A stretch of 64,000 nt of DNA from an uncultured Dehalococcoidia bacterium (lineage in GTDB: Bacteria; Chloroflexota; Dehalococcoidia; Lucifugimonadales; GCA-2712585). A program made the translations under genes and the position numbers. Within the stretch, counting starts at the first letter, position 1. Each line of letters opens with the position of its first letter. Positions 1 through 64,000 of this stretch are shown here, piece after piece. The stretch spans positions 1,001,183 to 1,065,182 of the forward strand of contig OY282371.1 of the NCBI GenBank assembly GCA_958295715.1, read 5' to 3'. The notes beneath the pieces are model-generated. The model saw only the letters and a list, made by a program, of their open reading frames with translations, searched no databases and was not told where the DNA came from.

Positions 1-1236
1 AGCATATTCAGCCTATTCGGGAAACCCTTCACCGAGTGCCCCGAAACCATCGACGGCGTCGTTGGGACCGTGTGCTCCAGGTTCGGCGGCGCCTTCACCG
101 GGGTGTGGCAGAGCCTGGGATACTGGATGGCTCAGCAGGAGGTTTCCCGCGGCAACCAGCCCTGGTTCTACTACCTGCTCATCGGCTCTGTCTACGAGTT
201 CCTGCCCCTGCTCCTGGGACTGATAGGCGTCATATACTTTTTGAGGAAGGGCGGCTTTTTGGGACTCTTCCTCATCTTCTGGGCCTGCGCCACCTTCATG
301 GCCTACACCGTGGCCGGCGAGAAGATGCCCTGGCTCCTGGTTAACATAATCGTGCCCTTCATCATCCTGGCCGCCAAGCTCATAGGCAACCTGGTGGAAG
401 GCCTCCCTTGGCGGAAGCTCCTGCGCAGCCCCAGCCTATCCCTGCTGCTAATCGCCCCGCTGTTCCTGGCGGCCCTTGTCTACCTCACCGGTCGCTTTCT
501 GAACGACGGGACCATAGAGTCGGCCTTGGATTGGGTCGTGTTCGCCGCCGCGACGCTGTTATCCATGGCCTTCGTTTTCGTCCTCTCCCTGAACCGGCCC
601 GCCGTGGGCCTGGGCCTCGGGGCCTTGGGCGTCATGGCGCTGCTCCTGGGCTTCACCGCCTTCTCGGCCTTACGGGCCAGCTACACCAACGACGACCAGC
701 CCGTCGAGATGCTGGTCTACGCCGGGGCCAGCGAGGACGTGCGCCAACTGGCCATCGACTTGAGGGAGCAGCCCTTCCTCCAAGACCCTGGGGAGCAGGT
801 CCTCGTCGACTACGAGATCTGGTATCCCTTCAACTGGTACGTGAGGAAGGACGCCTACATCGCCTATCGCTGCTACAAGGACGAGAAAGAGCGGGAGTAT
901 TACGAAGGTTGCAGTCCCATTCAGGAGACGCCCACCGCCAAGGGGTTGGTTCTACTCGCCCACCACGGCTCGCGGGACTCCCAGTATCTCCACGGCTATG
1001 AGCAAAATGGCCCCTTCAAGGACCTCATCTGGTTCCCCGAGACCTACCGCAGGGAGGAGGAAGACCGCCAGAACGAGACCTTTTGGCAGGAATTCCCCCG
1101 GGACTTGGCTATGGCCGGGGACAGGCTCTCCGACAGCCGCACTTGGCGAGACGCCTACAACTACATCCTGGGCCGTCGGCTGACGGAGGACTGGTGGGAC
1201 TCCAACTTCTTCACCTATCTGCCCAAGGCCCCATGA
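1..1236 (+). CDS. Agl23/GT39-like membrane glycosyltransferase, 3' part (partial)
   Basis: The frame is open from base 1, so the window cuts the gene and only about 411 C-terminal codons are present. The protein has hydrophobic membrane segments (WFYYLLIGSVYEFLPLLLG, LLVNIIVPFIILAAKLIG and others) and then a soluble C-terminal domain. The stretch around GVWQSLGYWMAQQEVSRGNQP and the aromatic, charged tail match my memory of the TIGR03663/Agl23 family. Those are polytopic proteins related to GT39 mannosyltransferases that use lipid-linked sugars. By family, the likely role is transfer of a polyprenyl-linked sugar at the outer membrane face. The next two genes (flippase-like, FAD oxidoreductase) fit a glycan-assembly setting. 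Family is fairly sure; the substrate is unknown. Confidence 0.75.
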   Translation, partial: SIFSLFGKPFTECPETIDGVVGTVCSRFGGAFTGVWQSLGYWMAQQEVSRGNQPWFYYLLIGSVYEFLPLLLGLIGVIYFLRKGGFLGLFLIFWACATFMAYTVAGEKMPWLLVNIIVPFIILAAKLIGNLVEGLPWRKLLRSPSLSLLLIAPLFLAALVYLTGRFLNDGTIESALDWVVFAAATLLSMAFVFVLSLNRPAVGLGLGALGVMALLLGFTAFSALRASYTNDDQPVEMLVYAGASEDVRQLAIDLREQPFLQDPGEQVLVDYEIWYPFNWYVRKDAYIAYRCYKDEKEREYYEGCSPIQETPTAKGLVLLAHHGSRDSQYLHGYEQNGPFKDLIWFPETYRREEEDRQNETFWQEFPRDLAMAGDRLSDSRTWRDAYNYILGRRLTEDWWDSNFFTYLPKAP

Positions 1237-1295
1237 TTGGCCCCAAGCCTCCTGGTGAGATAGTCTCAGATGGCCTTAGCGGGTTGCGCCACGAT

Positions 1296-1325
1296 GTGAC
1301 AACAGCCGTTCAATGCGGCTATACT
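1296..1325 (+). promoter_or_regulatory. Putative sigma-70 promoter for the flippase/FAD gene pair
   Basis: GTGACA (1296-1301) and TATACT (1320-1325) are separated by 18 bases, close to the TTGACA/TATAAT consensus. This lies in the 274-bp gap before the gene starting at 1511. The same TATACTTTTAT string occurs in the predicted promoter at 11479-11508. The predicted leader would be about 180 nt. Read by eye only. Confidence 0.4.
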
Positions 1326-1510
1326 TTTATATGACGCGTCAGCAGACCATGAACCCTTTGAGAGCCTTGAATAACCGCCGCTCACCCGTCGTCCCCGCGC
1401 AAAGGGGGATGGGGAAGCCGTGACGTCTAGCTCGTCGATAGCAGGCCGGCCCCCCAGCGGCCCCCCGTGGAGGGTTTCGCGCATGGCAGCGCTCAAGGTG
1501 ACCGCCCCCC

Positions 1511-2602
1511 GTGCTTAAGAGACCTCAATTCCTGGTGGGGATGGTCGTCAGCCTGGCCTTCGTCGGCCTGTTTTTCTACACCGTAGACCTTGGCGGCATG
1601 ATAAACGTCCTGGCCGAGGCCAAGTACCAGTACGTCGCGCCGGCCATCCTCATCTACTTCGCGGCCCTCCTCTTTCGCGCCCTGCGTTGGCAGTACCTCC
1701 TGTCCCACGTTAGCAGAGTCGGCCTCTTCCGCCTCTTTCCCGTGGTGGCGGTGGGATACATGGCCAACAACCTCCTTCCAGTCCGGCTGGGCGAGGTGGC
1801 GCGCTCCTACTACCTGCGCCACAGAGAGGGCGTGAGCGCGACCACGGGCTTGGCCACCATCGTTGTGGAGCGCGTTTACGACGGTCTAACCCTCCTTCTG
1901 CTGGGGGCCGTCGCCATACCCGTTCTCATCCTCAGTGGGTTGGTGGACGACGCCGGGACCGCCGCGGTGATATCCTGGACCATCTTTGGGGCGGTCGCCG
2001 CCGCCGTGTTCCTCTTCGTCGTCACCCTGCTAACCCTTCTCGCCGTCAATCCGGGGTTCGGGAGCTTCCTCCTAAGGCTCGCCAACCGCCTGCCGGTCAA
2101 GATACGACCCAAGGCCCAGTCCCTAATCGCCCTCTTCATTCAGGGCCTTGAAGTCCTGCGAAAGCCCCGGCGGCACCTGGGCCTGCTCCTCCTCTCTCTG
2201 CCCATATGGTTTTTGGAAGGCGCCATGTACCTGGTGATAGCCTTCTCCTTCGACCTGCCCGGCTTCTTCAACCCGCCCATCCTCGTGCTCCCAGTGATTC
2301 TGCTCGTGGTGGCCGCCTCCAACCTGGCCACCTCGATACCCTCCTCCCCGGGGTCCATCGGCGCCTTTGAAGTCCCCGCCGTGGCCGCCCTAGTCCTGGT
2401 GGGGGTGGGGGATGGCGTGGCCGGCGCCTTCGCCGTCCTCGTCCACTTCACCTCAATACTGCCCGTCACCCTGCTGGGCCTCTTCTACCTGTGGCTCGAA
2501 AGCGTCCCCCTAACGCGGCTTCTCAGGCGGGATGAAACCGCGTCCCCTCGGCCCCCGGCCGTCACTCCCGGCGTCTTGGCCGGCGGACAGGAGAAGAGAT
2601 GA
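1511..2602 (+). CDS. Flippase-like / lysylphosphatidylglycerol synthase TM-domain protein
   Basis: This 363-residue protein is almost wholly hydrophobic with about eight membrane segments. It carries two hallmarks of the YbhN/AglD/MprF-TM family (PF03706, UPF0104): GYMANNLLPVRLGEVARSYY at about residues 80-100 and SSPGSIGAFEVPA at about 277-289. Members are thought to move polyprenyl-linked glycans or aminoacyl lipids across the membrane. GTG start, preceded by an AAGGTGA Shine-Dalgarno-like stretch. The last four bases (ATGA) overlap the start of the next gene, so the two are translationally coupled. With the Agl23-like gene upstream, a role in surface glycan or glycolipid export is a reasonable inference. 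Confidence 0.8.
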   Translation: MLKRPQFLVGMVVSLAFVGLFFYTVDLGGMINVLAEAKYQYVAPAILIYFAALLFRALRWQYLLSHVSRVGLFRLFPVVAVGYMANNLLPVRLGEVARSYYLRHREGVSATTGLATIVVERVYDGLTLLLLGAVAIPVLILSGLVDDAGTAAVISWTIFGAVAAAVFLFVVTLLTLLAVNPGFGSFLLRLANRLPVKIRPKAQSLIALFIQGLEVLRKPRRHLGLLLLSLPIWFLEGAMYLVIAFSFDLPGFFNPPILVLPVILLVVAASNLATSIPSSPGSIGAFEVPAVAALVLVGVGDGVAGAFAVLVHFTSILPVTLLGLFYLWLESVPLTRLLRRDETASPRPPAVTPGVLAGGQEKR

Positions 2603-3924
2603 AGGTTGGAATAATCGGGGCCGGCGCCCTGGGCCTCTCAGCCGCCTACGAACTGGGTCTGCGCGGCCACGAGACCCACGTCTTCGAGCGGGACTCCTTC
2701 CTGGGCGGCCAGGCCTCAACCTTCGACGTGGGCGGGGGGCGGCTGGAGCGCGGCTATCACCACCTCTTCCGCAGCGACACGGACATGGTTGACCTCATTG
2801 ATGAGTTGGGCCTCTCCCCCAAGCTCCACTGGATTGAGTCCAAGGTCGGCCTCTTTCACGGCGACAGGATATGGAATTTCGCTTCCCCCAAGGACCTCCT
2901 CACCTTCAAACCCCTGGGCCTCTTAGACCGGTTCCGCCTGGGCCTCGTCACCCTCTACCTGCAAAAGACCAAGAATTGGCGCAAGTTTGAAGGCGTCACC
3001 GCCCGCGACTGGGTTGAGAAGCGGGCCGGCAAGCGTCCTTACGAGGTCATCTGGGAGCCGATGCTCAGGGGCAAGTTCGGGAAGCATTACGACGAGGTGA
3101 GCATGGCTTGGCTCTGGGGCAAAATCTTCCTCAGGGTCGCCTCAAGGGAGCGTCTTTGGGAGAGGGAGAAGCTGGGATACCCCATCGGCAGCTTTGCGGA
3201 GATATTCGAGGCCCTGGACCGGCGCATTCGCGAGATGGGCAGCGGCGTTTCCCTCTCCACCGGCGTTAAGCGCGTAGTCGTCGAAGAGGGACGCGCCGCC
3301 GGCTTGGAGGTAGGCCCACCCGGCGCCCCGCCGGAGCTACACCGGTTCGACGCCGTCATCGCCACCACCCCGTCCTTCGTCTTCACGCGCCTGGTTCCCA
3401 AGCTGCCCCAGTCCTACCTGGACAAGCTCACGGGCGTCACCTACCTAGCCGCGGTCCTGGCCATCCTGGTCCTAGACCGCCCCCTAACCGCCAAGTACTG
3501 GCTGAACATAGCCGACCGCACCATCCCCTTTGTCGGCGTCATTGAGCAGACCAACTTCGTAGACCCGTCCCTCTACGGCGGGAACCACGTGGTCTACCTC
3601 ACCAACTACCCCGCCGCCGCCGACCCTATCTACCGCATGTCTCCCGAGGAGCTTCTGGAGGAGTACCTGCCCCACCTTCTGCGCCTCAACCCTGAGTTCA
3701 ACCGCTCCTGGATTCGGGAGTACCACCACCACAAGGTGGACGCGGCCCAGCCCATCATCGGGGTCAACTACGGCCAGCGCATCCCCGACAACCGGACTCC
3801 GATTCCGGGCCTCTACCTGGCCAACACCACCCAGATCTACCCTGAAGACCGGGGCACCAACTACAGCGTCAGGCTGGGACGTCAAGTCGCCCGCATGGTC
3901 CTGGAAGACCACGGCCACGGCTAA
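2599..3924 (+). CDS. FAD-dependent amine-oxidase/protoporphyrinogen-oxidase-like oxidoreductase
   Basis: This 441-residue protein opens with an FAD-binding Rossmann motif, GIIGAGALGLSAAYELG, and then the acidic ribose ligand in VFERD and a GGQASTF segment. This is typical of the NAD(P)-binding-like amine oxidase superfamily, which includes PpoX, phytoene desaturase and UDP-galactopyranose mutase relatives. The C-terminus has the usual second FAD-contact region, GLYLANTTQIYPEDRGTNYSVRLG. The start overlaps the flippase gene by 4 bp. In the glycan-gene context it may oxidise a lipid-linked sugar or polyprenoid, but nothing in the sequence fixes the substrate. A heme-synthesis role is less likely because no hem genes adjoin. 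Confidence 0.7.
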   Translation: MKVGIIGAGALGLSAAYELGLRGHETHVFERDSFLGGQASTFDVGGGRLERGYHHLFRSDTDMVDLIDELGLSPKLHWIESKVGLFHGDRIWNFASPKDLLTFKPLGLLDRFRLGLVTLYLQKTKNWRKFEGVTARDWVEKRAGKRPYEVIWEPMLRGKFGKHYDEVSMAWLWGKIFLRVASRERLWEREKLGYPIGSFAEIFEALDRRIREMGSGVSLSTGVKRVVVEEGRAAGLEVGPPGAPPELHRFDAVIATTPSFVFTRLVPKLPQSYLDKLTGVTYLAAVLAILVLDRPLTAKYWLNIADRTIPFVGVIEQTNFVDPSLYGGNHVVYLTNYPAAADPIYRMSPEELLEEYLPHLLRLNPEFNRSWIREYHHHKVDAAQPIIGVNYGQRIPDNRTPIPGLYLANTTQIYPEDRGTNYSVRLGRQVARMVLEDHGHG

Positions 3925-3954
3925 CCTCCTCTCCCACCGCAAATCCTGCCCCAT

Positions 3955-4745
3955 CCGTCATTCCCGCCAGCCCCTTTTCCGTCATTCCCGCGCAGGCGGG
4001 AAGGGCGCGAGCGCCCACTTAGTTTTGAGGAGCGTCTGCTCTGCGTGGGGGGCTTCTGCATTCCAGCCCCACCCTCACGCCACTCCCGCCCTCCCCTCCG
4101 TCATTCCCGCGCAGGCGGGAATCCATCCCCTCCCCCCTCATCGCGAGGCCGGCCGGCAGGCGGCGCACCCTTCCCGCCTCTTTTCCGTCATTCCCGCGTA
4201 GACGGGAATCCATCCCCCCTCATCGCGAGGCCCGCCGGCGGAGCGCGCCCATCCAGCCCCCTTTCCGTCATTCCCGTGAAAACGGGAATCCAGGAAGCCC
4301 ACATTTCCAAGACCAGCGCCCCAAACCCCGGCGTCAACCCTTAGGAGCGTCCCTGGTGGGACTGCCCGCCCTTTGCCGAGAGAGGAATAGCCTTCAGCGG
4401 GGATGACCCCGTAACAGACCAGCTCTTACCGGCGATTCGCGGCGTTGTGCGGTTCCCTAGGCGTAACAGAGGGGGAGAAGATGGATTCCCGCCTGCGCGG
4501 GAATGACGGAAAAAGGGCGGGTTGGCGGCGGGCGTCCGCGTGGGACGCCTCACGGTGAGGCTGGAGTTCAAGGCGTTGGTTTTGGGTTGGGGCCTTCCTG
4601 GATTCCCGCCTGCGCGGGAATGACGGAGGGGGGCAGGAATCCAGGAAGTGCGCAATGCAGGAGTAGCGGTCTTCAAAACAAAAGTGGGCGCGCGCGCCCT
4701 TCCCGCCTACGCGGGAATGACGAAATAAGAGGGGTGGGAATGACG
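3955..4745. repeat. REP-like palindrome cluster (about 7 copies, both orientations)
   Basis: The gap between the FAD gene and nuoE is filled with copies of a short hairpin. It has arms TTCCCGC and GCGGGAA around a four-base loop, flanked by TGGA on one side and TGACGG on the other. Four copies read in one orientation (near 3980, 4100, 4188, 4267) and three in the other (near 4485, 4600, 4703). The copy near 4267 has TTCCCGT/ACGGGAA arms. The first and last carry an attached second hairpin (GGGCGC arms). An extended element at about 4404-4508 recurs at 55583-55688. I see no credible gene here. Confidence 0.9.
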
Positions 4746-4915
4746 GAATGAGAGGGACGGGAATCCCTCCCTTCCCCCTTCATCGCGAAGCCAGCCGGCG
4801 GAGCGCCTTCCCCCACATCCCCCGCAGACCGGCGCCGCGCCAATTGAACCTTCCTATGGCCTGTGCTACCATGCCCATGGCGTCGGTTCCAAAATCACAA
4901 GTCCACGGAGGCCCC

Positions 4916-5413
4916 TTGACCTCTACGGTGGAGACCCTGCGGCAGCGGGTGAACAAGGCTCTGCGCTCCCAGAAGCCGGAGACCGTAACAGTGCTATCCT
5001 GCCTCTTGGCCGTGGAGGATGAACTGGGCTACGTTCCGAGGCAGGCCGCCGAGGAGGTGGCCCGGTTCACCGGCTCCACCGTCAACGACGTGTGGGGCGT
5101 GGCCTCCTTCTACACCAACTTCCGGTTCCAGCCGCCGGGCCGCCACCGGGTGGAGGTCTGCTGGGGGCCGTCCTGCCACATCCGGGGCGTCATGCCGGTA
5201 ATCCAGCGTGCCCTCCAGGACCTTGGCCTCTCCGGGGAGGGAACCACCGGCGACAACGCCGTAACCCTCCGCTACAACACCTGCCTCGGCGCGTGCGCCA
5301 ACGCGCCCGTTATCAGCGTCGACCACCGGCTCATGGGCAGAATCACCCCTGAGCAGGCCTCGCAGGTCCTAAGCGGCTTGAAGTCCACCGAGGAGCCTTC
5401 CCATGGCCCCTAG
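4916..5413 (+). CDS. nuoE: NADH dehydrogenase-like subunit E ([2Fe-2S] thioredoxin fold)
   Basis: This 165-residue protein is a NuoE/HoxE/HydA-gamma type thioredoxin-like ferredoxin. Four Cys ligands for one [2Fe-2S] are visible: the CWGPSCHIRG pair and the CLGACANAP pair about 45 residues later. Upstream lies the family motif LLAVEDELGYVP and the conserved SFYTNFRFQP. I chose TTG at 4916 because GGAGG (4907-4911) sits five bases before it. An in-frame ATG at 4858 has no ribosome site and would add 19 residues. The 3' end overlaps nuoF by 11 bp. It should pass electrons to or from the NuoF flavin subunit in a soluble complex. Confidence 0.88.
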   Translation: MTSTVETLRQRVNKALRSQKPETVTVLSCLLAVEDELGYVPRQAAEEVARFTGSTVNDVWGVASFYTNFRFQPPGRHRVEVCWGPSCHIRGVMPVIQRALQDLGLSGEGTTGDNAVTLRYNTCLGACANAPVISVDHRLMGRITPEQASQVLSGLKSTEEPSHGP

Positions 5414-7112
5414 CTTTGAGCACATAAGCGACCGGGCCGCTCGCAAGTGGCAGACCCTGACCCAGGACAGGCCCTGGATACGGGTGGGAACGGCCCTTTG
5501 CGGGAAGGCCGCCGGCGCCGACGAGGTCGTCTCCGCCCTGGAACAGGAGTTGGAACGCCGCGATATCGACGCCTCCATCTCCGAGGTGGGATGCCTGGGG
5601 CCGTGCTTCGCCGAGCCGCTGGTGGACGTGTCCACCCCCGGCGGCGCCAGGGTGGTCTACGGCGGAGTGACCCCTGAGGCCGCCGCCGAGATAGTGAGTT
5701 CCCACCTAGTCGAGGGCCGGCCCCTCGCCGGCTACGCCCTCGGCTCCCTTGACGACGGTGAGTCCAACGGGATACCCCGGCTCTCAGACCACCCCATGAT
5801 GAAGCTCCAACGCCGCATAGCCTTGCGCAACGCCGGCCACCTGGACCCCTGCGACATTGACCAGTACGTGGCCAACGACGGCTACGCCGCCCTCCGCCGC
5901 GCCCTCACCGGGATGACCCCCGACGAGGTGCGGCAGGAGGTGGCCAAGTCAGGGCTTCGGGGACGCGGCGGCGCCGCCTTTCCCACCGCCACCAAGTGGA
6001 ACTTCCTCGCAGGCTCCAAAGACCCCGTCAAGTACATCCTCGCCAACTGCGAGGAGGGCGACCCGGGGGCCTTCAACGACAAGGGCATCCTGGAGAGCGA
6101 CCCCCACAGCCTTATTGAGGGCATGATACTGGCTGGATACGCCACCGGGGCGTCGATGGGCTACGTCTTCATTCGTCACGGGCATAACGGCCCCATAGAC
6201 AGGACCTGGCGGGCCATTGAGCAGGCCAGGGAGTCCGGCGTCCTCGGCAGAAGCATCTTCGGCTCCACCTTCAGCTTCAACCTTGAGGTGTCCCTGACAG
6301 GTGACTCCTACGTCGCCGGCGAGGAGACCGCCCTGATGGAGTCCATCGAAGGCAAGCGGGCCATGCCCCGCTACCGCCCGCCCTTCCCGGCCCAGGTCGG
6401 GCTATTTGGCAAGCCCACCAACATAAACAACGTGAAGACCCTGGCCTACGTGCCGCAAATAGTCCTCAACGGGGGCGACTGGTTCGCGGCTATCGGCAGG
6501 GAGCGCAGCGCCGGCACCGCCATCCTGTGCCTGTCGGGGAGCCTGGCCTACACCGGCATGGCCGAGGTGCCCATGGGCGTCACCCTTAGGGAGGTGGTTG
6601 AGCAGGTGGCCGGCGGGACGCCCAACGGCAAGAAGCTGAAGCTCCTCCAGACCGGCGGCCCTCTTGGAGGCGTACTCAGCAGCGAGGCCTTGGACATCCC
6701 CTTGGACTTCGACGCCATGTCCCAAGCGGGGGCGATTCTTGGCTCCGGGGGCATCATTGCCGCCGACGAAGACTCCTGCGTCGTAGACCTCACCCGCGCC
6801 CTCATCGCCTTCTGCCAGTACGAGTCCTGCGGCAAGTGCTTCCCCTGCCGCTCGGGCATGACCCACCTCCTTGAGGCTCTTGAGCGCATATGCCGCTTGG
6901 AGAGCCGCCCGGAGGACCTGACCCTCATGGAGGAGATAGGCAGGAACATGCAGGCCGGCTCCCTGTGCGGCCACGGCCAGCTGGGCTTCAACCCCGTCTC
7001 CTCTGCCCTGCGCCACTTCCGGGGGGAGTTCGAGCGACATCTGGTAGACAGGACCTGCCCCGTTGGGACCTGTCCCACTCCCTGGAGCTCCCCAACTAGC
7101 TCAAGGAGATAG
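5403..7112 (+). CDS. nuoF: NADH dehydrogenase-like subunit F (FMN, [4Fe-4S], NAD-binding)
   Basis: This 569-residue protein has an N-terminal thioredoxin-like [2Fe-2S] extension (Cys in ALCG and GCLGPC), as in HydB/HoxF-type NuoF. The FMN/NADH core begins at about residue 187 with GRGGAAFPTATKW, then CEEGDPGAFNDKG. The [4Fe-4S] ligands are C476, C479 and C482 in ESCGKCFPCRSG, with the fourth Cys in GSLCGHGQL. The SLBB and C-terminal parts are intact. It overlaps nuoE and lies three bases before the next gene, so the operon is tight. It is the NAD(H) site of the complex. The N-terminal extension and the absence of nuoA-D/H-N favour a cytoplasmic enzyme rather than complex I. Confidence 0.93.
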   Translation: MAPSFEHISDRAARKWQTLTQDRPWIRVGTALCGKAAGADEVVSALEQELERRDIDASISEVGCLGPCFAEPLVDVSTPGGARVVYGGVTPEAAAEIVSSHLVEGRPLAGYALGSLDDGESNGIPRLSDHPMMKLQRRIALRNAGHLDPCDIDQYVANDGYAALRRALTGMTPDEVRQEVAKSGLRGRGGAAFPTATKWNFLAGSKDPVKYILANCEEGDPGAFNDKGILESDPHSLIEGMILAGYATGASMGYVFIRHGHNGPIDRTWRAIEQARESGVLGRSIFGSTFSFNLEVSLTGDSYVAGEETALMESIEGKRAMPRYRPPFPAQVGLFGKPTNINNVKTLAYVPQIVLNGGDWFAAIGRERSAGTAILCLSGSLAYTGMAEVPMGVTLREVVEQVAGGTPNGKKLKLLQTGGPLGGVLSSEALDIPLDFDAMSQAGAILGSGGIIAADEDSCVVDLTRALIAFCQYESCGKCFPCRSGMTHLLEALERICRLESRPEDLTLMEEIGRNMQAGSLCGHGQLGFNPVSSALRHFRGEFERHLVDRTCPVGTCPTPWSSPTSSRR

Positions 7113-7115
7113 CCC

Positions 7116-9938
7116 ATGGCCGACCAGCGAATAACCATTACTATTGACGGCGTTGAGGTGGAGGCGCGGCTGGGCCAGACGGTGTTGGAAGCCGCCACCG
7201 AGGCCGGCATCTACATACCCTATCTGTGCTACCACCCCGGCATGAAGCCCTTCGCCGCTTGCAGGATGTGCGTCGTGGAGGTGGAGAACGGGCGGGGCTG
7301 TCCCGCCGCGTGCACCCTGCCCGTGGCCGATGGGATGGTGGTCAGCAACAACTCCAACCAGGTGCAGAGCCTCCGCCGCAGCGTCATGGAGATGCTGATA
7401 GCTGACCATCCCCACGGCTGCCTCACCTGCCACCGCGTCGACCTGTGCGGCCCCCAAGACCTCTGCCTGCGCCACGTCTCCGTAAACGACCGGTGCGTCA
7501 CCTGCCCCAAGAACGAGCGGTGCGAGCTTAAGGACACCGTCCGTTTCCTGGGCATGAGCCTTGAGTCGCCCTTGGACTACAAGTACAGGGACCTTCCCGT
7601 GGAGACCGGCGACCCCTTCTACGACAGGGACTACAACCTGTGCATAGTTTGCGGCCGCTGCGTCAGGGTCTGTGAGGAGGTGAGGGGGGATAACGCCATC
7701 ACCTTCACCGAGCGGGCCGGTCAAGCCCTCGTGGGGACATCCTTGGGGTCGTCGCTGCTGGAGTCCGGCTGCGAGTTCTGCGGCGCCTGCCTGGACGTCT
7801 GCCCCGTGGGAGCGCTGGTTGAAAGCGACCACAAGTGGGAGAAGGCCCAGCGTTTGGAGCGCACCATCTGCCCCCATTGCCCCGTCGGGTGCCAGCTAAA
7901 CCTTGAGGTGAACGGGTCCGGCAGGCTCATCCGCTCCGTTCCTGAGCTCAACTCCCCCGCCAACATGGGGCAGGCCTGTTTCAAGGGCAAGTTCGGGCTG
8001 AACTTCGTGAACCACAAGGACCGGCTCAAGACCCCCCTCATCCGGCGCGACGGCGTCCTGGAGAAGGCCTCTTGGGACCAGGCCTTGGACTATATCGCCG
8101 AACGCCTCCAGCCCTACAGAGGCCCCTCCTTCGCCATGCTGACCGCCCCCGACAGCGCCAACGAGGAGCACTACCTGGCCCAGAAGTTCGCCAGGGTCGT
8201 CATGGGTTCCAACAACGTCAACCACACCTCCAACACGCAGCCCGCCGCCGTCCTCGCCCTCAAGGACGCGTTGGGACACGCCGCCGCCACTAACCCCATA
8301 TGGCAGTTGAAAGACGCCAACTGCATTCTGGTTCTCAACGCCAACCTTACTGAGGAACACAACGTGGTTGGCGTGCCCATCAAGCAGGCGGTCAACAACG
8401 GGGCCAAGCTCATCGTCATCGACCCCAGGGAGGTGGAGTTGACCCGGTACGCCCACCTGTGGCTGCGGCCCCGGCCGGGAACCGAACTGCTGGTGTTGGG
8501 GGCCATCATCAAGGAGTTGCTGTACCAGGGTTTCGAGCGGAGGGACTGGCTGTACGAGAACTGCGACGGCCTGGAAACCCTCCGCGGCGCCATGACGTCA
8601 TCGGACATCGACGCGGCCGCCGAGGAGTCCGGGGTGTCCCACGACCTCATCCACCAGGCGGCCAGGATGTACGGTCCCACCGAACCCGCCGCCATCCTCT
8701 ACGGGCTGGACAACGTGCCCGAAGAGCTTCACGAGGACTGTGTGCGCGCCCTGGCGACCCTGGCCCTGCTGACGGGCAATCTGGGCAAGCCCTCCGCGGG
8801 AATCTACCCTCTGCGCCCCGGGGCCAACAGCCAGGGGGCCTGGGACGTGGGCTGCGCGCCCAACCTCCTGCCCGGCTACGCCGCCCTCTCCGACGACGAC
8901 GCCCGCCGCTCCCTGGAGGAGGCGTGGGGCTGTCGGATAGCCCGGGAGCCGGGGGCCGGCCTCCAACAGGTCTTTGAAGACGCCCGCTCAGGCCTGGTGA
9001 GGGCCATGTTCCTGGTTGGCGACGCCCCGGACTTGGACAACCGGGATTCCGGCTACGCCTTGGAGTCCCTCAAGTCCCTGGAGTTCCTGGTGGTCCAGGA
9101 CACGTTTCTCGGCCCCGCCGCAGAGCAGGCCCACGTAGTCCTTCCCAGGGCGACCTTCGCCGAGAAGGCCGGCTCCTTCACCAACCTGGAGCGCCGCATC
9201 CAGACCCTCAGACCCGCCATCTCCATGAAGAGGGGCGAGGCCCGCTCCGAGCGGTGGGCCATCAGCCGCCTGGCCCGGAGGATGAACGCCAAGGGCTTCG
9301 ACTTCTCCTCTGCCGCCGCCGTGATGGAGGAGATAGCCCGCGTGACACCCATCTACGGCGGCGTCTCCCTGGAACGCTTGGAGGCCGAGGGCCGCCTGGT
9401 CTTCCGGCCCGACGTTTCCAACCCCCTGCCCACCCAGGTCCTCTACTCCGACAAGGAGTACCGGGGCATCCAGTGGCCCTGTCCCACCGCGGATAGCAAG
9501 GGCGTCGAGGTCCTCTACTCCGAGGGACTCAGGGCGCGGATCCCGGAGGCGGATTTCAAGACGGGCCGCGTGGAGGATGGCGGTTCCCACCCCCTCCTCT
9601 TCGCCCCCGGCCGAGTGCTGCTACAGTCCGATAGAGAGATGACTGTTGAAAAGGGCAAGGCAAACCGCTTGCGTAGAGAAGAGCTTATAGAGCTTAATAG
9701 GGACGACGCCGAGGCCTTTGGCGTTGATGAGGGCGATATGGTGGAGGTGCAGGCCAACGGCGCCGCCTACAGAGGCAGGGCCGTCTTCAGGGACGACATC
9801 CAGCGGGGCGTGGTGGCCTCCACCCTCCTGTTCGGGCAGCTGATGGTGGAGCTTGAGGCGGCTCCGGCTCCCAACCCCATGGCCAGGGTTCCCGGGCTGA
9901 AGGTCACGGGGGCCAGGCTGGTGAAGGCGCCCGGCTAG
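7116..9938 (+). CDS. NuoG/FdhA-like iron-sulfur molybdopterin-fold subunit lacking the Sec/Cys ligand
   Basis: This 940-residue protein has, in order: a plant-type [2Fe-2S] domain (CRMCVVEVENGRGC), a His-Cys cluster (HPHGCLTCHRVDLCG), CVTCPKNERC, two ferredoxin motifs (CIVCGRCVRVC, CEFCGACLDVCP), a CPHCPVGC cluster, and a complete bis-MGD oxidoreductase fold with a C-terminal dinucleotide-binding domain. It aligns best with NAD-linked formate dehydrogenase alpha subunits. However, the segment after N366-N367 reads VNHTSNTQPAAV, so the catalytic Sec/Cys-His pair of FdhA is replaced by about Q375-P376. That argues against formate oxidation and for a structural or electron-relay role like NuoG. 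Start has AAGGAG upstream. It is the third gene of the nuoEFG-like operon. Confidence 0.88.
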   Translation: MADQRITITIDGVEVEARLGQTVLEAATEAGIYIPYLCYHPGMKPFAACRMCVVEVENGRGCPAACTLPVADGMVVSNNSNQVQSLRRSVMEMLIADHPHGCLTCHRVDLCGPQDLCLRHVSVNDRCVTCPKNERCELKDTVRFLGMSLESPLDYKYRDLPVETGDPFYDRDYNLCIVCGRCVRVCEEVRGDNAITFTERAGQALVGTSLGSSLLESGCEFCGACLDVCPVGALVESDHKWEKAQRLERTICPHCPVGCQLNLEVNGSGRLIRSVPELNSPANMGQACFKGKFGLNFVNHKDRLKTPLIRRDGVLEKASWDQALDYIAERLQPYRGPSFAMLTAPDSANEEHYLAQKFARVVMGSNNVNHTSNTQPAAVLALKDALGHAAATNPIWQLKDANCILVLNANLTEEHNVVGVPIKQAVNNGAKLIVIDPREVELTRYAHLWLRPRPGTELLVLGAIIKELLYQGFERRDWLYENCDGLETLRGAMTSSDIDAAAEESGVSHDLIHQAARMYGPTEPAAILYGLDNVPEELHEDCVRALATLALLTGNLGKPSAGIYPLRPGANSQGAWDVGCAPNLLPGYAALSDDDARRSLEEAWGCRIAREPGAGLQQVFEDARSGLVRAMFLVGDAPDLDNRDSGYALESLKSLEFLVVQDTFLGPAAEQAHVVLPRATFAEKAGSFTNLERRIQTLRPAISMKRGEARSERWAISRLARRMNAKGFDFSSAAAVMEEIARVTPIYGGVSLERLEAEGRLVFRPDVSNPLPTQVLYSDKEYRGIQWPCPTADSKGVEVLYSEGLRARIPEADFKTGRVEDGGSHPLLFAPGRVLLQSDREMTVEKGKANRLRREELIELNRDDAEAFGVDEGDMVEVQANGAAYRGRAVFRDDIQRGVVASTLLFGQLMVELEAAPAPNPMARVPGLKVTGARLVKAPG

Positions 9939-9989
9939 GGCCTTCCTCACGCCCTACGCCTCGATATTCAGGAGGGGCCGGAGAGAGAA

Positions 9990-10721
9990 ATGAGACGAAG
10001 ACAGCCCGAATTCCCCAAAGCGGCGCTGGTCGAGCGGCGAGACATCACCCACGACCTCATGGTCATGCGGTTCAAGACCGAGGAGCCTCTCACCTTCAAG
10101 CCGGGCCAGTACTGCACCCTTGGACTCAACGGCATCGAGCGGGCCTACTCCATAGCCTCGGCGCCCCACGAGTCGGAGATAGAGATATTCGTGGAGCTAG
10201 TGCCGGAACCCGAGGGCGCCCTGACGCCCCTCATGTGGAAGATGAAGCTGGGGGACGAGATGTCCATCCGCCCACGCTGCAAGGGGCGGTTCGTTTTGGA
10301 GGAAGCCTACTCCTTCCATCTCATGGTCGCCACCGTCACCGGCGTGGCTCCCTTCGTGAGCATTCTGAGGGACTACTTCCACCGCGGCGTTCACGGACAC
10401 CGCTTTCACGTGCTGGAAGGCGCCAGCTACTATGACGAGTTCGTCTACGACAAGGAGCTGCGGGGGATGCAGAACCAGCGGCCCAGCGTGGTGTCCTTCC
10501 TGCCGACGGTGAGCCGTCCCAAAGACCCGAAGAACAAGGGTTGGATAGGCAGCGTCGGCAGGGTGAACGAGATAGTCGAAGCGTACGCCGAGATGGTGGA
10601 CCTGCGGCCGGAGACCACCCTGGTCTACGCCTGCGGACACCCGGGGATGATTGAGGACGTGAAGGCGCGCATGGCCCCCAAAGGGTTCAAGATATCGGAA
10701 GAGCGGTTCTGGAAGCAGTAG
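9990..10721 (+). CDS. Ferredoxin-NADP reductase-like flavoprotein
   Basis: This 243-residue protein is FNR-fold. The FAD domain has RAYSIASAP (the RxYS motif) and the NAD(P) domain has VTGVAPFVSILRDY, followed by YACGHPGMIEDVKARM and a C-terminal aromatic residue (ERFWKQ). These are features of bacterial Fpr-type ferredoxin/flavodoxin-NADP reductases. It starts 51 bp after the NuoG-like gene on the same strand, with a GGAGAG ribosome site, so it probably belongs to the operon. By context it could link the NAD(H)-active NuoEF unit to NADP(H). No dihydroorotate-type [2Fe-2S] C-terminal motif is visible. Confidence 0.85.
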   Translation: MRRRQPEFPKAALVERRDITHDLMVMRFKTEEPLTFKPGQYCTLGLNGIERAYSIASAPHESEIEIFVELVPEPEGALTPLMWKMKLGDEMSIRPRCKGRFVLEEAYSFHLMVATVTGVAPFVSILRDYFHRGVHGHRFHVLEGASYYDEFVYDKELRGMQNQRPSVVSFLPTVSRPKDPKNKGWIGSVGRVNEIVEAYAEMVDLRPETTLVYACGHPGMIEDVKARMAPKGFKISEERFWKQ

Positions 10722-10734
10722 CTTCAGCGTAACA

Positions 10735-10765
10735 ACGGAGGGAGCCTCGTTGAGACTCCCTCCGT
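10735..10765. terminator. Hairpin between convergent genes (terminator-like)
   Basis: ACGGAGGGAG (10735-10744) is perfectly complementary to CTCCCTCCGT (10756-10765), and the loop can form three more pairs. It sits just after the FNR-like gene and faces the convergent membrane gene. There is no clear T-run on either side, so it may act as a weak or protein-assisted bidirectional terminator. Confidence 0.55.
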
Positions 10766-10819
10766 CCGATGTCCAGGCCGCCGCCGCTCTAGCGAAGCGT
10801 ATACCTGTAGCCGCGCCCG

Positions 10820-11374
10820 CTAGTTGAAGTTAACTCCCAAAACCACCAAGCCGCTCATTACCATAATCATGATGGCCACCACGAGGGTGATCCATCCCGT
10901 TACGTATCTGAGCTTGTTGAAGGGTGGGGCCAGGTGGAAGAACGTGAACAACGACGACACCGCCAGCCCAACGGCCACTATGGCCATGGGCCAGTGCAAC
11001 AGCGCCCCCGCCTGCGCTCCTCCGAGAATCTCGCCGCCGACGAGGAAGTAGACCATGTATAAAATGGAGATTACAGCGATAAAGAGCGAATAAAGCCCTA
11101 GGGTACGCTCATCGAATCCCCACAGGTATACCCCCGCCGCTACGGCGGCGTAGATGGCCCAAAGAGCGACGAAGGCGCCTACAACCGCGCCTGTGTCGGC
11201 CGGCTCCCCAAAGGTGAAGTAACCCGTGCCGCCGAAGGCCACTACGCTTCCCAGCGTCACGGCCACCGCGGCGGAGATTACACCCAAGGTCTTGGCGTTC
11301 CTGTAGAGGTCCAAGAAGTACCAGGACTGGGCCCAAAGCATTGCAGGCAAAACCATCAAGAAAATGACTTCCAT
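10820..11374 (-). CDS. Six-helix membrane protein, AmiS/UreI-like
   Basis: This 184-residue protein is hydrophobic throughout with about six membrane spans. The segments YLWGFDERTLGLYSLFIAV and YVTGWITLVVAI resemble the AmiS/UreI family of urea/short-chain amide channels, where comparable GL(D)GRGLGWFSL and TGWLT motifs occur. This is a resemblance from memory, not an alignment. If right, it would let urea, acetamide or ammonia-related solutes through the inner membrane. That would fit the amidase (35980) and acetamidase (41171) encoded elsewhere in the window. It stands alone, with its own likely promoter and a roughly 100-nt leader. GGAGGT lies just before the ATG. Confidence 0.55.
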   Translation of the reverse strand: MEVIFLMVLPAMLWAQSWYFLDLYRNAKTLGVISAAVAVTLGSVVAFGGTGYFTFGEPADTGAVVGAFVALWAIYAAVAAGVYLWGFDERTLGLYSLFIAVISILYMVYFLVGGEILGGAQAGALLHWPMAIVAVGLAVSSLFTFFHLAPPFNKLRYVTGWITLVVAIMIMVMSGLVVLGVNFN

Positions 11375-11478
11375 ACGTTACCTCCTATAGAATGTCGAGC
11401 CTCTGTAACGATTTCCCACAATCCACGACCGGTTCACGGCGGCGACCTGCAATCGATGCCCCTTTCGGGACGAATAAA

Positions 11479-11508
11479 AGTATATGTTCGCCAATCTGAT
11501 AGAGTCAA
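11479..11508 (-). promoter_or_regulatory. Putative sigma-70 promoter for the AmiS/UreI-like gene
   Basis: On the minus strand TTGACT (11508-11503) and TATACT (11484-11479) are 18 bases apart. The leader to the ATG at 11374 is about 100 nt and contains a small CCC-GAAA-GGG hairpin near 11460-11470. I recognise no known riboswitch in it. Confidence 0.5.
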
Positions 11509-11529
11509 TTGAATCGGATGGAGTTTAAG

Positions 11530-11722
11530 GCCCCTTTCGCCCCCGCCCGGCGCTGAAGCGAGCCCCGGCCCCGGCGCCGAATTCGGCCCCGCCCGGCGCA
11601 GAGGGAACCCCGGCCTCCGCAACGCCCGCCCGGCGCTGAGTTCGGCCCCACCCGGCGCTGAAGCGAAACTTCCCGTCATTCCCGCCCTCCCTTTCCGTCA
11701 TTCCCGCGCAGGCGGGAATCCA
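11530..11722. repeat. GC-rich imperfect repeats plus one REP-like hairpin
   Basis: About four imperfect units share CCCGGCGCTGA or CCCGGCGCAGA followed by GCGA or GTTCGGCCCC (about 11544-11665). They are followed by one REP-like copy with GCAG loop (about 11692-11722). The stretch between the promoter at 11508 and mutS holds no credible gene. Confidence 0.6.
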
Positions 11723-11818
11723 TCTTCATCTCCGCGCCCGGCTCGGAGGCCAAAACCCTTGTTTCCTACCGCGCCGGATTTCGGGTAAAATGCGAGCATC
11801 AACAGGAGGCGTGGCGCC

Positions 11819-14398
11819 TTGACCCCCATTCGACGCCAATACCTCAGAATAAAACAGCGTTACCCCAACGCCATACTCCTGTTCCGCTTGGGCGACTTCT
11901 ACGAGACCTTTGACGATGACGCCAAGATAGCCTCCCAGGAGCTTGACATAGTCCTCACCTCCCGGAGCATGGGCAAAGGCGTGAAGGCGCCCATGGCCGG
12001 CATCCCCGCCCACGCCTTGGAGTCCTACCTGGCCAAGCTAATCAAGAAGGGCCACCGCGTGGCCATCTGCGAGCAGCTAAGCGACCCCGCCGCCTCGCGG
12101 GGCCTGGTTGACCGCAACGTGGTGCGCGTAGTCACCCCGGGCACCGTGGTGGAGCCGTCAATGCTCGACCAGGGGGCCAACAACTACCTGGCGGCCCTCG
12201 CCGTAGACGGCTCCCAAGCGGGACTGGCCTACATTGACATAACCACCGGCGAATACTCCACCGCCCAACTGCCCCTCAGCCACGTGGCCGCGGAGATTAC
12301 CCGCCTGGCCCCCGCCGAGCTCCTGGTCCCCCAAGACCGGGCGGAATGGCCCGACCTGGCCGTTGGCGCCGTGGTCCCCCTGCCGCCCTCAGACTTCGAC
12401 CCCGTGGCGGCCAAGGGCCTGCTGCTGGACCACTTCCAGGCCCTCACCCTGGAGCCTTACGGCTGCGAAAACCTGCCCCTGGCCGTCGGGTGCGCCGGGG
12501 CCATACTCTCCTACGTGGCGGCCAACCAGCCCATCGTCACCGAGCAGATATCCACCCTGCGGACCTACTCCACCGCCTCCTACATGACCCTTGACCCTCA
12601 GAGCAGCAGGAACCTTGAACTGTTTTCGGGGGGAAAGTGGGGCGCGCCGGGCCTCTCCCTCCTCTCCACCCTCGACTTCACCAGGACGTCCATGGGCGCC
12701 CGGCTCCTCACCCGGTGGCTGGGCCAACCCCTGCTCCAACTCGCGGAACTTCAACGGCGCCAGGAGGTCGTAGCCCTGCTTTACGACAACCTCCTCATGC
12801 GGTCTGAGATACGCAAGGCCCTATCCAAAGTGTCCGACCTCGAGCGCATAATGGGCAGGATCCAGCTAAACAGGGCCTCGCCCCGCGACCTTCTCGCCCT
12901 CAAGCAGAGCCTTGACGCCGCGGCGGGGGTATCGGCCCTCTTGGAGGGAGAGGAGCAGTTGGAAGCCCTCGCCGCCCTCAAAACGGGCGTGACCGCCTTT
13001 GGCGAGTTGTCATCCCTGGTGGAGAGGGCCGTTGTGGAGGAACCCTCCGGCGAGCCCGGCGATGGCGGCGTCGTTAAGCGGGGGTTCTCGCCGGACCTGG
13101 ACGACCTCCGCGCGGCGGCCGACGACGCCAAGGGCTTCATCGCCGGCCTTGAGCGCGCCGAGCGGCAGTCCACCGGCATCCGCTCCCTGAAGGTCGGCTA
13201 CAATCGTGTCTTCGGATACTACATTGAGGTCAGGCAGGCCCACCTGGCCCAGGTCCCCGACGCCTACGTCCGGAGGCAGACCCTGGCCAACGGCGAGCGG
13301 TTCATCACCCCCGAGCTTAAGGAGTACGAGTCGCGCATCCTCAACGCCCAGGAGCGCATCCAGACCCTGGAAAGGGACCTCTTCCGGCAGGTGTGCGGCC
13401 AGATAGGCCAACAGTCCCAGCAGGTGGCGTCCCTGGCCCGGACCATCGCGCGCCTAGACGTGCTCGCCTCCTTCGCCGAGGCCGCCTACCGCCACGGCTA
13501 TACGCGGCCCGTCCTGCTTGAAGACGGCCCGCTTGACGTCAAGGGAGGCCGTCACCCCATCGTGGAGCGGGCCCTTCCTCAGGGGGCCTTTGTGCCCAAC
13601 GACCTCCACGTCGCCACCGACTCCTCCCAGCTTCTCCTCATCACCGGCCCCAACATGTCGGGCAAGTCCACCTTCATCCGCCAGGCCGCCCTCATCACCC
13701 TAATGGCGCAAATTGGCAGCTTCGTGCCCGCCGACTCCGCCGTTGTGGGACTGGCCGACCGCATATTCACCCGCGTCGGCCTCCAAGATGACTCCTCCAC
13801 CGGCCAGTCAACCTTTATGGTGGAGATGGTGGAAACCGCCGCTATTCTCAACCAGGCCTCGCCCCGTTCCCTGATAATCCTCGACGAGATAGGAAGGGGA
13901 ACCAGCACCTACGACGGCCTATCCATAGCCCGCGCCGTGGCCGAGCATATCCACAACGACCCCCTGCTGGGCTGCCGGACGCTGTTCGCCACCCACTACC
14001 ACGAGCTCACCCAGTTGGCCGACAGCCTCCCGCGGGTGCGCAACCACACCGTGGCCGTCAGCGAGGAAGGCGGGAAGCTGGTCTTCCTGCATCGCATCGT
14101 GCCCGGCGGGGCCGACAGGAGCTACGGCGTTCACGTGGCCCAGCTTGCCGGGCTGCCCCAAACCGTCGTGCGCCGCGCCTGGGAGATACTGGAAACCCTG
14201 GAGGCGTCATCCCCGTCCGCGCCGGTCAACGGCGAAAGGCGCGGCGACAGCGGTCAAAGGTCTCAGCAGATGCCCCTCTTTTCCCTCAACCGCCCTCTGG
14301 TGGATGACCTGCTGCGGTTGGACGTCTCCAACATGACCCCCCTGGAGGCCATCAATAAGCTGTATGAGCTACAGTCCTTGGCGAAGGAGAGCGGTTAG
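11819..14398 (+). CDS. mutS: DNA mismatch repair protein MutS
   Basis: This 859-residue protein begins LTPIRRQYLRIKQRYP. It has the mismatch-reading domain I motif LLFRLGDFYETFDDDA, where F and E of FYE contact the mismatch. The ATPase has Walker A GPNMSGKSTFIRQ (G at about residue 610) and Walker B LIILDEIGRGTSTYDG, and the C-terminal helix-turn-helix dimer region ends at NMTPLEAINKLYEL. The length is normal for bacterial MutS1. The start is TTG at 11819 with AGGAGG about ten bases upstream. A predicted selenoprotein gene and mutL follow on the same strand. Confidence 0.96.
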   Translation: MTPIRRQYLRIKQRYPNAILLFRLGDFYETFDDDAKIASQELDIVLTSRSMGKGVKAPMAGIPAHALESYLAKLIKKGHRVAICEQLSDPAASRGLVDRNVVRVVTPGTVVEPSMLDQGANNYLAALAVDGSQAGLAYIDITTGEYSTAQLPLSHVAAEITRLAPAELLVPQDRAEWPDLAVGAVVPLPPSDFDPVAAKGLLLDHFQALTLEPYGCENLPLAVGCAGAILSYVAANQPIVTEQISTLRTYSTASYMTLDPQSSRNLELFSGGKWGAPGLSLLSTLDFTRTSMGARLLTRWLGQPLLQLAELQRRQEVVALLYDNLLMRSEIRKALSKVSDLERIMGRIQLNRASPRDLLALKQSLDAAAGVSALLEGEEQLEALAALKTGVTAFGELSSLVERAVVEEPSGEPGDGGVVKRGFSPDLDDLRAAADDAKGFIAGLERAERQSTGIRSLKVGYNRVFGYYIEVRQAHLAQVPDAYVRRQTLANGERFITPELKEYESRILNAQERIQTLERDLFRQVCGQIGQQSQQVASLARTIARLDVLASFAEAAYRHGYTRPVLLEDGPLDVKGGRHPIVERALPQGAFVPNDLHVATDSSQLLLITGPNMSGKSTFIRQAALITLMAQIGSFVPADSAVVGLADRIFTRVGLQDDSSTGQSTFMVEMVETAAILNQASPRSLIILDEIGRGTSTYDGLSIARAVAEHIHNDPLLGCRTLFATHYHELTQLADSLPRVRNHTVAVSEEGGKLVFLHRIVPGGADRSYGVHVAQLAGLPQTVVRRAWEILETLEASSPSAPVNGERRGDSGQRSQQMPLFSLNRPLVDDLLRLDVSNMTPLEAINKLYELQSLAKESG

Positions 14399-14436
14399 AC
14401 GCCGCCCGCCACATCTCAAGCCCGAAAGGAGAAAGC

Positions 14437-14793
14437 ATGACCAAGCGGATAACCCTCTACTGGTGGGCGCGTTGAAGCTCCTGCCGCAAAGCGAGAGAGT
14501 TGCTCTCGCGCGTGGGCGTGGAGTTCGAAGCCCGTGACTTCTTCAAGGAACCCTTCGCTGAGGATGAGCTTGCGGCCATGATGAAGCTGGCCCCGCCGTC
14601 GGAGATCTTCTCATGGAGGAGTCCCAGCCTGAAGTCCATGGACGTCGACAGGGAGAGCCTTATGCCGGAAGACCTGCTCCGCCTCATGCTCCAAGAGCCG
14701 CGGCTCATCCGCCGCCCCATCCTGCGAGTGGGCGACCGGCTCATCGTCGGCGCCAACCTCAAGACCATTGAGGCGGCTTTGCGGGAGGAGTAG
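14437..14793 (+). CDS. ArsC/Spx-like thioredoxin-fold selenoprotein (in-frame UGA read as Sec)
   Basis: The ATG at 14437 has GGAG five bases upstream. The frame runs 12 codons to a TGA at 14473-14475, then on without another stop to TAG at 14791. Reading TGA as selenocysteine (U13) gives 118 residues starting MTKRITLYWWAR-U-SSC-RKA. This matches the ArsC/Spx/YffB redox site (P-S-C-x-x-C-R-K-A), with U exactly where relatives carry the first Cys. Downstream family features are intact: LMLQEPRLIRRPILRVGDRLIVG. A SECIS-like hairpin begins 15 nt (extended) after the UGA. It sits between mutS and mutL. Likely a thiol/selenol oxidoreductase. The alternative, a nonsense mutation or sequencing error, is less likely given the exact position and hairpin. 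Confidence 0.82.
14485..14512 (+). promoter_or_regulatory. bSECIS-like hairpin directing Sec insertion
   Basis: GCGAGAG (14491-14497) pairs perfectly with CTCTCGC (14503-14509) around the five-base loop AGTTG. CGC (14485-14487) and GCG (14510-14512) extend the stem across an AAA bulge. The apical loop starts 22 nt after the UGA at 14473-14475 and has G as its second base. Both agree with the published bacterial SECIS model: a loop roughly 16-37 nt downstream with G among its first two bases. The hairpin lies inside the coding sequence, as bacterial SECIS elements must. Confidence 0.75.
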
Positions 14794-14978
14794 CGGCCGG
14801 CGCGTGCCTCTGCCGTGAGTCTGATAGCTTCCTTGGCGTGAGTCTCGCCCAATGGCCGGTTGCGCTCGTCTATCCTTCCCGGCAAATGGAACAAAGCGCC
14901 CCAAAATGGTACTATCACAGCGACCCGCTTACATCCGACTACACCCAGCCGTGAGAACCTCAGCGTGAGCTCCGCCCC

Positions 14979-16688
14979 GTGACCATAAGGCTACTCTCAA
15001 CGCAGCTTGCCGCCAAAATCGCCGCCGGCGAGGTGGTGGAACGCCCCGTTTCCGTGGTCAAGGAGCTGGTGGAAAACTCCATTGACGCCGGCTCTTCTCA
15101 GGTCATCGTCGAGATACGGGGCGGCGGCGTGGCCCTCATCCGGGTGGTGGACAACGGCTCCGGCATAGAACCCGGCCAGGTCCCCCTGGCCTTCCAGCGC
15201 CACGCCACCAGCAAGCTGACCTCCCCCGCCGACCTGGACGCCATCTCCACCCTCGGCTTCCGGGGCGAGGCCCTGCCCAGCATCGCCGCCGTTTCCCAGA
15301 TAATCCTCGTCACGCGGCAGCCCGGCTCCGACACCGGTTGGGAGGCGTCGCTGCGCTGGGGCGCCCTTCTAAGCCAGGGTCCGAAAGGCTGCCCGCCCGG
15401 GGCGTCGATCACCGTTTCCAACCTGTTCGAAAACGTGCCGGCCAGGCGCAACTTCCTCCGTTCCCCCGCCGCCGAGTCCAATCGAATCAAGGAGTTGACG
15501 ACCCGTTTCGCCCTGGCCTACCCGGAGGTTGGATTTCAGCTAACGATAGACGGCCGCAGCGTCCTGAAGTCACCCGGCCAAGGCCGCATGGAAGACCCCC
15601 TCGTCTCCGTCTACGGCGCCGAGGTAGCGAAGCAGCTAATGCCCGTTCTCTGGGAAGACGCCTCTAGCGGCCTGAAAGTGGAGGGCTTCGTCTCCCCCCC
15701 GTCCCTGCACCGTTCGAACCGCCGGCACATCACCTTCTTTGTCAACCGCCGGTGGATAAGGAGCCGGATGCTGTCCATCGCGGTGGAGGAGTCCTACCAC
15801 CGGCTGCTGCCCCAGGGACGCTATCCCGTGGCGATACTTAACATAACCGTCCCCTACCCCAGCGTTGACGTCAACGTGCACCCCACCAAGGCCGAGGTGC
15901 GGTTTCGCCAGGGCGACAGGGTGTTTTCCGCCACCCAAAGGGCGGTGCGCGGCGCGCTCATCACCGCATCCCCCGTTCCCCAAATACACCCTGAGCCCAC
16001 CGCGGGAGGGCCTTCCAACCAACCGGCCCAGCCCTCCTTCATCTCCGCCCGCTCCTCGCTGACGCGCCCCCGCCCCGCCGCCGACGCCGGCCCATCTCCC
16101 GGCGCCGAGGTGGAAACGCCGGCCCTCAGGGTTCTTGGGCAGGCGGGCAGCGCCTACATTGTGGCCGAAGGCCCCGACGGCATCTTCCTTCTGGACCAGC
16201 ACGCCGCCCATGAGCGCGTCCTCTACGAGAAGATTATGAGGGAAATGAGCCAGGGCGACCCCTCGTCCCAAACCCTCCTTGAGCCCGTCACCGTGGAGAT
16301 TCCCCCCACCCACTCGGACATGGCCCGCGACGGGTGGCGGGAACTGGCGAGCTACGGATTCGTTCTTGAGTCTTTTGGAGACGACACCTGTCTGCTGCGG
16401 GCCGTTCCCTCCATCTTCCGCGACTCAGACCCGGCCAAGGGCCTTCTGGAGGTCCTGGACATGGTGGCCCGCGAGACGGCATCCCGTGAAGGGCGCGCGG
16501 AAATCCTCGCGGCGTCTATCGCCTGCCATAGCTCGGTAACGGCGGGCATGACCCTAAGCTTGGAGGAGATGAGGGAGATAATAGCGTTGCTGGAGGCGGT
16601 GGAGAATCCCCACACCTGCCCCCACGGAAGGCCCACCATGCTGCATCTTAGCTCCCAGCACTTGGAGCGGCAGTTCGGACGGCGTTAG
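14979..16688 (+). CDS. mutL: DNA mismatch repair endonuclease MutL
   Basis: This 569-residue protein has the GHKL ATPase motifs ENSIDAG, DNGSGI and GFRGEALPSIAAVS in the N-terminal half, a Pro/Ala-rich linker at about residues 335-380, and a C-terminal nicking domain. The metal-dependent endonuclease motif DQHAAHERVLYE starts at D406. The supporting ACHSS and CPHGRP motifs are also present, so this is the nicking type found in bacteria without MutH. GTG start at 14979. The 185 bp between the selenoprotein gene and mutL show no further gene. It is the partner of the MutS encoded upstream. Confidence 0.95.
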   Translation: MTIRLLSTQLAAKIAAGEVVERPVSVVKELVENSIDAGSSQVIVEIRGGGVALIRVVDNGSGIEPGQVPLAFQRHATSKLTSPADLDAISTLGFRGEALPSIAAVSQIILVTRQPGSDTGWEASLRWGALLSQGPKGCPPGASITVSNLFENVPARRNFLRSPAAESNRIKELTTRFALAYPEVGFQLTIDGRSVLKSPGQGRMEDPLVSVYGAEVAKQLMPVLWEDASSGLKVEGFVSPPSLHRSNRRHITFFVNRRWIRSRMLSIAVEESYHRLLPQGRYPVAILNITVPYPSVDVNVHPTKAEVRFRQGDRVFSATQRAVRGALITASPVPQIHPEPTAGGPSNQPAQPSFISARSSLTRPRPAADAGPSPGAEVETPALRVLGQAGSAYIVAEGPDGIFLLDQHAAHERVLYEKIMREMSQGDPSSQTLLEPVTVEIPPTHSDMARDGWRELASYGFVLESFGDDTCLLRAVPSIFRDSDPAKGLLEVLDMVARETASREGRAEILAASIACHSSVTAGMTLSLEEMREIIALLEAVENPHTCPHGRPTMLHLSSQHLERQFGRR

Positions 16689-16710
16689 GGCGTAAGAGGG
16701 CGGCCCTTGG

Positions 16711-16938
16711 CTAGACGTTGGCCCTGGTTCCGTCCCCGGATCCGGACCCCTTGCGCGGCTGGAAAATGGAGTCCTCCGGCAGCCCCTCGCCCGGCCCCGA
16801 CGCTTCCCCGCTGCGAGGCAACAACCCCCGCAACGGAATCGCAATCCCGGCGATGGCCGCCAGCCCCAGGGTCACCCTGCCCAGGAAGCCGCGGCGCGTC
16901 AGTCCCTCAGCCCCCTTGGGGTTTTCCGATGTGGTCAT
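16711..16938 (-). CDS. Small twin-arginine-signal protein (75 residues)
   Basis: Starting at the ATG at 16938 the product is 75 residues. It has a Tat-type signal, LTRRGFLGRV, then the hydrophobic stretch TLGLAAIAGIAIPLRGLL, and about 38 hydrophilic residues rich in Gly, Ser and Pro. A longer TTG start at 16956 is possible. The twin arginines and the FLG are clear. The mature part is too short for a cofactor domain and has no Cys. It could be a membrane-anchored small protein or the remains of a larger Tat substrate such as a Rieske-type protein. It converges on mutL with a 22-bp gap. Confidence 0.6.
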   Translation of the reverse strand: MTTSENPKGAEGLTRRGFLGRVTLGLAAIAGIAIPLRGLLPRSGEASGPGEGLPEDSIFQPRKGSGSGDGTRANV

Positions 16939-17029
16939 AAATCCACGTCCCTTCAAAATTCCCCACTCCCGACAGAATCTGTTCGCTATAGTTTAACCCT
17001 TCTCGCAAAACTTACAAGGGGTTATTTCC

Positions 17030-17610
17030 CCCCTTCCGACACTCCCGCCTGCCGGGAACCCAGGAACCCCTCATCCCAGAACCAACGCTCCTCAAAACGA
17101 AAATGGGCGCACGCGCCCTTCCCGCGCAGGCGGGAATCCAGGGGTGGGGAGGTCAGTTGCGCGGAAGGAAGGGATAGCAGGCCAAAGCGGGGGGTTATGA
17201 GAGGATCCCCACGGATAGACACGCTGTTATAGACAGGATGGCGCGTTGGCAGGGGATGAGAAAGAGAAGATGGATTCCCGTTTTCACGGGAATGACGGAT
17301 AAGAGGGCGGGAATCCAGGGGTGGGGAGGTCAGTTGCGCGGAAGAAAGGGATAGCAGGCCAAAGCGGGGGGTTATGAGAGGGTCCCCACGGATAGACACG
17401 CTGTTATAGACAGGATGGCGCGTTGGCAGGGGATGAGAAAGGGAAGATGGATTCCCGTTTTCACGGGAATGACGGATAAGAGGGCGGGAATCCAGGAACC
17501 TGCCATCCCAGAACCAACGCCGCGAACCCTGCTCCCCCCCCCTTCCGTCATTCCCGCGCAGGCGGGAACCCAGGAATCCCTCATCCCAGAACCAACGCCG
17601 CGAACTCCCC
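17030..17610. repeat. REP-like cluster containing a 177-bp tandem duplication (17131-17484)
   Basis: Two adjacent copies of a 177-bp unit (17131-17307 and 17308-17484) differ at only about three positions, and the first bases of a third copy follow at 17485. Each unit starts and ends inside a REP-like hairpin, and the hairpins inside have TTCCCGT/ACGGGAA arms. Single REP-like copies flank the pair near 17120 and 17550, the former joined to a GGGCGC-ACGCGCCC hairpin. Open frames across this stretch are translated repeats, not genes. Confidence 0.9.
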
Positions 17611-17762
17611 CACCTGCCGGGGCTTCGCTTACCTCTTCGGTGTACGGCATCTATCTGAACGAAATCGAGGATTCCGCCTTCGTTTAAGCGTGTACAGCCA
17701 TACAATGATATGCTAATATATCGCACAGATATTCTTACACCGTCTATCTTAAGGAGGTATTA

Positions 17763-18515
17763 GTGAGTACGAAACTAAGTCCACATGAATCGTTTGTCAA
17801 CAACATCAAGGACGCAAAGGCCCTGATAAGCTACGCTCGGGCATTCCAGAACAAACGCAACCAACGTATGCGCCAAGAACTTCGTTCTAAAGTAGGTAGG
17901 GCACTGAAGGTGCCGGTCAGCCAACAGGAGAAGCTGGATTGTCTAGAGAGTGCAGACGTGTTCGTCGTCTTCATGCCTAATGGTAACCTCAGTAGAGACC
18001 AATTCACAGATCTCCAGCCTTTGCTTCGCCAATCGCTGGTCTCGGCCTGCGCTGCACTCGAGACCTACGTGGCAGATAAGGCTATGGAATTTGTTGGAGC
18101 CGTCCTCAGGTCCGACCGACTCCCGGCTCGTATGAAATCCATCAGCCTAACGGTCAGAGACTGGGCTGAAATTGAAGAGAAATATAAACGCCGCAGGTGG
18201 GGGATACGCTCCATTATTGACAAGTACATCCGAGAGACAAGCAGCACAGCCCCAAGCAACATTGGCTTTGTCCTTTCAACAATCGGGGTCGAGAAATGGT
18301 CTACAAAAATTGATAACGCCCGAAAAGTTGACCCAGGCACTACTGTTAGAGAGCTAGACGCTATAACGAAGCGTCGCAACCTCATTGCACACTCCGCAGA
18401 TAGGAAGGGGAGAGGCCGCGCGTCGACTAAGTTGCAGGAAGTTGAGCAACAGCTTGCGACTATCGATGAAGTCGTTAGTGCGATTGAGGAAGTGCTCAGA
18501 GAATATGAGGTGTAA
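17763..18515 (+). CDS. HEPN-like hypothetical protein, AT-richer than surroundings
   Basis: This 250-residue protein starts at GTG 17763 with a strong AAGGAGG at 17751-17757. Its C-terminal half contains LDAITKRRNLIAHSADRKG, an R-x4-H arrangement at the end of a helix as in HEPN domains, and the middle has SLVSACAALETYVADKAMEF. These resemble the RiboL-PSP/MAE-type HEPN families, many of which are toxins or defence RNases. That match is by motif only. The gene is clearly poorer in GC, uses different codons from its neighbours, and sits alone between two REP islands, so recent acquisition is likely. No antitoxin gene adjoins. Confidence 0.6.
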   Translation: MSTKLSPHESFVNNIKDAKALISYARAFQNKRNQRMRQELRSKVGRALKVPVSQQEKLDCLESADVFVVFMPNGNLSRDQFTDLQPLLRQSLVSACAALETYVADKAMEFVGAVLRSDRLPARMKSISLTVRDWAEIEEKYKRRRWGIRSIIDKYIRETSSTAPSNIGFVLSTIGVEKWSTKIDNARKVDPGTTVRELDAITKRRNLIAHSADRKGRGRASTKLQEVEQQLATIDEVVSAIEEVLREYEV

Positions 18516-18529
18516 CGGCTAAAGGGACT

Positions 18530-18705
18530 CCCCAACCCCCCCGCCTGCCGGGGCGTCCCTCGTGGACGCCTCCGCGGTTCAATGGCGGCCCCAATCCAGC
18601 CGCCAGCCAAGCAGGAGGTCACCATTCCCGCCCCTCCCTTTCCGTCATTCCCGTGAAAACGGGAATCCAGGAACCTCTCATCCCAGAATCAACGCCGCAA
18701 ATCCC
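18530..18705. repeat. Repeat island downstream of the HEPN-like gene
   Basis: It holds a REP-like copy with TTCCCGT/ACGGGAA arms (about 18648-18666). The following tail, CCTCTCATCCCAGAATCAAC, also occurs just upstream of the HEPN-like gene (about 17575-17600). A CCTGCCGGGGC stretch is likewise present on both sides. The AT-rich gene is therefore bracketed by related repeats. No gene is seen between 18516 and 18790. Confidence 0.65.
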
Positions 18706-18790
18706 GCCGCCCCTCCCCCTCAACGCTAGGCTATTGACACACAGGCGCCGTTGCCAGTAGCGTTTAGCGAAATCACGGCGTCCTGCGCCC

Positions 18791-20902
18791 ATGTTTAACC
18801 CTCTTATGACCTCCAACCCAAGAAAAACCCGAACCCTCTTCCTGCTGCTAAACCTCTTGGTCGCCGCCGTCTTGGCGTTGGCCGCCTGCGCCCCAGACCC
18901 GACGCCCGCGCCCACGTCAGCACCGGCGTCCACTCCGTCACGGCCCGCCGTCACGCCAACCACCTCTGCCCCCACCGCCGCGGCCACTCCCACCCCTGCA
19001 ACTCCCGCCTCTACGACCTCACCCACCGCCGCCGTGCGCCCCACCGTCCGGCCTTCACCGGTGGCCGCCACTAAAACCGCCTCTCCCCCGCCATCGCCTA
19101 CGCCCACCCCCATTCCAACCCGGACGCCGGAGGCCCCCGGACCCGCCATCGCCGTTGGCATACCCGAACCCCCCACGAGAGACCTGTACGAGTTGGCCCG
19201 CTCCTTGCGGCTGAAGTCCCCCGACCCCATCCCCAGGACCACCTACGACGCGACCCAAGACCTCGACGTGGGGCGCGTGGAGGTCTTCAAGCTCCTGGAC
19301 GTCGCGACGGCTACGGTCAACCGGGTCAGCGCCACCCTGAAGCACGTCTCCTACAACGCCTACTGGTACTTTGAGGACGGCTACGACGTCAACGCCCGCG
19401 ACCTTATTGAGACTGCCGTCTTCTTTGAAGAGCGCATCCTCCCGGAGTTGACCGCCTCCTTCGGCCCCCTCTGGTCCTCCGACGCCCCGGTGGGGAGCAG
19501 AATCACGATTCTCAACGCCAGAATCAAGGGCTTGGCGGGCTACTACAGCGGCTCCGACGAGCACCCCTCACTGGTCCAGCCCCACAGTAACGGGCGCAAG
19601 ATGGTATACGTGAACTCCGTCCGGCTGGGGTTGGGAAGCAGCGAATACCTATCGGTTTTGGCCCACGAAATCGAGCACGCCATCCAATGGAACCTCTACC
19701 CCGGCAGAAACGGCTGGCTCAACGAGGGGTTGGCTCAGGTGGCGGAACATCGCTTCGGCTGGACTCCCTACACCGTCGCGTCATTCAAGCGCGCCCTGCC
19801 AGTTTCCCTCATCTACTGGCCCATCGACATCCTCGACACTGGGCCACACTACGGCGCCGCCTTCCTTTTTGCCCAGTTCCTCGCCGACAGCCACGCCCGC
19901 GATGGGAACCTTGAGCCGCTCATGCGGACACCGGGTGGGGGGATAACCGCCGTCGATTCCTACCTGGACTCCGTGAAACCGGGCGAGTCCTTCAACTCCC
20001 TCTTCTCCCGGTGGATAGCGGCCGCCTACCTGTCCCAAATAGGCGATGGGCCCTTCGACTACGCCGACGTCGAACCCGGCGTCAGGCCCACCGACGTCCT
20101 GAATCGGAGCGGCTCCCACGAATTCGGCCAACCCCAGTACTCCGCCCGCTACCTGCTCATCGACGTGGACGCGGCCAGGGCGGAGGTCAGCTTCAGCGGG
20201 AGCGCCGACGTTCCGCTTATCCCCTCAGACCCGCCGGCGGGCGGGCACTGCTGGTGGGGGAACCGCGGCGACTCCATAAGTTCCACCCTGACCAGAGAGT
20301 TCGACCTCTCCCAACTGGCCCAGGCCACCTTGCGGTTTAGCCTCTGGCATCAGATTGAGGCCGACTGGGACTTCGCCTACGTGCAGGTGTCAACCGACGG
20401 CGGCTCAACCTGGGACATTCTGCAAGGCTCCCTCACCACCTTGGCCAACCCTTTGGGGAACAGCTATGGCCACGCCTACACCGGCGCCAGCGACGGCTGG
20501 GTGGAGGACGCCGTGGACCTAACGCCCTACGCCGGCCGGAAGGTCCTGGTCCGCTTCCACTACGTCACCGACGACGCCGTAAACGGCCCCGGTCTGTGCT
20601 TGGACACCGTTTCGCTGCCGGAGTTGGGCTTCTATGACGACGCCTCCTCCAACCAGGGTTGGACATCTGAGGGGTTCTATCGCACCGGCAACCGGCTTCC
20701 TCAGGACTACGCCCTGTGGCTCATCGAAACCGTGGACGGCCGCGCCGACGTTCGCCCCGTGGCCCTTGATGACTCCAATCAAGGCAGCATAACGACGGGG
20801 AACCTGGCCTTGGTGGATGAGGCCGTGCTGGTGGTGGGGAGCCTTGCCCGGGGGAGCGACCGGCCCGCCGGCTACACCGTGACCCTGAGACCCGTGGAAT
20901 AG
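18791..20902 (+). CDS. Secreted lipoprotein metallopeptidase (peptidase MA-like) with C-terminal jelly-roll-type region
   Basis: This 703-residue protein has a signal peptide ending in LALAAC, making C33 the likely lipidated residue, and then a roughly 85-residue Pro/Thr/Ala-rich linker. The catalytic region has HEIEH at 292-296 and NEGLAQ at 311-316, the HExxH...E arrangement of Peptidase_MA-type gluzincins. The C-terminal third (WHQIEADWDFAYVQVSTDGG, VRFHYVTDD) resembles the domains that follow the protease in immune-inhibitor-A-like proteins. It probably acts on proteins outside the cell. It is monocistronic, and no clear ribosome site supports either ATG (18791 or 18806). Confidence 0.75.
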   Translation: MFNPLMTSNPRKTRTLFLLLNLLVAAVLALAACAPDPTPAPTSAPASTPSRPAVTPTTSAPTAAATPTPATPASTTSPTAAVRPTVRPSPVAATKTASPPPSPTPTPIPTRTPEAPGPAIAVGIPEPPTRDLYELARSLRLKSPDPIPRTTYDATQDLDVGRVEVFKLLDVATATVNRVSATLKHVSYNAYWYFEDGYDVNARDLIETAVFFEERILPELTASFGPLWSSDAPVGSRITILNARIKGLAGYYSGSDEHPSLVQPHSNGRKMVYVNSVRLGLGSSEYLSVLAHEIEHAIQWNLYPGRNGWLNEGLAQVAEHRFGWTPYTVASFKRALPVSLIYWPIDILDTGPHYGAAFLFAQFLADSHARDGNLEPLMRTPGGGITAVDSYLDSVKPGESFNSLFSRWIAAAYLSQIGDGPFDYADVEPGVRPTDVLNRSGSHEFGQPQYSARYLLIDVDAARAEVSFSGSADVPLIPSDPPAGGHCWWGNRGDSISSTLTREFDLSQLAQATLRFSLWHQIEADWDFAYVQVSTDGGSTWDILQGSLTTLANPLGNSYGHAYTGASDGWVEDAVDLTPYAGRKVLVRFHYVTDDAVNGPGLCLDTVSLPELGFYDDASSNQGWTSEGFYRTGNRLPQDYALWLIETVDGRADVRPVALDDSNQGSITTGNLALVDEAVLVVGSLARGSDRPAGYTVTLRPVE

Positions 20903-20927
20903 GCCGGACTCCGGCCCCTCCGCGAGC

Positions 20928-22484
20928 CTACTCCAAGAAATCCTTCAGCCTTCGCGACCGGGTGGGGTGGCGCAGCTTTCGCAGGGCCTTGGCCTCAATC
21001 TGCCGTATGCGCTCCCGCGTCACGCCAAACTCCCGCCCCACCTCCTCGAGGGTGCGGCTGCGCCCGTCCTCCAGGCCGAAGCGTAGTTGTAGGACCCGGC
21101 GCTCCCGGTCCGTGAGGGTGTGGAGGACGTCGCTGATCTGCTCCTTCAGAAGCTGGAAGGACGCGGCGTCGGAGGGAGCCGGCGCCCGCTGGTCTTCAAT
21201 GAAGTCCCCCAGATGGCTGTCCTCCTCCTCCCCGATGGGGGTCTGGAGGGAGACCGGCTCTTGGGAAATCTTCATTATCTCCTCAACCCTCTCCGGAGAT
21301 ATCTCCATGATGTTGCCTATCTCCTCCGGGCTGGGGTCACGTCCGTAGTCCTGAAGCAGCCGCCGCTGGTGGCGTATCAGCTTGTTAATCGTTTCCACCA
21401 TGTGAACCGGAATCCGGATGGTCCTGGCCTGGTCCGCTATGGCGCGGGTAATCGCCTGCCGTATCCACCAGGTCGCGTAGGTGCTGAACTTGTACCCCTT
21501 GCGGTAATCGAACTTCTCCACCGCGCGGATAAGCCCAATGTTGCCCTCCTGAATCAGGTCCAGCAGGGACATGCCGCGGCCAATGTACTTCTTGGCCACA
21601 CTAACCACCAGCCGCAGGTTGGCCTCCGTCAGGTGCCTTTGGGAACTCTCCGCGTCGGACTTGATGCGGTTCATGTAGAGCTTCAGCCGACGCTCCACTT
21701 TGGGAAGCTTGGCTCGGCACTCCCCGGACTTCAGCTTCTCGTCGACCTGACGCAGGGTGCAGTCGCCGATGGCGCTTACGACGGCCGTGGGCAGGACCCA
21801 GCTATCCAGGGACAGTTGGATGACCGCCTTGATGGTATCCTCCAACTCTAGCTCGAGGTCGGCGGCCAGGTTCTCCATCAACTCCGGGGCCAAGAGCACG
21901 TCTATGGCGTCCCGGATCTCCGGGCGGGTGGCTATCTCCGACAGCTTTAGCTCCCTGGAAAGTCCCACCCGTTCGGCCAGGGCGGCCACCAGCGGCGCGG
22001 CCTCCACCAACCGCTCCAAGAGGGCGGCGCTGGTCTCCCACGCCGGGACGGGGCGCCCGGTCCCGCCCTCTAGCTCCTGCTCCAGGGCGAAGAGGCGTTT
22101 GCCCCCCTCCATGCCCCGGGCCAGGGCGCGCTCGCCCTTGGACGTCAGCAGGTCGACCCGCCCAATCTCCCGGAGGTACATCCGCACCGGGTCATCCAGC
22201 ACCTCGGAGCCTTCCAGGTCGGGCTCCCAGTCCGGCTCCTTCTCCGTAATCTCGCGGGCGGCCCCCGGGGGAATCATCACCTTAAGCGGCGTGGCGCCGT
22301 TGTCCCAAGTGTCCTCGCCCGACGCGTCGGCGCCGCTGTTCGCGACGGCCGATATGCCTGCCAGGGCCTGTTTGGCGGACTCCTTCTCCGAGCTGCCGGC
22401 CTCCGACTCCGGCCCGTTCCCCACGGACTCCAAGAACTCCTCGTCGGATTTCAGGGCGCCGCGCTTCTTTCTCATCCCTACCAT
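20928..22484 (-). CDS. rpoD: Primary RNA polymerase sigma factor RpoD
   Basis: This 518-residue protein shows sigma region 1.2 ([18 protein letters not shown]), region 2 ([35 protein letters not shown]), region 3 and region 4 ([36 protein letters not shown]). It carries a non-conserved insert between regions 1.2 and 2 like other housekeeping sigmas. The N-terminal 60 residues are acidic and poorly conserved. It starts 5 bp after the dnaG stop, so the two form the dnaG-rpoD pair of the classical macromolecular synthesis operon, here without rpsU. Confidence 0.96.
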
Positions 22485-22489
22485 AGCAT

Positions 22490-24271
22490 TTATACGCTCC
22501 TTGACCTAAAAAGGGCTTCCATATCCCGGTTTATCTTGAGTATCTCCGCTTCGTGTTCGCTGACCTCTTCAGGCCCCATCTCCGACAGCCGCAGCCCTTC
22601 CTCAACCTTCAGTTGGCGCAGGCGTCTCTCCTCCAAGCGGTGTATGCAGTGGGACAGCGCGCCCTCCTTCTCCTTCAGGTCGGCGGGGGGAAGGGGTTTC
22701 TCCGTCAAATAGGCGTGGCGTTCCCTGACGCCCTCGTCCAAGGACTCCATTGTGCGACCCTGCGCCCAATTTGTAAACACCTCCCGGTTCTCAACCCTCT
22801 GAAACTGCTCCGGCCTCAAGTCCATGGAGAGGGGCTTGAGCCGTGGGTTCTGAAGCAGCAGGGCCAGGCAGTGCTCCTCCAACGGGTCCCTTTCCATTCG
22901 CTGGAAGGGGGCGGCCGCGGCGGAAGCGGGCCTCGGCGCGCGGGCGCGGCTCCGCTGGGACTGGGGCCGCCCAACGCTGGCTTCCAGAATGGCCTCGCTC
23001 ACTCCCAGCAGCTGCGCCAAGTTACGGAAATGCCGGTCCTGCTCGAAGTGGTCCGGGGCCGCCGCCACCAGGGGGAAAAGCGTCTCCGCCACCTGAGCCT
23101 TGCCCTGGGGACTCGACACGTCGTACTTGGCGGATAGGGCGTCAAACAGGAACTCCAGGAGCGGCGCAGCCTCTTTCGTCAGTTTTCCCCACCGGGCCGG
23201 GTCCTCCAGGATTATCTCGTCGGGGTCCCTTCCGGGAGGCAGACGCACTATCTTCAGAGTGGGACCCGCCGGCCTCTCGTACAGCGTGGCCCCGCGGGAG
23301 CGCGACACCACCCGCCTCTGCATCACCTTCCAAGAGGCCTCCAGGCTTCGCAGGGTGGCCTCCTGTCCCGCCGCGTCAGAGTCGAGGGCCAGGGCCACCT
23401 CCTTGGCCCGCTCCTGGAGCAGGCCGGTCTGATGCTCGGTGAGGGCCGTTCCCATAGACGCCACCACGTTGGTGAAGCCGTGGCCGTGGGCGATAATGGC
23501 GTCCATGTACCCCTCCACCACCACCGCCGCGCCGCTCTCCTTAATGGCGTCCTTGGCCAGGTGAAAGGCGAAGAGTATCCGGCTCTTGTCGAACACCGGC
23601 CCCTGGCGCGAGTTGAGATACTTCGGGTTGGAGTCGTCCATGGCCCGGCCGCCAAACCCGGCCATCATCCCCTGAGGGTCCCATATGGGAAACATCAGCC
23701 GCCGCCGGAACAGGTCCTTGTATTCCCCCTCGCTTGACTGGGCCAGGACCCCGGCTAACGCCAGCTGCCCCTCGGCGTACCCCAGCGACAGCAGGCGGCG
23801 CTTCAGCGAGTAGCCGTCTCCGGGGCTCAGGCCGATTTGAAACTTGTCGATAATGGCCTGGGTCAGCCCGCGCCCGGCGGCGTATTCGCGGGCGGCGGCC
23901 CCATCCCCCGACGCCAGATATCGCGAATAGAACTGGGCGGCGGCCTCGTTGATCTTGTACAGGGAGTCGTCTTTCCGGGCGGCCCTTCGCGTTGGAAGCT
24001 CCACCCCCGTCATCTCGGCCAAGTCCCTCAGGGCGCGGCTGAAGTCCACGTTCTCCTTCCGCATGTAGAAGGAGAAGGCGTCGCCCCCCTGCGCGCAGGC
24101 CCCGAAGCACCGCCAAGTCTGCCTGTTGGGGAAGACGAAGAAGGACGGGGTCTTTTCCGAGTGGAAGGGGCAGACGCCCTTGAAGCTGGCCCCCGCCTTC
24201 TGCAACGGCCCGTACTGCGACACCAGGTCCACGATGTCGAGCCTGCCCTTTATATCATCTACTACCGTCAC
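22490..24271 (-). CDS. dnaG: DNA primase DnaG
   Basis: This 593-residue protein has the N-terminal CHC2 zinc finger ([12 protein letters not shown] ... [12 protein letters not shown]) and the catalytic core [17 protein letters not shown]. The Toprim domain has [10 protein letters not shown] (acidic E of the EGYMD motif) and LALDSDAAG. The C-terminal helicase-binding part is present, so the protein is full length. GTG start at 24271 with GAGGGGAAC upstream. It synthesises RNA primers for replication. It is co-transcribed with rpoD. Confidence 0.95.
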
Positions 24272-24298
24272 GGTTCCCCTCTAGCCCGCCTCCACCTT

Positions 24299-24304
24299 AT
24301 TATA
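24299..24304 (-). promoter_or_regulatory. Perfect -10 box upstream of dnaG-rpoD
   Basis: A consensus TATAAT on the minus strand lies about 28 bp before the dnaG GTG. TTATGT, 18 bases further upstream, is only a weak -35, so the promoter may depend on other contacts. Confidence 0.45.
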
Positions 24305-24349
24305 CTGCCAAAACCCTTCTTTACATAACGCGTTCCGGCCCAGGCCCGC

Positions 24350-24766
24350 CTACCTCGAAAGGTTGGGAAGGGCCCCGGCGCCTGGGCTTGGGATGGCCAG
24401 GAACTTCAGCGTCTCCAACCCCTCCTCAAGGGAGTAGCAGACGGTTGTGGAGGCCTTCTCCAGGAACTTGAAGCCGTGGACGTCGGGGCAGAGGTTCACG
24501 AGGATTACAGGCTTGCCCCAGGCGTAGGCCATGCCAACCTCCGCCGCCGTGCCGATGTTTCTGCCCTCAGTCTCGATGCAGCAGAAGACCAGGTCCGCCG
24601 ACCGCAGCAGGACCACGTCCCGGGGAAAGAACACGTCGGCGTTCCCTTTTTCAGACCCGTTTCTGCTTGGGACCTTCTGAGGCCACAGCAGTTCGCATCC
24701 GGTCACCTGCGAGGCCACCCGCTCCCGCCAATCCGTGTGCATGTTTCCAGCCAAATAAACCCTCAT
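24350..24766 (-). CDS. YtoQ-like / nucleoside 2-deoxyribosyltransferase-fold protein
   Basis: This 138-residue protein begins MRVYLAGNMHTDWRERV, close to the opening of YtoQ-type proteins. It keeps the nucleoside deoxyribosyltransferase pattern: LLRSADLVFCCIE and then GTAAEVGMAYAWGKPVILV, where E is the expected catalytic acid. The usual substrates are deoxynucleosides or related N-glycosides, but the true substrate of YtoQ proteins is unknown to me. The gene overlaps plsC by 4 bp and is last in a cmk-plsC-ytoQ-like operon on the minus strand. Confidence 0.7.
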   Translation of the reverse strand: MRVYLAGNMHTDWRERVASQVTGCELLWPQKVPSRNGSEKGNADVFFPRDVVLLRSADLVFCCIETEGRNIGTAAEVGMAYAWGKPVILVNLCPDVHGFKFLEKASTTVCYSLEEGLETLKFLAIPSPGAGALPNLSR

Positions 24767-25425
24767 TCATCTCTCCCTGTGTTTAGTCGCGATGCGTAAA
24801 TGCCCCGGTACTTGGGCGGCAGGAGTTGAGCTATCCGCTCCATTATCGTGTCGCTGGCCTGCCGCATCGCCTCACGGCTCAGCTTACCCTCTGCGGCGGG
24901 CAGCGTAAAGGGAGCGCCTATCTTAACGCCTATCCTGCACATGGGGAAGGCCACCCGCCACATGCCCGGGATGCGCTCAGTGCCGGTTACGGCCACCGGG
25001 AGCACGGGGGCCTGGGTGCGCAGGGCGAGATAGCCGATGCCCGGCTTGCCTTCCTGCAACGCCGCCGTTTTGCTGCGTGTGCCCTCGGGGAACACCAGGA
25101 CCGCCGCGTCCCTCGCCAGCATCCTTAAACTCCAACGCAAGGCCCTCAAGTCCTGGCCGTCGGCCTTCACCGGATGCGCGCCCGACCTCCTGAGGAAGGA
25201 CGTTATGGGGCGGTTGACGAAAAGCCCCTCCTTGGCCAGAAAGTTCAGTCTGCGGGTGAAGCTGCACATAATCACCGGCGGGTCCGCGTTGCTCAGGTGG
25301 TTGGCGGCCACTATCAACGGCCCCCTTGGAGGGATGGCCTCGCGGCCCTCCACCTCCCACTTGGCGAACAGAGTGAACTGGACCTTGCCCAGGACCTTGC
25401 CCATACCGTAGAACCCTGGCATCAT
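24763..25425 (-). CDS. 1-acyl-glycerol-3-phosphate acyltransferase (PlsC family)
   Basis: This 220-residue protein has acyltransferase motif I NHLSNAD (HxxxxD), the motif around NRPITSFLRRSGAHPV, and motif III FPEGTRSK. These are the standard catalytic and phosphate-binding elements of PlsC proteins. It should add the second acyl chain to lysophosphatidic acid at the inner membrane. It overlaps cmk by 4 bp (ATGA), an arrangement common in bacteria, and overlaps the following gene by 4 bp. Confidence 0.9.
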   Translation of the reverse strand: MMPGFYGMGKVLGKVQFTLFAKWEVEGREAIPPRGPLIVAANHLSNADPPVIMCSFTRRLNFLAKEGLFVNRPITSFLRRSGAHPVKADGQDLRALRWSLRMLARDAAVLVFPEGTRSKTAALQEGKPGIGYLALRTQAPVLPVAVTGTERIPGMWRVAFPMCRIGVKIGAPFTLPAAEGKLSREAMRQASDTIMERIAQLLPPKYRGIYASRLNTGRDE

Positions 25426-26150
25426 CCCTGCTCTATCATCTCCATAATGCGCTCCACGACGTCTGCCACCGTAAGCCCCTCGCTGTCGATGAGGCGGGCG
25501 TCGGCGGCTGGACGCAGGGGGGAGTTGGCCCGCTCCGAGTCCAGCTTATCCCTGGCCAAGGTCTCCTCCAAGACGCGGTTGAACTCCACCGGATGGCCCG
25601 CGCGGCGAAGTTCTTCATACCGCCGCTTGGCCCGCTCCTCCGCCGACGCCTGAAAATACAGCTTCAGAGGCGCGTCGGGGGCCACCACCGTTCCGATGTC
25701 GCGTCCCGCCAACACGATGCCGCCCTCCTCAGCCATTCTCCGCTGTTTCTCCACCAAGGCCGTCCGGACCCCCGGGACCCGCGCCACCAGGGACACCCGC
25801 TTGTCAATCTCCGCGCGCCGCTCCTCCAAAGGGGCCGGCGAGCCGTTGACCATCGCACGGCCGTCCCTGCCGGCCACCTCAATCTCAGCGTGACGGGCCA
25901 GGTCCGCTAGGGCATCCTCATCATCCAGGTCGACCCCTTGACTCATGGCGAGCCAGGTGACGGCCCGGTACATGGTCCCGGTGTCCAGGAACCTGTAGCC
26001 CATCCGCTCGGCCAGCAGCAGTCCCACCACGGTCTTACCCGTTGCGACAGGCCCATCTATGGCTATCACGTCGGCTATCACGTCGACCTTGGACGAGGGT
26101 CTTGTCCCCCCGCGCGTCCTATTCAAGTCGTCTGTCGCCATATCTGCCAT
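25422..26150 (-). CDS. cmk: Cytidylate kinase
   Basis: This 242-residue protein has its P-loop in a slightly unusual form, AIDGPVATGKTVVG (most have GPAGSGKST). It continues with LDTGTMYRAVTWLA, GRDIGTVVAPDAPLKLYF and RYEELRRAGH, all typical of bacterial CMP kinase. It makes CDP/dCDP from CMP/dCMP. About 28 N-terminal residues precede the core. Two close ATG codons (26150, 26141) are possible starts. It is the first gene of a three-gene operon with plsC and the YtoQ-like gene. Confidence 0.93.
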   Translation of the reverse strand: MADMATDDLNRTRGGTRPSSKVDVIADVIAIDGPVATGKTVVGLLLAERMGYRFLDTGTMYRAVTWLAMSQGVDLDDEDALADLARHAEIEVAGRDGRAMVNGSPAPLEERRAEIDKRVSLVARVPGVRTALVEKQRRMAEEGGIVLAGRDIGTVVAPDAPLKLYFQASAEERAKRRYEELRRAGHPVEFNRVLEETLARDKLDSERANSPLRPAADARLIDSEGLTVADVVERIMEMIEQG

Positions 26151-26247
26151 TATAGCGCCTCGTGCTAGCGGCCCGACGACTCCTGAGGCTCCAATGCCGC
26201 GCCTCGACGCTTAATTCCAACGGCCAATCGCTCCGGGCCGCCGAGGG

Positions 26248-26287
26248 TGGAAAAGGGGCGCCTTCCTTCATATAATGGGCATATAAT
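26248..26287 (+). promoter_or_regulatory. Tandem -10 boxes upstream of the HNH nuclease gene
   Basis: Two perfect TATAAT hexamers lie at 26271-26276 and 26282-26287, the second 21 bp before the ATG at 26309. TGGAAA (26248-26253) is 17 bases before the first. A transcript from the second box would have a very short leader. Confidence 0.5.
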
Positions 26288-26308
26288 GGGGCCTATAACG
26301 AGGCGCAA

Positions 26309-26818
26309 ATGCTTTCCGAGCCAGTTCTAGTCCTAAACCTCAACTACGAACCCATTAACGTCTGCAACGCCAGGCGCGCCCTGCTGCTGATATTCAGGGG
26401 CAAGGCCGAGTTCCTTGAAAACGGCCATGGACAGGTCCGCTCCGTCCAGCAGGTCTTTGACCTGCCGTCAATCATACGACTGGTATACATGGTCAAGCGA
26501 CCCTTCGTTAAGCGCAAGCTGTCCAAGAAAGAGGTGCTGCTCCGCGACAGGCACACCTGCCAGTACTGCGGCCACCGCAGCAAGAGCCTGACCCTCGACC
26601 ACGTGGTGCCCCGGCGACTGGGCGGCGGCCAAAGCTGGGACAACATCGTCAGCGCCTGCATACCCTGCAACCACCACAAGGCCGGCCGCACGCCGTGGCA
26701 GGCGGGAATGGCCCTGCGCAAAACCCCCAAGGCCCCCTACCCAAGCCCCTACTACGTCCTCCACGGGCGCGTCATTCTGGAGGAGTGGAAGAAGTTCATC
26801 CCCTGGGAAACGGACTAG
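26309..26818 (+). CDS. HNH endonuclease family protein
   Basis: This 169-residue protein begins VLVLNLNYEPINVCNARRAL, the conserved opening of a widespread HNH family. The nuclease core is CQYCGHRSKSLTLDHVVPR followed by WDNIVSACIPCNHHKAGRTP. This gives the two CxxC zinc knuckles, the catalytic H of LDH, the N of DNIV and the H of NHHK. By family it is a metal-dependent DNA nuclease whose cellular role is not established. It stands alone and converges on holB with a 14-bp gap. Confidence 0.88.
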   Translation: MLSEPVLVLNLNYEPINVCNARRALLLIFRGKAEFLENGHGQVRSVQQVFDLPSIIRLVYMVKRPFVKRKLSKKEVLLRDRHTCQYCGHRSKSLTLDHVVPRRLGGGQSWDNIVSACIPCNHHKAGRTPWQAGMALRKTPKAPYPSPYYVLHGRVILEEWKKFIPWETD

Positions 26819-26832
26819 CCCGGCCGCCGCGC

Positions 26833-27861
26833 CTACCCCTGCCTTGGGCCGGCGGCCTTGGGAAGGGACAGGGTCAACGCCTCCAGGCTCACCCTGGGAT
26901 TGACGTTGCGCTCCAAGCCTCGGAGGGTATCCAAGATGGCGTTGATGTGGTCGGTAATCTGCCTGGACGAGTAGCCGCCGCCCCGCTCCTCGAGACTCTG
27001 CCGGTACTCCTGGTTGTAGACCCACTCCCCGGCGCCCTCCCGCGTCAACATGAGGTCCCTCCACCAGGTCAGCCACACCTCCAGGGCCTCCACCGCCTCT
27101 TTTCGCTCCCGGTAGTAGAGGGCCGCCAGGTCGCCCGCGGCGTGAAAGCGCTGCTCCACGCCGGCGTCCAGCAGGCTGATGAGCCGGTCAAGCTCGCTTA
27201 TCCGGCGCTCCATTAGCTGGGGGGAGTCGAGGGCCGACAAGGCCCATCCAATCCTGCCGCCGCACAGGTGGGCAAGCCGCTCAGCCTCCTCACGCTCCAC
27301 CTGCCGCGCTTCCTCAAGATAGCCGACCGTCTCGTCGCGGGACAGCAGCCGCAGTTCAACCCGCCTGCACCGGGACCTTATGGTTGGAAGCAGGCGGTCC
27401 TCCTGAGAGGTCACGAGAATCAACGTGGTCTGTGGCGGAGGTTCCTCCAGGGTCTTGAGCAGGGCGTTGGCCGCTTCCTCACTGAGCAACTCCGCGTCCT
27501 CAAATATGAACACCCTGTTGGCCCCTTCGTAGGGCTTGAGGTGGGCCTGACTGCTCACCAGCCTAACGGCCCCGATGCCTATCTCCCTACGCTGAGGGCC
27601 GCCCTCAACGCCTTGGCCGAGTCCGATAACCCGCACGTCGGCGTGATTCCCGGCGGCGATTCGACGGCACTGGTTGCAGGCGTCGCAGGGCGTCCCGTCC
27701 TCCACGGCGAGGCAGTTCAAGAGCCGGGCCAAGTCCAAGGCCAGCGCGCCCTTGCCCACCTGTGGAGGCCCCACCAGCATATAGGCGTGGGACAGCCGAC
27801 CCTGTTGGAAGCTCACCCGCAGGTGTCTAACGGCCTGTTCTTGGCCTGCCACCCGCCACAC
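26833..27861 (-). CDS. holB: DNA polymerase III clamp-loader subunit delta'
   Basis: This 342-residue AAA+ protein has Walker A GPPQVGKGALALDLA and a four-Cys zinc module (CLAVEDGTPCDACNQCRRI). It also has the sensor/SRC region LLKTLEEPPPQTTLILVTS and RSRCRRVELR. The TLEEPP and SRC-type motifs are signatures of the delta'/gamma/tau family. The short length and lone position point to delta' rather than DnaX. The P-loop looks functional, unlike in some delta' proteins. It follows lysA by 34 bp on the same strand. Confidence 0.87.
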   Translation of the reverse strand: MWRVAGQEQAVRHLRVSFQQGRLSHAYMLVGPPQVGKGALALDLARLLNCLAVEDGTPCDACNQCRRIAAGNHADVRVIGLGQGVEGGPQRREIGIGAVRLVSSQAHLKPYEGANRVFIFEDAELLSEEAANALLKTLEEPPPQTTLILVTSQEDRLLPTIRSRCRRVELRLLSRDETVGYLEEARQVEREEAERLAHLCGGRIGWALSALDSPQLMERRISELDRLISLLDAGVEQRFHAAGDLAALYYRERKEAVEALEVWLTWWRDLMLTREGAGEWVYNQEYRQSLEERGGGYSSRQITDHINAILDTLRGLERNVNPRVSLEALTLSLPKAAGPRQG

Positions 27862-27895
27862 GTCCGCTCGCTCCGGCCCTGTTCCCGCCGTCCCT

Positions 27896-29215
27896 CTACC
27901 ACACGTCCAAGAGCATCTGGTCTTGGTAGGTCTCGCGGCGGCGGATTACCCGGGCCTTGCCGTCCTTCACCAGCAGGATGGGCGGTTTGGGGTTCAGGTT
28001 GTAGTTGCTGGCCATTGGGACGCAGTAGGCCCCCGACGCCGGTATGGCTATCAGGTCCCGGCCGCCCTTGTCCACGGGGGGAAGGAGCGCGTCCTTGACC
28101 AGAACGTCCCCCGACTCGCAGTACTTGCCGGCTATAGTCACCCGTTCCGTGGCCGCGTCACGCATCCGGTTGGCGGCCACCACCTCGTAGGAGGCGTCAT
28201 AGAGGGCGGGCCGGATGTTGTCACCCATGCCGCCGTCCACCGAAACGTAGCGCCTAACGCCCGGTATCTCCTTCACGGCGCCCACCCGGTACAGGGCCAC
28301 GCCGGCAGGCCCGACTATGGCGCGGCCCGGCTCCACCACGAGGCTGGGCAGGTCCAGTCCCAGCCGCCCGCACTCCTCCGTCATGGCGCCGACAATGGCC
28401 TCGGCGTACTCCCCAATCGCGGGCGGCTCCTGGTCCCTGGTGTAGGAGATGGCGAACCCGCCGCCGGGGCTAAACTCCTCCAACACGAGCCCCTCCTCCC
28501 TCAGGCTGGAAGCGAATCGCAGGGCCACCTCTATGGCCGTCCGGTACGGCTCCAACTCAAAAATCGGAGACCCCAGGTGAAAGTGAAGCCCCTTCAGGTT
28601 AACGTGGGGGGCCTTGACCGCCTGACGGACGGCCTCCGCCGCGTCGCCCGTTTCTATGGAAAAGCCAAACTTGCTGTCCAACGCCCCCGTGGTGGTCTTG
28701 GCGTGGGTGTGCGGGTCCACGCTGGGAGACACCCTAAGCAGGGCGTTCTGCGCCCGGCCCCGTCTGGCCGCCACCTCTTCAAGCAGATGGAGCTCATGGA
28801 AACTGTCCACCACTATGCGCCCAATGCCCCACTCGAGGGCCTGCTCAAGCTCGGCCTCCCCCTTGTTGCTGCCGTGGAAATAGACCCGCTCCCTGGGGAA
28901 GTCCACCGCCTGCGCCACCGCCAACTCGCCGCCGGAGACCACGTCCAACCCCATCCCCTCGTCCATGAACAGCCTGGCCAGCCACGGGTTGACGTAGGCC
29001 TTGCTCGCGTAGGCCACCGTGGTTTGGGGGTGTCTGCTCCGGAACTCCCCCAGGAAGGCGCGGCACCGGCCCCGCAGCGTATCCTCGTCGAAAACGTATA
29101 GGGGAGTGCCGAACTCGGCGGCGAGATCCACCGTGTCGCACCCCCCGATGACCAGGCGCCCGGCGTCGTCCACCCGCGCGCTGTCGGGAAAAACATTTGC
29201 AGGAAACATGGGCAA
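27896..29215 (-). CDS. lysA: Diaminopimelate decarboxylase
   Basis: This 439-residue PLP enzyme of fold III has the Schiff-base lysine in TVAYASKAYVNPWLA, the phosphate-binding SPGGGFAISY, VEPGRAIVG, and the dimer-contributed Cys in KYCESGDVL. Together these define DapDC/LysA, the last step of lysine synthesis (meso-diaminopimelate to lysine). Full length. Its likely promoter is 17 bp upstream of the start, and holB follows in the same direction. Confidence 0.94.
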   Translation of the reverse strand: MPMFPANVFPDSARVDDAGRLVIGGCDTVDLAAEFGTPLYVFDEDTLRGRCRAFLGEFRSRHPQTTVAYASKAYVNPWLARLFMDEGMGLDVVSGGELAVAQAVDFPRERVYFHGSNKGEAELEQALEWGIGRIVVDSFHELHLLEEVAARRGRAQNALLRVSPSVDPHTHAKTTTGALDSKFGFSIETGDAAEAVRQAVKAPHVNLKGLHFHLGSPIFELEPYRTAIEVALRFASSLREEGLVLEEFSPGGGFAISYTRDQEPPAIGEYAEAIVGAMTEECGRLGLDLPSLVVEPGRAIVGPAGVALYRVGAVKEIPGVRRYVSVDGGMGDNIRPALYDASYEVVAANRMRDAATERVTIAGKYCESGDVLVKDALLPPVDKGGRDLIAIPASGAYCVPMASNYNLNPKPPILLVKDGKARVIRRRETYQDQMLLDVW

Positions 29216-29231
29216 CTCCTCTCTTGCGCCT

Positions 29232-29261
29232 ATCTTAGATACGCCCCGTTCCCACTGTCAA
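29232..29261 (-). promoter_or_regulatory. Putative sigma-70 promoter for lysA-holB
   Basis: A perfect minus-strand TTGACA (29261-29256) is followed 18 bases later by TAAGAT (29237-29232), just upstream of the lysA ATG at 29215. Confidence 0.6.
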
Positions 29262-29335
29262 CCTAGCCGTTCCTCATGGCCATATCCCCTCAATTTTGAT
29301 ACCATAGGACGAAAGCCTTTGGTTTGGGAGGAAAC

Positions 29336-29980
29336 ATGCCCCTGCATTACGAGGGTGAGGCCATTATCTACAAGGTCCCTCACATGACCGCCATGGAGAA
29401 CAACGGATACATCCTGCGGTGCCCCGACACGGGGGAGGCCGTGATTATCGACGCCCCGGGGGAGCCGGAGAAGCTCCTCGCCGAGATAGGCGACGCCAAC
29501 GTCAAGGCCATTCTAATCACCCACGGCCACGGCGACCACATCGCAGGCGTCCGTCAGATGAAGGAGGGCACGGGCCAGGAGCTTGGCATACACGAGGACG
29601 ACGCCCACAATCTTGTGCCCGGCAGCCCCGACTTCCTTCTGAGTGACGGCGACACCATACAGGTGGGTTCCGTATCCCTGCGGGTCATTCACACCCCGGG
29701 ACACACCCCCGGCGCCCTCTGCTTCCTCACCGGCGACCGCCTATTCTCCGGCGACACCCTGTTTCCGGGAGGGCCGGGGCGCACCAGGAACCCGGAGGCC
29801 TTTGCCCAGCTTCTGGACAGCATCACCTCCAAGCTCTTCGTCCTGCCCGACGACACCCACGTCTACCCCGGCCACGGCGGCGACACGACCATCGGCGCGG
29901 CCAAGGCCGAACACGCCGTCTTCGCCTCCCGCCCAAGGCCGGAGGGTCTCTGCGGCGACGTGGCCTGGTTGGAAAGCTAG
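29336..29980 (+). CDS. MBL-fold (glyoxalase II-like) metallohydrolase
   Basis: This 214-residue protein has the metal-binding THGHGDHIAG (HxHxDH), a later ligand in HTPGHTPGALCF, the bridging Asp in FSGDTLF and the terminal His in YPGHGGDTTIG. This is the hydroxyacylglutathione hydrolase/MBL subgroup; the substrate is not evident. The ATG at 29336 is chosen because GGGAGG lies seven bases upstream; an in-frame TTG at 29324 would overlap that site. An M16 peptidase follows after 29 bp. Confidence 0.88.
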   Translation: MPLHYEGEAIIYKVPHMTAMENNGYILRCPDTGEAVIIDAPGEPEKLLAEIGDANVKAILITHGHGDHIAGVRQMKEGTGQELGIHEDDAHNLVPGSPDFLLSDGDTIQVGSVSLRVIHTPGHTPGALCFLTGDRLFSGDTLFPGGPGRTRNPEAFAQLLDSITSKLFVLPDDTHVYPGHGGDTTIGAAKAEHAVFASRPRPEGLCGDVAWLES

Positions 29981-30009
29981 GCGCTCGGCGTTTCCCTCAT
30001 AACGCGCCC

Positions 30010-31281
30010 ATGAGCTTGATACACCAGCAAACGGTTCTGGACAACGGCCTCCGCGTTCTGACCAGTTCCATGCCCCACACCTACTCCGTGTCCGTCGCCC
30101 TGTTCGTGGGCGCGGGTTCCCGCTATGAGAGGGACGAGGTGGCAGGCTCGACCCACTTCCTCGAGCATCTCCTGTTCAAAGGCTCTAAGAACTGGCCCAA
30201 GGCCCAGGACATCAGCGAGGCGATTGAAGGCGTGGGCGGCGTTATGAACGCCAGCACCGACCGCGAGATAACCATTTACTGGTGCAGGGTGGCGAAACCC
30301 CACTTCCCCAAGGCCCTGTCGGTCCTCGTGGACATGGTGGTGAACCCCCTCCTCGACCCCGACGAAATGGAGAAGGAGCGGCAGGTCATTCTGGAGGAGT
30401 TACGGATGACCGACGACCATCCCTCCCACCGGGTTGACCTCCTGATTGACGAGATGCTTTGGCCCAACCAGCCCATGGGAAGGGACGTGGGCGGCGTTCA
30501 GGAGTCGGTTTCCGCGATTACGCGCCAAGACCTGCTGGACCTGACGCGCTCCCAGTACAACCCCGGCAACGTGGTGGTCTCCGTGGCTGGAAACGTTTCC
30601 CACAGTCAGACGCTGGAAACGTTGGAGCCTCTGGTGACGGGCTGGAAGCCCCGGGACCACCAACCCTGGCTCCCCGTCACCCTGGGACAGGAGGAGGCCG
30701 CCGTGCGGGTTGAGTACCGCAAGAGCAAGCAGGCCCATCTCTGCGTCGGACTTCCGGGGCTGCCCATCGACCACCCGGACCGGTACGCCCTGAGCATGGT
30801 TAACATAATGCTTGGGGAGGGCATGAGCAGCCGCCTGTTCCTCGAGGTGCGGGAGCGACAGGGGCTGGCCTACGACGTGCACAGCTCCCTTAGCCAGTTC
30901 CACGACTGCGGTTCCCTCGTCGTCTACTGCGGTTCGGAGCCTCCCCGCATCGCGCAGGCCCTGAAGGCCATCATGGGCGAGCTTGGTTCCATCCTAAACG
31001 GCTTCTCGGAACACGAGCTTGAGAAGGCCCGCGAGTACGCGAAGGGCCGCATAATGTTGAGGATGGAAAATACCCACAGCGTGGCCATGTGGCAGGGCGG
31101 CCAGGAACTGCTCCTGAACAGGATCTCAACCGTTGATGAGGTCGTGAAGGCCATAGACGCCGTGACCCTGGAAGACGTTAACCGGGTGGCCGGGGACATC
31201 GTGAAGGAGGACCTGCTGAACCTCGCCATCGTCGGCCCCTTCCGCAGCGACCGCAGGTTTCGCAAGCTGCTCAAGCTCTAA
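30010..31281 (+). CDS. Zinc peptidase, M16 (processing peptidase-like)
   Basis: This 423-residue protein has the inverted zinc motif HFLEHLLFKGS (HxxEH) near residue 50, with the downstream acidic ligand in EGVGGVMNASTDRE. It also has the C-terminal R/Y motif LFLEVRERQGLAYDVHS. These match the M16B family (PqqL/mitochondrial processing peptidase-beta type), usually a protein of about 420 residues. It probably degrades or trims peptides. It lies 29 bp after the MBL hydrolase on the same strand. Confidence 0.92.
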   Translation: MSLIHQQTVLDNGLRVLTSSMPHTYSVSVALFVGAGSRYERDEVAGSTHFLEHLLFKGSKNWPKAQDISEAIEGVGGVMNASTDREITIYWCRVAKPHFPKALSVLVDMVVNPLLDPDEMEKERQVILEELRMTDDHPSHRVDLLIDEMLWPNQPMGRDVGGVQESVSAITRQDLLDLTRSQYNPGNVVVSVAGNVSHSQTLETLEPLVTGWKPRDHQPWLPVTLGQEEAAVRVEYRKSKQAHLCVGLPGLPIDHPDRYALSMVNIMLGEGMSSRLFLEVRERQGLAYDVHSSLSQFHDCGSLVVYCGSEPPRIAQALKAIMGELGSILNGFSEHELEKAREYAKGRIMLRMENTHSVAMWQGGQELLLNRISTVDEVVKAIDAVTLEDVNRVAGDIVKEDLLNLAIVGPFRSDRRFRKLLKL

Positions 31282-31374
31282 GCCGCCTGCCCGTCTCCGC
31301 ACACATCCCGCCTCCCTGGTTTCCCATCCCCCACGCCCCACCTCTCCGCCGCCCACCCGTCCTGCCCTCCCCTT

Positions 31375-31800
31375 GCCGTCATTATCTGCGCGCAGGCGGG
31401 AAGGGCGCGTGCGCCCATTTTTGTTTTGCGGAGCGCTGGTTCTGCATTGGGCACTTCCCGATTCCGGCCCGCCAGCCGCCGTCATTCCCGCCCCTTTTCC
31501 GTCATTCCCGCGCAGGCGGGAATCCATCCCGTCATTTCATGCGAAGAGGCCCCTTGCCAAATCGTCGCTCACGGCCCCCTTGCCGTTATTCCCGCGAAGG
31601 CGGGAATCCAGGAACACCGCGGCGTTGAACCAACGCTCTTCAAGACAAAGCGGGCACACGCGCCCTTCCCGCCTGCGCGGGAATGACGGAAAGGGGGGGC
31701 CTTGGAGTTCGGGGCGCTGGCTTGCGGATGAGGTGGCAGCGCCAACGCTCTTCAAGACAAAGCGGGCGCACGCGCCCTTCCCGCCTGCGCGGTCATGTCG
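31375..31800. repeat. REP-like palindrome cluster
   Basis: It holds about five REP-like hairpins (near 31390, 31505, 31590, 31670 and a degenerate copy near 31780). Loops include GCAG, CTGC and GAAG. Three carry the attached second hairpin (GGGCGC/GCGCCC or GGGCAC-type arms) and the CTCTTCAAGACAAAG-like lead. The two copies at about 31633-31680 and 31745-31792 are nearly the same. No gene is seen between 31282 and 31919. Confidence 0.88.
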
Positions 31801-31852
31801 GGGAGGGGGGTAGGCGCCATGCCCCTCTTCCAAAGGGTGGCTGGCGGCTAAC

Positions 31853-31892
31853 AAAGAGGATGCCCCCGGCCTTCGCCGGGGGCATCCTCTTT
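31853..31892. terminator. Strong bidirectional terminator hairpin
   Basis: An 18-bp perfect stem (31853-31870 with 31875-31892) around a CTTC loop runs from AAAGAGGATG through a GC-rich core. The A-run on one side and T-run on the other make it a terminator in both directions. It lies 28 bp after the stop of the binding-protein gene on the minus strand. Confidence 0.88.
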
Positions 31893-31919
31893 CCTAATCG
31901 TATCTAGGGGTTTAGCGGC

Positions 31920-33884
31920 CTACTGGTACACAGGCTCAGTAAACTCGTGGTAGCGTATCGGGCCCATGTGCAACAGGTTAACCCGGTACTCGGCCACGTA
32001 GCTGGGGTTGTACACCGCCGCGTCAAAGACCCAGAGCAACGGCACGCTGACGGCGTTGGAGGTCCACCAGTCGCCAAAGGCCTGGGCCAACGTGTTCCGG
32101 GCCGCAGTGCTGGTTGTCTTCCGGCACTCAGCCTTGAAGTCCGATATCTCCTGGTGCTCGCGGTAGCCGTCGCCGCCTTCCCACCACCAGAACTCGACCG
32201 CCGTGCATATCGGGTCAAGGGACGGCGCGCCGATTATCATGGTGTTGGGGCCGGGAGCGCTGCCCAGCCACCGGGTCAGGCTGCCCTCCCTGGGCACTAC
32301 GTTGGTGTCTATCCCGATCTCCGCCCAGTACTGCTTCAACTGCAACGAGATGTCGCCCTGCTCGGAGAAGCTGCTGGTTGGCGAGTAGACCAAGGTGGTC
32401 TCGAATCCGTTGGGGAAGTTGCTCTGGGCTATGTACTCCCTGGCCTTCTCTACGTTGTAGTCGTAAGGCCATCCGCCCTGGCTTCCCGTCCGTCCGTCGG
32501 GGCCTGGGTAAGGCGCCCACTCGTCCTTGAAGTCCTCCCTCCACGGCGGGAAGTAGTCAACCTCGGGGAATCCGTCGCCCTGGAAGAATGACTGGTTTAT
32601 GGCGTCCCGGTCGATGGCGTGGTTCATGGCCAGCCGCACGTTCACGTCCCGCAGCGGGTCGTTGGGGTCGTGGGCCGGGTTGGGCCCGCAGGGACGACCG
32701 CCGGGAGGCGGCTCCCCGTCGGGGCAGTAGTTCATAGGCTTGTAGTTAACCAGCCTGAGGTGGGTGTGACGCCCGGGCAGCGTGCTCCGGGACACCACCA
32801 TGCCGTTCTGCTCCGCCTGTCCGTACAGGTCGCGGGGCAGTTGCGCCACGTGGGCCTCGTTGGTCAGCAGCAGGGCCAAGCGGGTTGAGGCCTCCTTTAT
32901 GAACAGCCCCTCTAGCTCGTGGAAGTTGGGCGTCTGCCGCCAGTGGTTCTCCACCCGCTCGTGCAGCACCCGGACGTTAAGCTGTAGGTCTAGGTAGCTC
33001 CAAGGTCCGCTTCCCACCGGGTCCTCCGTGTAGCCCTCGTGGCCGCCCACGGCGTCCCAGTGGTCCCTGCTGACGATGCCCGTCTCCCACTCTTCCGAGA
33101 GCAGGAAGGCGATGTCTAGGTTGATGTTGGGCAGGTCAAGCCTGATTTGGTGGGAGTTCTCTACCACCCACTTGTCGGGCGTGTCCAGCCTGTTGGCCCA
33201 GGTGCCCGGCCTGCGGGACACCTCCGGGTTTATCAGCATCTCGAAGGTCAAGGTCACGTCGTCGGCGTCAAACATCGTGCCCGTGGGCTGGGCGTTCTTG
33301 TAGAAGGGGACGTCGTCTCTGAGGTAGAAAGTCCACGTCTTCCCGTCATCCGCCACCTCCCAGCTGGTGGCCATCTCCGGCTGCTCTACGTTGGTCTGGT
33401 AGTGCCGTCCGACCAGGTGGTCGTAGATGGGCATGATCTTTTCCGTTGTTTGGCTGTGCGCGTAGGGCACGGTGAACTGGGTTGCCGGCGGCGGTATCAC
33501 CACCTTCAACCTCGGCGCCACGGGAACCCTCTCCATCATCGCGGTGGGCGAGGGGGTGGGCCTGGGCATGGCCGTCGGCCTGGCTGTTGGCCTCGGCGTC
33601 GCGGTGGGCATGGCCGTCGGCATCGCCGTTGGCCTGGGCGTCGCGGTAGGCATCGCCGTGGGTCTGGCCGTTGGCCTGGGCGTCGCCGTCGCCATGGCCG
33701 TCGGCATTGCCGTGGGAGCCGGCGTCGCCATGGCCGTTGGGGCCGGCGTGGATGGCGCCCGCGTTGGGGCCGGCGTCGCCGTGGGGTCATCCCCGCCGCA
33801 GGCTAGAATGAAGAGCGTAAGCCCTGCCAGCCCCGCCAAAATCAGCGACATTTTCCACTTCAAGAATCTATGAGCGTAACTCAC
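31920..33884 (-). CDS. Peptide/nickel-type ABC transporter substrate-binding lipoprotein
   Basis: This 654-residue protein is from SBP family 5 (DppA/OppA type). Signal peptide and lipobox LFILAC put the lipidated Cys at about residue 29. An unusually long Pro/Thr/Ala/Met-rich linker of about 85 residues follows, then the binding domain (WEVADDGKTWTFYLRDDVPF, VRLAMNHAIDRDAINQ). I chose GTG at 33884 because GGAGG lies seven bases upstream; the upstream TTG at 33899 overlaps that site. No permease or ATPase gene is nearby. It is a paralogue of the gene at 60527; both end in an LHMGPxRxHE(F/Y)TxPVY tail. Confidence 0.88.
   Translation of the reverse strand: MSYAHRFLKWKMSLILAGLAGLTLFILACGGDDPTATPAPTRAPSTPAPTAMATPAPTAMPTAMATATPRPTARPTAMPTATPRPTAMPTAMPTATPRPTARPTAMPRPTPSPTAMMERVPVAPRLKVVIPPPATQFTVPYAHSQTTEKIMPIYDHLVGRHYQTNVEQPEMATSWEVADDGKTWTFYLRDDVPFYKNAQPTGTMFDADDVTLTFEMLINPEVSRRPGTWANRLDTPDKWVVENSHQIRLDLPNINLDIAFLLSEEWETGIVSRDHWDAVGGHEGYTEDPVGSGPWSYLDLQLNVRVLHERVENHWRQTPNFHELEGLFIKEASTRLALLLTNEAHVAQLPRDLYGQAEQNGMVVSRSTLPGRHTHLRLVNYKPMNYCPDGEPPPGGRPCGPNPAHDPNDPLRDVNVRLAMNHAIDRDAINQSFFQGDGFPEVDYFPPWREDFKDEWAPYPGPDGRTGSQGGWPYDYNVEKAREYIAQSNFPNGFETTLVYSPTSSFSEQGDISLQLKQYWAEIGIDTNVVPREGSLTRWLGSAPGPNTMIIGAPSLDPICTAVEFWWWEGGDGYREHQEISDFKAECRKTTSTAARNTLAQAFGDWWTSNAVSVPLLWVFDAAVYNPSYVAEYRVNLLHMGPIRYHEFTEPVYQ
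33536..33790 (-). repeat. Coding minisatellite in the binding-protein linker
   Basis: An in-frame array of short repeats encodes PTAMPTATPRPTA-like units, about 85 residues just after the lipidated Cys. Repeats are built from GGCGTCGCGGTGGGC-type blocks on the plus strand. Such arrays often change length by slippage. Confidence 0.75.
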
Positions 33885-33971
33885 CGTTAACACCTCCAAA
33901 ATCTTTGCTAATCGGGTTATTTGCGTTGGAACCCGCCTTCAGGTTCCCCCATGTCTTCTAAAATCGGCTTC

Positions 33972-34001
33972 ATACTAATGGTTGACTTTCGCTTTTGTCA
34001 A
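33972..34001 (-). promoter_or_regulatory. Putative promoter of the binding-protein gene
   Basis: Minus-strand TTGACA (34001-33996) and TAGTAT (33977-33972) are 18 bases apart. The leader to the GTG at 33884 is about 85 nt and includes a small GGAACC/GGTTCC hairpin (about 33927-33946). Confidence 0.5.
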
Positions 34002-34069
34002 TGCCCAATTCGCCCCTCGCCTTCACTGGGAAAGGAGGGGTGGAAGGGTCGTGTCAGCGTCGCGAATTC

Positions 34070-34660
34070 TTACGGATTCACCACCCAATCCACGTGCACC
34101 GACTCGGCTTGCAGGGGGAAGGGATTGAAGAAGAGGGCCTCATGAGTCCCGGTCAGTTCGGCCTGCACCTCAACGGTGTCTGAATCCGTCGTCTCGTCTA
34201 TGGTCAGCAACGGCGTTTCCAGATGGTCCCTTATCACCACCTGAACGCCCTCCGTCGCCTTGCCTATCCCCGCGCTTACGTTCTGCCCGCCTACGATGTT
34301 CGACTCGACGTCAAAGGTCAGCTGGAGCAGGTCTCCCGCCTGGAGGTCTATCTTAATCGTTCCCGTTTCGTTGGCCGACAGGAATAGCGACTCCGAGCCG
34401 GTGGAGCTCTCCAGCGCCGCGGTCTGGTCCGCCGGGGCCGGCTCAGCCGTGGCGGCCGGCGTCGCGCCTCCACCCGCCGGCGCAGCGGTTGCGATGGCCG
34501 TGGCCGCCGCGGCGGGGGCCTCGGTGGGCGCCGGGGTAGGAGCCGGGGTCGCCGCGTCTCCACCGCCGCAGGCCAGCATCGCGGCGGTCAACAGGGCCAG
34601 ACCGCCCACCGCCCAGCGCGATTTGTAACTCATAAGCCTGTGAATATGCCTCATAACCAT
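34070..34660 (-). CDS. Small lipoprotein of unknown function
   Basis: This 196-residue protein has a signal peptide ending TAAMLAC (Cys at about residue 31) and an Ala/Pro/Thr linker of about 45 residues. An all-beta-looking domain of about 110 residues follows (TGTIKIDLQAGDLLQLTFDV, VQVVIRDHLETPLL, HEALFFNPF). The domain alternates polar and hydrophobic residues and has no catalytic motif I recognise; GOLD/pre-peptidase-like beta sandwiches are possible. It is encoded next to the binding-protein gene but with that gene's own promoter between them. The product is probably surface-exposed. Confidence 0.65.
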   Translation of the reverse strand: MVMRHIHRLMSYKSRWAVGGLALLTAAMLACGGGDAATPAPTPAPTEAPAAAATAIATAAPAGGGATPAATAEPAPADQTAALESSTGSESLFLSANETGTIKIDLQAGDLLQLTFDVESNIVGGQNVSAGIGKATEGVQVVIRDHLETPLLTIDETTDSDTVEVQAELTGTHEALFFNPFPLQAESVHVDWVVNP

Positions 34661-34694
34661 CGTCCTATGCTGTGTGCTTTTTCCCGTGGATGTC

Positions 34695-35831
34695 TTACCC
34701 CTTGGCCATGGGGTGGCCGGCCACCAGCCGTTCCCCGTAAATCTTCACGGAGTTGTCCCACAGTATCTTGCGCTTGGACTCGTCGGAGAGGGGCTGCTCC
34801 ATCATGTTGGCCAGGGGTTCCGATGTGGCCGGCGCGTCGGGGTGAGGGTAGTCGGTGTTGAATACGATGTTGTCGTCGCCAATGTAGTCGACAACGTACT
34901 TAATGGAAGGTTCGTCGGCGTCGGCGGCCACGGCGCACTGTCTGAGGAAGTACTCCTGTGGCGAGAGGTTGAGGGGATGCTGGTCGAAGAATACGGACTG
35001 CCGGCCCTCGCAGTACTTTTCCAGGCGGTTGAGCCAGAAGGGGACCCAGCCGGAGTTGGCCTCTAGGATGAGGAGCTTGAGGGTGGGGAACCGGTCTAGG
35101 ATGCCGCTATACATAAAGTGGCCCAGGTTCATCATGTTTTCAAAGGGGAAGCCGATGGCCTGCCCCAGGGCGATGAACGGCCCTCCCAGGGGGTTGTAGC
35201 GGGCGTTGGCCCACGGGTTGCCGCTGGCGCTGCTGGTGCCGTGCACCGACACCGGAACGTCCATCTCCACGATGGCCTCCCACACGGGGTTGTAGTCGGG
35301 GTGATGCCACATCTTGTCGGGGATGGCCTTGGGCAGGAAGACGGACACGGCCCCCAACTCGGCCACCGCCCGCCGGGCCTCCGCCTCCATCTGGCCCACG
35401 TCGTGACCGGGGAGGGTGGCCGTGAACTTGACCCGCTCCGGGGCGCCGCTGCAAAAGTCGTGGGCCCAGTCGTTGTAGGCCAAGCACATGGCCCCCTGGA
35501 CCTCCGGCTCCACGAAGTCGGGCAGGGACACCGCCTTGGTGGGCAGGCACACCTGAATGTCCCACCCCTCGTTATCCATGTCCTTCAGGCGGCTCTCCAT
35601 GCTCCAGTTGTCGCGGAAGGCGTGGCCGAACTTGGCGTCCATCTGGGAGAAGAGGGACTTGGAGCGCGACACGCCGCCCTCCTCGCCCTCAAACTGTATC
35701 ATCGAGTTGCCCAGCATCCTGGCCACTTTCGGCCTGCGCTCGTAGAAGGCGGGGCTTATGTACCTGTCCCAAAGGTCCGCGGGTTCGTAGAAGTGCCCAT
35801 CCGCGTCAATCACCCTGAATCCGTTCCGCAT
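34695..35831 (-). CDS. Amidohydrolase-family (amidohydro-rel) TIM-barrel hydrolase
   Basis: This 378-residue protein opens FRVIDADGHFYEPADLWDRY, the DxH metal site of the amidohydrolase_2 (ACMSD/gamma-resorcylate decarboxylase) group. Later ligands lie in VSVHGTSS, LLILEANSGWVPFWL and FNTDYPHPDAP (Asp). Members hydrolyse or decarboxylate small aromatic or cyclic compounds; the substrate is open. It is encoded in a minus-strand series with amidase, DUF35 and thiolase-like genes, which suggests a degradation pathway. The gap to the amidase gene is about 150 bp. Confidence 0.82.
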   Translation of the reverse strand: MRNGFRVIDADGHFYEPADLWDRYISPAFYERRPKVARMLGNSMIQFEGEEGGVSRSKSLFSQMDAKFGHAFRDNWSMESRLKDMDNEGWDIQVCLPTKAVSLPDFVEPEVQGAMCLAYNDWAHDFCSGAPERVKFTATLPGHDVGQMEAEARRAVAELGAVSVFLPKAIPDKMWHHPDYNPVWEAIVEMDVPVSVHGTSSASGNPWANARYNPLGGPFIALGQAIGFPFENMMNLGHFMYSGILDRFPTLKLLILEANSGWVPFWLNRLEKYCEGRQSVFFDQHPLNLSPQEYFLRQCAVAADADEPSIKYVVDYIGDDNIVFNTDYPHPDAPATSEPLANMMEQPLSDESKRKILWDNSVKIYGERLVAGHPMAKG

Positions 35832-35979
35832 GTTCGGCCCTCTCCATCGCTGAATGTGCAGGCTGCCTCAACACCCCTATTCAACCATTGGCGCCTAGCC
35901 CTGTCAATCGCCCCCGGCCCTATGCCATCCGGCCTCTCGCCATTTAATGGGGGAATCCGCAGGCCATCACGCGGTCTGC

Positions 35980-37401
35980 CTAGATAGGCGGCCTGCGCTT
36001 ATGCCAGTCCGTGGCCTCCTGGTAGGAATAGGCCGCGCGCAGGGCCACGTCGTCCCGGTGGGGCAGCGCGGCTATCTGCAAACCGATGGGCAGCCCGTCG
36101 GAGGAGAACCCGCACGGGACCGTCACCGCCGGGAACCCGTTCAGGTCGTAGGGGCGGGTGTAGATGGGTATAGCCTTCTCCGCGGCGAAAGTCCTGTCCT
36201 CCAGCCGCACCTCTGCCGCGCCTAGCGGGAAGGGCGTCATCGGCATGGTAGGCCCCACCAGCGCGTCAAGACCCTCCATCACCCGGTGGGTCGCCAGCGT
36301 GTAACTGCGGCGCAGCTTCAGGGCCTGCAAATAGTCGACGGCCGATATCATCAACCCCGCCTCTATGCGTGGGAACTTCCTCAGGATGGCGTCGACCTCC
36401 TCGGAACCCCGGCTCCGCACCATCGGCGCGTGTATGGACGACCCCTCGGTTATGGATATCAGGTGCCCCATGGTCACGGCGTCGTAGAAGTTGGGCCAAG
36501 ACACATCCCTGACCTCGCACCCCAACTCCCTGAGGACGTCTATGGCCTTGAGCGTCGCGTCCCTCACCTCCGGCTCCATAGGCCACTCGAAGAACTCCTT
36601 GGGAATCCCCACCCGCAGCCCCTTGACCCCGCTCTTCAAAGCGATGGCGTAGTCCGGCGGCGCGACCCTTGAGGAGGACGGGTCATTGGGGTCGTGGCCC
36701 GCTATGGCGTTCATGGTGAGGGCGCAGTCCATGACCGTCCGGGTCATGGGGCCGCAGTGGTCCAGGCTCCATGACAGGGGACTCACCCCGTACCGGCTCA
36801 CCACCCCGTAGGTGGGCTTGTGCCCCACCAGATTGCAGAAGGAGGCGGGTATGCGAATGGAGCCGCCCGTGTCGGAACCCATGGTTATAGTGCATTGTCC
36901 ACTCGCCGCCGCCACCCCGGACCCGCTGCTCGATCCGCCGGGAATCACCCCGGCGCTCCAAGGGTTCAGGGCGTCGCCGAAGTAGGGGTTCTCCCCCCTG
37001 CCGCTCATGGCCAGGGGCGCCAGGTTCAGCTTTCCCAACAGGATAGCCCCCGCGTCCAAGAGCCTCCTCGTCACCGTGCTGTCGTAATCGGAGACGAACT
37101 CTTCATAGACCCTCACCCCGGAGGTGGTGCGGGTCCCCCTAGTGTAGTATAGGTCCTTTAGACCCAGGGACACGCCGTGTAGGGGGCCGCGGTATCGCCC
37201 CGACTGTATCTCAGCCTCCGCCTGCTTGGCGGACTCCAGGGCCTCCTCATCCATAAGGGTGATGAAGGCGTTCAGGGTCGGTTCCGTCGCGTCTATGCGC
37301 TTCAGATGCGCCCGTGTCACCTCCACCGGCGACACTTTTTTCTCCCTGATGAGGGGCGCAAGCTCCTCAACGCTCATGTAGCAGAGTTCAAGCCAGTCCA
37401 T
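35980..37401 (-). CDS. Amidase signature family hydrolase
   Basis: This 473-residue protein has the Ser-cisSer-Lys triad: the Lys in GVSLGLKDLYYTRG, the cis-Ser in GGSSSGSGVAAASG, and the nucleophile in GSDTGGSIRIPAS. That defines the amidase signature family. It resembles GatA, but no gatB/gatC is nearby and the downstream genes are DUF35 and thiolase-like. A catabolic amidase or urethanase role is therefore more likely than tRNA amidation. The ATG has GGAGGAGG upstream and the DUF35 gene ends 8 bp before it, indicating an operon. Confidence 0.85.
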   Translation of the reverse strand: MDWLELCYMSVEELAPLIREKKVSPVEVTRAHLKRIDATEPTLNAFITLMDEEALESAKQAEAEIQSGRYRGPLHGVSLGLKDLYYTRGTRTTSGVRVYEEFVSDYDSTVTRRLLDAGAILLGKLNLAPLAMSGRGENPYFGDALNPWSAGVIPGGSSSGSGVAAASGQCTITMGSDTGGSIRIPASFCNLVGHKPTYGVVSRYGVSPLSWSLDHCGPMTRTVMDCALTMNAIAGHDPNDPSSSRVAPPDYAIALKSGVKGLRVGIPKEFFEWPMEPEVRDATLKAIDVLRELGCEVRDVSWPNFYDAVTMGHLISITEGSSIHAPMVRSRGSEEVDAILRKFPRIEAGLMISAVDYLQALKLRRSYTLATHRVMEGLDALVGPTMPMTPFPLGAAEVRLEDRTFAAEKAIPIYTRPYDLNGFPAVTVPCGFSSDGLPIGLQIAALPHRDDVALRAAYSYQEATDWHKRRPPI

Positions 37402-37409
37402 GCCTCCTC

Positions 37410-37817
37410 CTATCCCGCCGGCCTAAAGAAGGGCGTCGTCACCTGACTGTTGGCCTTAACGAAGGTCACCTCAACGGGCATCCCTATCCTGACCTCAAAG
37501 GGGTCGCACTCAACGATGTTGGAGAACATCTTGACCCCTTCCTCAAGCTCCACCAGGGCCAGGACGTAAGGCCCCGTGTCGAAACCCGGCGTCCGGTTCT
37601 GCCGCGTGACGGTGAATGTCCAAACCGCGCCCTTCCCACTGGCCTTAACCCACTTGATCTTCCCGGTAAAGCAGTTGGCGCAAATCCCCCTGGGGTAGAA
37701 CTGGTACTCGTGGCAGTCCTGGCAGCGTTGTATCAGAAGCTCCCCACGGCGGCACCCTTCCCAGTAGGGCATGGTCTCGCCGGTTATCGTCGGCAGCGGT
37801 CTCTTCCACTCGGTCAT
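37410..37817 (-). CDS. DUF35 OB-fold protein with zinc ribbon
   Basis: This 135-residue protein has the rubredoxin-like zinc ribbon CQDCHEYQFYPRGICANC, then the OB fold (GKGAVWTFTVTRQ, YVLALVELEEGVKMFSNIV). The ATG at 37817 has GGAGG a few bases before it; a longer frame to 37934 would run into the thiolase-like gene. DUF35 proteins bind thiolase-fold enzymes and help hold the acyl-CoA substrate (for example ChsH2 with Ltp2, BbsA with BbsB). Here it directly follows a thiolase-like gene, so the two products probably form one complex. Confidence 0.85.
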   Translation of the reverse strand: MTEWKRPLPTITGETMPYWEGCRRGELLIQRCQDCHEYQFYPRGICANCFTGKIKWVKASGKGAVWTFTVTRQNRTPGFDTGPYVLALVELEEGVKMFSNIVECDPFEVRIGMPVEVTFVKANSQVTTPFFRPAG

Positions 37818-37869
37818 CTCCAACTCCTCCCTAATAATGCCTGTTGGAACCTTCCTTGGCCCCTCGCGG

Positions 37870-39051
37870 CTAGTCCCTCGCCAACACCACCGTGCCGCCG
37901 CTGTGACGAGCGGCCAGGGTGCCCCCGGTGCCATGCACGAGGGCCAGTTTGCAGTTGGGAACCTGACGTTCCGTTCCCTCGAACTGGCCCCTAAGCTGGC
38001 GGGTGGACTCCAGCAGCAGGAAGAGTCCCCTCATGCCGGGGTGGTTCGAGGAGAGGCCGCCCCCGTCGGTGTTGATGGGCAGTTCCCCGCCCAACCGGAT
38101 GCGCCCCCCCGACACGAACTGCCCGCCCTCGCCCTTCTTGCAGAAGCCCAGGTCCTCCAGGGTCATCAGAACGGTGATGGTGAACGAGTCGTAGATCATG
38201 GCCATGTCGAAGTCGTCGTGGGTCACACCCGCCGCCGCCATGGCCGGCCCGCCCGTTTGAGCGGCCGCCAAATTCATCAGATCCCGGCGTCCGGCGCCCT
38301 GGTGGGCCACCCCCTCCGCCTGGCTCAGGACCCATACCGGCGTATTCCTGCAACTCCTCGCCACCTCGGGGGAGGCCAGCACGACGGCCCCGCCGCCGTC
38401 GCTGATGACGCAGCAGTCCAGCAGGTGAAGGGGGTCCGAAATCATCCGCGAGTTCACCACGTCCTGGGGGGTTATCGGGTCACGATAGAGGGCCTGAGGA
38501 TTCAGGGCGGCGTGACTCCGGGTCGCGGCGGCTATCTCCCCCAACTGCTCCGAGGTGGTGCCGTACAGGTGCATGTGACGCTGGGCCAGCATGGCGTACA
38601 GCCCCACGGTGGTGAGGCCGTAAAGCTCCTCGAAGCTGTCGGGCGCGGGGTTGAGCCGGGGCGCGCCCAGCCGCGCAGCGCCGCCGGTGCCTATGGATAT
38701 CCCGCCGGAGCGCGGCAGCGTCGAGTAGGTGATGACGGCCACGTCGATGCGGCCCGAGGCGATGGCGCTGACCGCGTGGCCGAGGTGAAACTCAAAAGAG
38801 GCCCCGCCCACGCTGGTGTCGTCCAGATGCTTGGGGTACAGGTCCATGTAGTCCGCCAGGGACAGGTTGGCCATACGAACCGACATGGAGGAGGAGAACA
38901 GGCCGTCCACGTCCTTCTTGCTCAACCCGGCGTCCTCCAACGCCTTAATGACGCTCTCGGCCTGAATCTGAAGCTCGCTCTTGTCGGGAGCGTATCTGGC
39001 GGGATGCTCGTAAATGCCCACAATGGCGGCGGCCCTTCGCAAATCAACCAT
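37870..39051 (-). CDS. Thiolase-fold acyl-CoA enzyme lacking the nucleophilic Cys
   Basis: This 393-residue protein is of the SCP-x/lipid-transfer thiolase group. Where classical thiolases have the acyl-accepting Cys, this one reads DTSVGGASFEFHLGHA, so no Cys is present. The C-terminal GGGLSSNHPGMRG keeps the His. The loss of Cys resembles Ltp2-type aldolases and other DUF35-dependent enzymes, which cleave or join C-C bonds without a thioester on the enzyme. It is upstream of, and transcribed with, a DUF35 gene and an amidase gene. The exact reaction is unknown. Confidence 0.82.
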   Translation of the reverse strand: MVDLRRAAAIVGIYEHPARYAPDKSELQIQAESVIKALEDAGLSKKDVDGLFSSSMSVRMANLSLADYMDLYPKHLDDTSVGGASFEFHLGHAVSAIASGRIDVAVITYSTLPRSGGISIGTGGAARLGAPRLNPAPDSFEELYGLTTVGLYAMLAQRHMHLYGTTSEQLGEIAAATRSHAALNPQALYRDPITPQDVVNSRMISDPLHLLDCCVISDGGGAVVLASPEVARSCRNTPVWVLSQAEGVAHQGAGRRDLMNLAAAQTGGPAMAAAGVTHDDFDMAMIYDSFTITVLMTLEDLGFCKKGEGGQFVSGGRIRLGGELPINTDGGGLSSNHPGMRGLFLLLESTRQLRGQFEGTERQVPNCKLALVHGTGGTLAARHSGGTVVLARD

Positions 39052-39194
39052 ACAAACTCCTTGGTATCCAGGATTGGAGCCATCTTAAGGAGAGGCTGAA
39101 GGTGGTGTCAACCCAGCGCCCCCTTTCCCCGCCTGGCGATTCTAGCCCCTTCTCCCGGCGCTCCCTCTCTGCCCCCCCTTTCCGCCTACTCTCC

Positions 39195-39875
39195 CTGACA
39201 TTCCCGTTTCCCCCTCCCATCCGGCATTCCCGCCCCCCTGTCCGTCATTCCCGCGCAGGCGGGAATCCATCCCCTCCGTTGCGCCCGGCCAACCGCGCCG
39301 ACACCATGACACCGCCTGCCACCTCCCCCTCTCGTCATTCCCGCGCAGGCGGGAATCCAGGAAGGCCCCATCGCAGAACCAACGCCCCAAGCCCCGCCCC
39401 CCGCCTGTAGGGACACCCCTCCACGGCTGAGCCGCAGTCCCCGTCCCAGCGCATCGGTACGCGGTTGCTCTCTCGCAACGGGGACAAGAAAGATGGATTC
39501 CCGCCTGCGCGGGAAGGGCACGCGTGCCCACTTAGTTTTGCGGAGCGTTGGTTTTGCGATGCAACGGAGGGGATGGATTCCCGCCCAGCGCAAAACCAAC
39601 GCCCCGAACTCCGGCGCCGCCCGTAGGGACACCCCTCCACGGCTGAGCCGCAGCCCCCCCGTCCCAGCGCATCGTTACGCGGTTGCTCTGTCGCAACGGG
39701 GCAAAAAAGATGGATTCCCGCCTGCGCGGGAAGGGCACGCGTGCCCACTTAGTTTTGCGGAGCGCTGGTTTTGCGCTGGGGGGCTTCCTGGATTCCCGCC
39801 TGCGCGGGAATGACGAAAAGGGGGGCCGGAATGCCGGAGGGTGGGTGCGGGAATGACGGAAAAGGGGGGCGGGAA
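39195..39875. repeat. REP-like cluster with a roughly 150-bp duplicated block
   Basis: It holds about six REP-like hairpins (near 39247, 39343, 39502, 39720, 39795 and partial copies). The block starting TAGGGACACCCCTCCACGG at 39408 recurs at 39624 and runs about 150 bp through a REP hairpin and the GGGCACGCGTGCCC hairpin, ending in GCGGAGCG(T/C)TGGTTTTGCG. The gap between the thiolase-like gene and dinB otherwise holds no gene. Confidence 0.88.
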
Positions 39876-39939
39876 TGACGGCTTGACCTCTTCCACCCGC
39901 TCCCTTACAATAGAACTTTAGAGCCAGGAATGCGGCGCC

Positions 39940-41160
39940 ATGAAACGCATCTTTCACATAGACCTCGACGCCTTCTTCGTGGAGGTGGAACGCGCCAGGG
40001 ACCCCTCGCTCAGGGGCAAGCCCGTGGTGGTTGGCGGCGAGGCCAACAGCCGGGGGGTCGTCACCTGCGCCTCCTACGAGGCCCGCCCCTTCGGACTCCG
40101 CGCCGGGATGCCCCTCACCCAGGCCTACCGCCTATGCCCTCAGGCCGTCTACCTCACGGGACGGTATGAGCGGTACGCCGACGTCTCCCACAGGTTCCAC
40201 AACCTCCTCGCATCCTACACCCCCTTCGTGGAGCCTCTCGGAATGGACGAGGCATTTCTGGATATGACCGGCTTCGAATCCCTCTACGGCCCCCCACGCC
40301 TGGTGGCTGAGGAGATGAAGCGGCGGGTGGGCCGCGACCTGGACCTGACCGCGTCTATAGGCGTCGCCTCCTCCAAAGTCACCGCCAAGGTGGCCTCGGA
40401 ATACGGGAAGCCCGACGGCTTGGTGGAGGTTGGCCACGGCATGGACGCCCGGTTCCTGGCGCCCATGCCCATTAGAGACCTGCCGGGGGTGGGGGAGAAG
40501 ACCGCGGCGACCCTGGCCAAGCTCTTCCGCGTCAAGTCGGTGGGCGACCTGGCCGGCGTCTCCCCCGCGGCCCTCCGACGGGCCTTTGGAGCCTGGGGCG
40601 ACCTGCTGCATCTCTGGGCCAAGGGCGAGGACCATTCCCCCGTCCACGGGCCGGAACCGCCCAAGTCCATCGGCCGCGAGACCACCTTTCACCGCGACAC
40701 CGCCGACCTGTCCTTCCTCCTCTCCACCCTGAGATATCTGGCCGAGCGGGTGGCCGCCCAACTCCGCCGCGAGGGGAAAATGACCCGCTGCGTATCGGCG
40801 AGGGCGCGCTTCTCCGACTTCCAAACCGTCTCCCACCAGCGCGCGCTGGCCCGCCCCCTCTCCCACGACGATGGCGTCTACCGGGCGGGGGCGGATATCC
40901 TTCTGCGAATCCTCAGAGAGCGCAAGCAACAGGTGAGGCTCATCGGCATAACCGTGTCGGACCTGTCCCCCCAGGCCACTCAGCCGGCCCTCTTCAGGCA
41001 GGAGGACGACAAGTTCGTGGAGCTTTCGGCGGTCATGGACAGGGTGAGGGAGCGCCACGGCTTCGGTTCCATCCAAACGGGAAGGACCTTTCTGCTGTCC
41101 GGCCGCTTCCCCATGGACCGCCGAGGCTATCTCCTCAAGACCGCCTCCCTATCCCGCTAA
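39940..41160 (+). CDS. dinB: DNA polymerase IV (Y-family)
   Basis: This 406-residue protein starts MKRIFHIDLDAFFVEVERAR, with the metal-binding Asp and steric-gate Phe-Phe, then has CASYEARPFGLRAGMPL, GMDEAFLDMTG (catalytic D-E) and ASIGVASSKVTAKVAS. The helix-hairpin-helix and little-finger domains follow (LPGVGEKTAATL, SIGRETTFHRD). It is a translesion polymerase. The C-terminus ends without an obvious beta-clamp motif that I can point to. It is monocistronic, downstream of the repeat island. Confidence 0.93.
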   Translation: MKRIFHIDLDAFFVEVERARDPSLRGKPVVVGGEANSRGVVTCASYEARPFGLRAGMPLTQAYRLCPQAVYLTGRYERYADVSHRFHNLLASYTPFVEPLGMDEAFLDMTGFESLYGPPRLVAEEMKRRVGRDLDLTASIGVASSKVTAKVASEYGKPDGLVEVGHGMDARFLAPMPIRDLPGVGEKTAATLAKLFRVKSVGDLAGVSPAALRRAFGAWGDLLHLWAKGEDHSPVHGPEPPKSIGRETTFHRDTADLSFLLSTLRYLAERVAAQLRREGKMTRCVSARARFSDFQTVSHQRALARPLSHDDGVYRAGADILLRILRERKQQVRLIGITVSDLSPQATQPALFRQEDDKFVELSAVMDRVRERHGFGSIQTGRTFLLSGRFPMDRRGYLLKTASLSR

Positions 41161-41170
41161 GGCCGTTCCC

Positions 41171-42280
41171 TCACTCCTGGAAAATGTTCAAGGGCAGAAA
41201 GGCCGACACCACGTAGTTGGGCACGTCAACCACGTTGCTTATCTTCAGGTCGACGCCCACGCTGCAAATGACGTAGGCCTGATTGCGGCTGAAGCCCCGC
41301 TCTTGGAGGAGGTCTATCATGTTGATGAGGGCGTTGCGGCACGCCAGGGTCAGGTTCTCGCCGTCGTTCACCCCCTCGTCCGTCACGGGCATCCCCATGG
41401 TGGCGATGAAGTTCTTGGGCGCGCCCCATTCGGGGTCGATGAAGTAGTCGTCGCGGCTGAAGCGCGGCCACCGGATGTTGTGCCGCCGCGCCTCTCCCTT
41501 CAGGACCTTGAACCTGACCGACGCCGTGGCCCCCATCTCCACCGCCGTGACGCACACCTCCCCATCGCCCTGGGCGAAGTGCCCGTCTCCCGTCGAGAAC
41601 AGGGCGCCGTCCACGGCCACCGGCAGGAACAGCTTGGAACCTTTTGAAAGCTGCTTCACGTCAAAGTTGCCGCCGTTCTCCCGGGGCGGCAGGGTGCGCA
41701 GGCCGTCGACCGCCGGGCCGCCGGCGGCGGGAACGGCTCCTTCGGACTCCGGCGGCAGGGCCATCCCGCCGCGTTCTATCAGGGCACGCTCCCTGGCGTT
41801 CCACTCCTCTAGCTGCCGGTGCGACGGCGCGACTCCGGAGACCCCCATGAAGGAAGCGCCGGGTATCCTGACGCCGGGTATCTGCGGGGAAGTCGCCCAA
41901 CCCTCGGCGATGGTCCAGTGGACCATGAACGGCTCGGTGAACAGGTCGCGGAGGAACCCAAAGCCGGGAATGATGGAACTGAAGCCCCAGGGCTGAGGCG
42001 CGACGTCCAGGAACTCGACCTCCAGCAGATCGCCGGGCTCCGCGCCCTTCACCAGCACGGGGCCGGTGAGGGGGTGGATGGCCCCCGGCTGAATGCCGCC
42101 GAAGTCGGCCTCCGTGGTGGCGGGATTCAACTGGCCGTCGAGGGCGTCCCGGGTCTCCAGGACCACCTCCTCGCCCTCCTCCGCCTCCACGACCGGCGAA
42201 ATGTCCGGGTGCCACCGGTTGTGTCCGGTGTCCGGCTCCTGGGCCAAGGGTTTGCCGCGGTCGATGCTAATGCTCTTCAA
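41171..42280 (-). CDS. Acetamidase/formamidase family protein
   Basis: This 369-residue protein belongs to the FmdA/AmdA family. Seen are the N-terminal HNRWHPDISPV, HPLTGPVLVKGAEPGDLLEV, FPAVDGALFSTGDGHFAQGDGE-like segments (IFLPVAVDGALFSTGDGHFA region) and the C-terminal VICSVGVDLKISNVVDVPN. Family members hydrolyse formamide or acetamide to ammonia and the acid. The TTG start at 42280 has GGAGG nine bases upstream. It converges on dinB. With the amidase and the AmiS-like channel it suggests use of small amides. Confidence 0.88.
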   Translation of the reverse strand: MKSISIDRGKPLAQEPDTGHNRWHPDISPVVEAEEGEEVVLETRDALDGQLNPATTEADFGGIQPGAIHPLTGPVLVKGAEPGDLLEVEFLDVAPQPWGFSSIIPGFGFLRDLFTEPFMVHWTIAEGWATSPQIPGVRIPGASFMGVSGVAPSHRQLEEWNARERALIERGGMALPPESEGAVPAAGGPAVDGLRTLPPRENGGNFDVKQLSKGSKLFLPVAVDGALFSTGDGHFAQGDGEVCVTAVEMGATASVRFKVLKGEARRHNIRWPRFSRDDYFIDPEWGAPKNFIATMGMPVTDEGVNDGENLTLACRNALINMIDLLQERGFSRNQAYVICSVGVDLKISNVVDVPNYVVSAFLPLNIFQE

Positions 42281-42354
42281 TCGTTACCTCCCTGAAAACC
42301 GTCTTTTTGTGCTCCCCTCTCCCCTCACTCCCGCCCCCGCCGCTCTTCCATTTC

Positions 42355-43225
42355 CGTCATTCCCGCCCAGGCGGGAAGGGCACGTGTGCCCACTTTGTTT
42401 TGAAGAGCGCTGGCTCTGCGTCAGGAGCTTCGGCTTCCCGCTCTTATCTGTCATTCCCGCGCAGGCGGGAATCCATCCCTCCCCTCTATCGGATCGCCAG
42501 CGTTGCCGGCTGGCCCTTCCCCATGATGTTACTCAGCCCTTGAAGGCCGTGTCAAGGCGGGAGTCCGAACCGGCCCCTCCCGCATTCGCGCCACCGACCG
42601 TCAGGCCGGCCCTCGCGGGAATCCAGGAAGCCTACGACGCAGAGCCAGCGCTCTTCAAAACAAAGTGGGCACACGTGCCCTTCCCGCCTGCGCGGGAACC
42701 CATCTTTCTTACCGCCGCTGCGACAGGGCTGCGACGCCTTGGATCCCCGCGCCGGCAATGGCAAGTCTCGTTATAGCGACACCCGGGCAGGGTGTCCTCT
42801 AACGAGTCGGTTATCGGCTACTTGGCCGCAAGGAGGGGATGGATTCCCGCCTGCGCGGGAATGACGAATAAGAGGGCGGCCCTTACGGCCGGATGGGGAG
42901 CGCGCGCCTGCGCGCGGCTGGCCCGGCGCAACGCTGGCGGGGGATGGATTCCCGCCTGCGCGGGAATGACGGATAAGAGGGCGGCCCTTACGGATGGATG
43001 GGGAGCGCGCGACGGCGCGCGATTGGCCCGGCGCAACGCTGGCGGGGGATGGATTCCCGCATTTGCGCTACCGACCGTCAGGCCGGCCCGGCGCGGGAAT
43101 CCAGGAAGCCTACGACGCAGAGCCAGCGCTCTTCAAAACAAAGTGGGCACACGTGCCCTTCCCGCCTGCGCGGGAATGACGGAAAGGGAGAGGCGGGTTG
43201 GGAATGACGGAGGGGGGGGGCGGCC
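42355..43225. repeat. REP-like cluster with 105-bp tandem units and a 117-bp duplication
   Basis: A 105-bp unit repeats at 42837-42941 and 42942-43046, with a third start at 43047. It comprises a REP hairpin, GCGGCCCTTACGG, and a GCGCGC-rich palindrome whose loop sequence differs between copies. A separate block of about 117 bp (42582-42698) recurs at 43059-43176 and contains ACCGACCGTCAGGCCGGCC, a REP half, and the CTCTTCAAAACAAAGTGGG hairpin element. There is no gene in 42281-43271. Confidence 0.9.
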
Positions 43226-43233
43226 CGCACACC

Positions 43234-43262
43234 TTGTTGTTAAGCTATCCGTACACTAGGAT
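43234..43262 (+). promoter_or_regulatory. Putative promoter of the mrp operon
   Basis: TTGTTG (43234-43239) and TAGGAT (43257-43262) are 17 bases apart, with the ATG at 43272. The transcript would be nearly leaderless, and no ribosome site precedes the ATG. Confidence 0.4.
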
Positions 43263-43271
43263 ATAGCGGCG

Positions 43272-45572
43272 ATGATTCTCCTTTTCTTTGCCTTCCCCGC
43301 CGCCGCGGGCGCGCTGATTCCGTTCCTCCCCGGCCTGTTGCGCCGGAACCTGGGCGTCTTCTCCGCCGGGGTCGCGGCCCTCCTCTTCGCCCTGGCCGTG
43401 TCTCAGATACCGGAGGTCTCCAACGGCCGGTATCCATCCTTCACGTTCCCGTGGGTTCCCGCCCTTGGCGCGCACCTATCCCTGCTCCTTGACGGGTACG
43501 CCCTCTTTTTCACCCTCCTCATAACGGGCGTCGGCTTCCTCATCTTCGCCTACTCCCAGCGGTACATGTCCGAGCACCCGCGCCGCGTGAAGTTCTACAG
43601 TTGGATGCTTGTGTTCGCCGGGGCAATGCTTGGCCTGGTCACCTCCTCCAACCTCATCCTCCTGTACTTCTTCTGGGAGATGACCACCATAAGCTCCTTC
43701 TTCCTCATTGGACTCTTCGACAGCCAGGAGGAGGCGCGATGGAACGCGGTGAAGGCCTTGGCGGTCACCATTCTGGGCGGCCTGGCCATGCTGGCCGGTT
43801 TCATCCTCATCTACGTCACCCTCGGCACCTTTGAGCTGACGGAGATCTGGTCTAGGGGCGCGGAGCTGCGCGACAGCCCGCTTCTGATTCCCATAGTCAT
43901 TCTGGTCATCCTTGGCGCCCTCACCAAGTCCGCCATCTTCCCCTTCCACTCGTGGCTACCCTCCGCCATGGTCGCGCCAACCCCCGTCAGCGCCTACCTG
44001 CACTCAGCCACCATGGTCAAGGGAGGAGTTTTCCTGGTCGCGCGCCTAACCCCCCTCTTCGCCAGCGTGCCTCTGTGGGAGTGGACCCTCATCACTCTGG
44101 GACTGGCCACCCTTCTGATAGGCGGCTTCCTGGCCCTGCGCGAAAGCGACCTGAAGGGGCTGCTGGCCTACTCAACCATAAGCCAACTGGGGATGATGGT
44201 CGCCCTGTACGGGCTGGGCACGGAGTTGGCGGTGAAGGCCGCCACCCTGCACCTTATGAGCCACGCCATCTTCAAGGCGGGCCTCTTTCTGGTTGCCGGG
44301 ACCATCGAGTACCTGGTGGGCACGCGAGACCTCAGGCCCCTGGGAGGACTCGCCTGGGTCATTCCGGGCCTGGCCGCCGTCGCCGCCGTTGTGTCCCTCT
44401 CCCTGGCGGGCATACCGCCCCTGAGCGGATTCGTCAGCAAGGAGGCCCTGATTGAGGCCTCCGTCGCCTCTGCCGGGCTGTCGGGCTGGCTGATGACGGC
44501 CATCCTGGTCATTGGCAGCGCCGTAACCCTGGCCTACTCCATGAAGTTCCTGCTGGGCGCCTTCTGGGGAGGCAGGGGCGATGCCGTTGGCCCCCGGCGG
44601 TGGGCGCCGCTGCCCCTCCTCATCCCGCCTTCAGTCCTGGCCCTGGCCGCCCTTGTCATTGGCGTTTACCCCGCTCTGGTAGGAGCCATCATCTCCCCCG
44701 CCGTTGAATCCATCACCCAGAAGCCCGTCCACGTCTCCCTCTACTTCTGGCCCGGCCTCACCCTTCCCCTTGCCCTCAGCGCCCTGGCCATACTGCTGGG
44801 CATCGGGGTCTACTGGCGCATGGAGATAATCAACCGCCTGCTCGCCCCCCTCACGACCCACCTGACCCTTGACTTGGGCTACCGGTACATCGTCGGCCTC
44901 AGCTGCAGGACTGTGCCCCGGATATACCTCCGCCTTCAGAACGGAGACCTCCGCGTCTATCTTGTTGTCATAATGGCCGTGGTTATGGCCCTCGTCGCGG
45001 CGGGTCTTCTGGTCTCGGCGCCGCCTCCATTAGCGGACTTGGCCGAAGGCGTCAACCTTGGAGTTCTGGACTACGCCCTTGCCGGCCTCGTCACGCTGGG
45101 AGCCGTGGCCCTTCTGTTCCGACGACGCCCCCTGGACCTTGTGCTGGTCCTCGGATTCGTTGGCTCCTTGGTGGCGGCGGCCTTCGCCTTGTACAGCGCC
45201 CCTGACCTGGCCATCACCTCAATCGTGGTGGAGCTTCTTGCCATGGTCCTCTTGATGCTGGCCCTGAGCCGCATGTTAAAGCTGTTCAACGTCTCGGCGT
45301 CAAGGCCGGCCATAACCCTGCAAGCCCTCTTCTCCGTGGCCTTTGGCGGGCTTGTCACCCTGCTGCTCCTGTCGGTCTTAGCGACTCCGCAAAGCCCATC
45401 GATATCCCCCTTCTTCATAGAAAACAGCCCGGCGATGGCCAAGGCCAAGAACGTGGTCAACACCATCCTTGTCGACTTCCGCGGCTTCGACACCCTGGGC
45501 GAGATAGCCGTGGTAGCCATTGCGGCCCTGGCCATCTTCGTCATGGTCCGCGCGGCCAAGGAGCGGGTCTGA
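43272..45572 (+). CDS. mnhA: Na+/H+ antiporter subunit A (Mrp/Mnh)
   Basis: This 766-residue protein has many membrane spans and is homologous to NuoL. Seen are the antiporter motifs FFWEMTTISSFFLIGL, KSAIFPFHSWLPSAMVAPTPVSAYLHSATMVKGG and LLAYSTISQLGMMV (proton-channel Lys and His). The C-terminal extension (LAITSIVVELLAMVLLMLAL) carries the MbhD/MbhE-like part. The start of mnhB is two bases after the stop. The multi-subunit exchanger moves Na+ out against H+. Confidence 0.93.
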   Translation: MILLFFAFPAAAGALIPFLPGLLRRNLGVFSAGVAALLFALAVSQIPEVSNGRYPSFTFPWVPALGAHLSLLLDGYALFFTLLITGVGFLIFAYSQRYMSEHPRRVKFYSWMLVFAGAMLGLVTSSNLILLYFFWEMTTISSFFLIGLFDSQEEARWNAVKALAVTILGGLAMLAGFILIYVTLGTFELTEIWSRGAELRDSPLLIPIVILVILGALTKSAIFPFHSWLPSAMVAPTPVSAYLHSATMVKGGVFLVARLTPLFASVPLWEWTLITLGLATLLIGGFLALRESDLKGLLAYSTISQLGMMVALYGLGTELAVKAATLHLMSHAIFKAGLFLVAGTIEYLVGTRDLRPLGGLAWVIPGLAAVAAVVSLSLAGIPPLSGFVSKEALIEASVASAGLSGWLMTAILVIGSAVTLAYSMKFLLGAFWGGRGDAVGPRRWAPLPLLIPPSVLALAALVIGVYPALVGAIISPAVESITQKPVHVSLYFWPGLTLPLALSALAILLGIGVYWRMEIINRLLAPLTTHLTLDLGYRYIVGLSCRTVPRIYLRLQNGDLRVYLVVIMAVVMALVAAGLLVSAPPPLADLAEGVNLGVLDYALAGLVTLGAVALLFRRRPLDLVLVLGFVGSLVAAAFALYSAPDLAITSIVVELLAMVLLMLALSRMLKLFNVSASRPAITLQALFSVAFGGLVTLLLLSVLATPQSPSISPFFIENSPAMAKAKNVVNTILVDFRGFDTLGEIAVVAIAALAIFVMVRAAKERV

Positions 45573-45573
45573 C

Positions 45574-45993
45574 ATGGAACGAGGCCCCCTCCTCAAGACC
45601 GTCACCTCACTGACCTTTCCCCTCATCCTGGTTATTGCGCTATACCTCCTGCTGAGCGGCCACAACCGGGCGGGAGGCGGTTTCATCGCCGGGGTTCTGG
45701 TGAGCGGCGCCATAGCCCTCCAGTACCTGGCCCACGGCTTCCACCAAGTCCCCACGTTCCTGCGGCTGCCCTACAGACTCATCCTTGGCCTGGGACTCCT
45801 CCTCTCCGTCGTGGTGGGATTCGCGCCCATCCTTTGGGGATTCCCCTTCCTGACCAGCTTTCACGGCTCGGTCAACGTGCCGGTTCTCGGTTCCAAAATG
45901 GAGTTCTCCCTGGCCCAGGCCTTTGACCTGGGAATCTTTATGCTGGTTGTCGGCGGCCTTATGACGGCCATTCTTGCCCTGAGGGAGGAGTAG
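45574..45993 (+). CDS. mnhB: Na+/H+ antiporter subunit B
   Basis: This 139-residue membrane protein has the MnhB pattern SLTFPLILVIALYLLLSGHNRAGGGFIAG, where the G-H-N-x-x-G-G-G-F motif is diagnostic, and the C-terminal DLGIFMLVVGGLMTAI. The ATG at 45574 is one base past the mnhA stop. The frame also extends upstream inside mnhA, but those residues belong to the overlapping gene. Confidence 0.93.
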   Translation: MERGPLLKTVTSLTFPLILVIALYLLLSGHNRAGGGFIAGVLVSGAIALQYLAHGFHQVPTFLRLPYRLILGLGLLLSVVVGFAPILWGFPFLTSFHGSVNVPVLGSKMEFSLAQAFDLGIFMLVVGGLMTAILALREE

Positions 45994-45994
45994 G

Positions 45995-46336
45995 TTGGAG
46001 ATACCCCTCTCCATAGCCGTTGGAGCGCTGGCGGGCGGCGGCCTCTTCCTGCTGCTCCAGCGAAGCGTCATCAAGATGGTCATCGGGCTGCTGCTCCTGT
46101 CCCACGCCGCCAACCTCACCATATTTATCGTCGGGCGGCTTCGAAAGGGGGGGACGCCCATCGTTCAGGAGGACATCAGTCTCCAGACCTTCGCCGACCC
46201 CTTGGTGCAGGCCCTGATACTCACCGCCATAGTCATAGGATTCGGGGTGGCCGCTTTTCTCGTCACCATAGCCTTTCAGGCCCACAGGAAGACGGGAAGC
46301 GACGACCTTGACGACATGAGGGACCTGCGGGGATGA
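45995..46336 (+). CDS. mnhC: Na+/H+ antiporter subunit C (NuoK-like)
   Basis: This 113-residue protein of three membrane spans has VIGLLLLSHAANLTIF and DPLVQALILTAIVIGFGVAA, the MnhC/NuoK signature. The start is TTG at 45995, immediately after the mnhB stop, with GAGGAG overlapping the end of mnhB. Its last four bases overlap mnhD. Confidence 0.92.
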   Translation: MEIPLSIAVGALAGGGLFLLLQRSVIKMVIGLLLLSHAANLTIFIVGRLRKGGTPIVQEDISLQTFADPLVQALILTAIVIGFGVAAFLVTIAFQAHRKTGSDDLDDMRDLRG

Positions 46337-47838
46337 CCGATTTCCTGCTAGTGGCCCCGGTCCTGCTGCCCCTGGCCGGGGCCATCCTGCTGGTCATAGC
46401 GTGGGGAAGGCTGCCCGTCGCCAGGGCCGTAAGCGTGACGGTCGCCGCCGCCGTAGCCGTCGTCGCCTTCTACACCCTGTTCACCGTGCAGGCCGACGGC
46501 ATTCTGGCCTCGACTTTGGGAAACTGGCCGGCCCCCTTCGGCATAGTCCTCGTGGCCGACCTCTTCAGCGCCTCCATGGTCTCGGCCACGGCCCTAGTCG
46601 CCATCGTCGCCTTGGCCCTGATAGGCTTGGTCCAGGAACCGGCGCAGCAGAAGCGGGTCTATCCCTTCATGCTCTTCCTCTTGGCGGGCGTCAACGGGGC
46701 CTTTATGACCGGCGACCTGTTTAACCTCTTCGTCTTCTTTGAGGTCACACTGCTGGCCTCCTACGCGCTCATGGCCATCGGCGCGCAGAAACTTCAGATG
46801 GAAGCCGCCTTCAAGTACGTGGTCATTAACGTGGTGGCCTCCAGCCTGTTCCTTGTTGGGGTCGGACTCCTGTACGGGGAGTTGGGCACGCTGAACATGG
46901 CCCACCTGTCCGTGAGGGTGGCCGAGGCCGGGGGCGGCGGAGTAATCACCCCCGTGGCGGCCCTGCTCCTGGTCGCCTTTGGAATCAAGGCGGCCGTCGT
47001 TCCCCTCCACTTCTGGCTGCCCGGCGCCTACGTCGCCATCCCCTCGGGCGTGGCGATCTTCTTTGGGGCCGTCCTGACAAAGGTGGGGGTCTACAGCATA
47101 ATTAGGGTCTTCACCCTGGTCTTGGGACACGACCAGGACTTCTTCCAACCCGTTCTCCTGTCCATGGCCGGCCTCAGCATGGTCTTGGGGGCCCTTGGCG
47201 CCGTGGCCCAGAGGGGGTTCCGCTCCATCCTCACCTGGGACATCATAAGCCAGGTTGGATTCATACTCATGGGCCTGGGACTGTTCACCGTGGCCTCCGT
47301 CTCCGCCGGCGTCTTCTTCATGCTCCAGTACATGCCCGTAAAGGCCGCCCTATTCTCGGTCGCCGCCGTGGTGGAGCGGCTCCGCGGCGCCAGGGGCATC
47401 TACCGGCTCGGCGGCTTGGCGGCGGCCTACCCGTTCCTGGCCGTTCTCTTTCTCATCCCGGCCCTGTCCCTATCGGGGGCGCCCCCCTTCAGCGGCTTCT
47501 GGGCCAAGCTGGCCCTCCTCCAGTCCGGCCTTCAGGTTGGCTCAATTGGAGGATACGCCATCGTCGCGGCGGCCCTCTGCGCCAGCTTCATAACCCTTTT
47601 CGTCATGTTTAAGATATGGCAGTGGGCCTTTTGGGGCGAGGCCAAAGGAGCGCCGGCCGCTCACGTCTCGCCCATGGCCCAGGGCCGGCTGCTGATGCCG
47701 ATAGCCGCCGTTGCCGCGGTGACCGTGATTTTGGCCTTCGCCGCCGGAGGTCTGCATGACATAACCACCACGGTGGCGCAGCAACTTTTGGACCCCTCCG
47801 ACTACGTTGAGGCCGTGAACCTGGCCCTCCCCCGGTAG
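46333..47838 (+). CDS. mnhD: Na+/H+ antiporter subunit D (NuoN/M-like)
   Basis: This 501-residue membrane protein has the proton-antiporter signature NLFVFFEVTLLASYALM, GIKAAVVPLHFWLPGAYV and LTWDIISQVGFILMG. The ATGA overlap with mnhC indicates coupling. The operon stops here: no mnhE, F or G follows, and the next 600 bp are repeats. Either those subunits are encoded elsewhere or the complex is a reduced form. Confidence 0.93.
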   Translation: MTDFLLVAPVLLPLAGAILLVIAWGRLPVARAVSVTVAAAVAVVAFYTLFTVQADGILASTLGNWPAPFGIVLVADLFSASMVSATALVAIVALALIGLVQEPAQQKRVYPFMLFLLAGVNGAFMTGDLFNLFVFFEVTLLASYALMAIGAQKLQMEAAFKYVVINVVASSLFLVGVGLLYGELGTLNMAHLSVRVAEAGGGGVITPVAALLLVAFGIKAAVVPLHFWLPGAYVAIPSGVAIFFGAVLTKVGVYSIIRVFTLVLGHDQDFFQPVLLSMAGLSMVLGALGAVAQRGFRSILTWDIISQVGFILMGLGLFTVASVSAGVFFMLQYMPVKAALFSVAAVVERLRGARGIYRLGGLAAAYPFLAVLFLIPALSLSGAPPFSGFWAKLALLQSGLQVGSIGGYAIVAAALCASFITLFVMFKIWQWAFWGEAKGAPAAHVSPMAQGRLLMPIAAVAAVTVILAFAAGGLHDITTTVAQQLLDPSDYVEAVNLALPR

Positions 47839-47929
47839 CCTGCCCCCATCGCCGGCCGCCAACCACCCCACCCCCACAGCCCGCTATCACTGCCCTTTCC
47901 TCTCACTCCCTCATCCCGACCCTCTCGCC

Positions 47930-48425
47930 ATTCCCGCCCTCTGCGTCCCTCCCGTCATTCCCGCGCCCCCCTTTCGTCATTCCCGCGCCTCCTTTCCCGT
48001 CATTCCCGCGAAGGCGGGAATCCATCCCTTCGGGAGGAGGGGCTGGAAGCCACACCCGTTACGCCGTCGCAACCACGCCACGGCGCGCGCCACCTCCCTT
48101 TCGTCATTCCCGCGAAGGCGGGAATCCATCCCTTGAGGAGGAGGGGCTGGAAGCCACACCCGCCTGCCCTCATCCCCCTAAGGGCATGTGTGGAGCTCAG
48201 TCCCTCCCCTTGGTGAGGGAAAGGGCGGCGTGATGCCGAGTGTCGTCACCTTGATGCAATAGAGGCGTAGAAGATGGATTCCCGCCTGCGCGGGAATGAC
48301 GGAAAAGAGGGCGGGAATGACGGAAAGAGTGAGGACGGCAGAAACCTCGCGCCGCAGAACCAACGCTCTTCAAAACTTAAGTGGGCGCACGCGCCCTTCC
48401 CGCCTGCGTGGGAATGACGGAAAGA
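47930..48425. repeat. REP-like palindrome cluster
   Basis: It holds four REP-like hairpins (near 48001, 48112, 48283, 48402). Two have GAAG/CTTC-type loops (CGCGAAGGCG) and are joined to a GGAGGAGGGGCTGGAAGCCACACCCG block that occurs twice (about 48032 and 48136). The last carries the GGGCGCACGCGCCC hairpin. No gene is seen in 47839-48461. Confidence 0.85.
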
Positions 48426-48461
48426 GTGAGGACGGCATGAGGGGCAACCGCGGCCCTCGGC

Positions 48462-48845
48462 TTAGGAGGGGATGTGAGCGGTGGCTTCGACTTCTACCAG
48501 GAAGTCGGGTTCCGCAAGCCCGCTCACCAGAAGCAGCGTGCTGGCGGGTGGGTCCCCCGTCAGATGCTTGTCACGCGCGGTCCTGAACCCGGGGATGTCT
48601 TCCCGGCGGGTCAGAAAGACGGTTATCTTGGTCACGTCGTCAAACCCGGCGCCCTGGGATTCAAGGGCCGTTTTGAGGTTGAGGAAGACCTGGTCAGTCT
48701 GGGAGGCGATGTCCGGCCCGGCCAGGGAGCCGTCGGGCCTCCGGCCGACCTGCCCGGCGACGTAGATGACCTCACCGGCCCTGACCACGTGGGTGAACCC
48801 CCTTGGCGGGGAGATGCCCTCCGGGTTGTGGCGCTGTAGCGGCAT
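48462..48845 (-). CDS. RidA/YjgF-family protein
   Basis: This 127-residue protein of the trimeric RidA fold has GEVIYVAGQVGRRPDG, QVFLNLKTALESQGAGFDDVTKITVFLT and LLVSGLAEPDFLVEVEATA. RidA itself has an Arg in the I(R)xxxxxI motif near the C-terminus; here the region reads ASTLLLVSGLAEPDFLVEVEA, so that Arg is not evident and imine deaminase activity is uncertain. It is last in the DUF35/thiolase operon, with GGAG just before the ATG. Confidence 0.88.
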   Translation of the reverse strand: MPLQRHNPEGISPPRGFTHVVRAGEVIYVAGQVGRRPDGSLAGPDIASQTDQVFLNLKTALESQGAGFDDVTKITVFLTRREDIPGFRTARDKHLTGDPPASTLLLVSGLAEPDFLVEVEATAHIPS

Positions 48846-48867
48846 GGATAGTTACTCCTTTAGGGGG

Positions 48868-49338
48868 CTAAGGGTTGGCGGGCGCGAAAAACCGGATGTC
48901 GTTGACGCCGCCGGCGCGCTCGTCGGCCCAACAAGGCTCCACGAGGAGGCCGGTCTTCAATTGCGACGGGTCCTCAAGTCCGCCGACGCGGTGGAGGATG
49001 CCGCCCCTAACGCCGTCCCAGACGATGAGGGCCACGGCCACGGGTTGCGTAAGCGGCTCCTCGTCCAAGGAGCGGTGGAGAAGGGTGAAGGACTTAACGC
49101 GGGCCGGCCCCTCCACCGGCGACCAGTCGCCGGTTTCCACAAAGCATATCTCGCAGTAAATCTTTGGGGGCAGGAACCTCTGGCGGCAGCTTGAGCACGC
49201 CGCGGCCAGAATGACCTTGCGGTCCCGCATGGCCTTGAAGAACCGTTCGCCGGCCACCCCCACGGTGTACCTGTGATGGATGGGTATGTTTCCCAGGGCC
49301 TTCCCGGGGGCGGTGGAGTAGTGGGGTTGGGTGGACAC
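48868..49338 (-). CDS. DUF35 OB-fold protein with zinc ribbon (copy 2)
   Basis: This 156-residue protein has the zinc ribbon CSSCRQRFLPPKIYCEIC intact and an OB-fold part (GPARVKSFTLLHRS, LTQPVAVALIVWDG). It is longer at the N-terminus than copy 1. It lies 22 bp upstream of ridA and 8 bp downstream of another DUF35 gene. The two DUF35 and two thiolase-like genes suggest two enzyme-partner pairs, or one heteromeric complex. Confidence 0.85.
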   Translation of the reverse strand: MSTQPHYSTAPGKALGNIPIHHRYTVGVAGERFFKAMRDRKVILAAACSSCRQRFLPPKIYCEICFVETGDWSPVEGPARVKSFTLLHRSLDEEPLTQPVAVALIVWDGVRGGILHRVGGLEDPSQLKTGLLVEPCWADERAGGVNDIRFFAPANP

Positions 49339-49346
49339 GGCGCGCC

Positions 49347-49862
49347 TCAGCCCACCAGCTTGAAATAGCGGATGTCGGTGATGGCCCCCTCCCGCTCGGA
49401 CTGGGGCTTCCAGACGGCTTGAACCCTCTTGCCTATGGCCACTTTCGAGAGGACGGTGGGCAGGTCTTCACCCACCTCGCCGAGGACGTGGAGGATTCCC
49501 AAACCCGGGCTTGCCCCGTCTATCTCTATGACGGCGGGTATCTCCGGGGTGTCGCGCCGGGTCGCGTCCCAGTTCACAAAGGAGACGGAAAAGGTGTTGA
49601 TGACGCCGGTTCCGGAAAGCTCTACCCACCGGTCGATGGGCGCGAAGCAGAGCTCGCAGAAGGCCCGCGGGGGTATCAGCGTGCGTTCGCAGCCGGAGCA
49701 CTGGACGCCGAGGACCTTTCCCTCCTTGAGGCCGGCCAGGAACTTTCCCACGGCGGCCCCGGTGTCCCAGGCGTACTCGGCCTTAACCCTCCAACTGGTG
49801 GTGAGGGCCTCTCCCTGGGTTAGGGCCTGGTCGCTTAAAGAGGTTCCGGCTAGGGGTCTCAC
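49347..49862 (-). CDS. DUF35 OB-fold protein with zinc ribbon (copy 3)
   Basis: This 171-residue protein has the zinc ribbon CSGCERTLIPPRAFCELC and the OB-fold strands GTGVINTFSVSFVNWD and PAVIEIDGASPGLGILHVL. The GTG start at 49862 is 9 bp after the stop of a thiolase-like gene and has only a weak ribosome site, so translation probably couples to the upstream gene. An N-terminal stretch of about 40 residues precedes the ribbon. Confidence 0.83.
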   Translation of the reverse strand: MRPLAGTSLSDQALTQGEALTTSWRVKAEYAWDTGAAVGKFLAGLKEGKVLGVQCSGCERTLIPPRAFCELCFAPIDRWVELSGTGVINTFSVSFVNWDATRRDTPEIPAVIEIDGASPGLGILHVLGEVGEDLPTVLSKVAIGKRVQAVWKPQSEREGAITDIRYFKLVG

Positions 49863-49871
49863 GGCGTTCTG

Positions 49872-51050
49872 CTACTTTCCAAGGATTACTACCGTCCCGA
49901 CCTGCATGAGGTCGCCCCAGGCCTGGGCCAGGCCCCGGCGCGCCTCGCGGCGGACCTGCCGCTTCCCGGCGCGGCCCTCAAGCTGCCAGTATATCTCCGC
50001 CACCTTCATCATCCCCGCGGCGGCGATGGGGTTCCCCACCCCTATCAGCCCGCCGGAGGGGGTGGCCGGTATGCCGGCGAGGGTGTCCCTGTCCCAAAAG
50101 CCCTTCTCAACCAGCCGGGGGGCCTGGCCCTTGTCGGCAAGTTGCAGCCCCTCCAGGTGGTGAAGCTCCTTATAGGCGAAGGGGTCGTAGGGTTCCACAA
50201 CGTGAATCTCTTTGCGCGGGTCGGTCACGCCAGCCATATCATAGGCCATGAGGGCGGCCTTTTCTAGGTACCTGGGGTAGTAAAGGTCGCGGTTAGTCCA
50301 GTAGGAAGTGTCTAGGTTCCAGCCGACGCCTTCAATCCATACGGGATCCAGCCCGCGCTTCTTGACGAACTCCTCGGAGGCGAGGAGCATCGCGCCGGCG
50401 CCGTCGCTGACCGGCGACACCATGAGGCGTTGGACGGGCCAGGCCATGACCTCCGAGTCCATTATCTCCTCTATAGAAAAGTCGCCGGAGATGCCCGATT
50501 GGGAGGAAGGGTGGTCCATGCCGTTGAGCTTGTTCTTTCGCGCCACCTGAGCGAAGGTTTCCATGGGGACGCCGTGGGCGCTCATGTAGCGGTTCATCTC
50601 GAGGGCGAAGATCCACAGGAGGTTTACGCCCAGGGGACGCTCTAGGAACTGGTCGTAGATGGCGTTGAAGGCCCCCTGGGGATGGGGCAGCGCGGAGGAC
50701 ATCTTCTCCTCGGCGACCACGAGGCAGGTGTCGAAGTCGCCGCTGGCCACGTGATACCAGCCGTTGATGACGCCGAAGACGCCTGAGCCGCCGCCGACGT
50801 AGCTCCGCATGTAGGGCTTGCCCCTGGCCCCGGCGCCGTCGGCGAAGTATTCCGCGTTCATGTGAACGCCGTCGAAGGCGTCGGGGGCGGTGATTCCAAC
50901 CACGCAGTCCACGTCGGAGATGGTCAGCGACGCGTCGCGGAGGGCGGCGGAGGCGGCTTGAAAGGCCAACTCCTTGGGGGTCTCCAAGGCTCGGCGCATG
51001 AAGCGGGTTAGCCCGGCGCCGAGGACGGCCACTCTGTTTTTATAAGGCAT
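49872..51050 (-). CDS. Thiolase-fold protein lacking nucleophilic Cys (copy 2)
   Basis: This 392-residue protein starts KNRVAVLGAGLTRF. At the position of the usual Cys it reads RSYVGGGSGVFGVI, with no Cys, and the C-terminal motif is GGLIGVGNPIAAAG, where the His of GHP is Asn. Both classical catalytic residues are therefore missing, and only a different chemistry or a supporting role is possible. It lies between a DUF35 gene and a second thiolase-like gene. Confidence 0.82.
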   Translation of the reverse strand: MPYKNRVAVLGAGLTRFMRRALETPKELAFQAASAALRDASLTISDVDCVVGITAPDAFDGVHMNAEYFADGAGARGKPYMRSYVGGGSGVFGVINGWYHVASGDFDTCLVVAEEKMSSALPHPQGAFNAIYDQFLERPLGVNLLWIFALEMNRYMSAHGVPMETFAQVARKNKLNGMDHPSSQSGISGDFSIEEIMDSEVMAWPVQRLMVSPVSDGAGAMLLASEEFVKKRGLDPVWIEGVGWNLDTSYWTNRDLYYPRYLEKAALMAYDMAGVTDPRKEIHVVEPYDPFAYKELHHLEGLQLADKGQAPRLVEKGFWDRDTLAGIPATPSGGLIGVGNPIAAAGMMKVAEIYWQLEGRAGKRQVRREARRGLAQAWGDLMQVGTVVILGK

Positions 51051-51060
51051 GGTGGAAGCG

Positions 51061-52212
51061 TTACCTCCGGCTGAGCACGGCCGCGCCGCCGCTGGCGGTG
51101 GGAACGCCCCGCCAGGACTGGGCCAGCCCCACCCGTGGGTTGTTGAGCTGCCGGTCGCCCGCGTCGCCGCGCAACTGGAGGGCCGCCTCCATGACGCTGC
51201 GCAGCCCCGCCAGGTCGTGGACGTGGCCGCAGCCGAGGCTTCCGCCCGACGCGTTCACCGGGAGCCGCCCGCCGGGGGAGAACTCGCCCTGTTCCAACAT
51301 GCGGCCGGCCATCCCCGTGGGGGCCAGCCCGACGGATTCCAGGTGCTGCAACTCCTTGTAGGCGAAGGCGTCGTCCACCTCGGCGAACTGGATCTGGCCG
51401 GCGGGGTCGCTGATTTTGGCCATGCGGTAGGCTTGGCGGGCGGCCTCCTCAGCGTAGGCGGCGCGGGACCAGTCGCGTTCCTCAATGTTCGGGGTGTCTT
51501 GGGCCCAGCCGACGCCCTCTATGTATACGGGTTGGCCCTTCATCCGGGCGGCGGCCTCCGCGGAGGCAAGGATTATGACGATGGAGCCGTCGGCGGGGAG
51601 GGCGGCGTCCCCCTCCTTGAGAGGCTCGGCTATGGGCGCCGACCGGAGGACATCCTGGGCCGACGTCCGGGCCGGGTGGGCGGCCATCGGATTCCGGCAG
51701 GCGTTGCCCCGGTTCTTCTCGACCACGGCGGCGGCCTGCTCCTCGGTGTTGCCGGTGGCCTCCAGAAAGGCCCGCATCTCCAGCCCGGCCACAAAACGGG
51801 GGTGAAGCTCCAGAGGCCGGACGTAGACGGGATCCAGGGCGAAGGCGTCTATGTGGGCCGGGTGGAGGACGTTGGAGGCCTTGGAGCGGCCCTCGACCAG
51901 GGCCACTTCGAACTGGCCCGTGCGTATCTGTAGGAAGGCCGAGGCCAGGCCGGTGATGCCGTCGGCGCCGATGGTGTGGACGGGTTTGAGCACGGCCCCC
52001 AACTGGTCGGGGACGTACTCATCCACTATGGCGGTGCCCTCCAGGTAGTCCTCGCTTACGGACATGAAGGTGTCGACCTGGTCTGGCTCGATGCCGGCGT
52101 CGCTGTAGGCTTTGACGGCGGCTTCAAATATCATCTCGCGGTAGGAGGCGTGGGGCGAAGTGGGGCGAAAGCTTGTGCAACCCAAGCCCACTATGGCTAC
52201 GTCGCGAGTCAC
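51061..52212 (-). CDS. Thiolase-fold protein lacking nucleophilic Cys (copy 3)
   Basis: This 383-residue protein starts VAIVGLGCTSFRPTS. The Cys site reads HTIGADGITGLASAFLQI, without Cys. The C-terminal motif GGSLGCGHVHDLAGL keeps the His (GH). It is first in the five-gene operon; the GTG start at 52212 is supported by frame and family N-terminus rather than by a strong ribosome site. The copy-2 gene follows after 10 bp. A hetero-oligomer of copies 2 and 3, each supplying different residues, is an attractive but unproven idea. Confidence 0.82.
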   Translation of the reverse strand: MTRDVAIVGLGCTSFRPTSPHASYREMIFEAAVKAYSDAGIEPDQVDTFMSVSEDYLEGTAIVDEYVPDQLGAVLKPVHTIGADGITGLASAFLQIRTGQFEVALVEGRSKASNVLHPAHIDAFALDPVYVRPLELHPRFVAGLEMRAFLEATGNTEEQAAAVVEKNRGNACRNPMAAHPARTSAQDVLRSAPIAEPLKEGDAALPADGSIVIILASAEAAARMKGQPVYIEGVGWAQDTPNIEERDWSRAAYAEEAARQAYRMAKISDPAGQIQFAEVDDAFAYKELQHLESVGLAPTGMAGRMLEQGEFSPGGRLPVNASGGSLGCGHVHDLAGLRSVMEAALQLRGDAGDRQLNNPRVGLAQSWRGVPTASGGAAVLSRR

Positions 52213-52469
52213 TGGCCTTGTCTTGGCTGGGAGCGCATGGTTAGAGGATTGTATAGCTATAAGGCGTTCCTTTCAAGGGATGGGCCTCTCTCGCCGCCCA
52301 TACATATAAATAAATGGGGCCATCTCAAGAAGGGCCATCCCATACAAGGCCCCGTCAAACCGAGGCCCTCGCCCGCCTATGGCCATATCGCCAACCAGGG
52401 GGTATACTTCAACAACCAAAACGCGGCGGCCCACCCCCGCCGCCAATCCGATTCAGATTCAGAACGCAG

Positions 52470-53240
52470 ATGGCTCTAACCTTTGAAATCGGCGACCCGG
52501 AAAGGCCCAGGGGCCATGCCTTGGTCTACTTCAGAGACCACCTTGACCCCGAGACCTTCTACGCCATCTACGTGACCATATTCCCCCTGCCCGTCAACAT
52601 AGCCAAGTACGTGCCGCCCTTCCTGGCCTCCTCCCTTGGCCCCGCCTCCAACGCCGAGATATCCTCCTTCCCCATGCCCCCGGTGCCGGAGGAGGTGGAG
52701 AGTTACGAGCGCATCGCCAAACTCGCCGAGGCCAGGGATGACGACCTCATCTACGGCGGGACCCACTCCCCCAAAGACGTGCCCTCCGCAATGCAGGCCG
52801 TGGGGGCCATAGCCCAGGAGTACAGCGAGATGTGGACGGCCTTTGACGGCTCCCTGACCACCGCGGCCCTGGCCGAGGCCGAGGAACCCGCCGACGCCGG
52901 CCTTTCGGTTAACGAGGTGATGTACAGCTTCTTGGGCGAGAAGGACCGCCTCGGCGAACTGTCCAAGCTGGTGGTGAAGTTCCGGTACGCACTGGAGGGC
53001 GAGGACCGGGAGATGCGCGATGAGACGGACAGCGAACTCCGCACCCTGGCCCGCTACCTGCCCGAAGAGTACCGCATGGAAAAGCTCATCGACGCCGCTA
53101 TGGACTCGTCGGACAGGGGAACGCGGCTGGCCAAACTCTACCTGGACCGCTGCTACGGCCTCTTCGACTCCGACAGCGACAGGGTGGAGTCTCTGGAGCG
53201 GGAGATCCGCGCCATTGAAGCCATTGAACCGGCCGACTAG
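52470..53240 (+). CDS. Conserved-looking hypothetical protein
   Basis: This 256-residue soluble acidic protein starts at the ATG at 52470 (MALTFEIGDPERPRGHALVYF); upstream codons in frame are low-quality and Pro/Arg-rich. It contains ETFYAIYVTIFPLPVNIAKYVPPFLA, SYERIAKLAEARDDDLIYGG and a helical C-terminus. I recognise no family or catalytic motif. It lies 53 bp upstream of recF on the same strand and may be co-transcribed, but no function can be inferred. Confidence 0.65.
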   Translation: MALTFEIGDPERPRGHALVYFRDHLDPETFYAIYVTIFPLPVNIAKYVPPFLASSLGPASNAEISSFPMPPVPEEVESYERIAKLAEARDDDLIYGGTHSPKDVPSAMQAVGAIAQEYSEMWTAFDGSLTTAALAEAEEPADAGLSVNEVMYSFLGEKDRLGELSKLVVKFRYALEGEDREMRDETDSELRTLARYLPEEYRMEKLIDAAMDSSDRGTRLAKLYLDRCYGLFDSDSDRVESLEREIRAIEAIEPAD

Positions 53241-53293
53241 ATAGCCCCTTTCCACAGTTCCTCATCCGCTCGCCGGAGCAAAGCCATCAACCC

Positions 53294-54460
53294 ATGCGCC
53301 TATCCCGCCTGAAGCTGGTCAACTTCAGGGGCTTCCCCGCCCTGGAGTTCGACATCCCTCTAGGCCCCACCATCCTCCTGGGGTCCAACGCCCAGGGCAA
53401 GACCAGCATCCTAGAGGCCATCTACCTGCTCGCCATATCCAAGTCCTTCAGGGCCGAAAATGAGCGGGAGGTGGTCAACTGGCAGGCGGCGTCCAACCTG
53501 GAGCAGGCCGCCGTGGACGGCCTCGTCACCGGCGAGAACGGGCGCACGAGGATCATCGTCGGCTACCAGCCCTTCAAGACCGCGCCCGCCCTTCGAAACC
53601 CCAACGCGGCCTCCTACTCCGTGCGCAAGCAGATACGGGTGGGCGGCGTCAAGCGCACGGCCGCCGACCTGGTCGGGCTGATGAACGTGGTCTTGTTCTC
53701 CGCCAACGACATCTACCTGGTGCAGGGGTCGCCATCGCTGCGCCGCCGCTACCTAGATATCCTCATCTCCCAGGCGAACCCCGCGTATCTGCGGTCGCTG
53801 CAACGATACCATCGCATCCTCCACCAGCGAAACCAACTCCTGAAGCTCATCAGGGACGGCCGCTCCAACGCCAACGAACTCGCCTTTTGGGACGGGGGGC
53901 TTGTTGAGGAAGGCTCCCTGATTACCCGGCATAGGGTGGAAGCCACCTCGGTCCTCGCCGCCGTGTCCCGCGACACCCTCCGGGAGCTAACCGGTGGCCG
54001 CGAGAACCTGCGCATCGACTACCAGCCCAGCGCGACGCCCGGGGACGACGCCTTCGCCAAGGCCCTGGAGGAGTCGCGGCGGCGGGACCTCAAGCTCGGC
54101 TCCACCGCCGTTGGCCCCCACCGCGACGACTTCAGGCTGCTGGTTAACGACGTGGACATGGGCCTATACTCCTCCCGTGGTCAGGCCCGCACCCTGGCCC
54201 TCACCTTGCGCCTGGCGGAGGCCAGCTACCTTACTTCTTACAAGGGGGAACCCATCGTCCTGCTGGATGACATCCTGTCGGAGCTTGACGCCCAGCGACG
54301 CGCCCAGACCCTGGAGCGCGCCCTGCGGTACGGCCAGTCCCTCATCACCACCACCGACTTGGAGCCGTTCAGCGCGGAGTTTCTGGCCCGCGCCTCGGTC
54401 TTCAGGATAGACGACGGCTCCATTCAGGAAACGGGCCCGCCCGGAAGCCTCGCCGCCTAG
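53294..54460 (+). CDS. recF: DNA replication and repair protein RecF
   Basis: This 388-residue SMC-like ATPase begins LSRLKLVNFRGFPALEFD, typical of RecF. It has Walker A GSNAQGKTSILEAIY, the signature LYSSRGQARTLALTLRLAE, and Walker B PIVLLDDILSELDAQRR. The recognition pattern GPHRDDF is also present. It acts at single-strand gaps to help load RecA. It is not next to dnaA/dnaN as in many bacteria. Confidence 0.95.
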   Translation: MRLSRLKLVNFRGFPALEFDIPLGPTILLGSNAQGKTSILEAIYLLAISKSFRAENEREVVNWQAASNLEQAAVDGLVTGENGRTRIIVGYQPFKTAPALRNPNAASYSVRKQIRVGGVKRTAADLVGLMNVVLFSANDIYLVQGSPSLRRRYLDILISQANPAYLRSLQRYHRILHQRNQLLKLIRDGRSNANELAFWDGGLVEEGSLITRHRVEATSVLAAVSRDTLRELTGGRENLRIDYQPSATPGDDAFAKALEESRRRDLKLGSTAVGPHRDDFRLLVNDVDMGLYSSRGQARTLALTLRLAEASYLTSYKGEPIVLLDDILSELDAQRRAQTLERALRYGQSLITTTDLEPFSAEFLARASVFRIDDGSIQETGPPGSLAA

Positions 54461-54469
54461 ACACGGCCC

Positions 54470-55366
54470 CTAGCCGGCGTCCGTCCTCAACTTGGTGCCC
54501 GTGCGCCCCTCGTACAGCGTGGCCACCGCGTCGGCGTCCATCATTCCCAGGCCGGCGCGCAGGGCCTCCACGTATCGCTGCTCAAACAGATTGGACGCCT
54601 CCATGGGCAGTCCCAACTCGCGCCCCAACTCCGTGGCCAACCGCATGTCTTTGGCCGCCAACTCTAGGCTGAAGCCGGGCTCCAGGTTCCCCCTGAACAG
54701 CGTGTCGGGAAACTTCCCCTCCAGCACCCAGGAGCGCCCCGACCCGCTGCTGATGGCCCCGGCGAGGGTGTCCAGTTCCACCCCCGCCTGAACGCCCAGG
54801 GTAAGGGCCTCGGGGAGGAACACGGCCAAGCTCAGGGTGACCAAGTTGTTGCATATCTTGCACACCATGCCGTTGCCCGCCGGCCCGCAGTAGATGACCC
54901 TTTCCCCAAAGCTTTGCAGGACGGGCCTCACCCGCTCGCAAGCCGCCCTATCGCCGCCCACCATAATCGACAGGCTCGCGTTTTCGGCCCCCGGAACGCC
55001 GCCGCTCACCGGAGCGTCTAGGACCTGCACGCCTCTCGCCTTGTAGGTCTCGTAAATCCGCCGCGCCAGGCGTGGGGAGCTGGTGGAGAGGTCTACGTAG
55101 ACCGACCCCTCGGAGGCGCCCTCCAGAATCGACTCCTCGCCTAGGGCCGCCGCCTCCACCTCCCTTGGCCCCGGCAGGGAGGTGAACACCACCTCGCAGC
55201 CCGACGCCGCCTCTCTGGGAGTGGCCGCCCACGTGGCCCCAAGCTCCTCCAAATTGGTCGTCGCCGCGCGGGTCAGGTCGTGGACGGACACCTGATGGCC
55301 GCCCTCGATAACGTGCCGCGCCATGGGATTGCCGATGCGCCCCGTTCCGATGAACCCTATCTTCAT
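54470..55366 (-). CDS. 3-hydroxyisobutyrate dehydrogenase-family NAD(P) oxidoreductase
   Basis: This 298-residue beta-hydroxyacid dehydrogenase has the Rossmann motif KIGFIGTGRIGNPMARHV, the substrate motif DAPVSGGVPGAENASLSIMVGG (split here into two parts), and the catalytic Lys in GNGMVCKICNN. The ATG at 55366 has GGAGGG upstream. It oxidises a 3-hydroxyacid or similar substrate; the family also includes tartronate-semialdehyde reductase and succinic-semialdehyde reductases. It converges on recF with a 9-bp gap. Confidence 0.85.
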   Translation of the reverse strand: MKIGFIGTGRIGNPMARHVIEGGHQVSVHDLTRAATTNLEELGATWAATPREAASGCEVVFTSLPGPREVEAAALGEESILEGASEGSVYVDLSTSSPRLARRIYETYKARGVQVLDAPVSGGVPGAENASLSIMVGGDRAACERVRPVLQSFGERVIYCGPAGNGMVCKICNNLVTLSLAVFLPEALTLGVQAGVELDTLAGAISSGSGRSWVLEGKFPDTLFRGNLEPGFSLELAAKDMRLATELGRELGLPMEASNLFEQRYVEALRAGLGMMDADAVATLYEGRTGTKLRTDAG

Positions 55367-55444
55367 TAGCCACCCTCCAAACGTGCTCCGACCAGCACAC
55401 TCTACCAGCAAACCGGCCCATTCCAAAGGGCCTCACCCCCCGCT

Positions 55445-55745
55445 CCCGTCATTCCCGTGAAAACGGGAATCCATCCCCTCCCTCTCCCAAAACCACCGAT
55501 GCAAACCCCAGCCTCACTCGCAGAGACGTCTACCTGGGACACTCCCGTTTCCCATCCTAACGAGGAGTGAAACCCTTCGTGGGGTTGGACGTAACGAGCC
55601 TAGCCCTTGCCGGTGATTCGCGCCGTTGTGCGATCGCCCCGGCGTAATGGAGGGGGAAAGATGGATTCCCGCCTGCGCGGGAATGACGGAAGGGAAAACG
55701 GGAATGATGAAGGGGGGCGGGAATGACGTAAGGAGGGCGGGAATG
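55445..55745. repeat. REP-like cluster with second copy of the extended element
   Basis: REP-like hairpins lie near 55450 (TTCCCGT/ACGGGAA arms) and 55668. The stretch 55583-55688 matches 4404-4508 over about 100 bp, including GATTCGCG(C/G)CGTTGTGCG and the adjoining REP copy. Half-sites (GGGAATGA) follow at about 55700-55745. Confidence 0.85.
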
Positions 55746-55820
55746 ATGAGAAAGGGGTCAGCGCCGGCGGGTGGCGGGGTGAGACGAGGTCAGGGTGAAA
55801 TGCCCTTAGCGACTAACAAT

Positions 55821-55854
55821 AAGGAAGGGCGCCCACTAAGGGACGCCCTTCCTT
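55821..55854 (-). terminator. Terminator hairpin after the aminotransferase gene
   Basis: AAGGAAGGGCG (55821-55831) pairs with CGCCCTTCCTT (55844-55854) with an inner CCC/GGG pairing. It lies 31 bp past the stop of the minus-strand aminotransferase gene and is followed by TTGTTAGT on that strand, a modest T-run. Confidence 0.7.
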
Positions 55855-55885
55855 GCGTTGAACAGGTATAAACCGGTATTGGCTG

Positions 55886-57205
55886 CTAGTCCTTGTCCTG
55901 AAGCACCTTTTCCAAGGAGGCCAGGAAGTCGTCCACCGTCTCGTTAGTCATGGGCGACGAGATGGTCAACTCCTGAAGCTCCCGCGCGTAGTGGCCCTCC
56001 AAAAGCATACCCAGCTTTAGGCGGTGCCGCATGGCCCGGTCAAACTTCAGAATGTCGCGGTAACTCCGCACCGGGTCCGGGGTCAGATGCGCGCTCACGA
56101 TGTTCTCCGTAGACACAATCCGGGCCGGCACGTCCGAGCGGGAGAACACGTCCTTCAGCCCCTGAGTCAGCCTGCCGCCCAGCTCCTTCAGGTGGGCGTA
56201 AACCTCCGGGGTGGCCTCCTCCATGTGGGCGAGGCCGGCGGCCAGGGTCATGGGGTTGCCGGAGTAGGTGCCGCCGGAGCTTATGCCGGTGGCGCCCGTG
56301 GTGTTGTCCATCATGTCCATAATCTTGGCCTTGCCGCCAAAGGCGCCCACGGGCATCCCGCCTCCCACCAGCTTGCCCATGGTGGTCAAGTCGGGGTCAA
56401 CGCCGGCCAGCTGCTGGTAGCCGCCGTAGGCGACCCGCAGGCTCTTGACCTCATCCATCACGAACAGGATGTCAAGCTCCTTGCACTTGCCGGCCACGAA
56501 GCGGAGGAACTCGTGGGGGATTTCGTAGTTGCCCGACTTGGGGTCGTAGATGACCGCGGCGATGTCGTCCTTGTTCTCGGTGAGGATGAGGTCCACCGCC
56601 TCCGAGTCGTTGTAGGGAAGGACGACGATGTTGTCGATGACGCCCTGGTTGATTCCCTTATACTCCGCGACGGCGTTGGGGGACTCCTCCGCGCCGGCCT
56701 CGTCGATGGGTGGCGCTATGCTAACCTCGGCGTCGTCGCTGGTGCCGTGGAATCCTCCCTCAAACTTGGCTATCTTGGTCCTGCCCGTGTAGGCGCGGCA
56801 CAGCCGGAGGGTGTTCATCACCGCCTCGGTGCCGGAGTTGGTGAACCGCACCTTCTCAATGGACGGGATGCGCTGGCAGATGTGCTCGGCGATGGGCTGT
56901 TCAAAGGTGTTGGGCGCCCCGAAGACGATGCCGTTGTGGACCAGCCTGTCCAAGGCGTCGACGACACCCTTGGGGCTGTGACCCAGTATCATGGCGCAGG
57001 CGTTGTTCAACCAGTCGACGTACCTGTGGCCGTCAATGTCCCACAGGTAGCAGTCTTGGGCGCGGTCAATGTAGAGGGGCGGCGAGTAGCCAAGGCTCTT
57101 CATGCCGCCTCCCGGCATTACGTCCTTGCCGGTTTCGAAGAGGGCGGCGGACTTGGGCCGGCTTTCGGCGAAGAGTCGTTCCAGGGTTTCGGCGGACTTT
57201 ACCAT
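55886..57205 (-). CDS. Class III aminotransferase / glutamate-1-semialdehyde aminomutase-like
   Basis: This 439-residue PLP enzyme of fold I has the N-terminal Tyr/Gly-rich CAMILGHSPKGVVDAL, RFTNSGTEAVMNTLRLCRAYTGR, the cofactor Asp in LFVMDEVKSLRVAYGG, and the PLP Lys in TTMGKLVGGGMPVGAFGGK. GSAM enzymes usually have DEVMTGFR, and here DEVKSLR is different. With no hem genes nearby, a related amino-acid mutase or aminotransferase is as likely as HemL. Its promoter and terminator are both visible. Confidence 0.82.
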   Translation of the reverse strand: MVKSAETLERLFAESRPKSAALFETGKDVMPGGGMKSLGYSPPLYIDRAQDCYLWDIDGHRYVDWLNNACAMILGHSPKGVVDALDRLVHNGIVFGAPNTFEQPIAEHICQRIPSIEKVRFTNSGTEAVMNTLRLCRAYTGRTKIAKFEGGFHGTSDDAEVSIAPPIDEAGAEESPNAVAEYKGINQGVIDNIVVLPYNDSEAVDLILTENKDDIAAVIYDPKSGNYEIPHEFLRFVAGKCKELDILFVMDEVKSLRVAYGGYQQLAGVDPDLTTMGKLVGGGMPVGAFGGKAKIMDMMDNTTGATGISSGGTYSGNPMTLAAGLAHMEEATPEVYAHLKELGGRLTQGLKDVFSRSDVPARIVSTENIVSAHLTPDPVRSYRDILKFDRAMRHRLKLGMLLEGHYARELQELTISSPMTNETVDDFLASLEKVLQDKD

Positions 57206-57260
57206 TGGTTGCTTCTCCTCCTTGCGATTATGAGAGGTGAGGGCTCACTGCTCATCCCGT

Positions 57261-57289
57261 ATAATAGTAGGATTGGCGGGCATTTTCAA
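57261..57289 (-). promoter_or_regulatory. Putative sigma-70 promoter for the aminotransferase gene
   Basis: Minus-strand TTGAAA (57289-57284) and TATTAT (57266-57261) are 17 bases apart. GGAGGAG follows in the leader before the ATG at 57205. Confidence 0.6.
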
Positions 57290-57343
57290 TACGCGGCGCG
57301 GTTTTGCCTTTTGGGAGGAAGCGAGGGTGTCATTCCAGGCAGG

Positions 57344-58429
57344 TCACTCCAGAATATAAGGAACGTCTAGTTCCCGGCAGGTGTCCCGGAACCACTGGAC
57401 GACCTCCGCGTGCAGGGGGATGCCGTTGGCCCGGCGTTCCTGCTCCGTGTCCCACTCCGGATGCCCTGGGACAACAACCCCGTCGTGGCCCGGCGATGGC
57501 GGCGTCTCCTTGAGGGTCTGGAGGAACTCGTCCATCATCGCCTTGAAGCCGTCAAGGTCGGTGAAGGCGTCAACGCGGTAGGCGCTCACCATGTGGTGGT
57601 TGTAGGGGCGTCCGGGGAACATGCCGTAGCCGCCGCCGGACAGGATGCCGCTGAGGATGTCGACGACGCAGGCCAGGCCGTAGCCCTTGTGGGAGCCCAT
57701 CTCCCTGACGCTGCCCAGGGGCAGGAGGGCCGGGACGTCGTGCTCAGGCGGGTCCATCGCCTCCATGATTGGGACGCCCCGTTCGTCGGCGGCCCAGCCG
57801 CCAAGGATCTTGGTTCCCAGACGCTGGGCGATGGTTATCTTGTTACCCGCCACGGCGGTGGTGGCGATGTCTAAGACGAAGGGCGGCTCGGTCCCCGCCG
57901 GGGCGGCGATGGCGATGGGGTTGGTCCCAAGACGGGGCACCGCGCCGAAGGTGGGGGCCATTCGCGGCCCGGCGGTGGTGACGCACAGCCCTATCATGTC
58001 GTGCTCCAAGGCCATCATGGCGTGATAGGAGGCCATGCCCAGGTGACGGCCATGGCCCACCGTCACCATTCCGACGCCCACGTCCTTGGCCTTTTCGATG
58101 GCCATGTTCATGGCCTTGGGCGTCACGACGACGCCCAGACCGTTGTCGGAGTGGAGGTTGGCGATGGCCGGGGTCTCGCGCACGACGGACACCTTGGGCG
58201 TGGGGTTGATAACGCCGCTCTTCAGGTCGCTCAGGTAGACGCGGAGCATGTTGGAGACGCCGTGGGTGTCCACCCCGCGCAGGTCCGCCCGCACCAGAAC
58301 GTCGGCGGCCACGCGCGCGTCGGGGGCGGGGATGCCGACGCGCTCAAAGAACCCCTGGGTGGTCTGGGCGAGGGCGGTTGGGTCAACGGTTACGGCGTCG
58401 TCCGCCGTTATCTTGAACTGCTCAAGCAT
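57344..58429 (-). CDS. Malate/L-lactate/sulfolactate-type dehydrogenase (Ldh_2 family)
   Basis: This 361-residue protein has motifs VRADLRGVDTHGVSNM, TVGHGRHLGMASYHAM, PRLGTNPIAIAAPAGTEPPFVLDIATTAVAGNK and GSHKGYGLACVVDILSG. These define the Ldh_2 family (malate, sulfolactate or ureidoglycolate dehydrogenases), which is unrelated to classical Rossmann LDH. It uses NAD(P) to oxidise a 2-hydroxyacid; which one is not evident. It is separate from the aminotransferase gene by a gap holding that gene's promoter. Confidence 0.87.
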   Translation of the reverse strand: MLEQFKITADDAVTVDPTALAQTTQGFFERVGIPAPDARVAADVLVRADLRGVDTHGVSNMLRVYLSDLKSGVINPTPKVSVVRETPAIANLHSDNGLGVVVTPKAMNMAIEKAKDVGVGMVTVGHGRHLGMASYHAMMALEHDMIGLCVTTAGPRMAPTFGAVPRLGTNPIAIAAPAGTEPPFVLDIATTAVAGNKITIAQRLGTKILGGWAADERGVPIMEAMDPPEHDVPALLPLGSVREMGSHKGYGLACVVDILSGILSGGGYGMFPGRPYNHHMVSAYRVDAFTDLDGFKAMMDEFLQTLKETPPSPGHDGVVVPGHPEWDTEQERRANGIPLHAEVVQWFRDTCRELDVPYILE

Positions 58430-58579
58430 GGGCCTTCCTTCTCTGGGCTGGCTTTGGTTCGCATTCGTCGCGATAGGCGGTTTTTCTTCTCTGCGCTGAC
58501 GCTGGATTGTGGGCTTGCCGCCGGTTCAAATTGTAGGCTTATCCTAGAGGATTAGGCAAGCGGAGGGGGGCGCATGGCC

Positions 58580-58990
58580 CGACCGTCATTCCCGCGCCTC
58601 CCCTTCGTCATTCCCGCGCAGGCGGGAATCCATCCCACTCTTGATGGGTTCCGCCCTCCCTCATCCCGGCCTGCCCTTGGGCCATCCCCGCTCTCTATTC
58701 CCTTCATTCCCGCCCCCTTTTCCGTCATTCCCGCGCAGGCGGGAATCCGGGGGGTGGGGGAGTAGAGGGTCTGCAAAGTCACATCTCCCCTGCCGAAAAG
58801 GTTAGGATGGGGTGCGTTGAGGCGCGGTTGCCCTATCGCAGGGGAGGAAAGAAAGATGGATTCCCGCCTTCGCGGGAATGACGGAATGAAGGGAGCGGGA
58901 ATGACGGAGGGAGAGATCGGGAATGGCGGGGAGGGGCGCCGCGCGCCAACGTCCGGTTGTCCTGGCGCAACGCAGGCGGAATGACGGATA
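58580..58990. repeat. REP-like palindrome cluster
   Basis: It holds three full REP-like hairpins (near 58608, 58727, 58862), several half-sites, and a GGTTGTCCTGGCGCAACGC block near 58963 related to the 105-bp unit of the 42-43 kb island. No gene is seen between 58430 and 59077. Confidence 0.85.
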
Positions 58991-59077
58991 GGAGAGGCCG
59001 ACGATAGCCGCCCCGCTCCTAAGCGCGCCGGCTCCCCTCGCCGGGGGGGCGGCCGCGGCAGGATGGATGCGCGCCGC

Positions 59078-60217
59078 CTAGTGGATCTCTATGGGCTCGT
59101 CTAGGCTGGTGTAGTCCGACAGCACCTCCAGGCCGTTGGCGGTCACCACCACCATGTCCTCCAAGTGGTAATGCTCGTTGTGCTCATCCACGGAACTGAC
59201 CGTCTCAATGCACATGACCATCCCCTCCTCCACCTCCCACGAGTCGCCGGGGATAATGACGGGGCGTTCGTGGATTATAAGGCCGATGCTGTGTCCGCCC
59301 ATGCTGGGAAGGTTCAGGCCGTGTTCGACGTAGGCGTCGCAGGCGAAGTTGTAGATCTCCTCGCCGGTGACGCCGGGCTTCACGTAGTCGAGGGTGCGGT
59401 GGTGCACGTCAAGGTAGCGGGCGTAGGTGTCCTTCTGACGCTGGGAGGGCTTGCCCACAACGGCCATCCTGGCCAGGTCGGTGTAGTACCCCTGGAAGGA
59501 CGCGCCAAAGTCGCAGCGCATGAGTCCCCCCGCCTCCAGCGGCTCCGGCGCGCCGGTGTGATGGCCGGCGGTTATCCGCTTGCCCGAGGCCAGGATGTTG
59601 AAGGCGACGATGTCGGCGCCGAAGCGCATCACGTTATAGCTCATGGCGTCGCCCACGGACTTCTCCGTGTCGGTGGGCCGCGCGCCGCGGTAGGCCATGG
59701 CTATGGCCTTGTCGGTCACCCGAGCGGCCCGTCGCAGCAGGTCTATCTCCGCCGGGGTCTTCACCTGCCGCGTGCGCTCCAACAGGTCGTCGGCGTCCAC
59801 CCAGCTAATTCGGGGGAACTCCCGCTCAAGCGCGCGCAGGGTGTGAGTCGTCACGTACCGCGTCTCGATTCCCACCTTCTCGTCGACGAACTCCATGCCC
59901 CGCAGGACTTCAACCAACGCCCACAGGCCCGGGTCCTGAACGCCCTCGTACAGGGGATAGCGGCGCACGTCCTCAATAAAGGTGTCCACCGTGTTGCGGT
60001 TGCCGTTGAGCATAAGGGTCGGGGCGCCCTCCTGGGGCCAGATCACGGCCTTCATCCGCTCCGGCAGCAGCTTCATGTCCACGTTGTGATAGCCCGAGGT
60101 GTAGGTGATGTTGGCCGGGCTTGAGGCGATGACGGCGGCTACGTCCTCCTGCCTTAGCAGAGTACGAAAGCGGGCCTCGTTGAATAGCTCCTTGCCGTTG
60201 GTCTCTCGAGTCGTCAC
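59078..60217 (-). CDS. M24-family metallopeptidase (Xaa-Pro dipeptidase-like)
   Basis: This 379-residue protein has an N-terminal creatinase-like domain and a pita-bread catalytic domain. It has all five metal ligands: D and D in RCDFGASFQGYYTDLARM, H in MGGHSIGLIIHERP, E in EGMVMCIETV, and E in HLEDMVVVT. The group includes Xaa-Pro aminopeptidase, dipeptidase and creatinase-type hydrolases; the exact substrate is not clear. GTG start at 60217. It is single, with the second binding-protein gene transcribed away from it. Confidence 0.9.
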   Translation of the reverse strand: MTTRETNGKELFNEARFRTLLRQEDVAAVIASSPANITYTSGYHNVDMKLLPERMKAVIWPQEGAPTLMLNGNRNTVDTFIEDVRRYPLYEGVQDPGLWALVEVLRGMEFVDEKVGIETRYVTTHTLRALEREFPRISWVDADDLLERTRQVKTPAEIDLLRRAARVTDKAIAMAYRGARPTDTEKSVGDAMSYNVMRFGADIVAFNILASGKRITAGHHTGAPEPLEAGGLMRCDFGASFQGYYTDLARMAVVGKPSQRQKDTYARYLDVHHRTLDYVKPGVTGEEIYNFACDAYVEHGLNLPSMGGHSIGLIIHERPVIIPGDSWEVEEGMVMCIETVSSVDEHNEHYHLEDMVVVTANGLEVLSDYTSLDEPIEIH

Positions 60218-60335
60218 TTGTCAGCCTCCTGTTTTGGTGGAAACTTGCCGGCCGTCACGCTCAGCGCCGCCGCAAAGTCTCACTGGATAGGATAATCGGA
60301 TGGCGCGGGTTTTTCGAGGAACCCGGTATGATTCC

Positions 60336-60364
60336 TTGACAAACGGGGAAATAGGCGCTAGCTT
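60336..60364 (+). promoter_or_regulatory. Putative promoter for the second binding-protein gene
   Basis: A perfect TTGACA (60336-60341) is followed 17 bases later by TAGCTT (60359-60364). The leader to the ATG at 60527 would be about 160 nt. The 309-bp gap (60218-60526) otherwise shows nothing recognised. Confidence 0.45.
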
Positions 60365-60526
60365 GGCGCAAAAGGTTCAGTCGCCGACTTATATTTAGTG
60401 GAGGTTGGCTGTACTCTCTCATGGGACAACCCGGTTTCGTCGCATTTTCCTACCTGCAAGAACCCTTGTCAACATGCGCGCAGTCTGCGCCGTTTGACAA
60501 CGGCCAATAAGAATAAGGAGAGGACA

Positions 60527-62359
60527 ATGTTAGATATTTTGAAGGCTAAGAAAACGTATCTGGCTATATCGGCCCTGGCGGTTTTGGCGCTGTTCATCAT
60601 CGCCTGCGGCGGGGATGACGCCACGCCCGCCGCCACCCCGGCGCCGACGGCCACCCGCGCGCCGGTGACGGCCATGCCCACGGCGACCCCGGCTCCGACG
60701 GCTATGGCGACGCCCGCGGCCAGGGAGTTGGCGAACCCACGGCTCCAGGTGGCCATGGTGCCGCCGGGCCACCAGGTGACCATGATGTGGAAGACCTTCC
60801 AAAGCTCCACCGGGCCTCAGAAGCCCATGTACGAGCACCTCATCTACATGGACAGGTACACCGGCGAGTGGTCCAACGAGCAGTTGGCCACCGAGTGGGG
60901 CATGGAGCCCGACGGTAGGACGTGGCACTTCACTCTAAGGGAGGATGTGCCCTTCCACAGCACCGATACCTACACCGGCACGGAGTTCACCGCCCAGGAC
61001 GTTATCCAAACTGTGCAAACCCTGGGCAGGGACGACTCGCTGGCCAGTTCCTCCATATGGAAGGACTTGGGCATCGCCCAAGAGAACTTCGTGGTGACGG
61101 GCGACCACCAGATCACCTGGAACGCGGACAAGCCGGAGCCCCTCATGGAGTTCTGGATGGCCGAGGAGTGGGTGGCCGGCATGATAAGCAAGGACTACTG
61201 GGACGCTGTGGGAGAGGAGGGGTATCTGGCCCATCCCATAGGCACGGGTCCCTTCAAGTTCGTGGAGATAGTCATCGACTCGCACATCCTTCACGAGCGG
61301 GTGGAAGACCACTACCGCAAGACCCCGGAGTTCCACGAGTTGCAGTTCTTCTTCGTGAAGGAGGACGCGACCCGTCTGGCTATGCTGTTGACCCACGAGG
61401 TGGCCATAGCCGACGTGCCCAGGACCCTTCTGCCCGAAGCCACTCAGAGGGGGTTGGAAGTGGCCACCAGCACCCTGCCCGGCTTCTACATCTACGCCTT
61501 CATAGGCGGCCAGTACTACGACAAGCCCACGGAGGTTCTGGCGGGAGCGCGCAAGGGCGAGATGGAGCCACTGGCCCCGGGATACTCGGCCGACGACCCG
61601 CTGAGGAACCCCCTGGTCAGGGAGGCCCTGAACGTGGCCATTGACCGCGACTCCATAAGGAAGGCCTTCTGGGGCGACGCCGCCATACCTCAGGCCATAC
61701 ACAACGTGCCCCCCTACCGCGCGGACTGCAAGGACAGCTGGTTCCCCCACCCCGGCCCCACTGGCGGGACCGGGTGCGAGGGCAGGGGCTACGCCTACGA
61801 CTATGACCCGGAACGCGCCCAGGAGCTCCTGGCCCAGGCGGGCTACCCCGAGGGGTTTGAGTTCACCCTGCTGATGGCCCCCAACATGGCGGGAGTCCCT
61901 GAAGGTCCCGACGTGGGAGAGGCCATAGGCTCCAACTGGGGAGCCATCGGGCTTGAACCGGACATTGAAGAGGTGGAGTTCGCAGAGATACTGAGGCTCC
62001 AGCGTGAGCGGAACTTGGGCCGGACGGTGTTCATGATGCGCTACGCCACGGGCCCTGCGCCTCTGGGCTGGTGCTTCCCCATGAGCAACGTGGCCGGCGG
62101 CTGCGGCTCCGCCATCTGGGAATACGACGAACTGGACGCCCTCTACGTTGACCTGAAGGAGCGGGTGCTGCCGGAGGACATCCTCAGACTCACCCACGAG
62201 ACGGGGGACTGGATGTACGCCAACCACCTCATCATCCCGTTGTTCTTCCTGTTCCCGCAGGTGGGCTACGACCCCAACATCCTGGAGGGTTACGAGGCCA
62301 ACATGCTCCACATGGGGCCGGTGCGCCACCACGAGTACACCGTGCCCGTGTACAAGTAG
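60527..62359 (+). CDS. Peptide-type ABC transporter substrate-binding lipoprotein (paralogue)
   Basis: This 610-residue SBP_bac_5 protein has a signal peptide ending LFIIAC and a Pro/Ala/Thr linker of about 40 residues. Its binding domain has WGMEPDGRTWHFTLREDVPFHS, VREALNVAIDRDSIRKAF and NWGAIGLEPDIEEVEFAE. The ATG at 60527 has AAGGAG upstream; longer frames to 60398 have no such support. It is paralogous to the protein encoded at 31920, sharing the LHMGP(V/I)R tail. No permease or ATPase genes adjoin it, so transport partners must lie elsewhere or be shared. Confidence 0.88.
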   Translation: MLDILKAKKTYLAISALAVLALFIIACGGDDATPAATPAPTATRAPVTAMPTATPAPTAMATPAARELANPRLQVAMVPPGHQVTMMWKTFQSSTGPQKPMYEHLIYMDRYTGEWSNEQLATEWGMEPDGRTWHFTLREDVPFHSTDTYTGTEFTAQDVIQTVQTLGRDDSLASSSIWKDLGIAQENFVVTGDHQITWNADKPEPLMEFWMAEEWVAGMISKDYWDAVGEEGYLAHPIGTGPFKFVEIVIDSHILHERVEDHYRKTPEFHELQFFFVKEDATRLAMLLTHEVAIADVPRTLLPEATQRGLEVATSTLPGFYIYAFIGGQYYDKPTEVLAGARKGEMEPLAPGYSADDPLRNPLVREALNVAIDRDSIRKAFWGDAAIPQAIHNVPPYRADCKDSWFPHPGPTGGTGCEGRGYAYDYDPERAQELLAQAGYPEGFEFTLLMAPNMAGVPEGPDVGEAIGSNWGAIGLEPDIEEVEFAEILRLQRERNLGRTVFMMRYATGPAPLGWCFPMSNVAGGCGSAIWEYDELDALYVDLKERVLPEDILRLTHETGDWMYANHLIIPLFFLFPQVGYDPNILEGYEANMLHMGPVRHHEYTVPVYK

Positions 62360-62385
62360 CCCAACCGAATCCATAGCTTCTCAAC

Positions 62386-62417
62386 AGAAGGCCCCCCAGC
62401 TGTCTGGGGGGCCTTCT
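62386..62417 (+). terminator. Rho-independent terminator
   Basis: A 14-bp perfect stem, AGAAGGCCCCCCAG (62386-62399) with CTGGGGGGCCTTCT (62404-62417), loop CTGT, and TTTAT after it. It ends transcription of the binding-protein gene 27 bp past its stop. Confidence 0.88.
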
Positions 62418-62479
62418 TTATATGGATGGTCCGGCGGCGTCCCGAGTAGCCGCCCTACCTGCCCCCTTAGCCCTTCCCG

Positions 62480-62985
62480 CCTCCCTTTCCGTCATTCCCG
62501 CCTCCCTTCCGTCATTCCCGCTCGCCCTCCGTCATTCCCGTGAAAACGGGAATCCAGGAAGCCTTGTCGTAAGACCAACGTTCCTCAGAAAGGGGGCGTT
62601 CCCCTTGGTTGGGCAGGGCCAACGGCTGCTGACCGCCCCCCACGCCTGGATTCCTGCGCCCTTTCCGTCATTCCCGCGCAGGCGGGAATCCATCCCCCGC
62701 CGGCGTTGCGCAGGGCAACCGCGCACCGGCGCGCCGCCCCATCCGTCCGTAAGGGCCAAGCCTCTATGACAGGGATGTGGAGTTTCTGGATTCCCGTTTT
62801 CACGGGAATGACGGATAAGAGGGGAGGCGGCAGGCGGCAGGCGGGAACGAAGGATGGGAGCGCGCATTTTTTTTGGCCCGGCGCAACTCCGCCGGGGGAT
62901 GGATTCCCGCCTACGCGGGAATGACGGATAGAGGTGGTACCGGGAATGACGGATAGAGGGGAGGCGGGAATTCGGGAAGCCTCTC
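62480..62985. repeat. REP-like palindrome cluster
   Basis: It holds four full REP-like hairpins (near 62535, 62668, 62790, 62908) and several half-sites. The TTCCCGT/ACGGGAA and TTCCCGC/GCGGGAA forms both occur. Parts of the 105-bp unit from the 42-43 kb island appear reversed at about 62695-62760. Confidence 0.87.
62534..62595. repeat. 62-bp direct repeat, left copy
   Basis: It matches 63939-64000 with one mismatch: a REP-like hairpin with TTCCCGT arm (TTCCCGC in the right copy), then CAGGAAGCCTTGTCGTAAGA and CCAACGTTCCTCAGAAAGGGG. The pair encloses the AT-rich gene at 63044-63832. Confidence 0.85.
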
Positions 62986-63043
62986 TATAGGGTCAACGAA
63001 TTGCCATTTGCTTGGCTAGTTAGACCCCGCTGTCGTGCGAAGC

Positions 63044-63832
63044 TTAATATGTGACGCTGCGCATTTTTTGGAGTTGCCCTTGAACACGTTTGAGCGTGAA
63101 ATCAAAACGGCCAAATCTTTCATAAAGTCCACCCAAAAGAGTATGGATGACCTGCGGGAGGTTATCCTGTGCCTGCCGCAGAGAAACTTGCTTGTTCAAA
63201 GTGATTTCTTTCCTGTGGCTGACATGTTTAGGGGGTCCTAGTCCTAATCCGAGGAGCATGACCCGATTCATTTCGTCAAAGCAATCGAGCCTTCTGCCGT
63301 CCAGTCCGGTGAAGCGACAGTGAATGGCAATCTCGTCGACCTCTTCAAATGTTTCAGCGAACCGGCTCGCAAACATCAGTCCTTCCGCAATTCGCCATAT
63401 CGGTAAATTGACCTCTATAACTTCACCATGAGTGAAGTGCTCGCGATGGTCTTCTAGATATGGACGAATCGTGTAAAGCTTTCCGTCACGTGAAGCGCGC
63501 CAAAAGTCGCCATGTAATGAGTCATTAATCTCCCCAGTATCGCTTGGTTTTCCAAGCCATGTTTCTACGAAATCTTTATAAGGATGTGGCTTGTACTCCA
63601 TCTCTTGTGGCTGCCAAAACGGATGCCATGGCATTGGCATTGTTCTTCCGGCTTCTGTAAGCCTCGTTTGAAGTTCAGGTAGGTCCTTTGAAGGTTTTGC
63701 GTTCACTAAAGAAAACCCCATCTCGTAGTAGCCGAGAGTGAACCTCGCCGGGGAGTTGGCGGGCTGATTTGACGTCAGTTCTTCCCACCTATTCCGTGCG
63801 TCGTTGGAAAAATCCTGTAACTGATTGATCAC
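63044..63832 (-). CDS. AT-richer hypothetical protein inside a repeat-bounded segment
   Basis: This 262-residue protein has lower GC and different codon use from nearly all other genes in the window. It contains ARFTLGYYEMGFSLVNAKP, YKDFVETWLGKP, WRASRDGKLYTIRPYLED and RFAETFEEVDEIAIHCRFTG, and a C-terminal helical region. I recognise no domain. Its ATG at 63832 is preceded by GGAGGTTAGCG, a good ribosome site. It lies alone between 62-bp direct repeats, which suggests acquisition as a cassette. Confidence 0.65.
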   Translation of the reverse strand: MINQLQDFSNDARNRWEELTSNQPANSPARFTLGYYEMGFSLVNAKPSKDLPELQTRLTEAGRTMPMPWHPFWQPQEMEYKPHPYKDFVETWLGKPSDTGEINDSLHGDFWRASRDGKLYTIRPYLEDHREHFTHGEVIEVNLPIWRIAEGLMFASRFAETFEEVDEIAIHCRFTGLDGRRLDCFDEMNRVMLLGLGLGPPKHVSHRKEITLNKQVSLRQAQDNLPQVIHTLLGGLYERFGRFDFTLKRVQGQLQKMRSVTY

Positions 63833-63938
63833 GCTAACCTCCTTTTCTATGTTCCAACTCGCTCCGATACGATTATCCTAATCCTATCATATAAATCGTC
63901 GCTATTGGCCCTAACACAGCGATTAAGCAAAGCTCGTA

Positions 63939-64000
63939 ATTCCCGCGAAAACGGGAATCCAGGAAGCCTTGTCGTAAGACCAACGTTCCTCAGAAAGGGG
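63939..64000. repeat. 62-bp direct repeat, right copy (touches window end)
   Basis: Same sequence and orientation as 62534-62595 with one mismatch in the hairpin arm. The match may continue beyond base 64000. The stretch between the gene at 63044-63832 and this repeat holds an AT-rich likely promoter region but no further gene. Confidence 0.85.

Follow-up and report, generated by a model that had tools for sequence, protein, structure and literature searches.

An in-frame UGA may stand for selenocysteine (Sec), for another amino acid in an altered code, or for damage to a gene or to its sequence. Which of these holds for a gene of the ArsC/Spx redox family in an uncultured Chloroflexota genome, and how the encoded protein might work, are the questions raised by the locus studied here. 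It lies in a 64,000-nt stretch of DNA from a Dehalococcoidia bacterium, hereafter called the window.

A reading frame with a single internal UGA

The gene occupies 14437..14793 on the forward strand. Its frame ends with the stop codon TAG (14791-14793) and is broken by one TGA only, at 14473-14475 (+). With Sec at this codon the product has 118 residues; the UGA is residue 13, the first position of a UxxC motif (U13-S-S-C16), and the N-terminus reads MTKRITLYWWAR-U13-SS-C16-RKA. By direct reading, a GGAG ribosome-binding site (14428..14431, +, within AGGAG) is located 5 nt 5' of ATG 14437, and GGAG or GGAGG is found at the same distance from the start in many homologues. The flanks of the gene showed neither a promoter nor a terminator consensus. 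A mechanical ORF caller returned only a 97-aa ORF from TTG 14500, within the loop of the hairpin described below.

These features had been proposed in an earlier note made from the sequence alone. Its start codon and ribosome-binding site, its single TGA in a frame running to 14793, the placing of that TGA on the first CxxC position, and the prediction that gene calling would start inside the hairpin were all confirmed by our reading. The perfect hairpin that it noted at SECIS distance fared equally well, as it meets a published model and covaries.

A covarying hairpin follows the UGA

The apical hairpin (14491..14509, +) consists of a perfect 7-bp stem, 14491-14497 paired with 14503-14509, and the loop AGUUG (14498-14502). 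The stem begins 15 nt and the loop 22 nt past the UGA. The 51 nt 3' of the TGA fold with -26.8 kcal/mol (z -3.0), and none of 200 shuffles was as stable. The published model of bacterial SECIS elements comprises a loop of 3-9 nt, a stem of 4-16 bp, a UGA-to-loop distance of 16-37 nt, a G in the first two loop positions and an MFE of at most -7.5 (PMC13188914); the window hairpin satisfies it with its AGUUG loop, 7-bp stem and 22-nt spacing.

In the 27 TGA-bearing homologues of the set described below, 97.4% of the stem cells are paired, and compensatory changes on both sides were detected in five of the seven stem pairs (21 cells vs. 5.1 in shuffles, with 0 of 500 shuffles as high). Controls with the register slid along the alignment were all far below the true register, and RNAalifold, run unaided, found the same helix and none besides. 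In nearly all loci, the second loop base is G and is followed by U or G. Four TGA loci of one subgroup (L042, L077, L079 and L088) share a stem variant that pairs only if a bulge is allowed, and the stem of two others (L124 and L115) pairs in part. In the same register, two to three pairs are left in the three TGC homologues and two in the single TGT locus. As the hairpin has decayed in these Cys forms despite conservation of the surrounding protein, it tracks the UGA and not the protein.

A lower stem can be predicted from the window sequence as well (14477..14524, +; 14477-14485 with 14515-14518 and 14520-14524). It is a possible part of the SECIS element, with 63.8% of its cells paired among homologues and its outer pairs not conserved. 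A scan of 14300-14900 against Rfam gave no SECIS family, only chance matches below the gathering scores (ASpks, L31 leader, IRES_Bip). A covariance model of the region (R1) was set aside because it also modelled the protein-coding flanks.

TGA and Cys codons among homologues

A protein search of 60 relatives gave a match in 35 genomes. The search patterns were without bias to TGA, and the pattern spanning the U13 site used Cys. In 30 homologues of the same order, including the window's own, the codon at this site was TGA 27 times and TGC three times (L034, L041 and L043), while the second Cys of the motif was kept in all 30. Protein identity of the TGA-bearing homologues was about 40-71%. A class-wide search with the alignment profile yielded 42 matches, 37 of them with one TGA and five with none, one of these five starting 3' of the site. 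Finally, a collection of 80 loci from named organisms, mostly Dehalococcoidia/SAR202 and Syntrophaceae/Smithella, contained TGA in 79 loci and TGT in one (L113, a Cyanobacteria bin); since the collections overlap (e.g. L018 and L047), the counts over 30 homologues and over 80 loci are not independent.

The tree of the gene is based on about 117 columns and many of its forks are unresolved. Each of the three TGC forms pairs with a Sec form in it: L034 with L077 (96/68), L041 with L080 (97/83) and L043 with L046 (99/92). This position beside Sec forms suggests that replacement of Sec by Cys occurred separately in the three cases. Five copies from Dehalococcoidia/Dehalococcoidales (L068, L087, L102, L112 and L122) nest within the Syntrophaceae/Smithella clade and not with SAR202, the clade as a whole being supported at 100/100. 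This placing suggests that the gene has been transferred between Dehalococcoidia and syntrophic Desulfobacterota.

Sec machinery of the host genomes

The genome of the window encodes SelA (E 2e-132), SelD (E 4e-110), the SelB C-terminal domain (E 5e-20) and a tRNA-Sec with anticodon TCA (UCA). Its selD gene (L013, G000:C1:70120-71043, minus strand) has an in-frame TGA of its own, in the context CAG-U-ASKF and followed by a stable hairpin, which makes SelD of this genome a probable selenoprotein too.

Among the relatives, SelB was detected in each of the 32 genomes whose copy has TGA vs. one of the three whose copy has Cys; it was not found in G036 or G047. The probability that both SelB-less genomes would fall by chance among the three Cys genomes of 35 is 0.005, in a test that was chosen post hoc. 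Of the relatives without the gene, 14 of 18 possess SelB. The one Cys-form genome that retains SelB (G046, locus L041) shares its genus with G007, whose copy is of the Sec form; here, Sec was apparently replaced by Cys recently and without loss of Sec decoding.

What the UGA encodes

On this comparative evidence, UGA 14473 almost certainly codes for Sec and the gene would thus be a bacterial selenoprotein gene. Chance is ruled out by the conservation of TGA, frame and hairpin across dozens of genomes. A genome-wide altered code, with UGA read as another amino acid such as Cys or Trp, would accord with the existence of homologues having Cys at the U13 site. It is scarcely credible, however, given the full Sec system and a hairpin that tracks the TGA; moreover, several homologues use TGA as the terminal stop of the same gene, which excludes global reassignment of UGA in those organisms. 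One could also suppose that the gene is a pseudogene, or that sequencing or assembly altered an original TGC or TGT, as TGA is one base off either codon and the frame appears broken under standard gene calling, but both are refuted by the same TGA in dozens of independent genomes, the covarying hairpin and the otherwise intact frames.

The earlier note had proposed to look for selA, selB, selC and selD in the genome and for homologues with Cys aligned to U13, and had named resequencing of 14473-14475 to TGC or TGT as a finding that would overturn its case. All four sel genes were found, the homologues have Sec or Cys precisely at that site, and recurrence of the TGA in independent genomes excludes a sequencing error in practice. 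Its proposal of an ArsC/Spx-family selenoprotein is therefore supported, none of the tested routes to refutation having refuted it.

Fold and family membership

The protein scores 57.7 bits with Pfam ArsC (PF03960), for which the cut-off is 24, and no second PF03960 match turned up in the genome. Its AlphaFold model has a mean pLDDT of 92.5. The best PDB match to the model is Spx (1z3e, TM 0.87, 37% identity), followed by ArsC-like proteins and E. coli ArsC at TM about 0.8. Sequence profiles run against solved structures also rank Spx first (E 2e-24).

The catalytic residues of ArsC are Arg60, Arg94 and Arg107, in addition to which Cys12 serves as the reference for the nucleophile position. 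The protein shares with E. coli ArsC the fold, the nucleophile position (Cys12 corresponds to U13) and Arg94, kept in 30 of 30 members. A selenium-dependent arsenate reductase, in which U13 would attack arsenate as Cys12 does, has these likenesses in its favour, together with selenoproteins of that name predicted from ocean metagenomes (PMC2398784, PMC1088965). In contrast to ArsC, however, the protein has UxxC in place of CxxS, a gap at the Arg107 position in 30/30 and no clean match to Arg60 (S59 is aligned, with R61 two residues on). Its score with TIGR00014 (ArsC) is 40.4 bits vs. a cut-off of 106.05. The gene neighbours mutS and mutL and adjoins no ars gene, and none of its conserved neighbour families is arsenic-like as judged from sequence. 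Reduction of arsenate is thus an unlikely function.

As for Spx of Bacillus (1z3e, 7f75), it is the closest protein in both sequence and fold. The UxxC aligns with its Cys10/Cys13 redox pair, Sec replacing the first Cys, and Arg92 is common to both (30/30). One could hence imagine a Sec-containing Spx-like switch that binds RNA polymerase and alters transcription upon oxidation of U13-C16. Against this, the position of Gly52, an absolute requirement for contact with the RNA polymerase alpha-CTD (PMC2801614, PMC3386922), lies in a two-residue gap in each of the 30 members. Every member has Pro in place of Lys62 (30/30), Arg60 is retained in only 17 of the 30, and the C-terminal tail of Spx is absent from the 118-residue protein. 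The NCBIfam Spx model is matched with 68.7 bits where the cut-off is 123. Such a switch is, in our view, quite improbable.

The protein also scores below the cut-off of NF041106 (ArsC_rel_Se_1), with 35.5 bits vs. 85. When NF041106 was run on 301 genomes of the phylum at E 1e-12, there was no match, and the controls gave none either. From the failed Spx, ArsC and NF041106 cut-offs, together with the missing Gly52 and Arg107, it follows that the protein is a separate branch of the ArsC/Spx fold. The branch has invariants of its own, including R33, F36, F58, S62-P63, E87-P88-R89, R93-P94 and G105.

Proposed function

A model in which the protein is an enzyme can be outlined as follows. Translation would start at ATG 14437, and at UGA 14473 the SECIS hairpin would recruit SelB and Sec-tRNA-Sec, Sec becoming residue 13. 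Located at the start of helix 1, U13 would be the nucleophile of the UxxC active site. Judging from fold and motif, it would most likely attack an oxidised substrate (a disulfide, peroxide or oxyanion), C16 would resolve the intermediate to a selenenylsulfide, and a thioredoxin- or glutaredoxin-type reductant would regenerate the latter. If the protein is a selenoprotein, such a role is likely. The reading as a whole, i.e. a selenoprotein of the thioredoxin-fold ArsC/Spx family working as a UxxC thiol/selenol oxidoreductase, we regard as probable. Sec at the nucleophile position argues for catalysis, and a catalytic redox enzyme is more likely than an RNA-polymerase-binding regulator of Spx type. 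It is a rather remote prospect that this uncatalogued, mainly Sec-containing Spx/ArsC branch of SAR202/Dehalococcoidia and syntrophic Desulfobacterota comprises redox sensors acting through Sec on transcription or a partner protein, and not enzymes.

Genomic neighbourhood

As named from reading of their translations, mutS (11819-14398) adjoins the gene on its 5' side and mutL (14979-16688) is located 3' of it. About 20 loci, all from one SAR202 group, have the same order of mutS, Sec gene and mutL; elsewhere the neighbours differ. Being clade-specific, this linkage was rejected as a functional clue and is taken as an inherited position. Eleven loci, L061 among them, encode a small HAD-like protein of about 149 aa (IFFDVDYTILGLDNTL) between the Sec gene and mutL; the corresponding gap in the window (14794-14978) lacks room for it. 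Intergenic repeats are present at 17024-17614 and 18631-18711. They include a 177-nt unit present as two tandem copies (17129-17482, 98% identical) and 29-nt palindromes of the CGTCATTCCCGCGCAGGCGGGAACCCAGG type scattered in both orientations, and look like a dispersed genomic repeat element.

Relation to known selenoproteins and significance

Among domain models, we take cd03032 to be the Spx-type ArsC domain. The Global Ocean Sampling (GOS) selenoproteome of 2008 contains an 'Arsenate reductase 2' assigned to cd03032, with UxxC (PMC2398784). That family, from marine samples, resembles the present gene in having Sec in an ArsC-family protein and in its UxxC, and the gene likely belongs to it, as compared by description. 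Selenoproteins from the Sargasso Sea named arsenate reductase have UxxS (PMC1088965), and later reviews list a UxxC arsenate-reductase-like selenoprotein (PMC9312934, PMC13188914). The ArsC family (seleno)protein NF041106 (PMC13188914) is alike in ArsC fold and UxxC, although our protein falls below its cut-off. ArsC-like Sec proteins of Deltaproteobacteria (e.g. Desulfotalea, PMC1794560) are of similar type, again by description, and the present family also occurs in Syntrophaceae/Smithella. Literature searches for selenoproteins in connection with Spx and arsenate reductase, or with SAR202, turned up no papers.

UxxC ArsC/Spx-like selenoproteins were thus already predicted by 2008 from ocean metagenomes (PMC2398784; see also PMC9312934, PMC13188914); the kind is not new, and the present gene joins it. 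Added here are the genomes that carry the gene, covariation of the SECIS stem, a coupling between the Sec/Cys state and the presence of SECIS and SelB, and the finding that the protein fails the membership tests for Spx, ArsC and NF041106. Standard annotation is likely to miss or truncate the gene, and a dedicated profile model would mend annotation across many genomes. In the GOS survey overall, Cys homologues numbered 58,225 vs. 3,506 selenoproteins (PMC2398784), whereas this family is nearly all Sec (79 of 80 loci), which makes it well suited for tracing the use of Sec in syntrophs and in uncultured SAR202 Chloroflexota. Its scattered changes from Sec to Cys, with loss of SECIS and sometimes of SelB, offer a natural experiment on the contribution of Sec.
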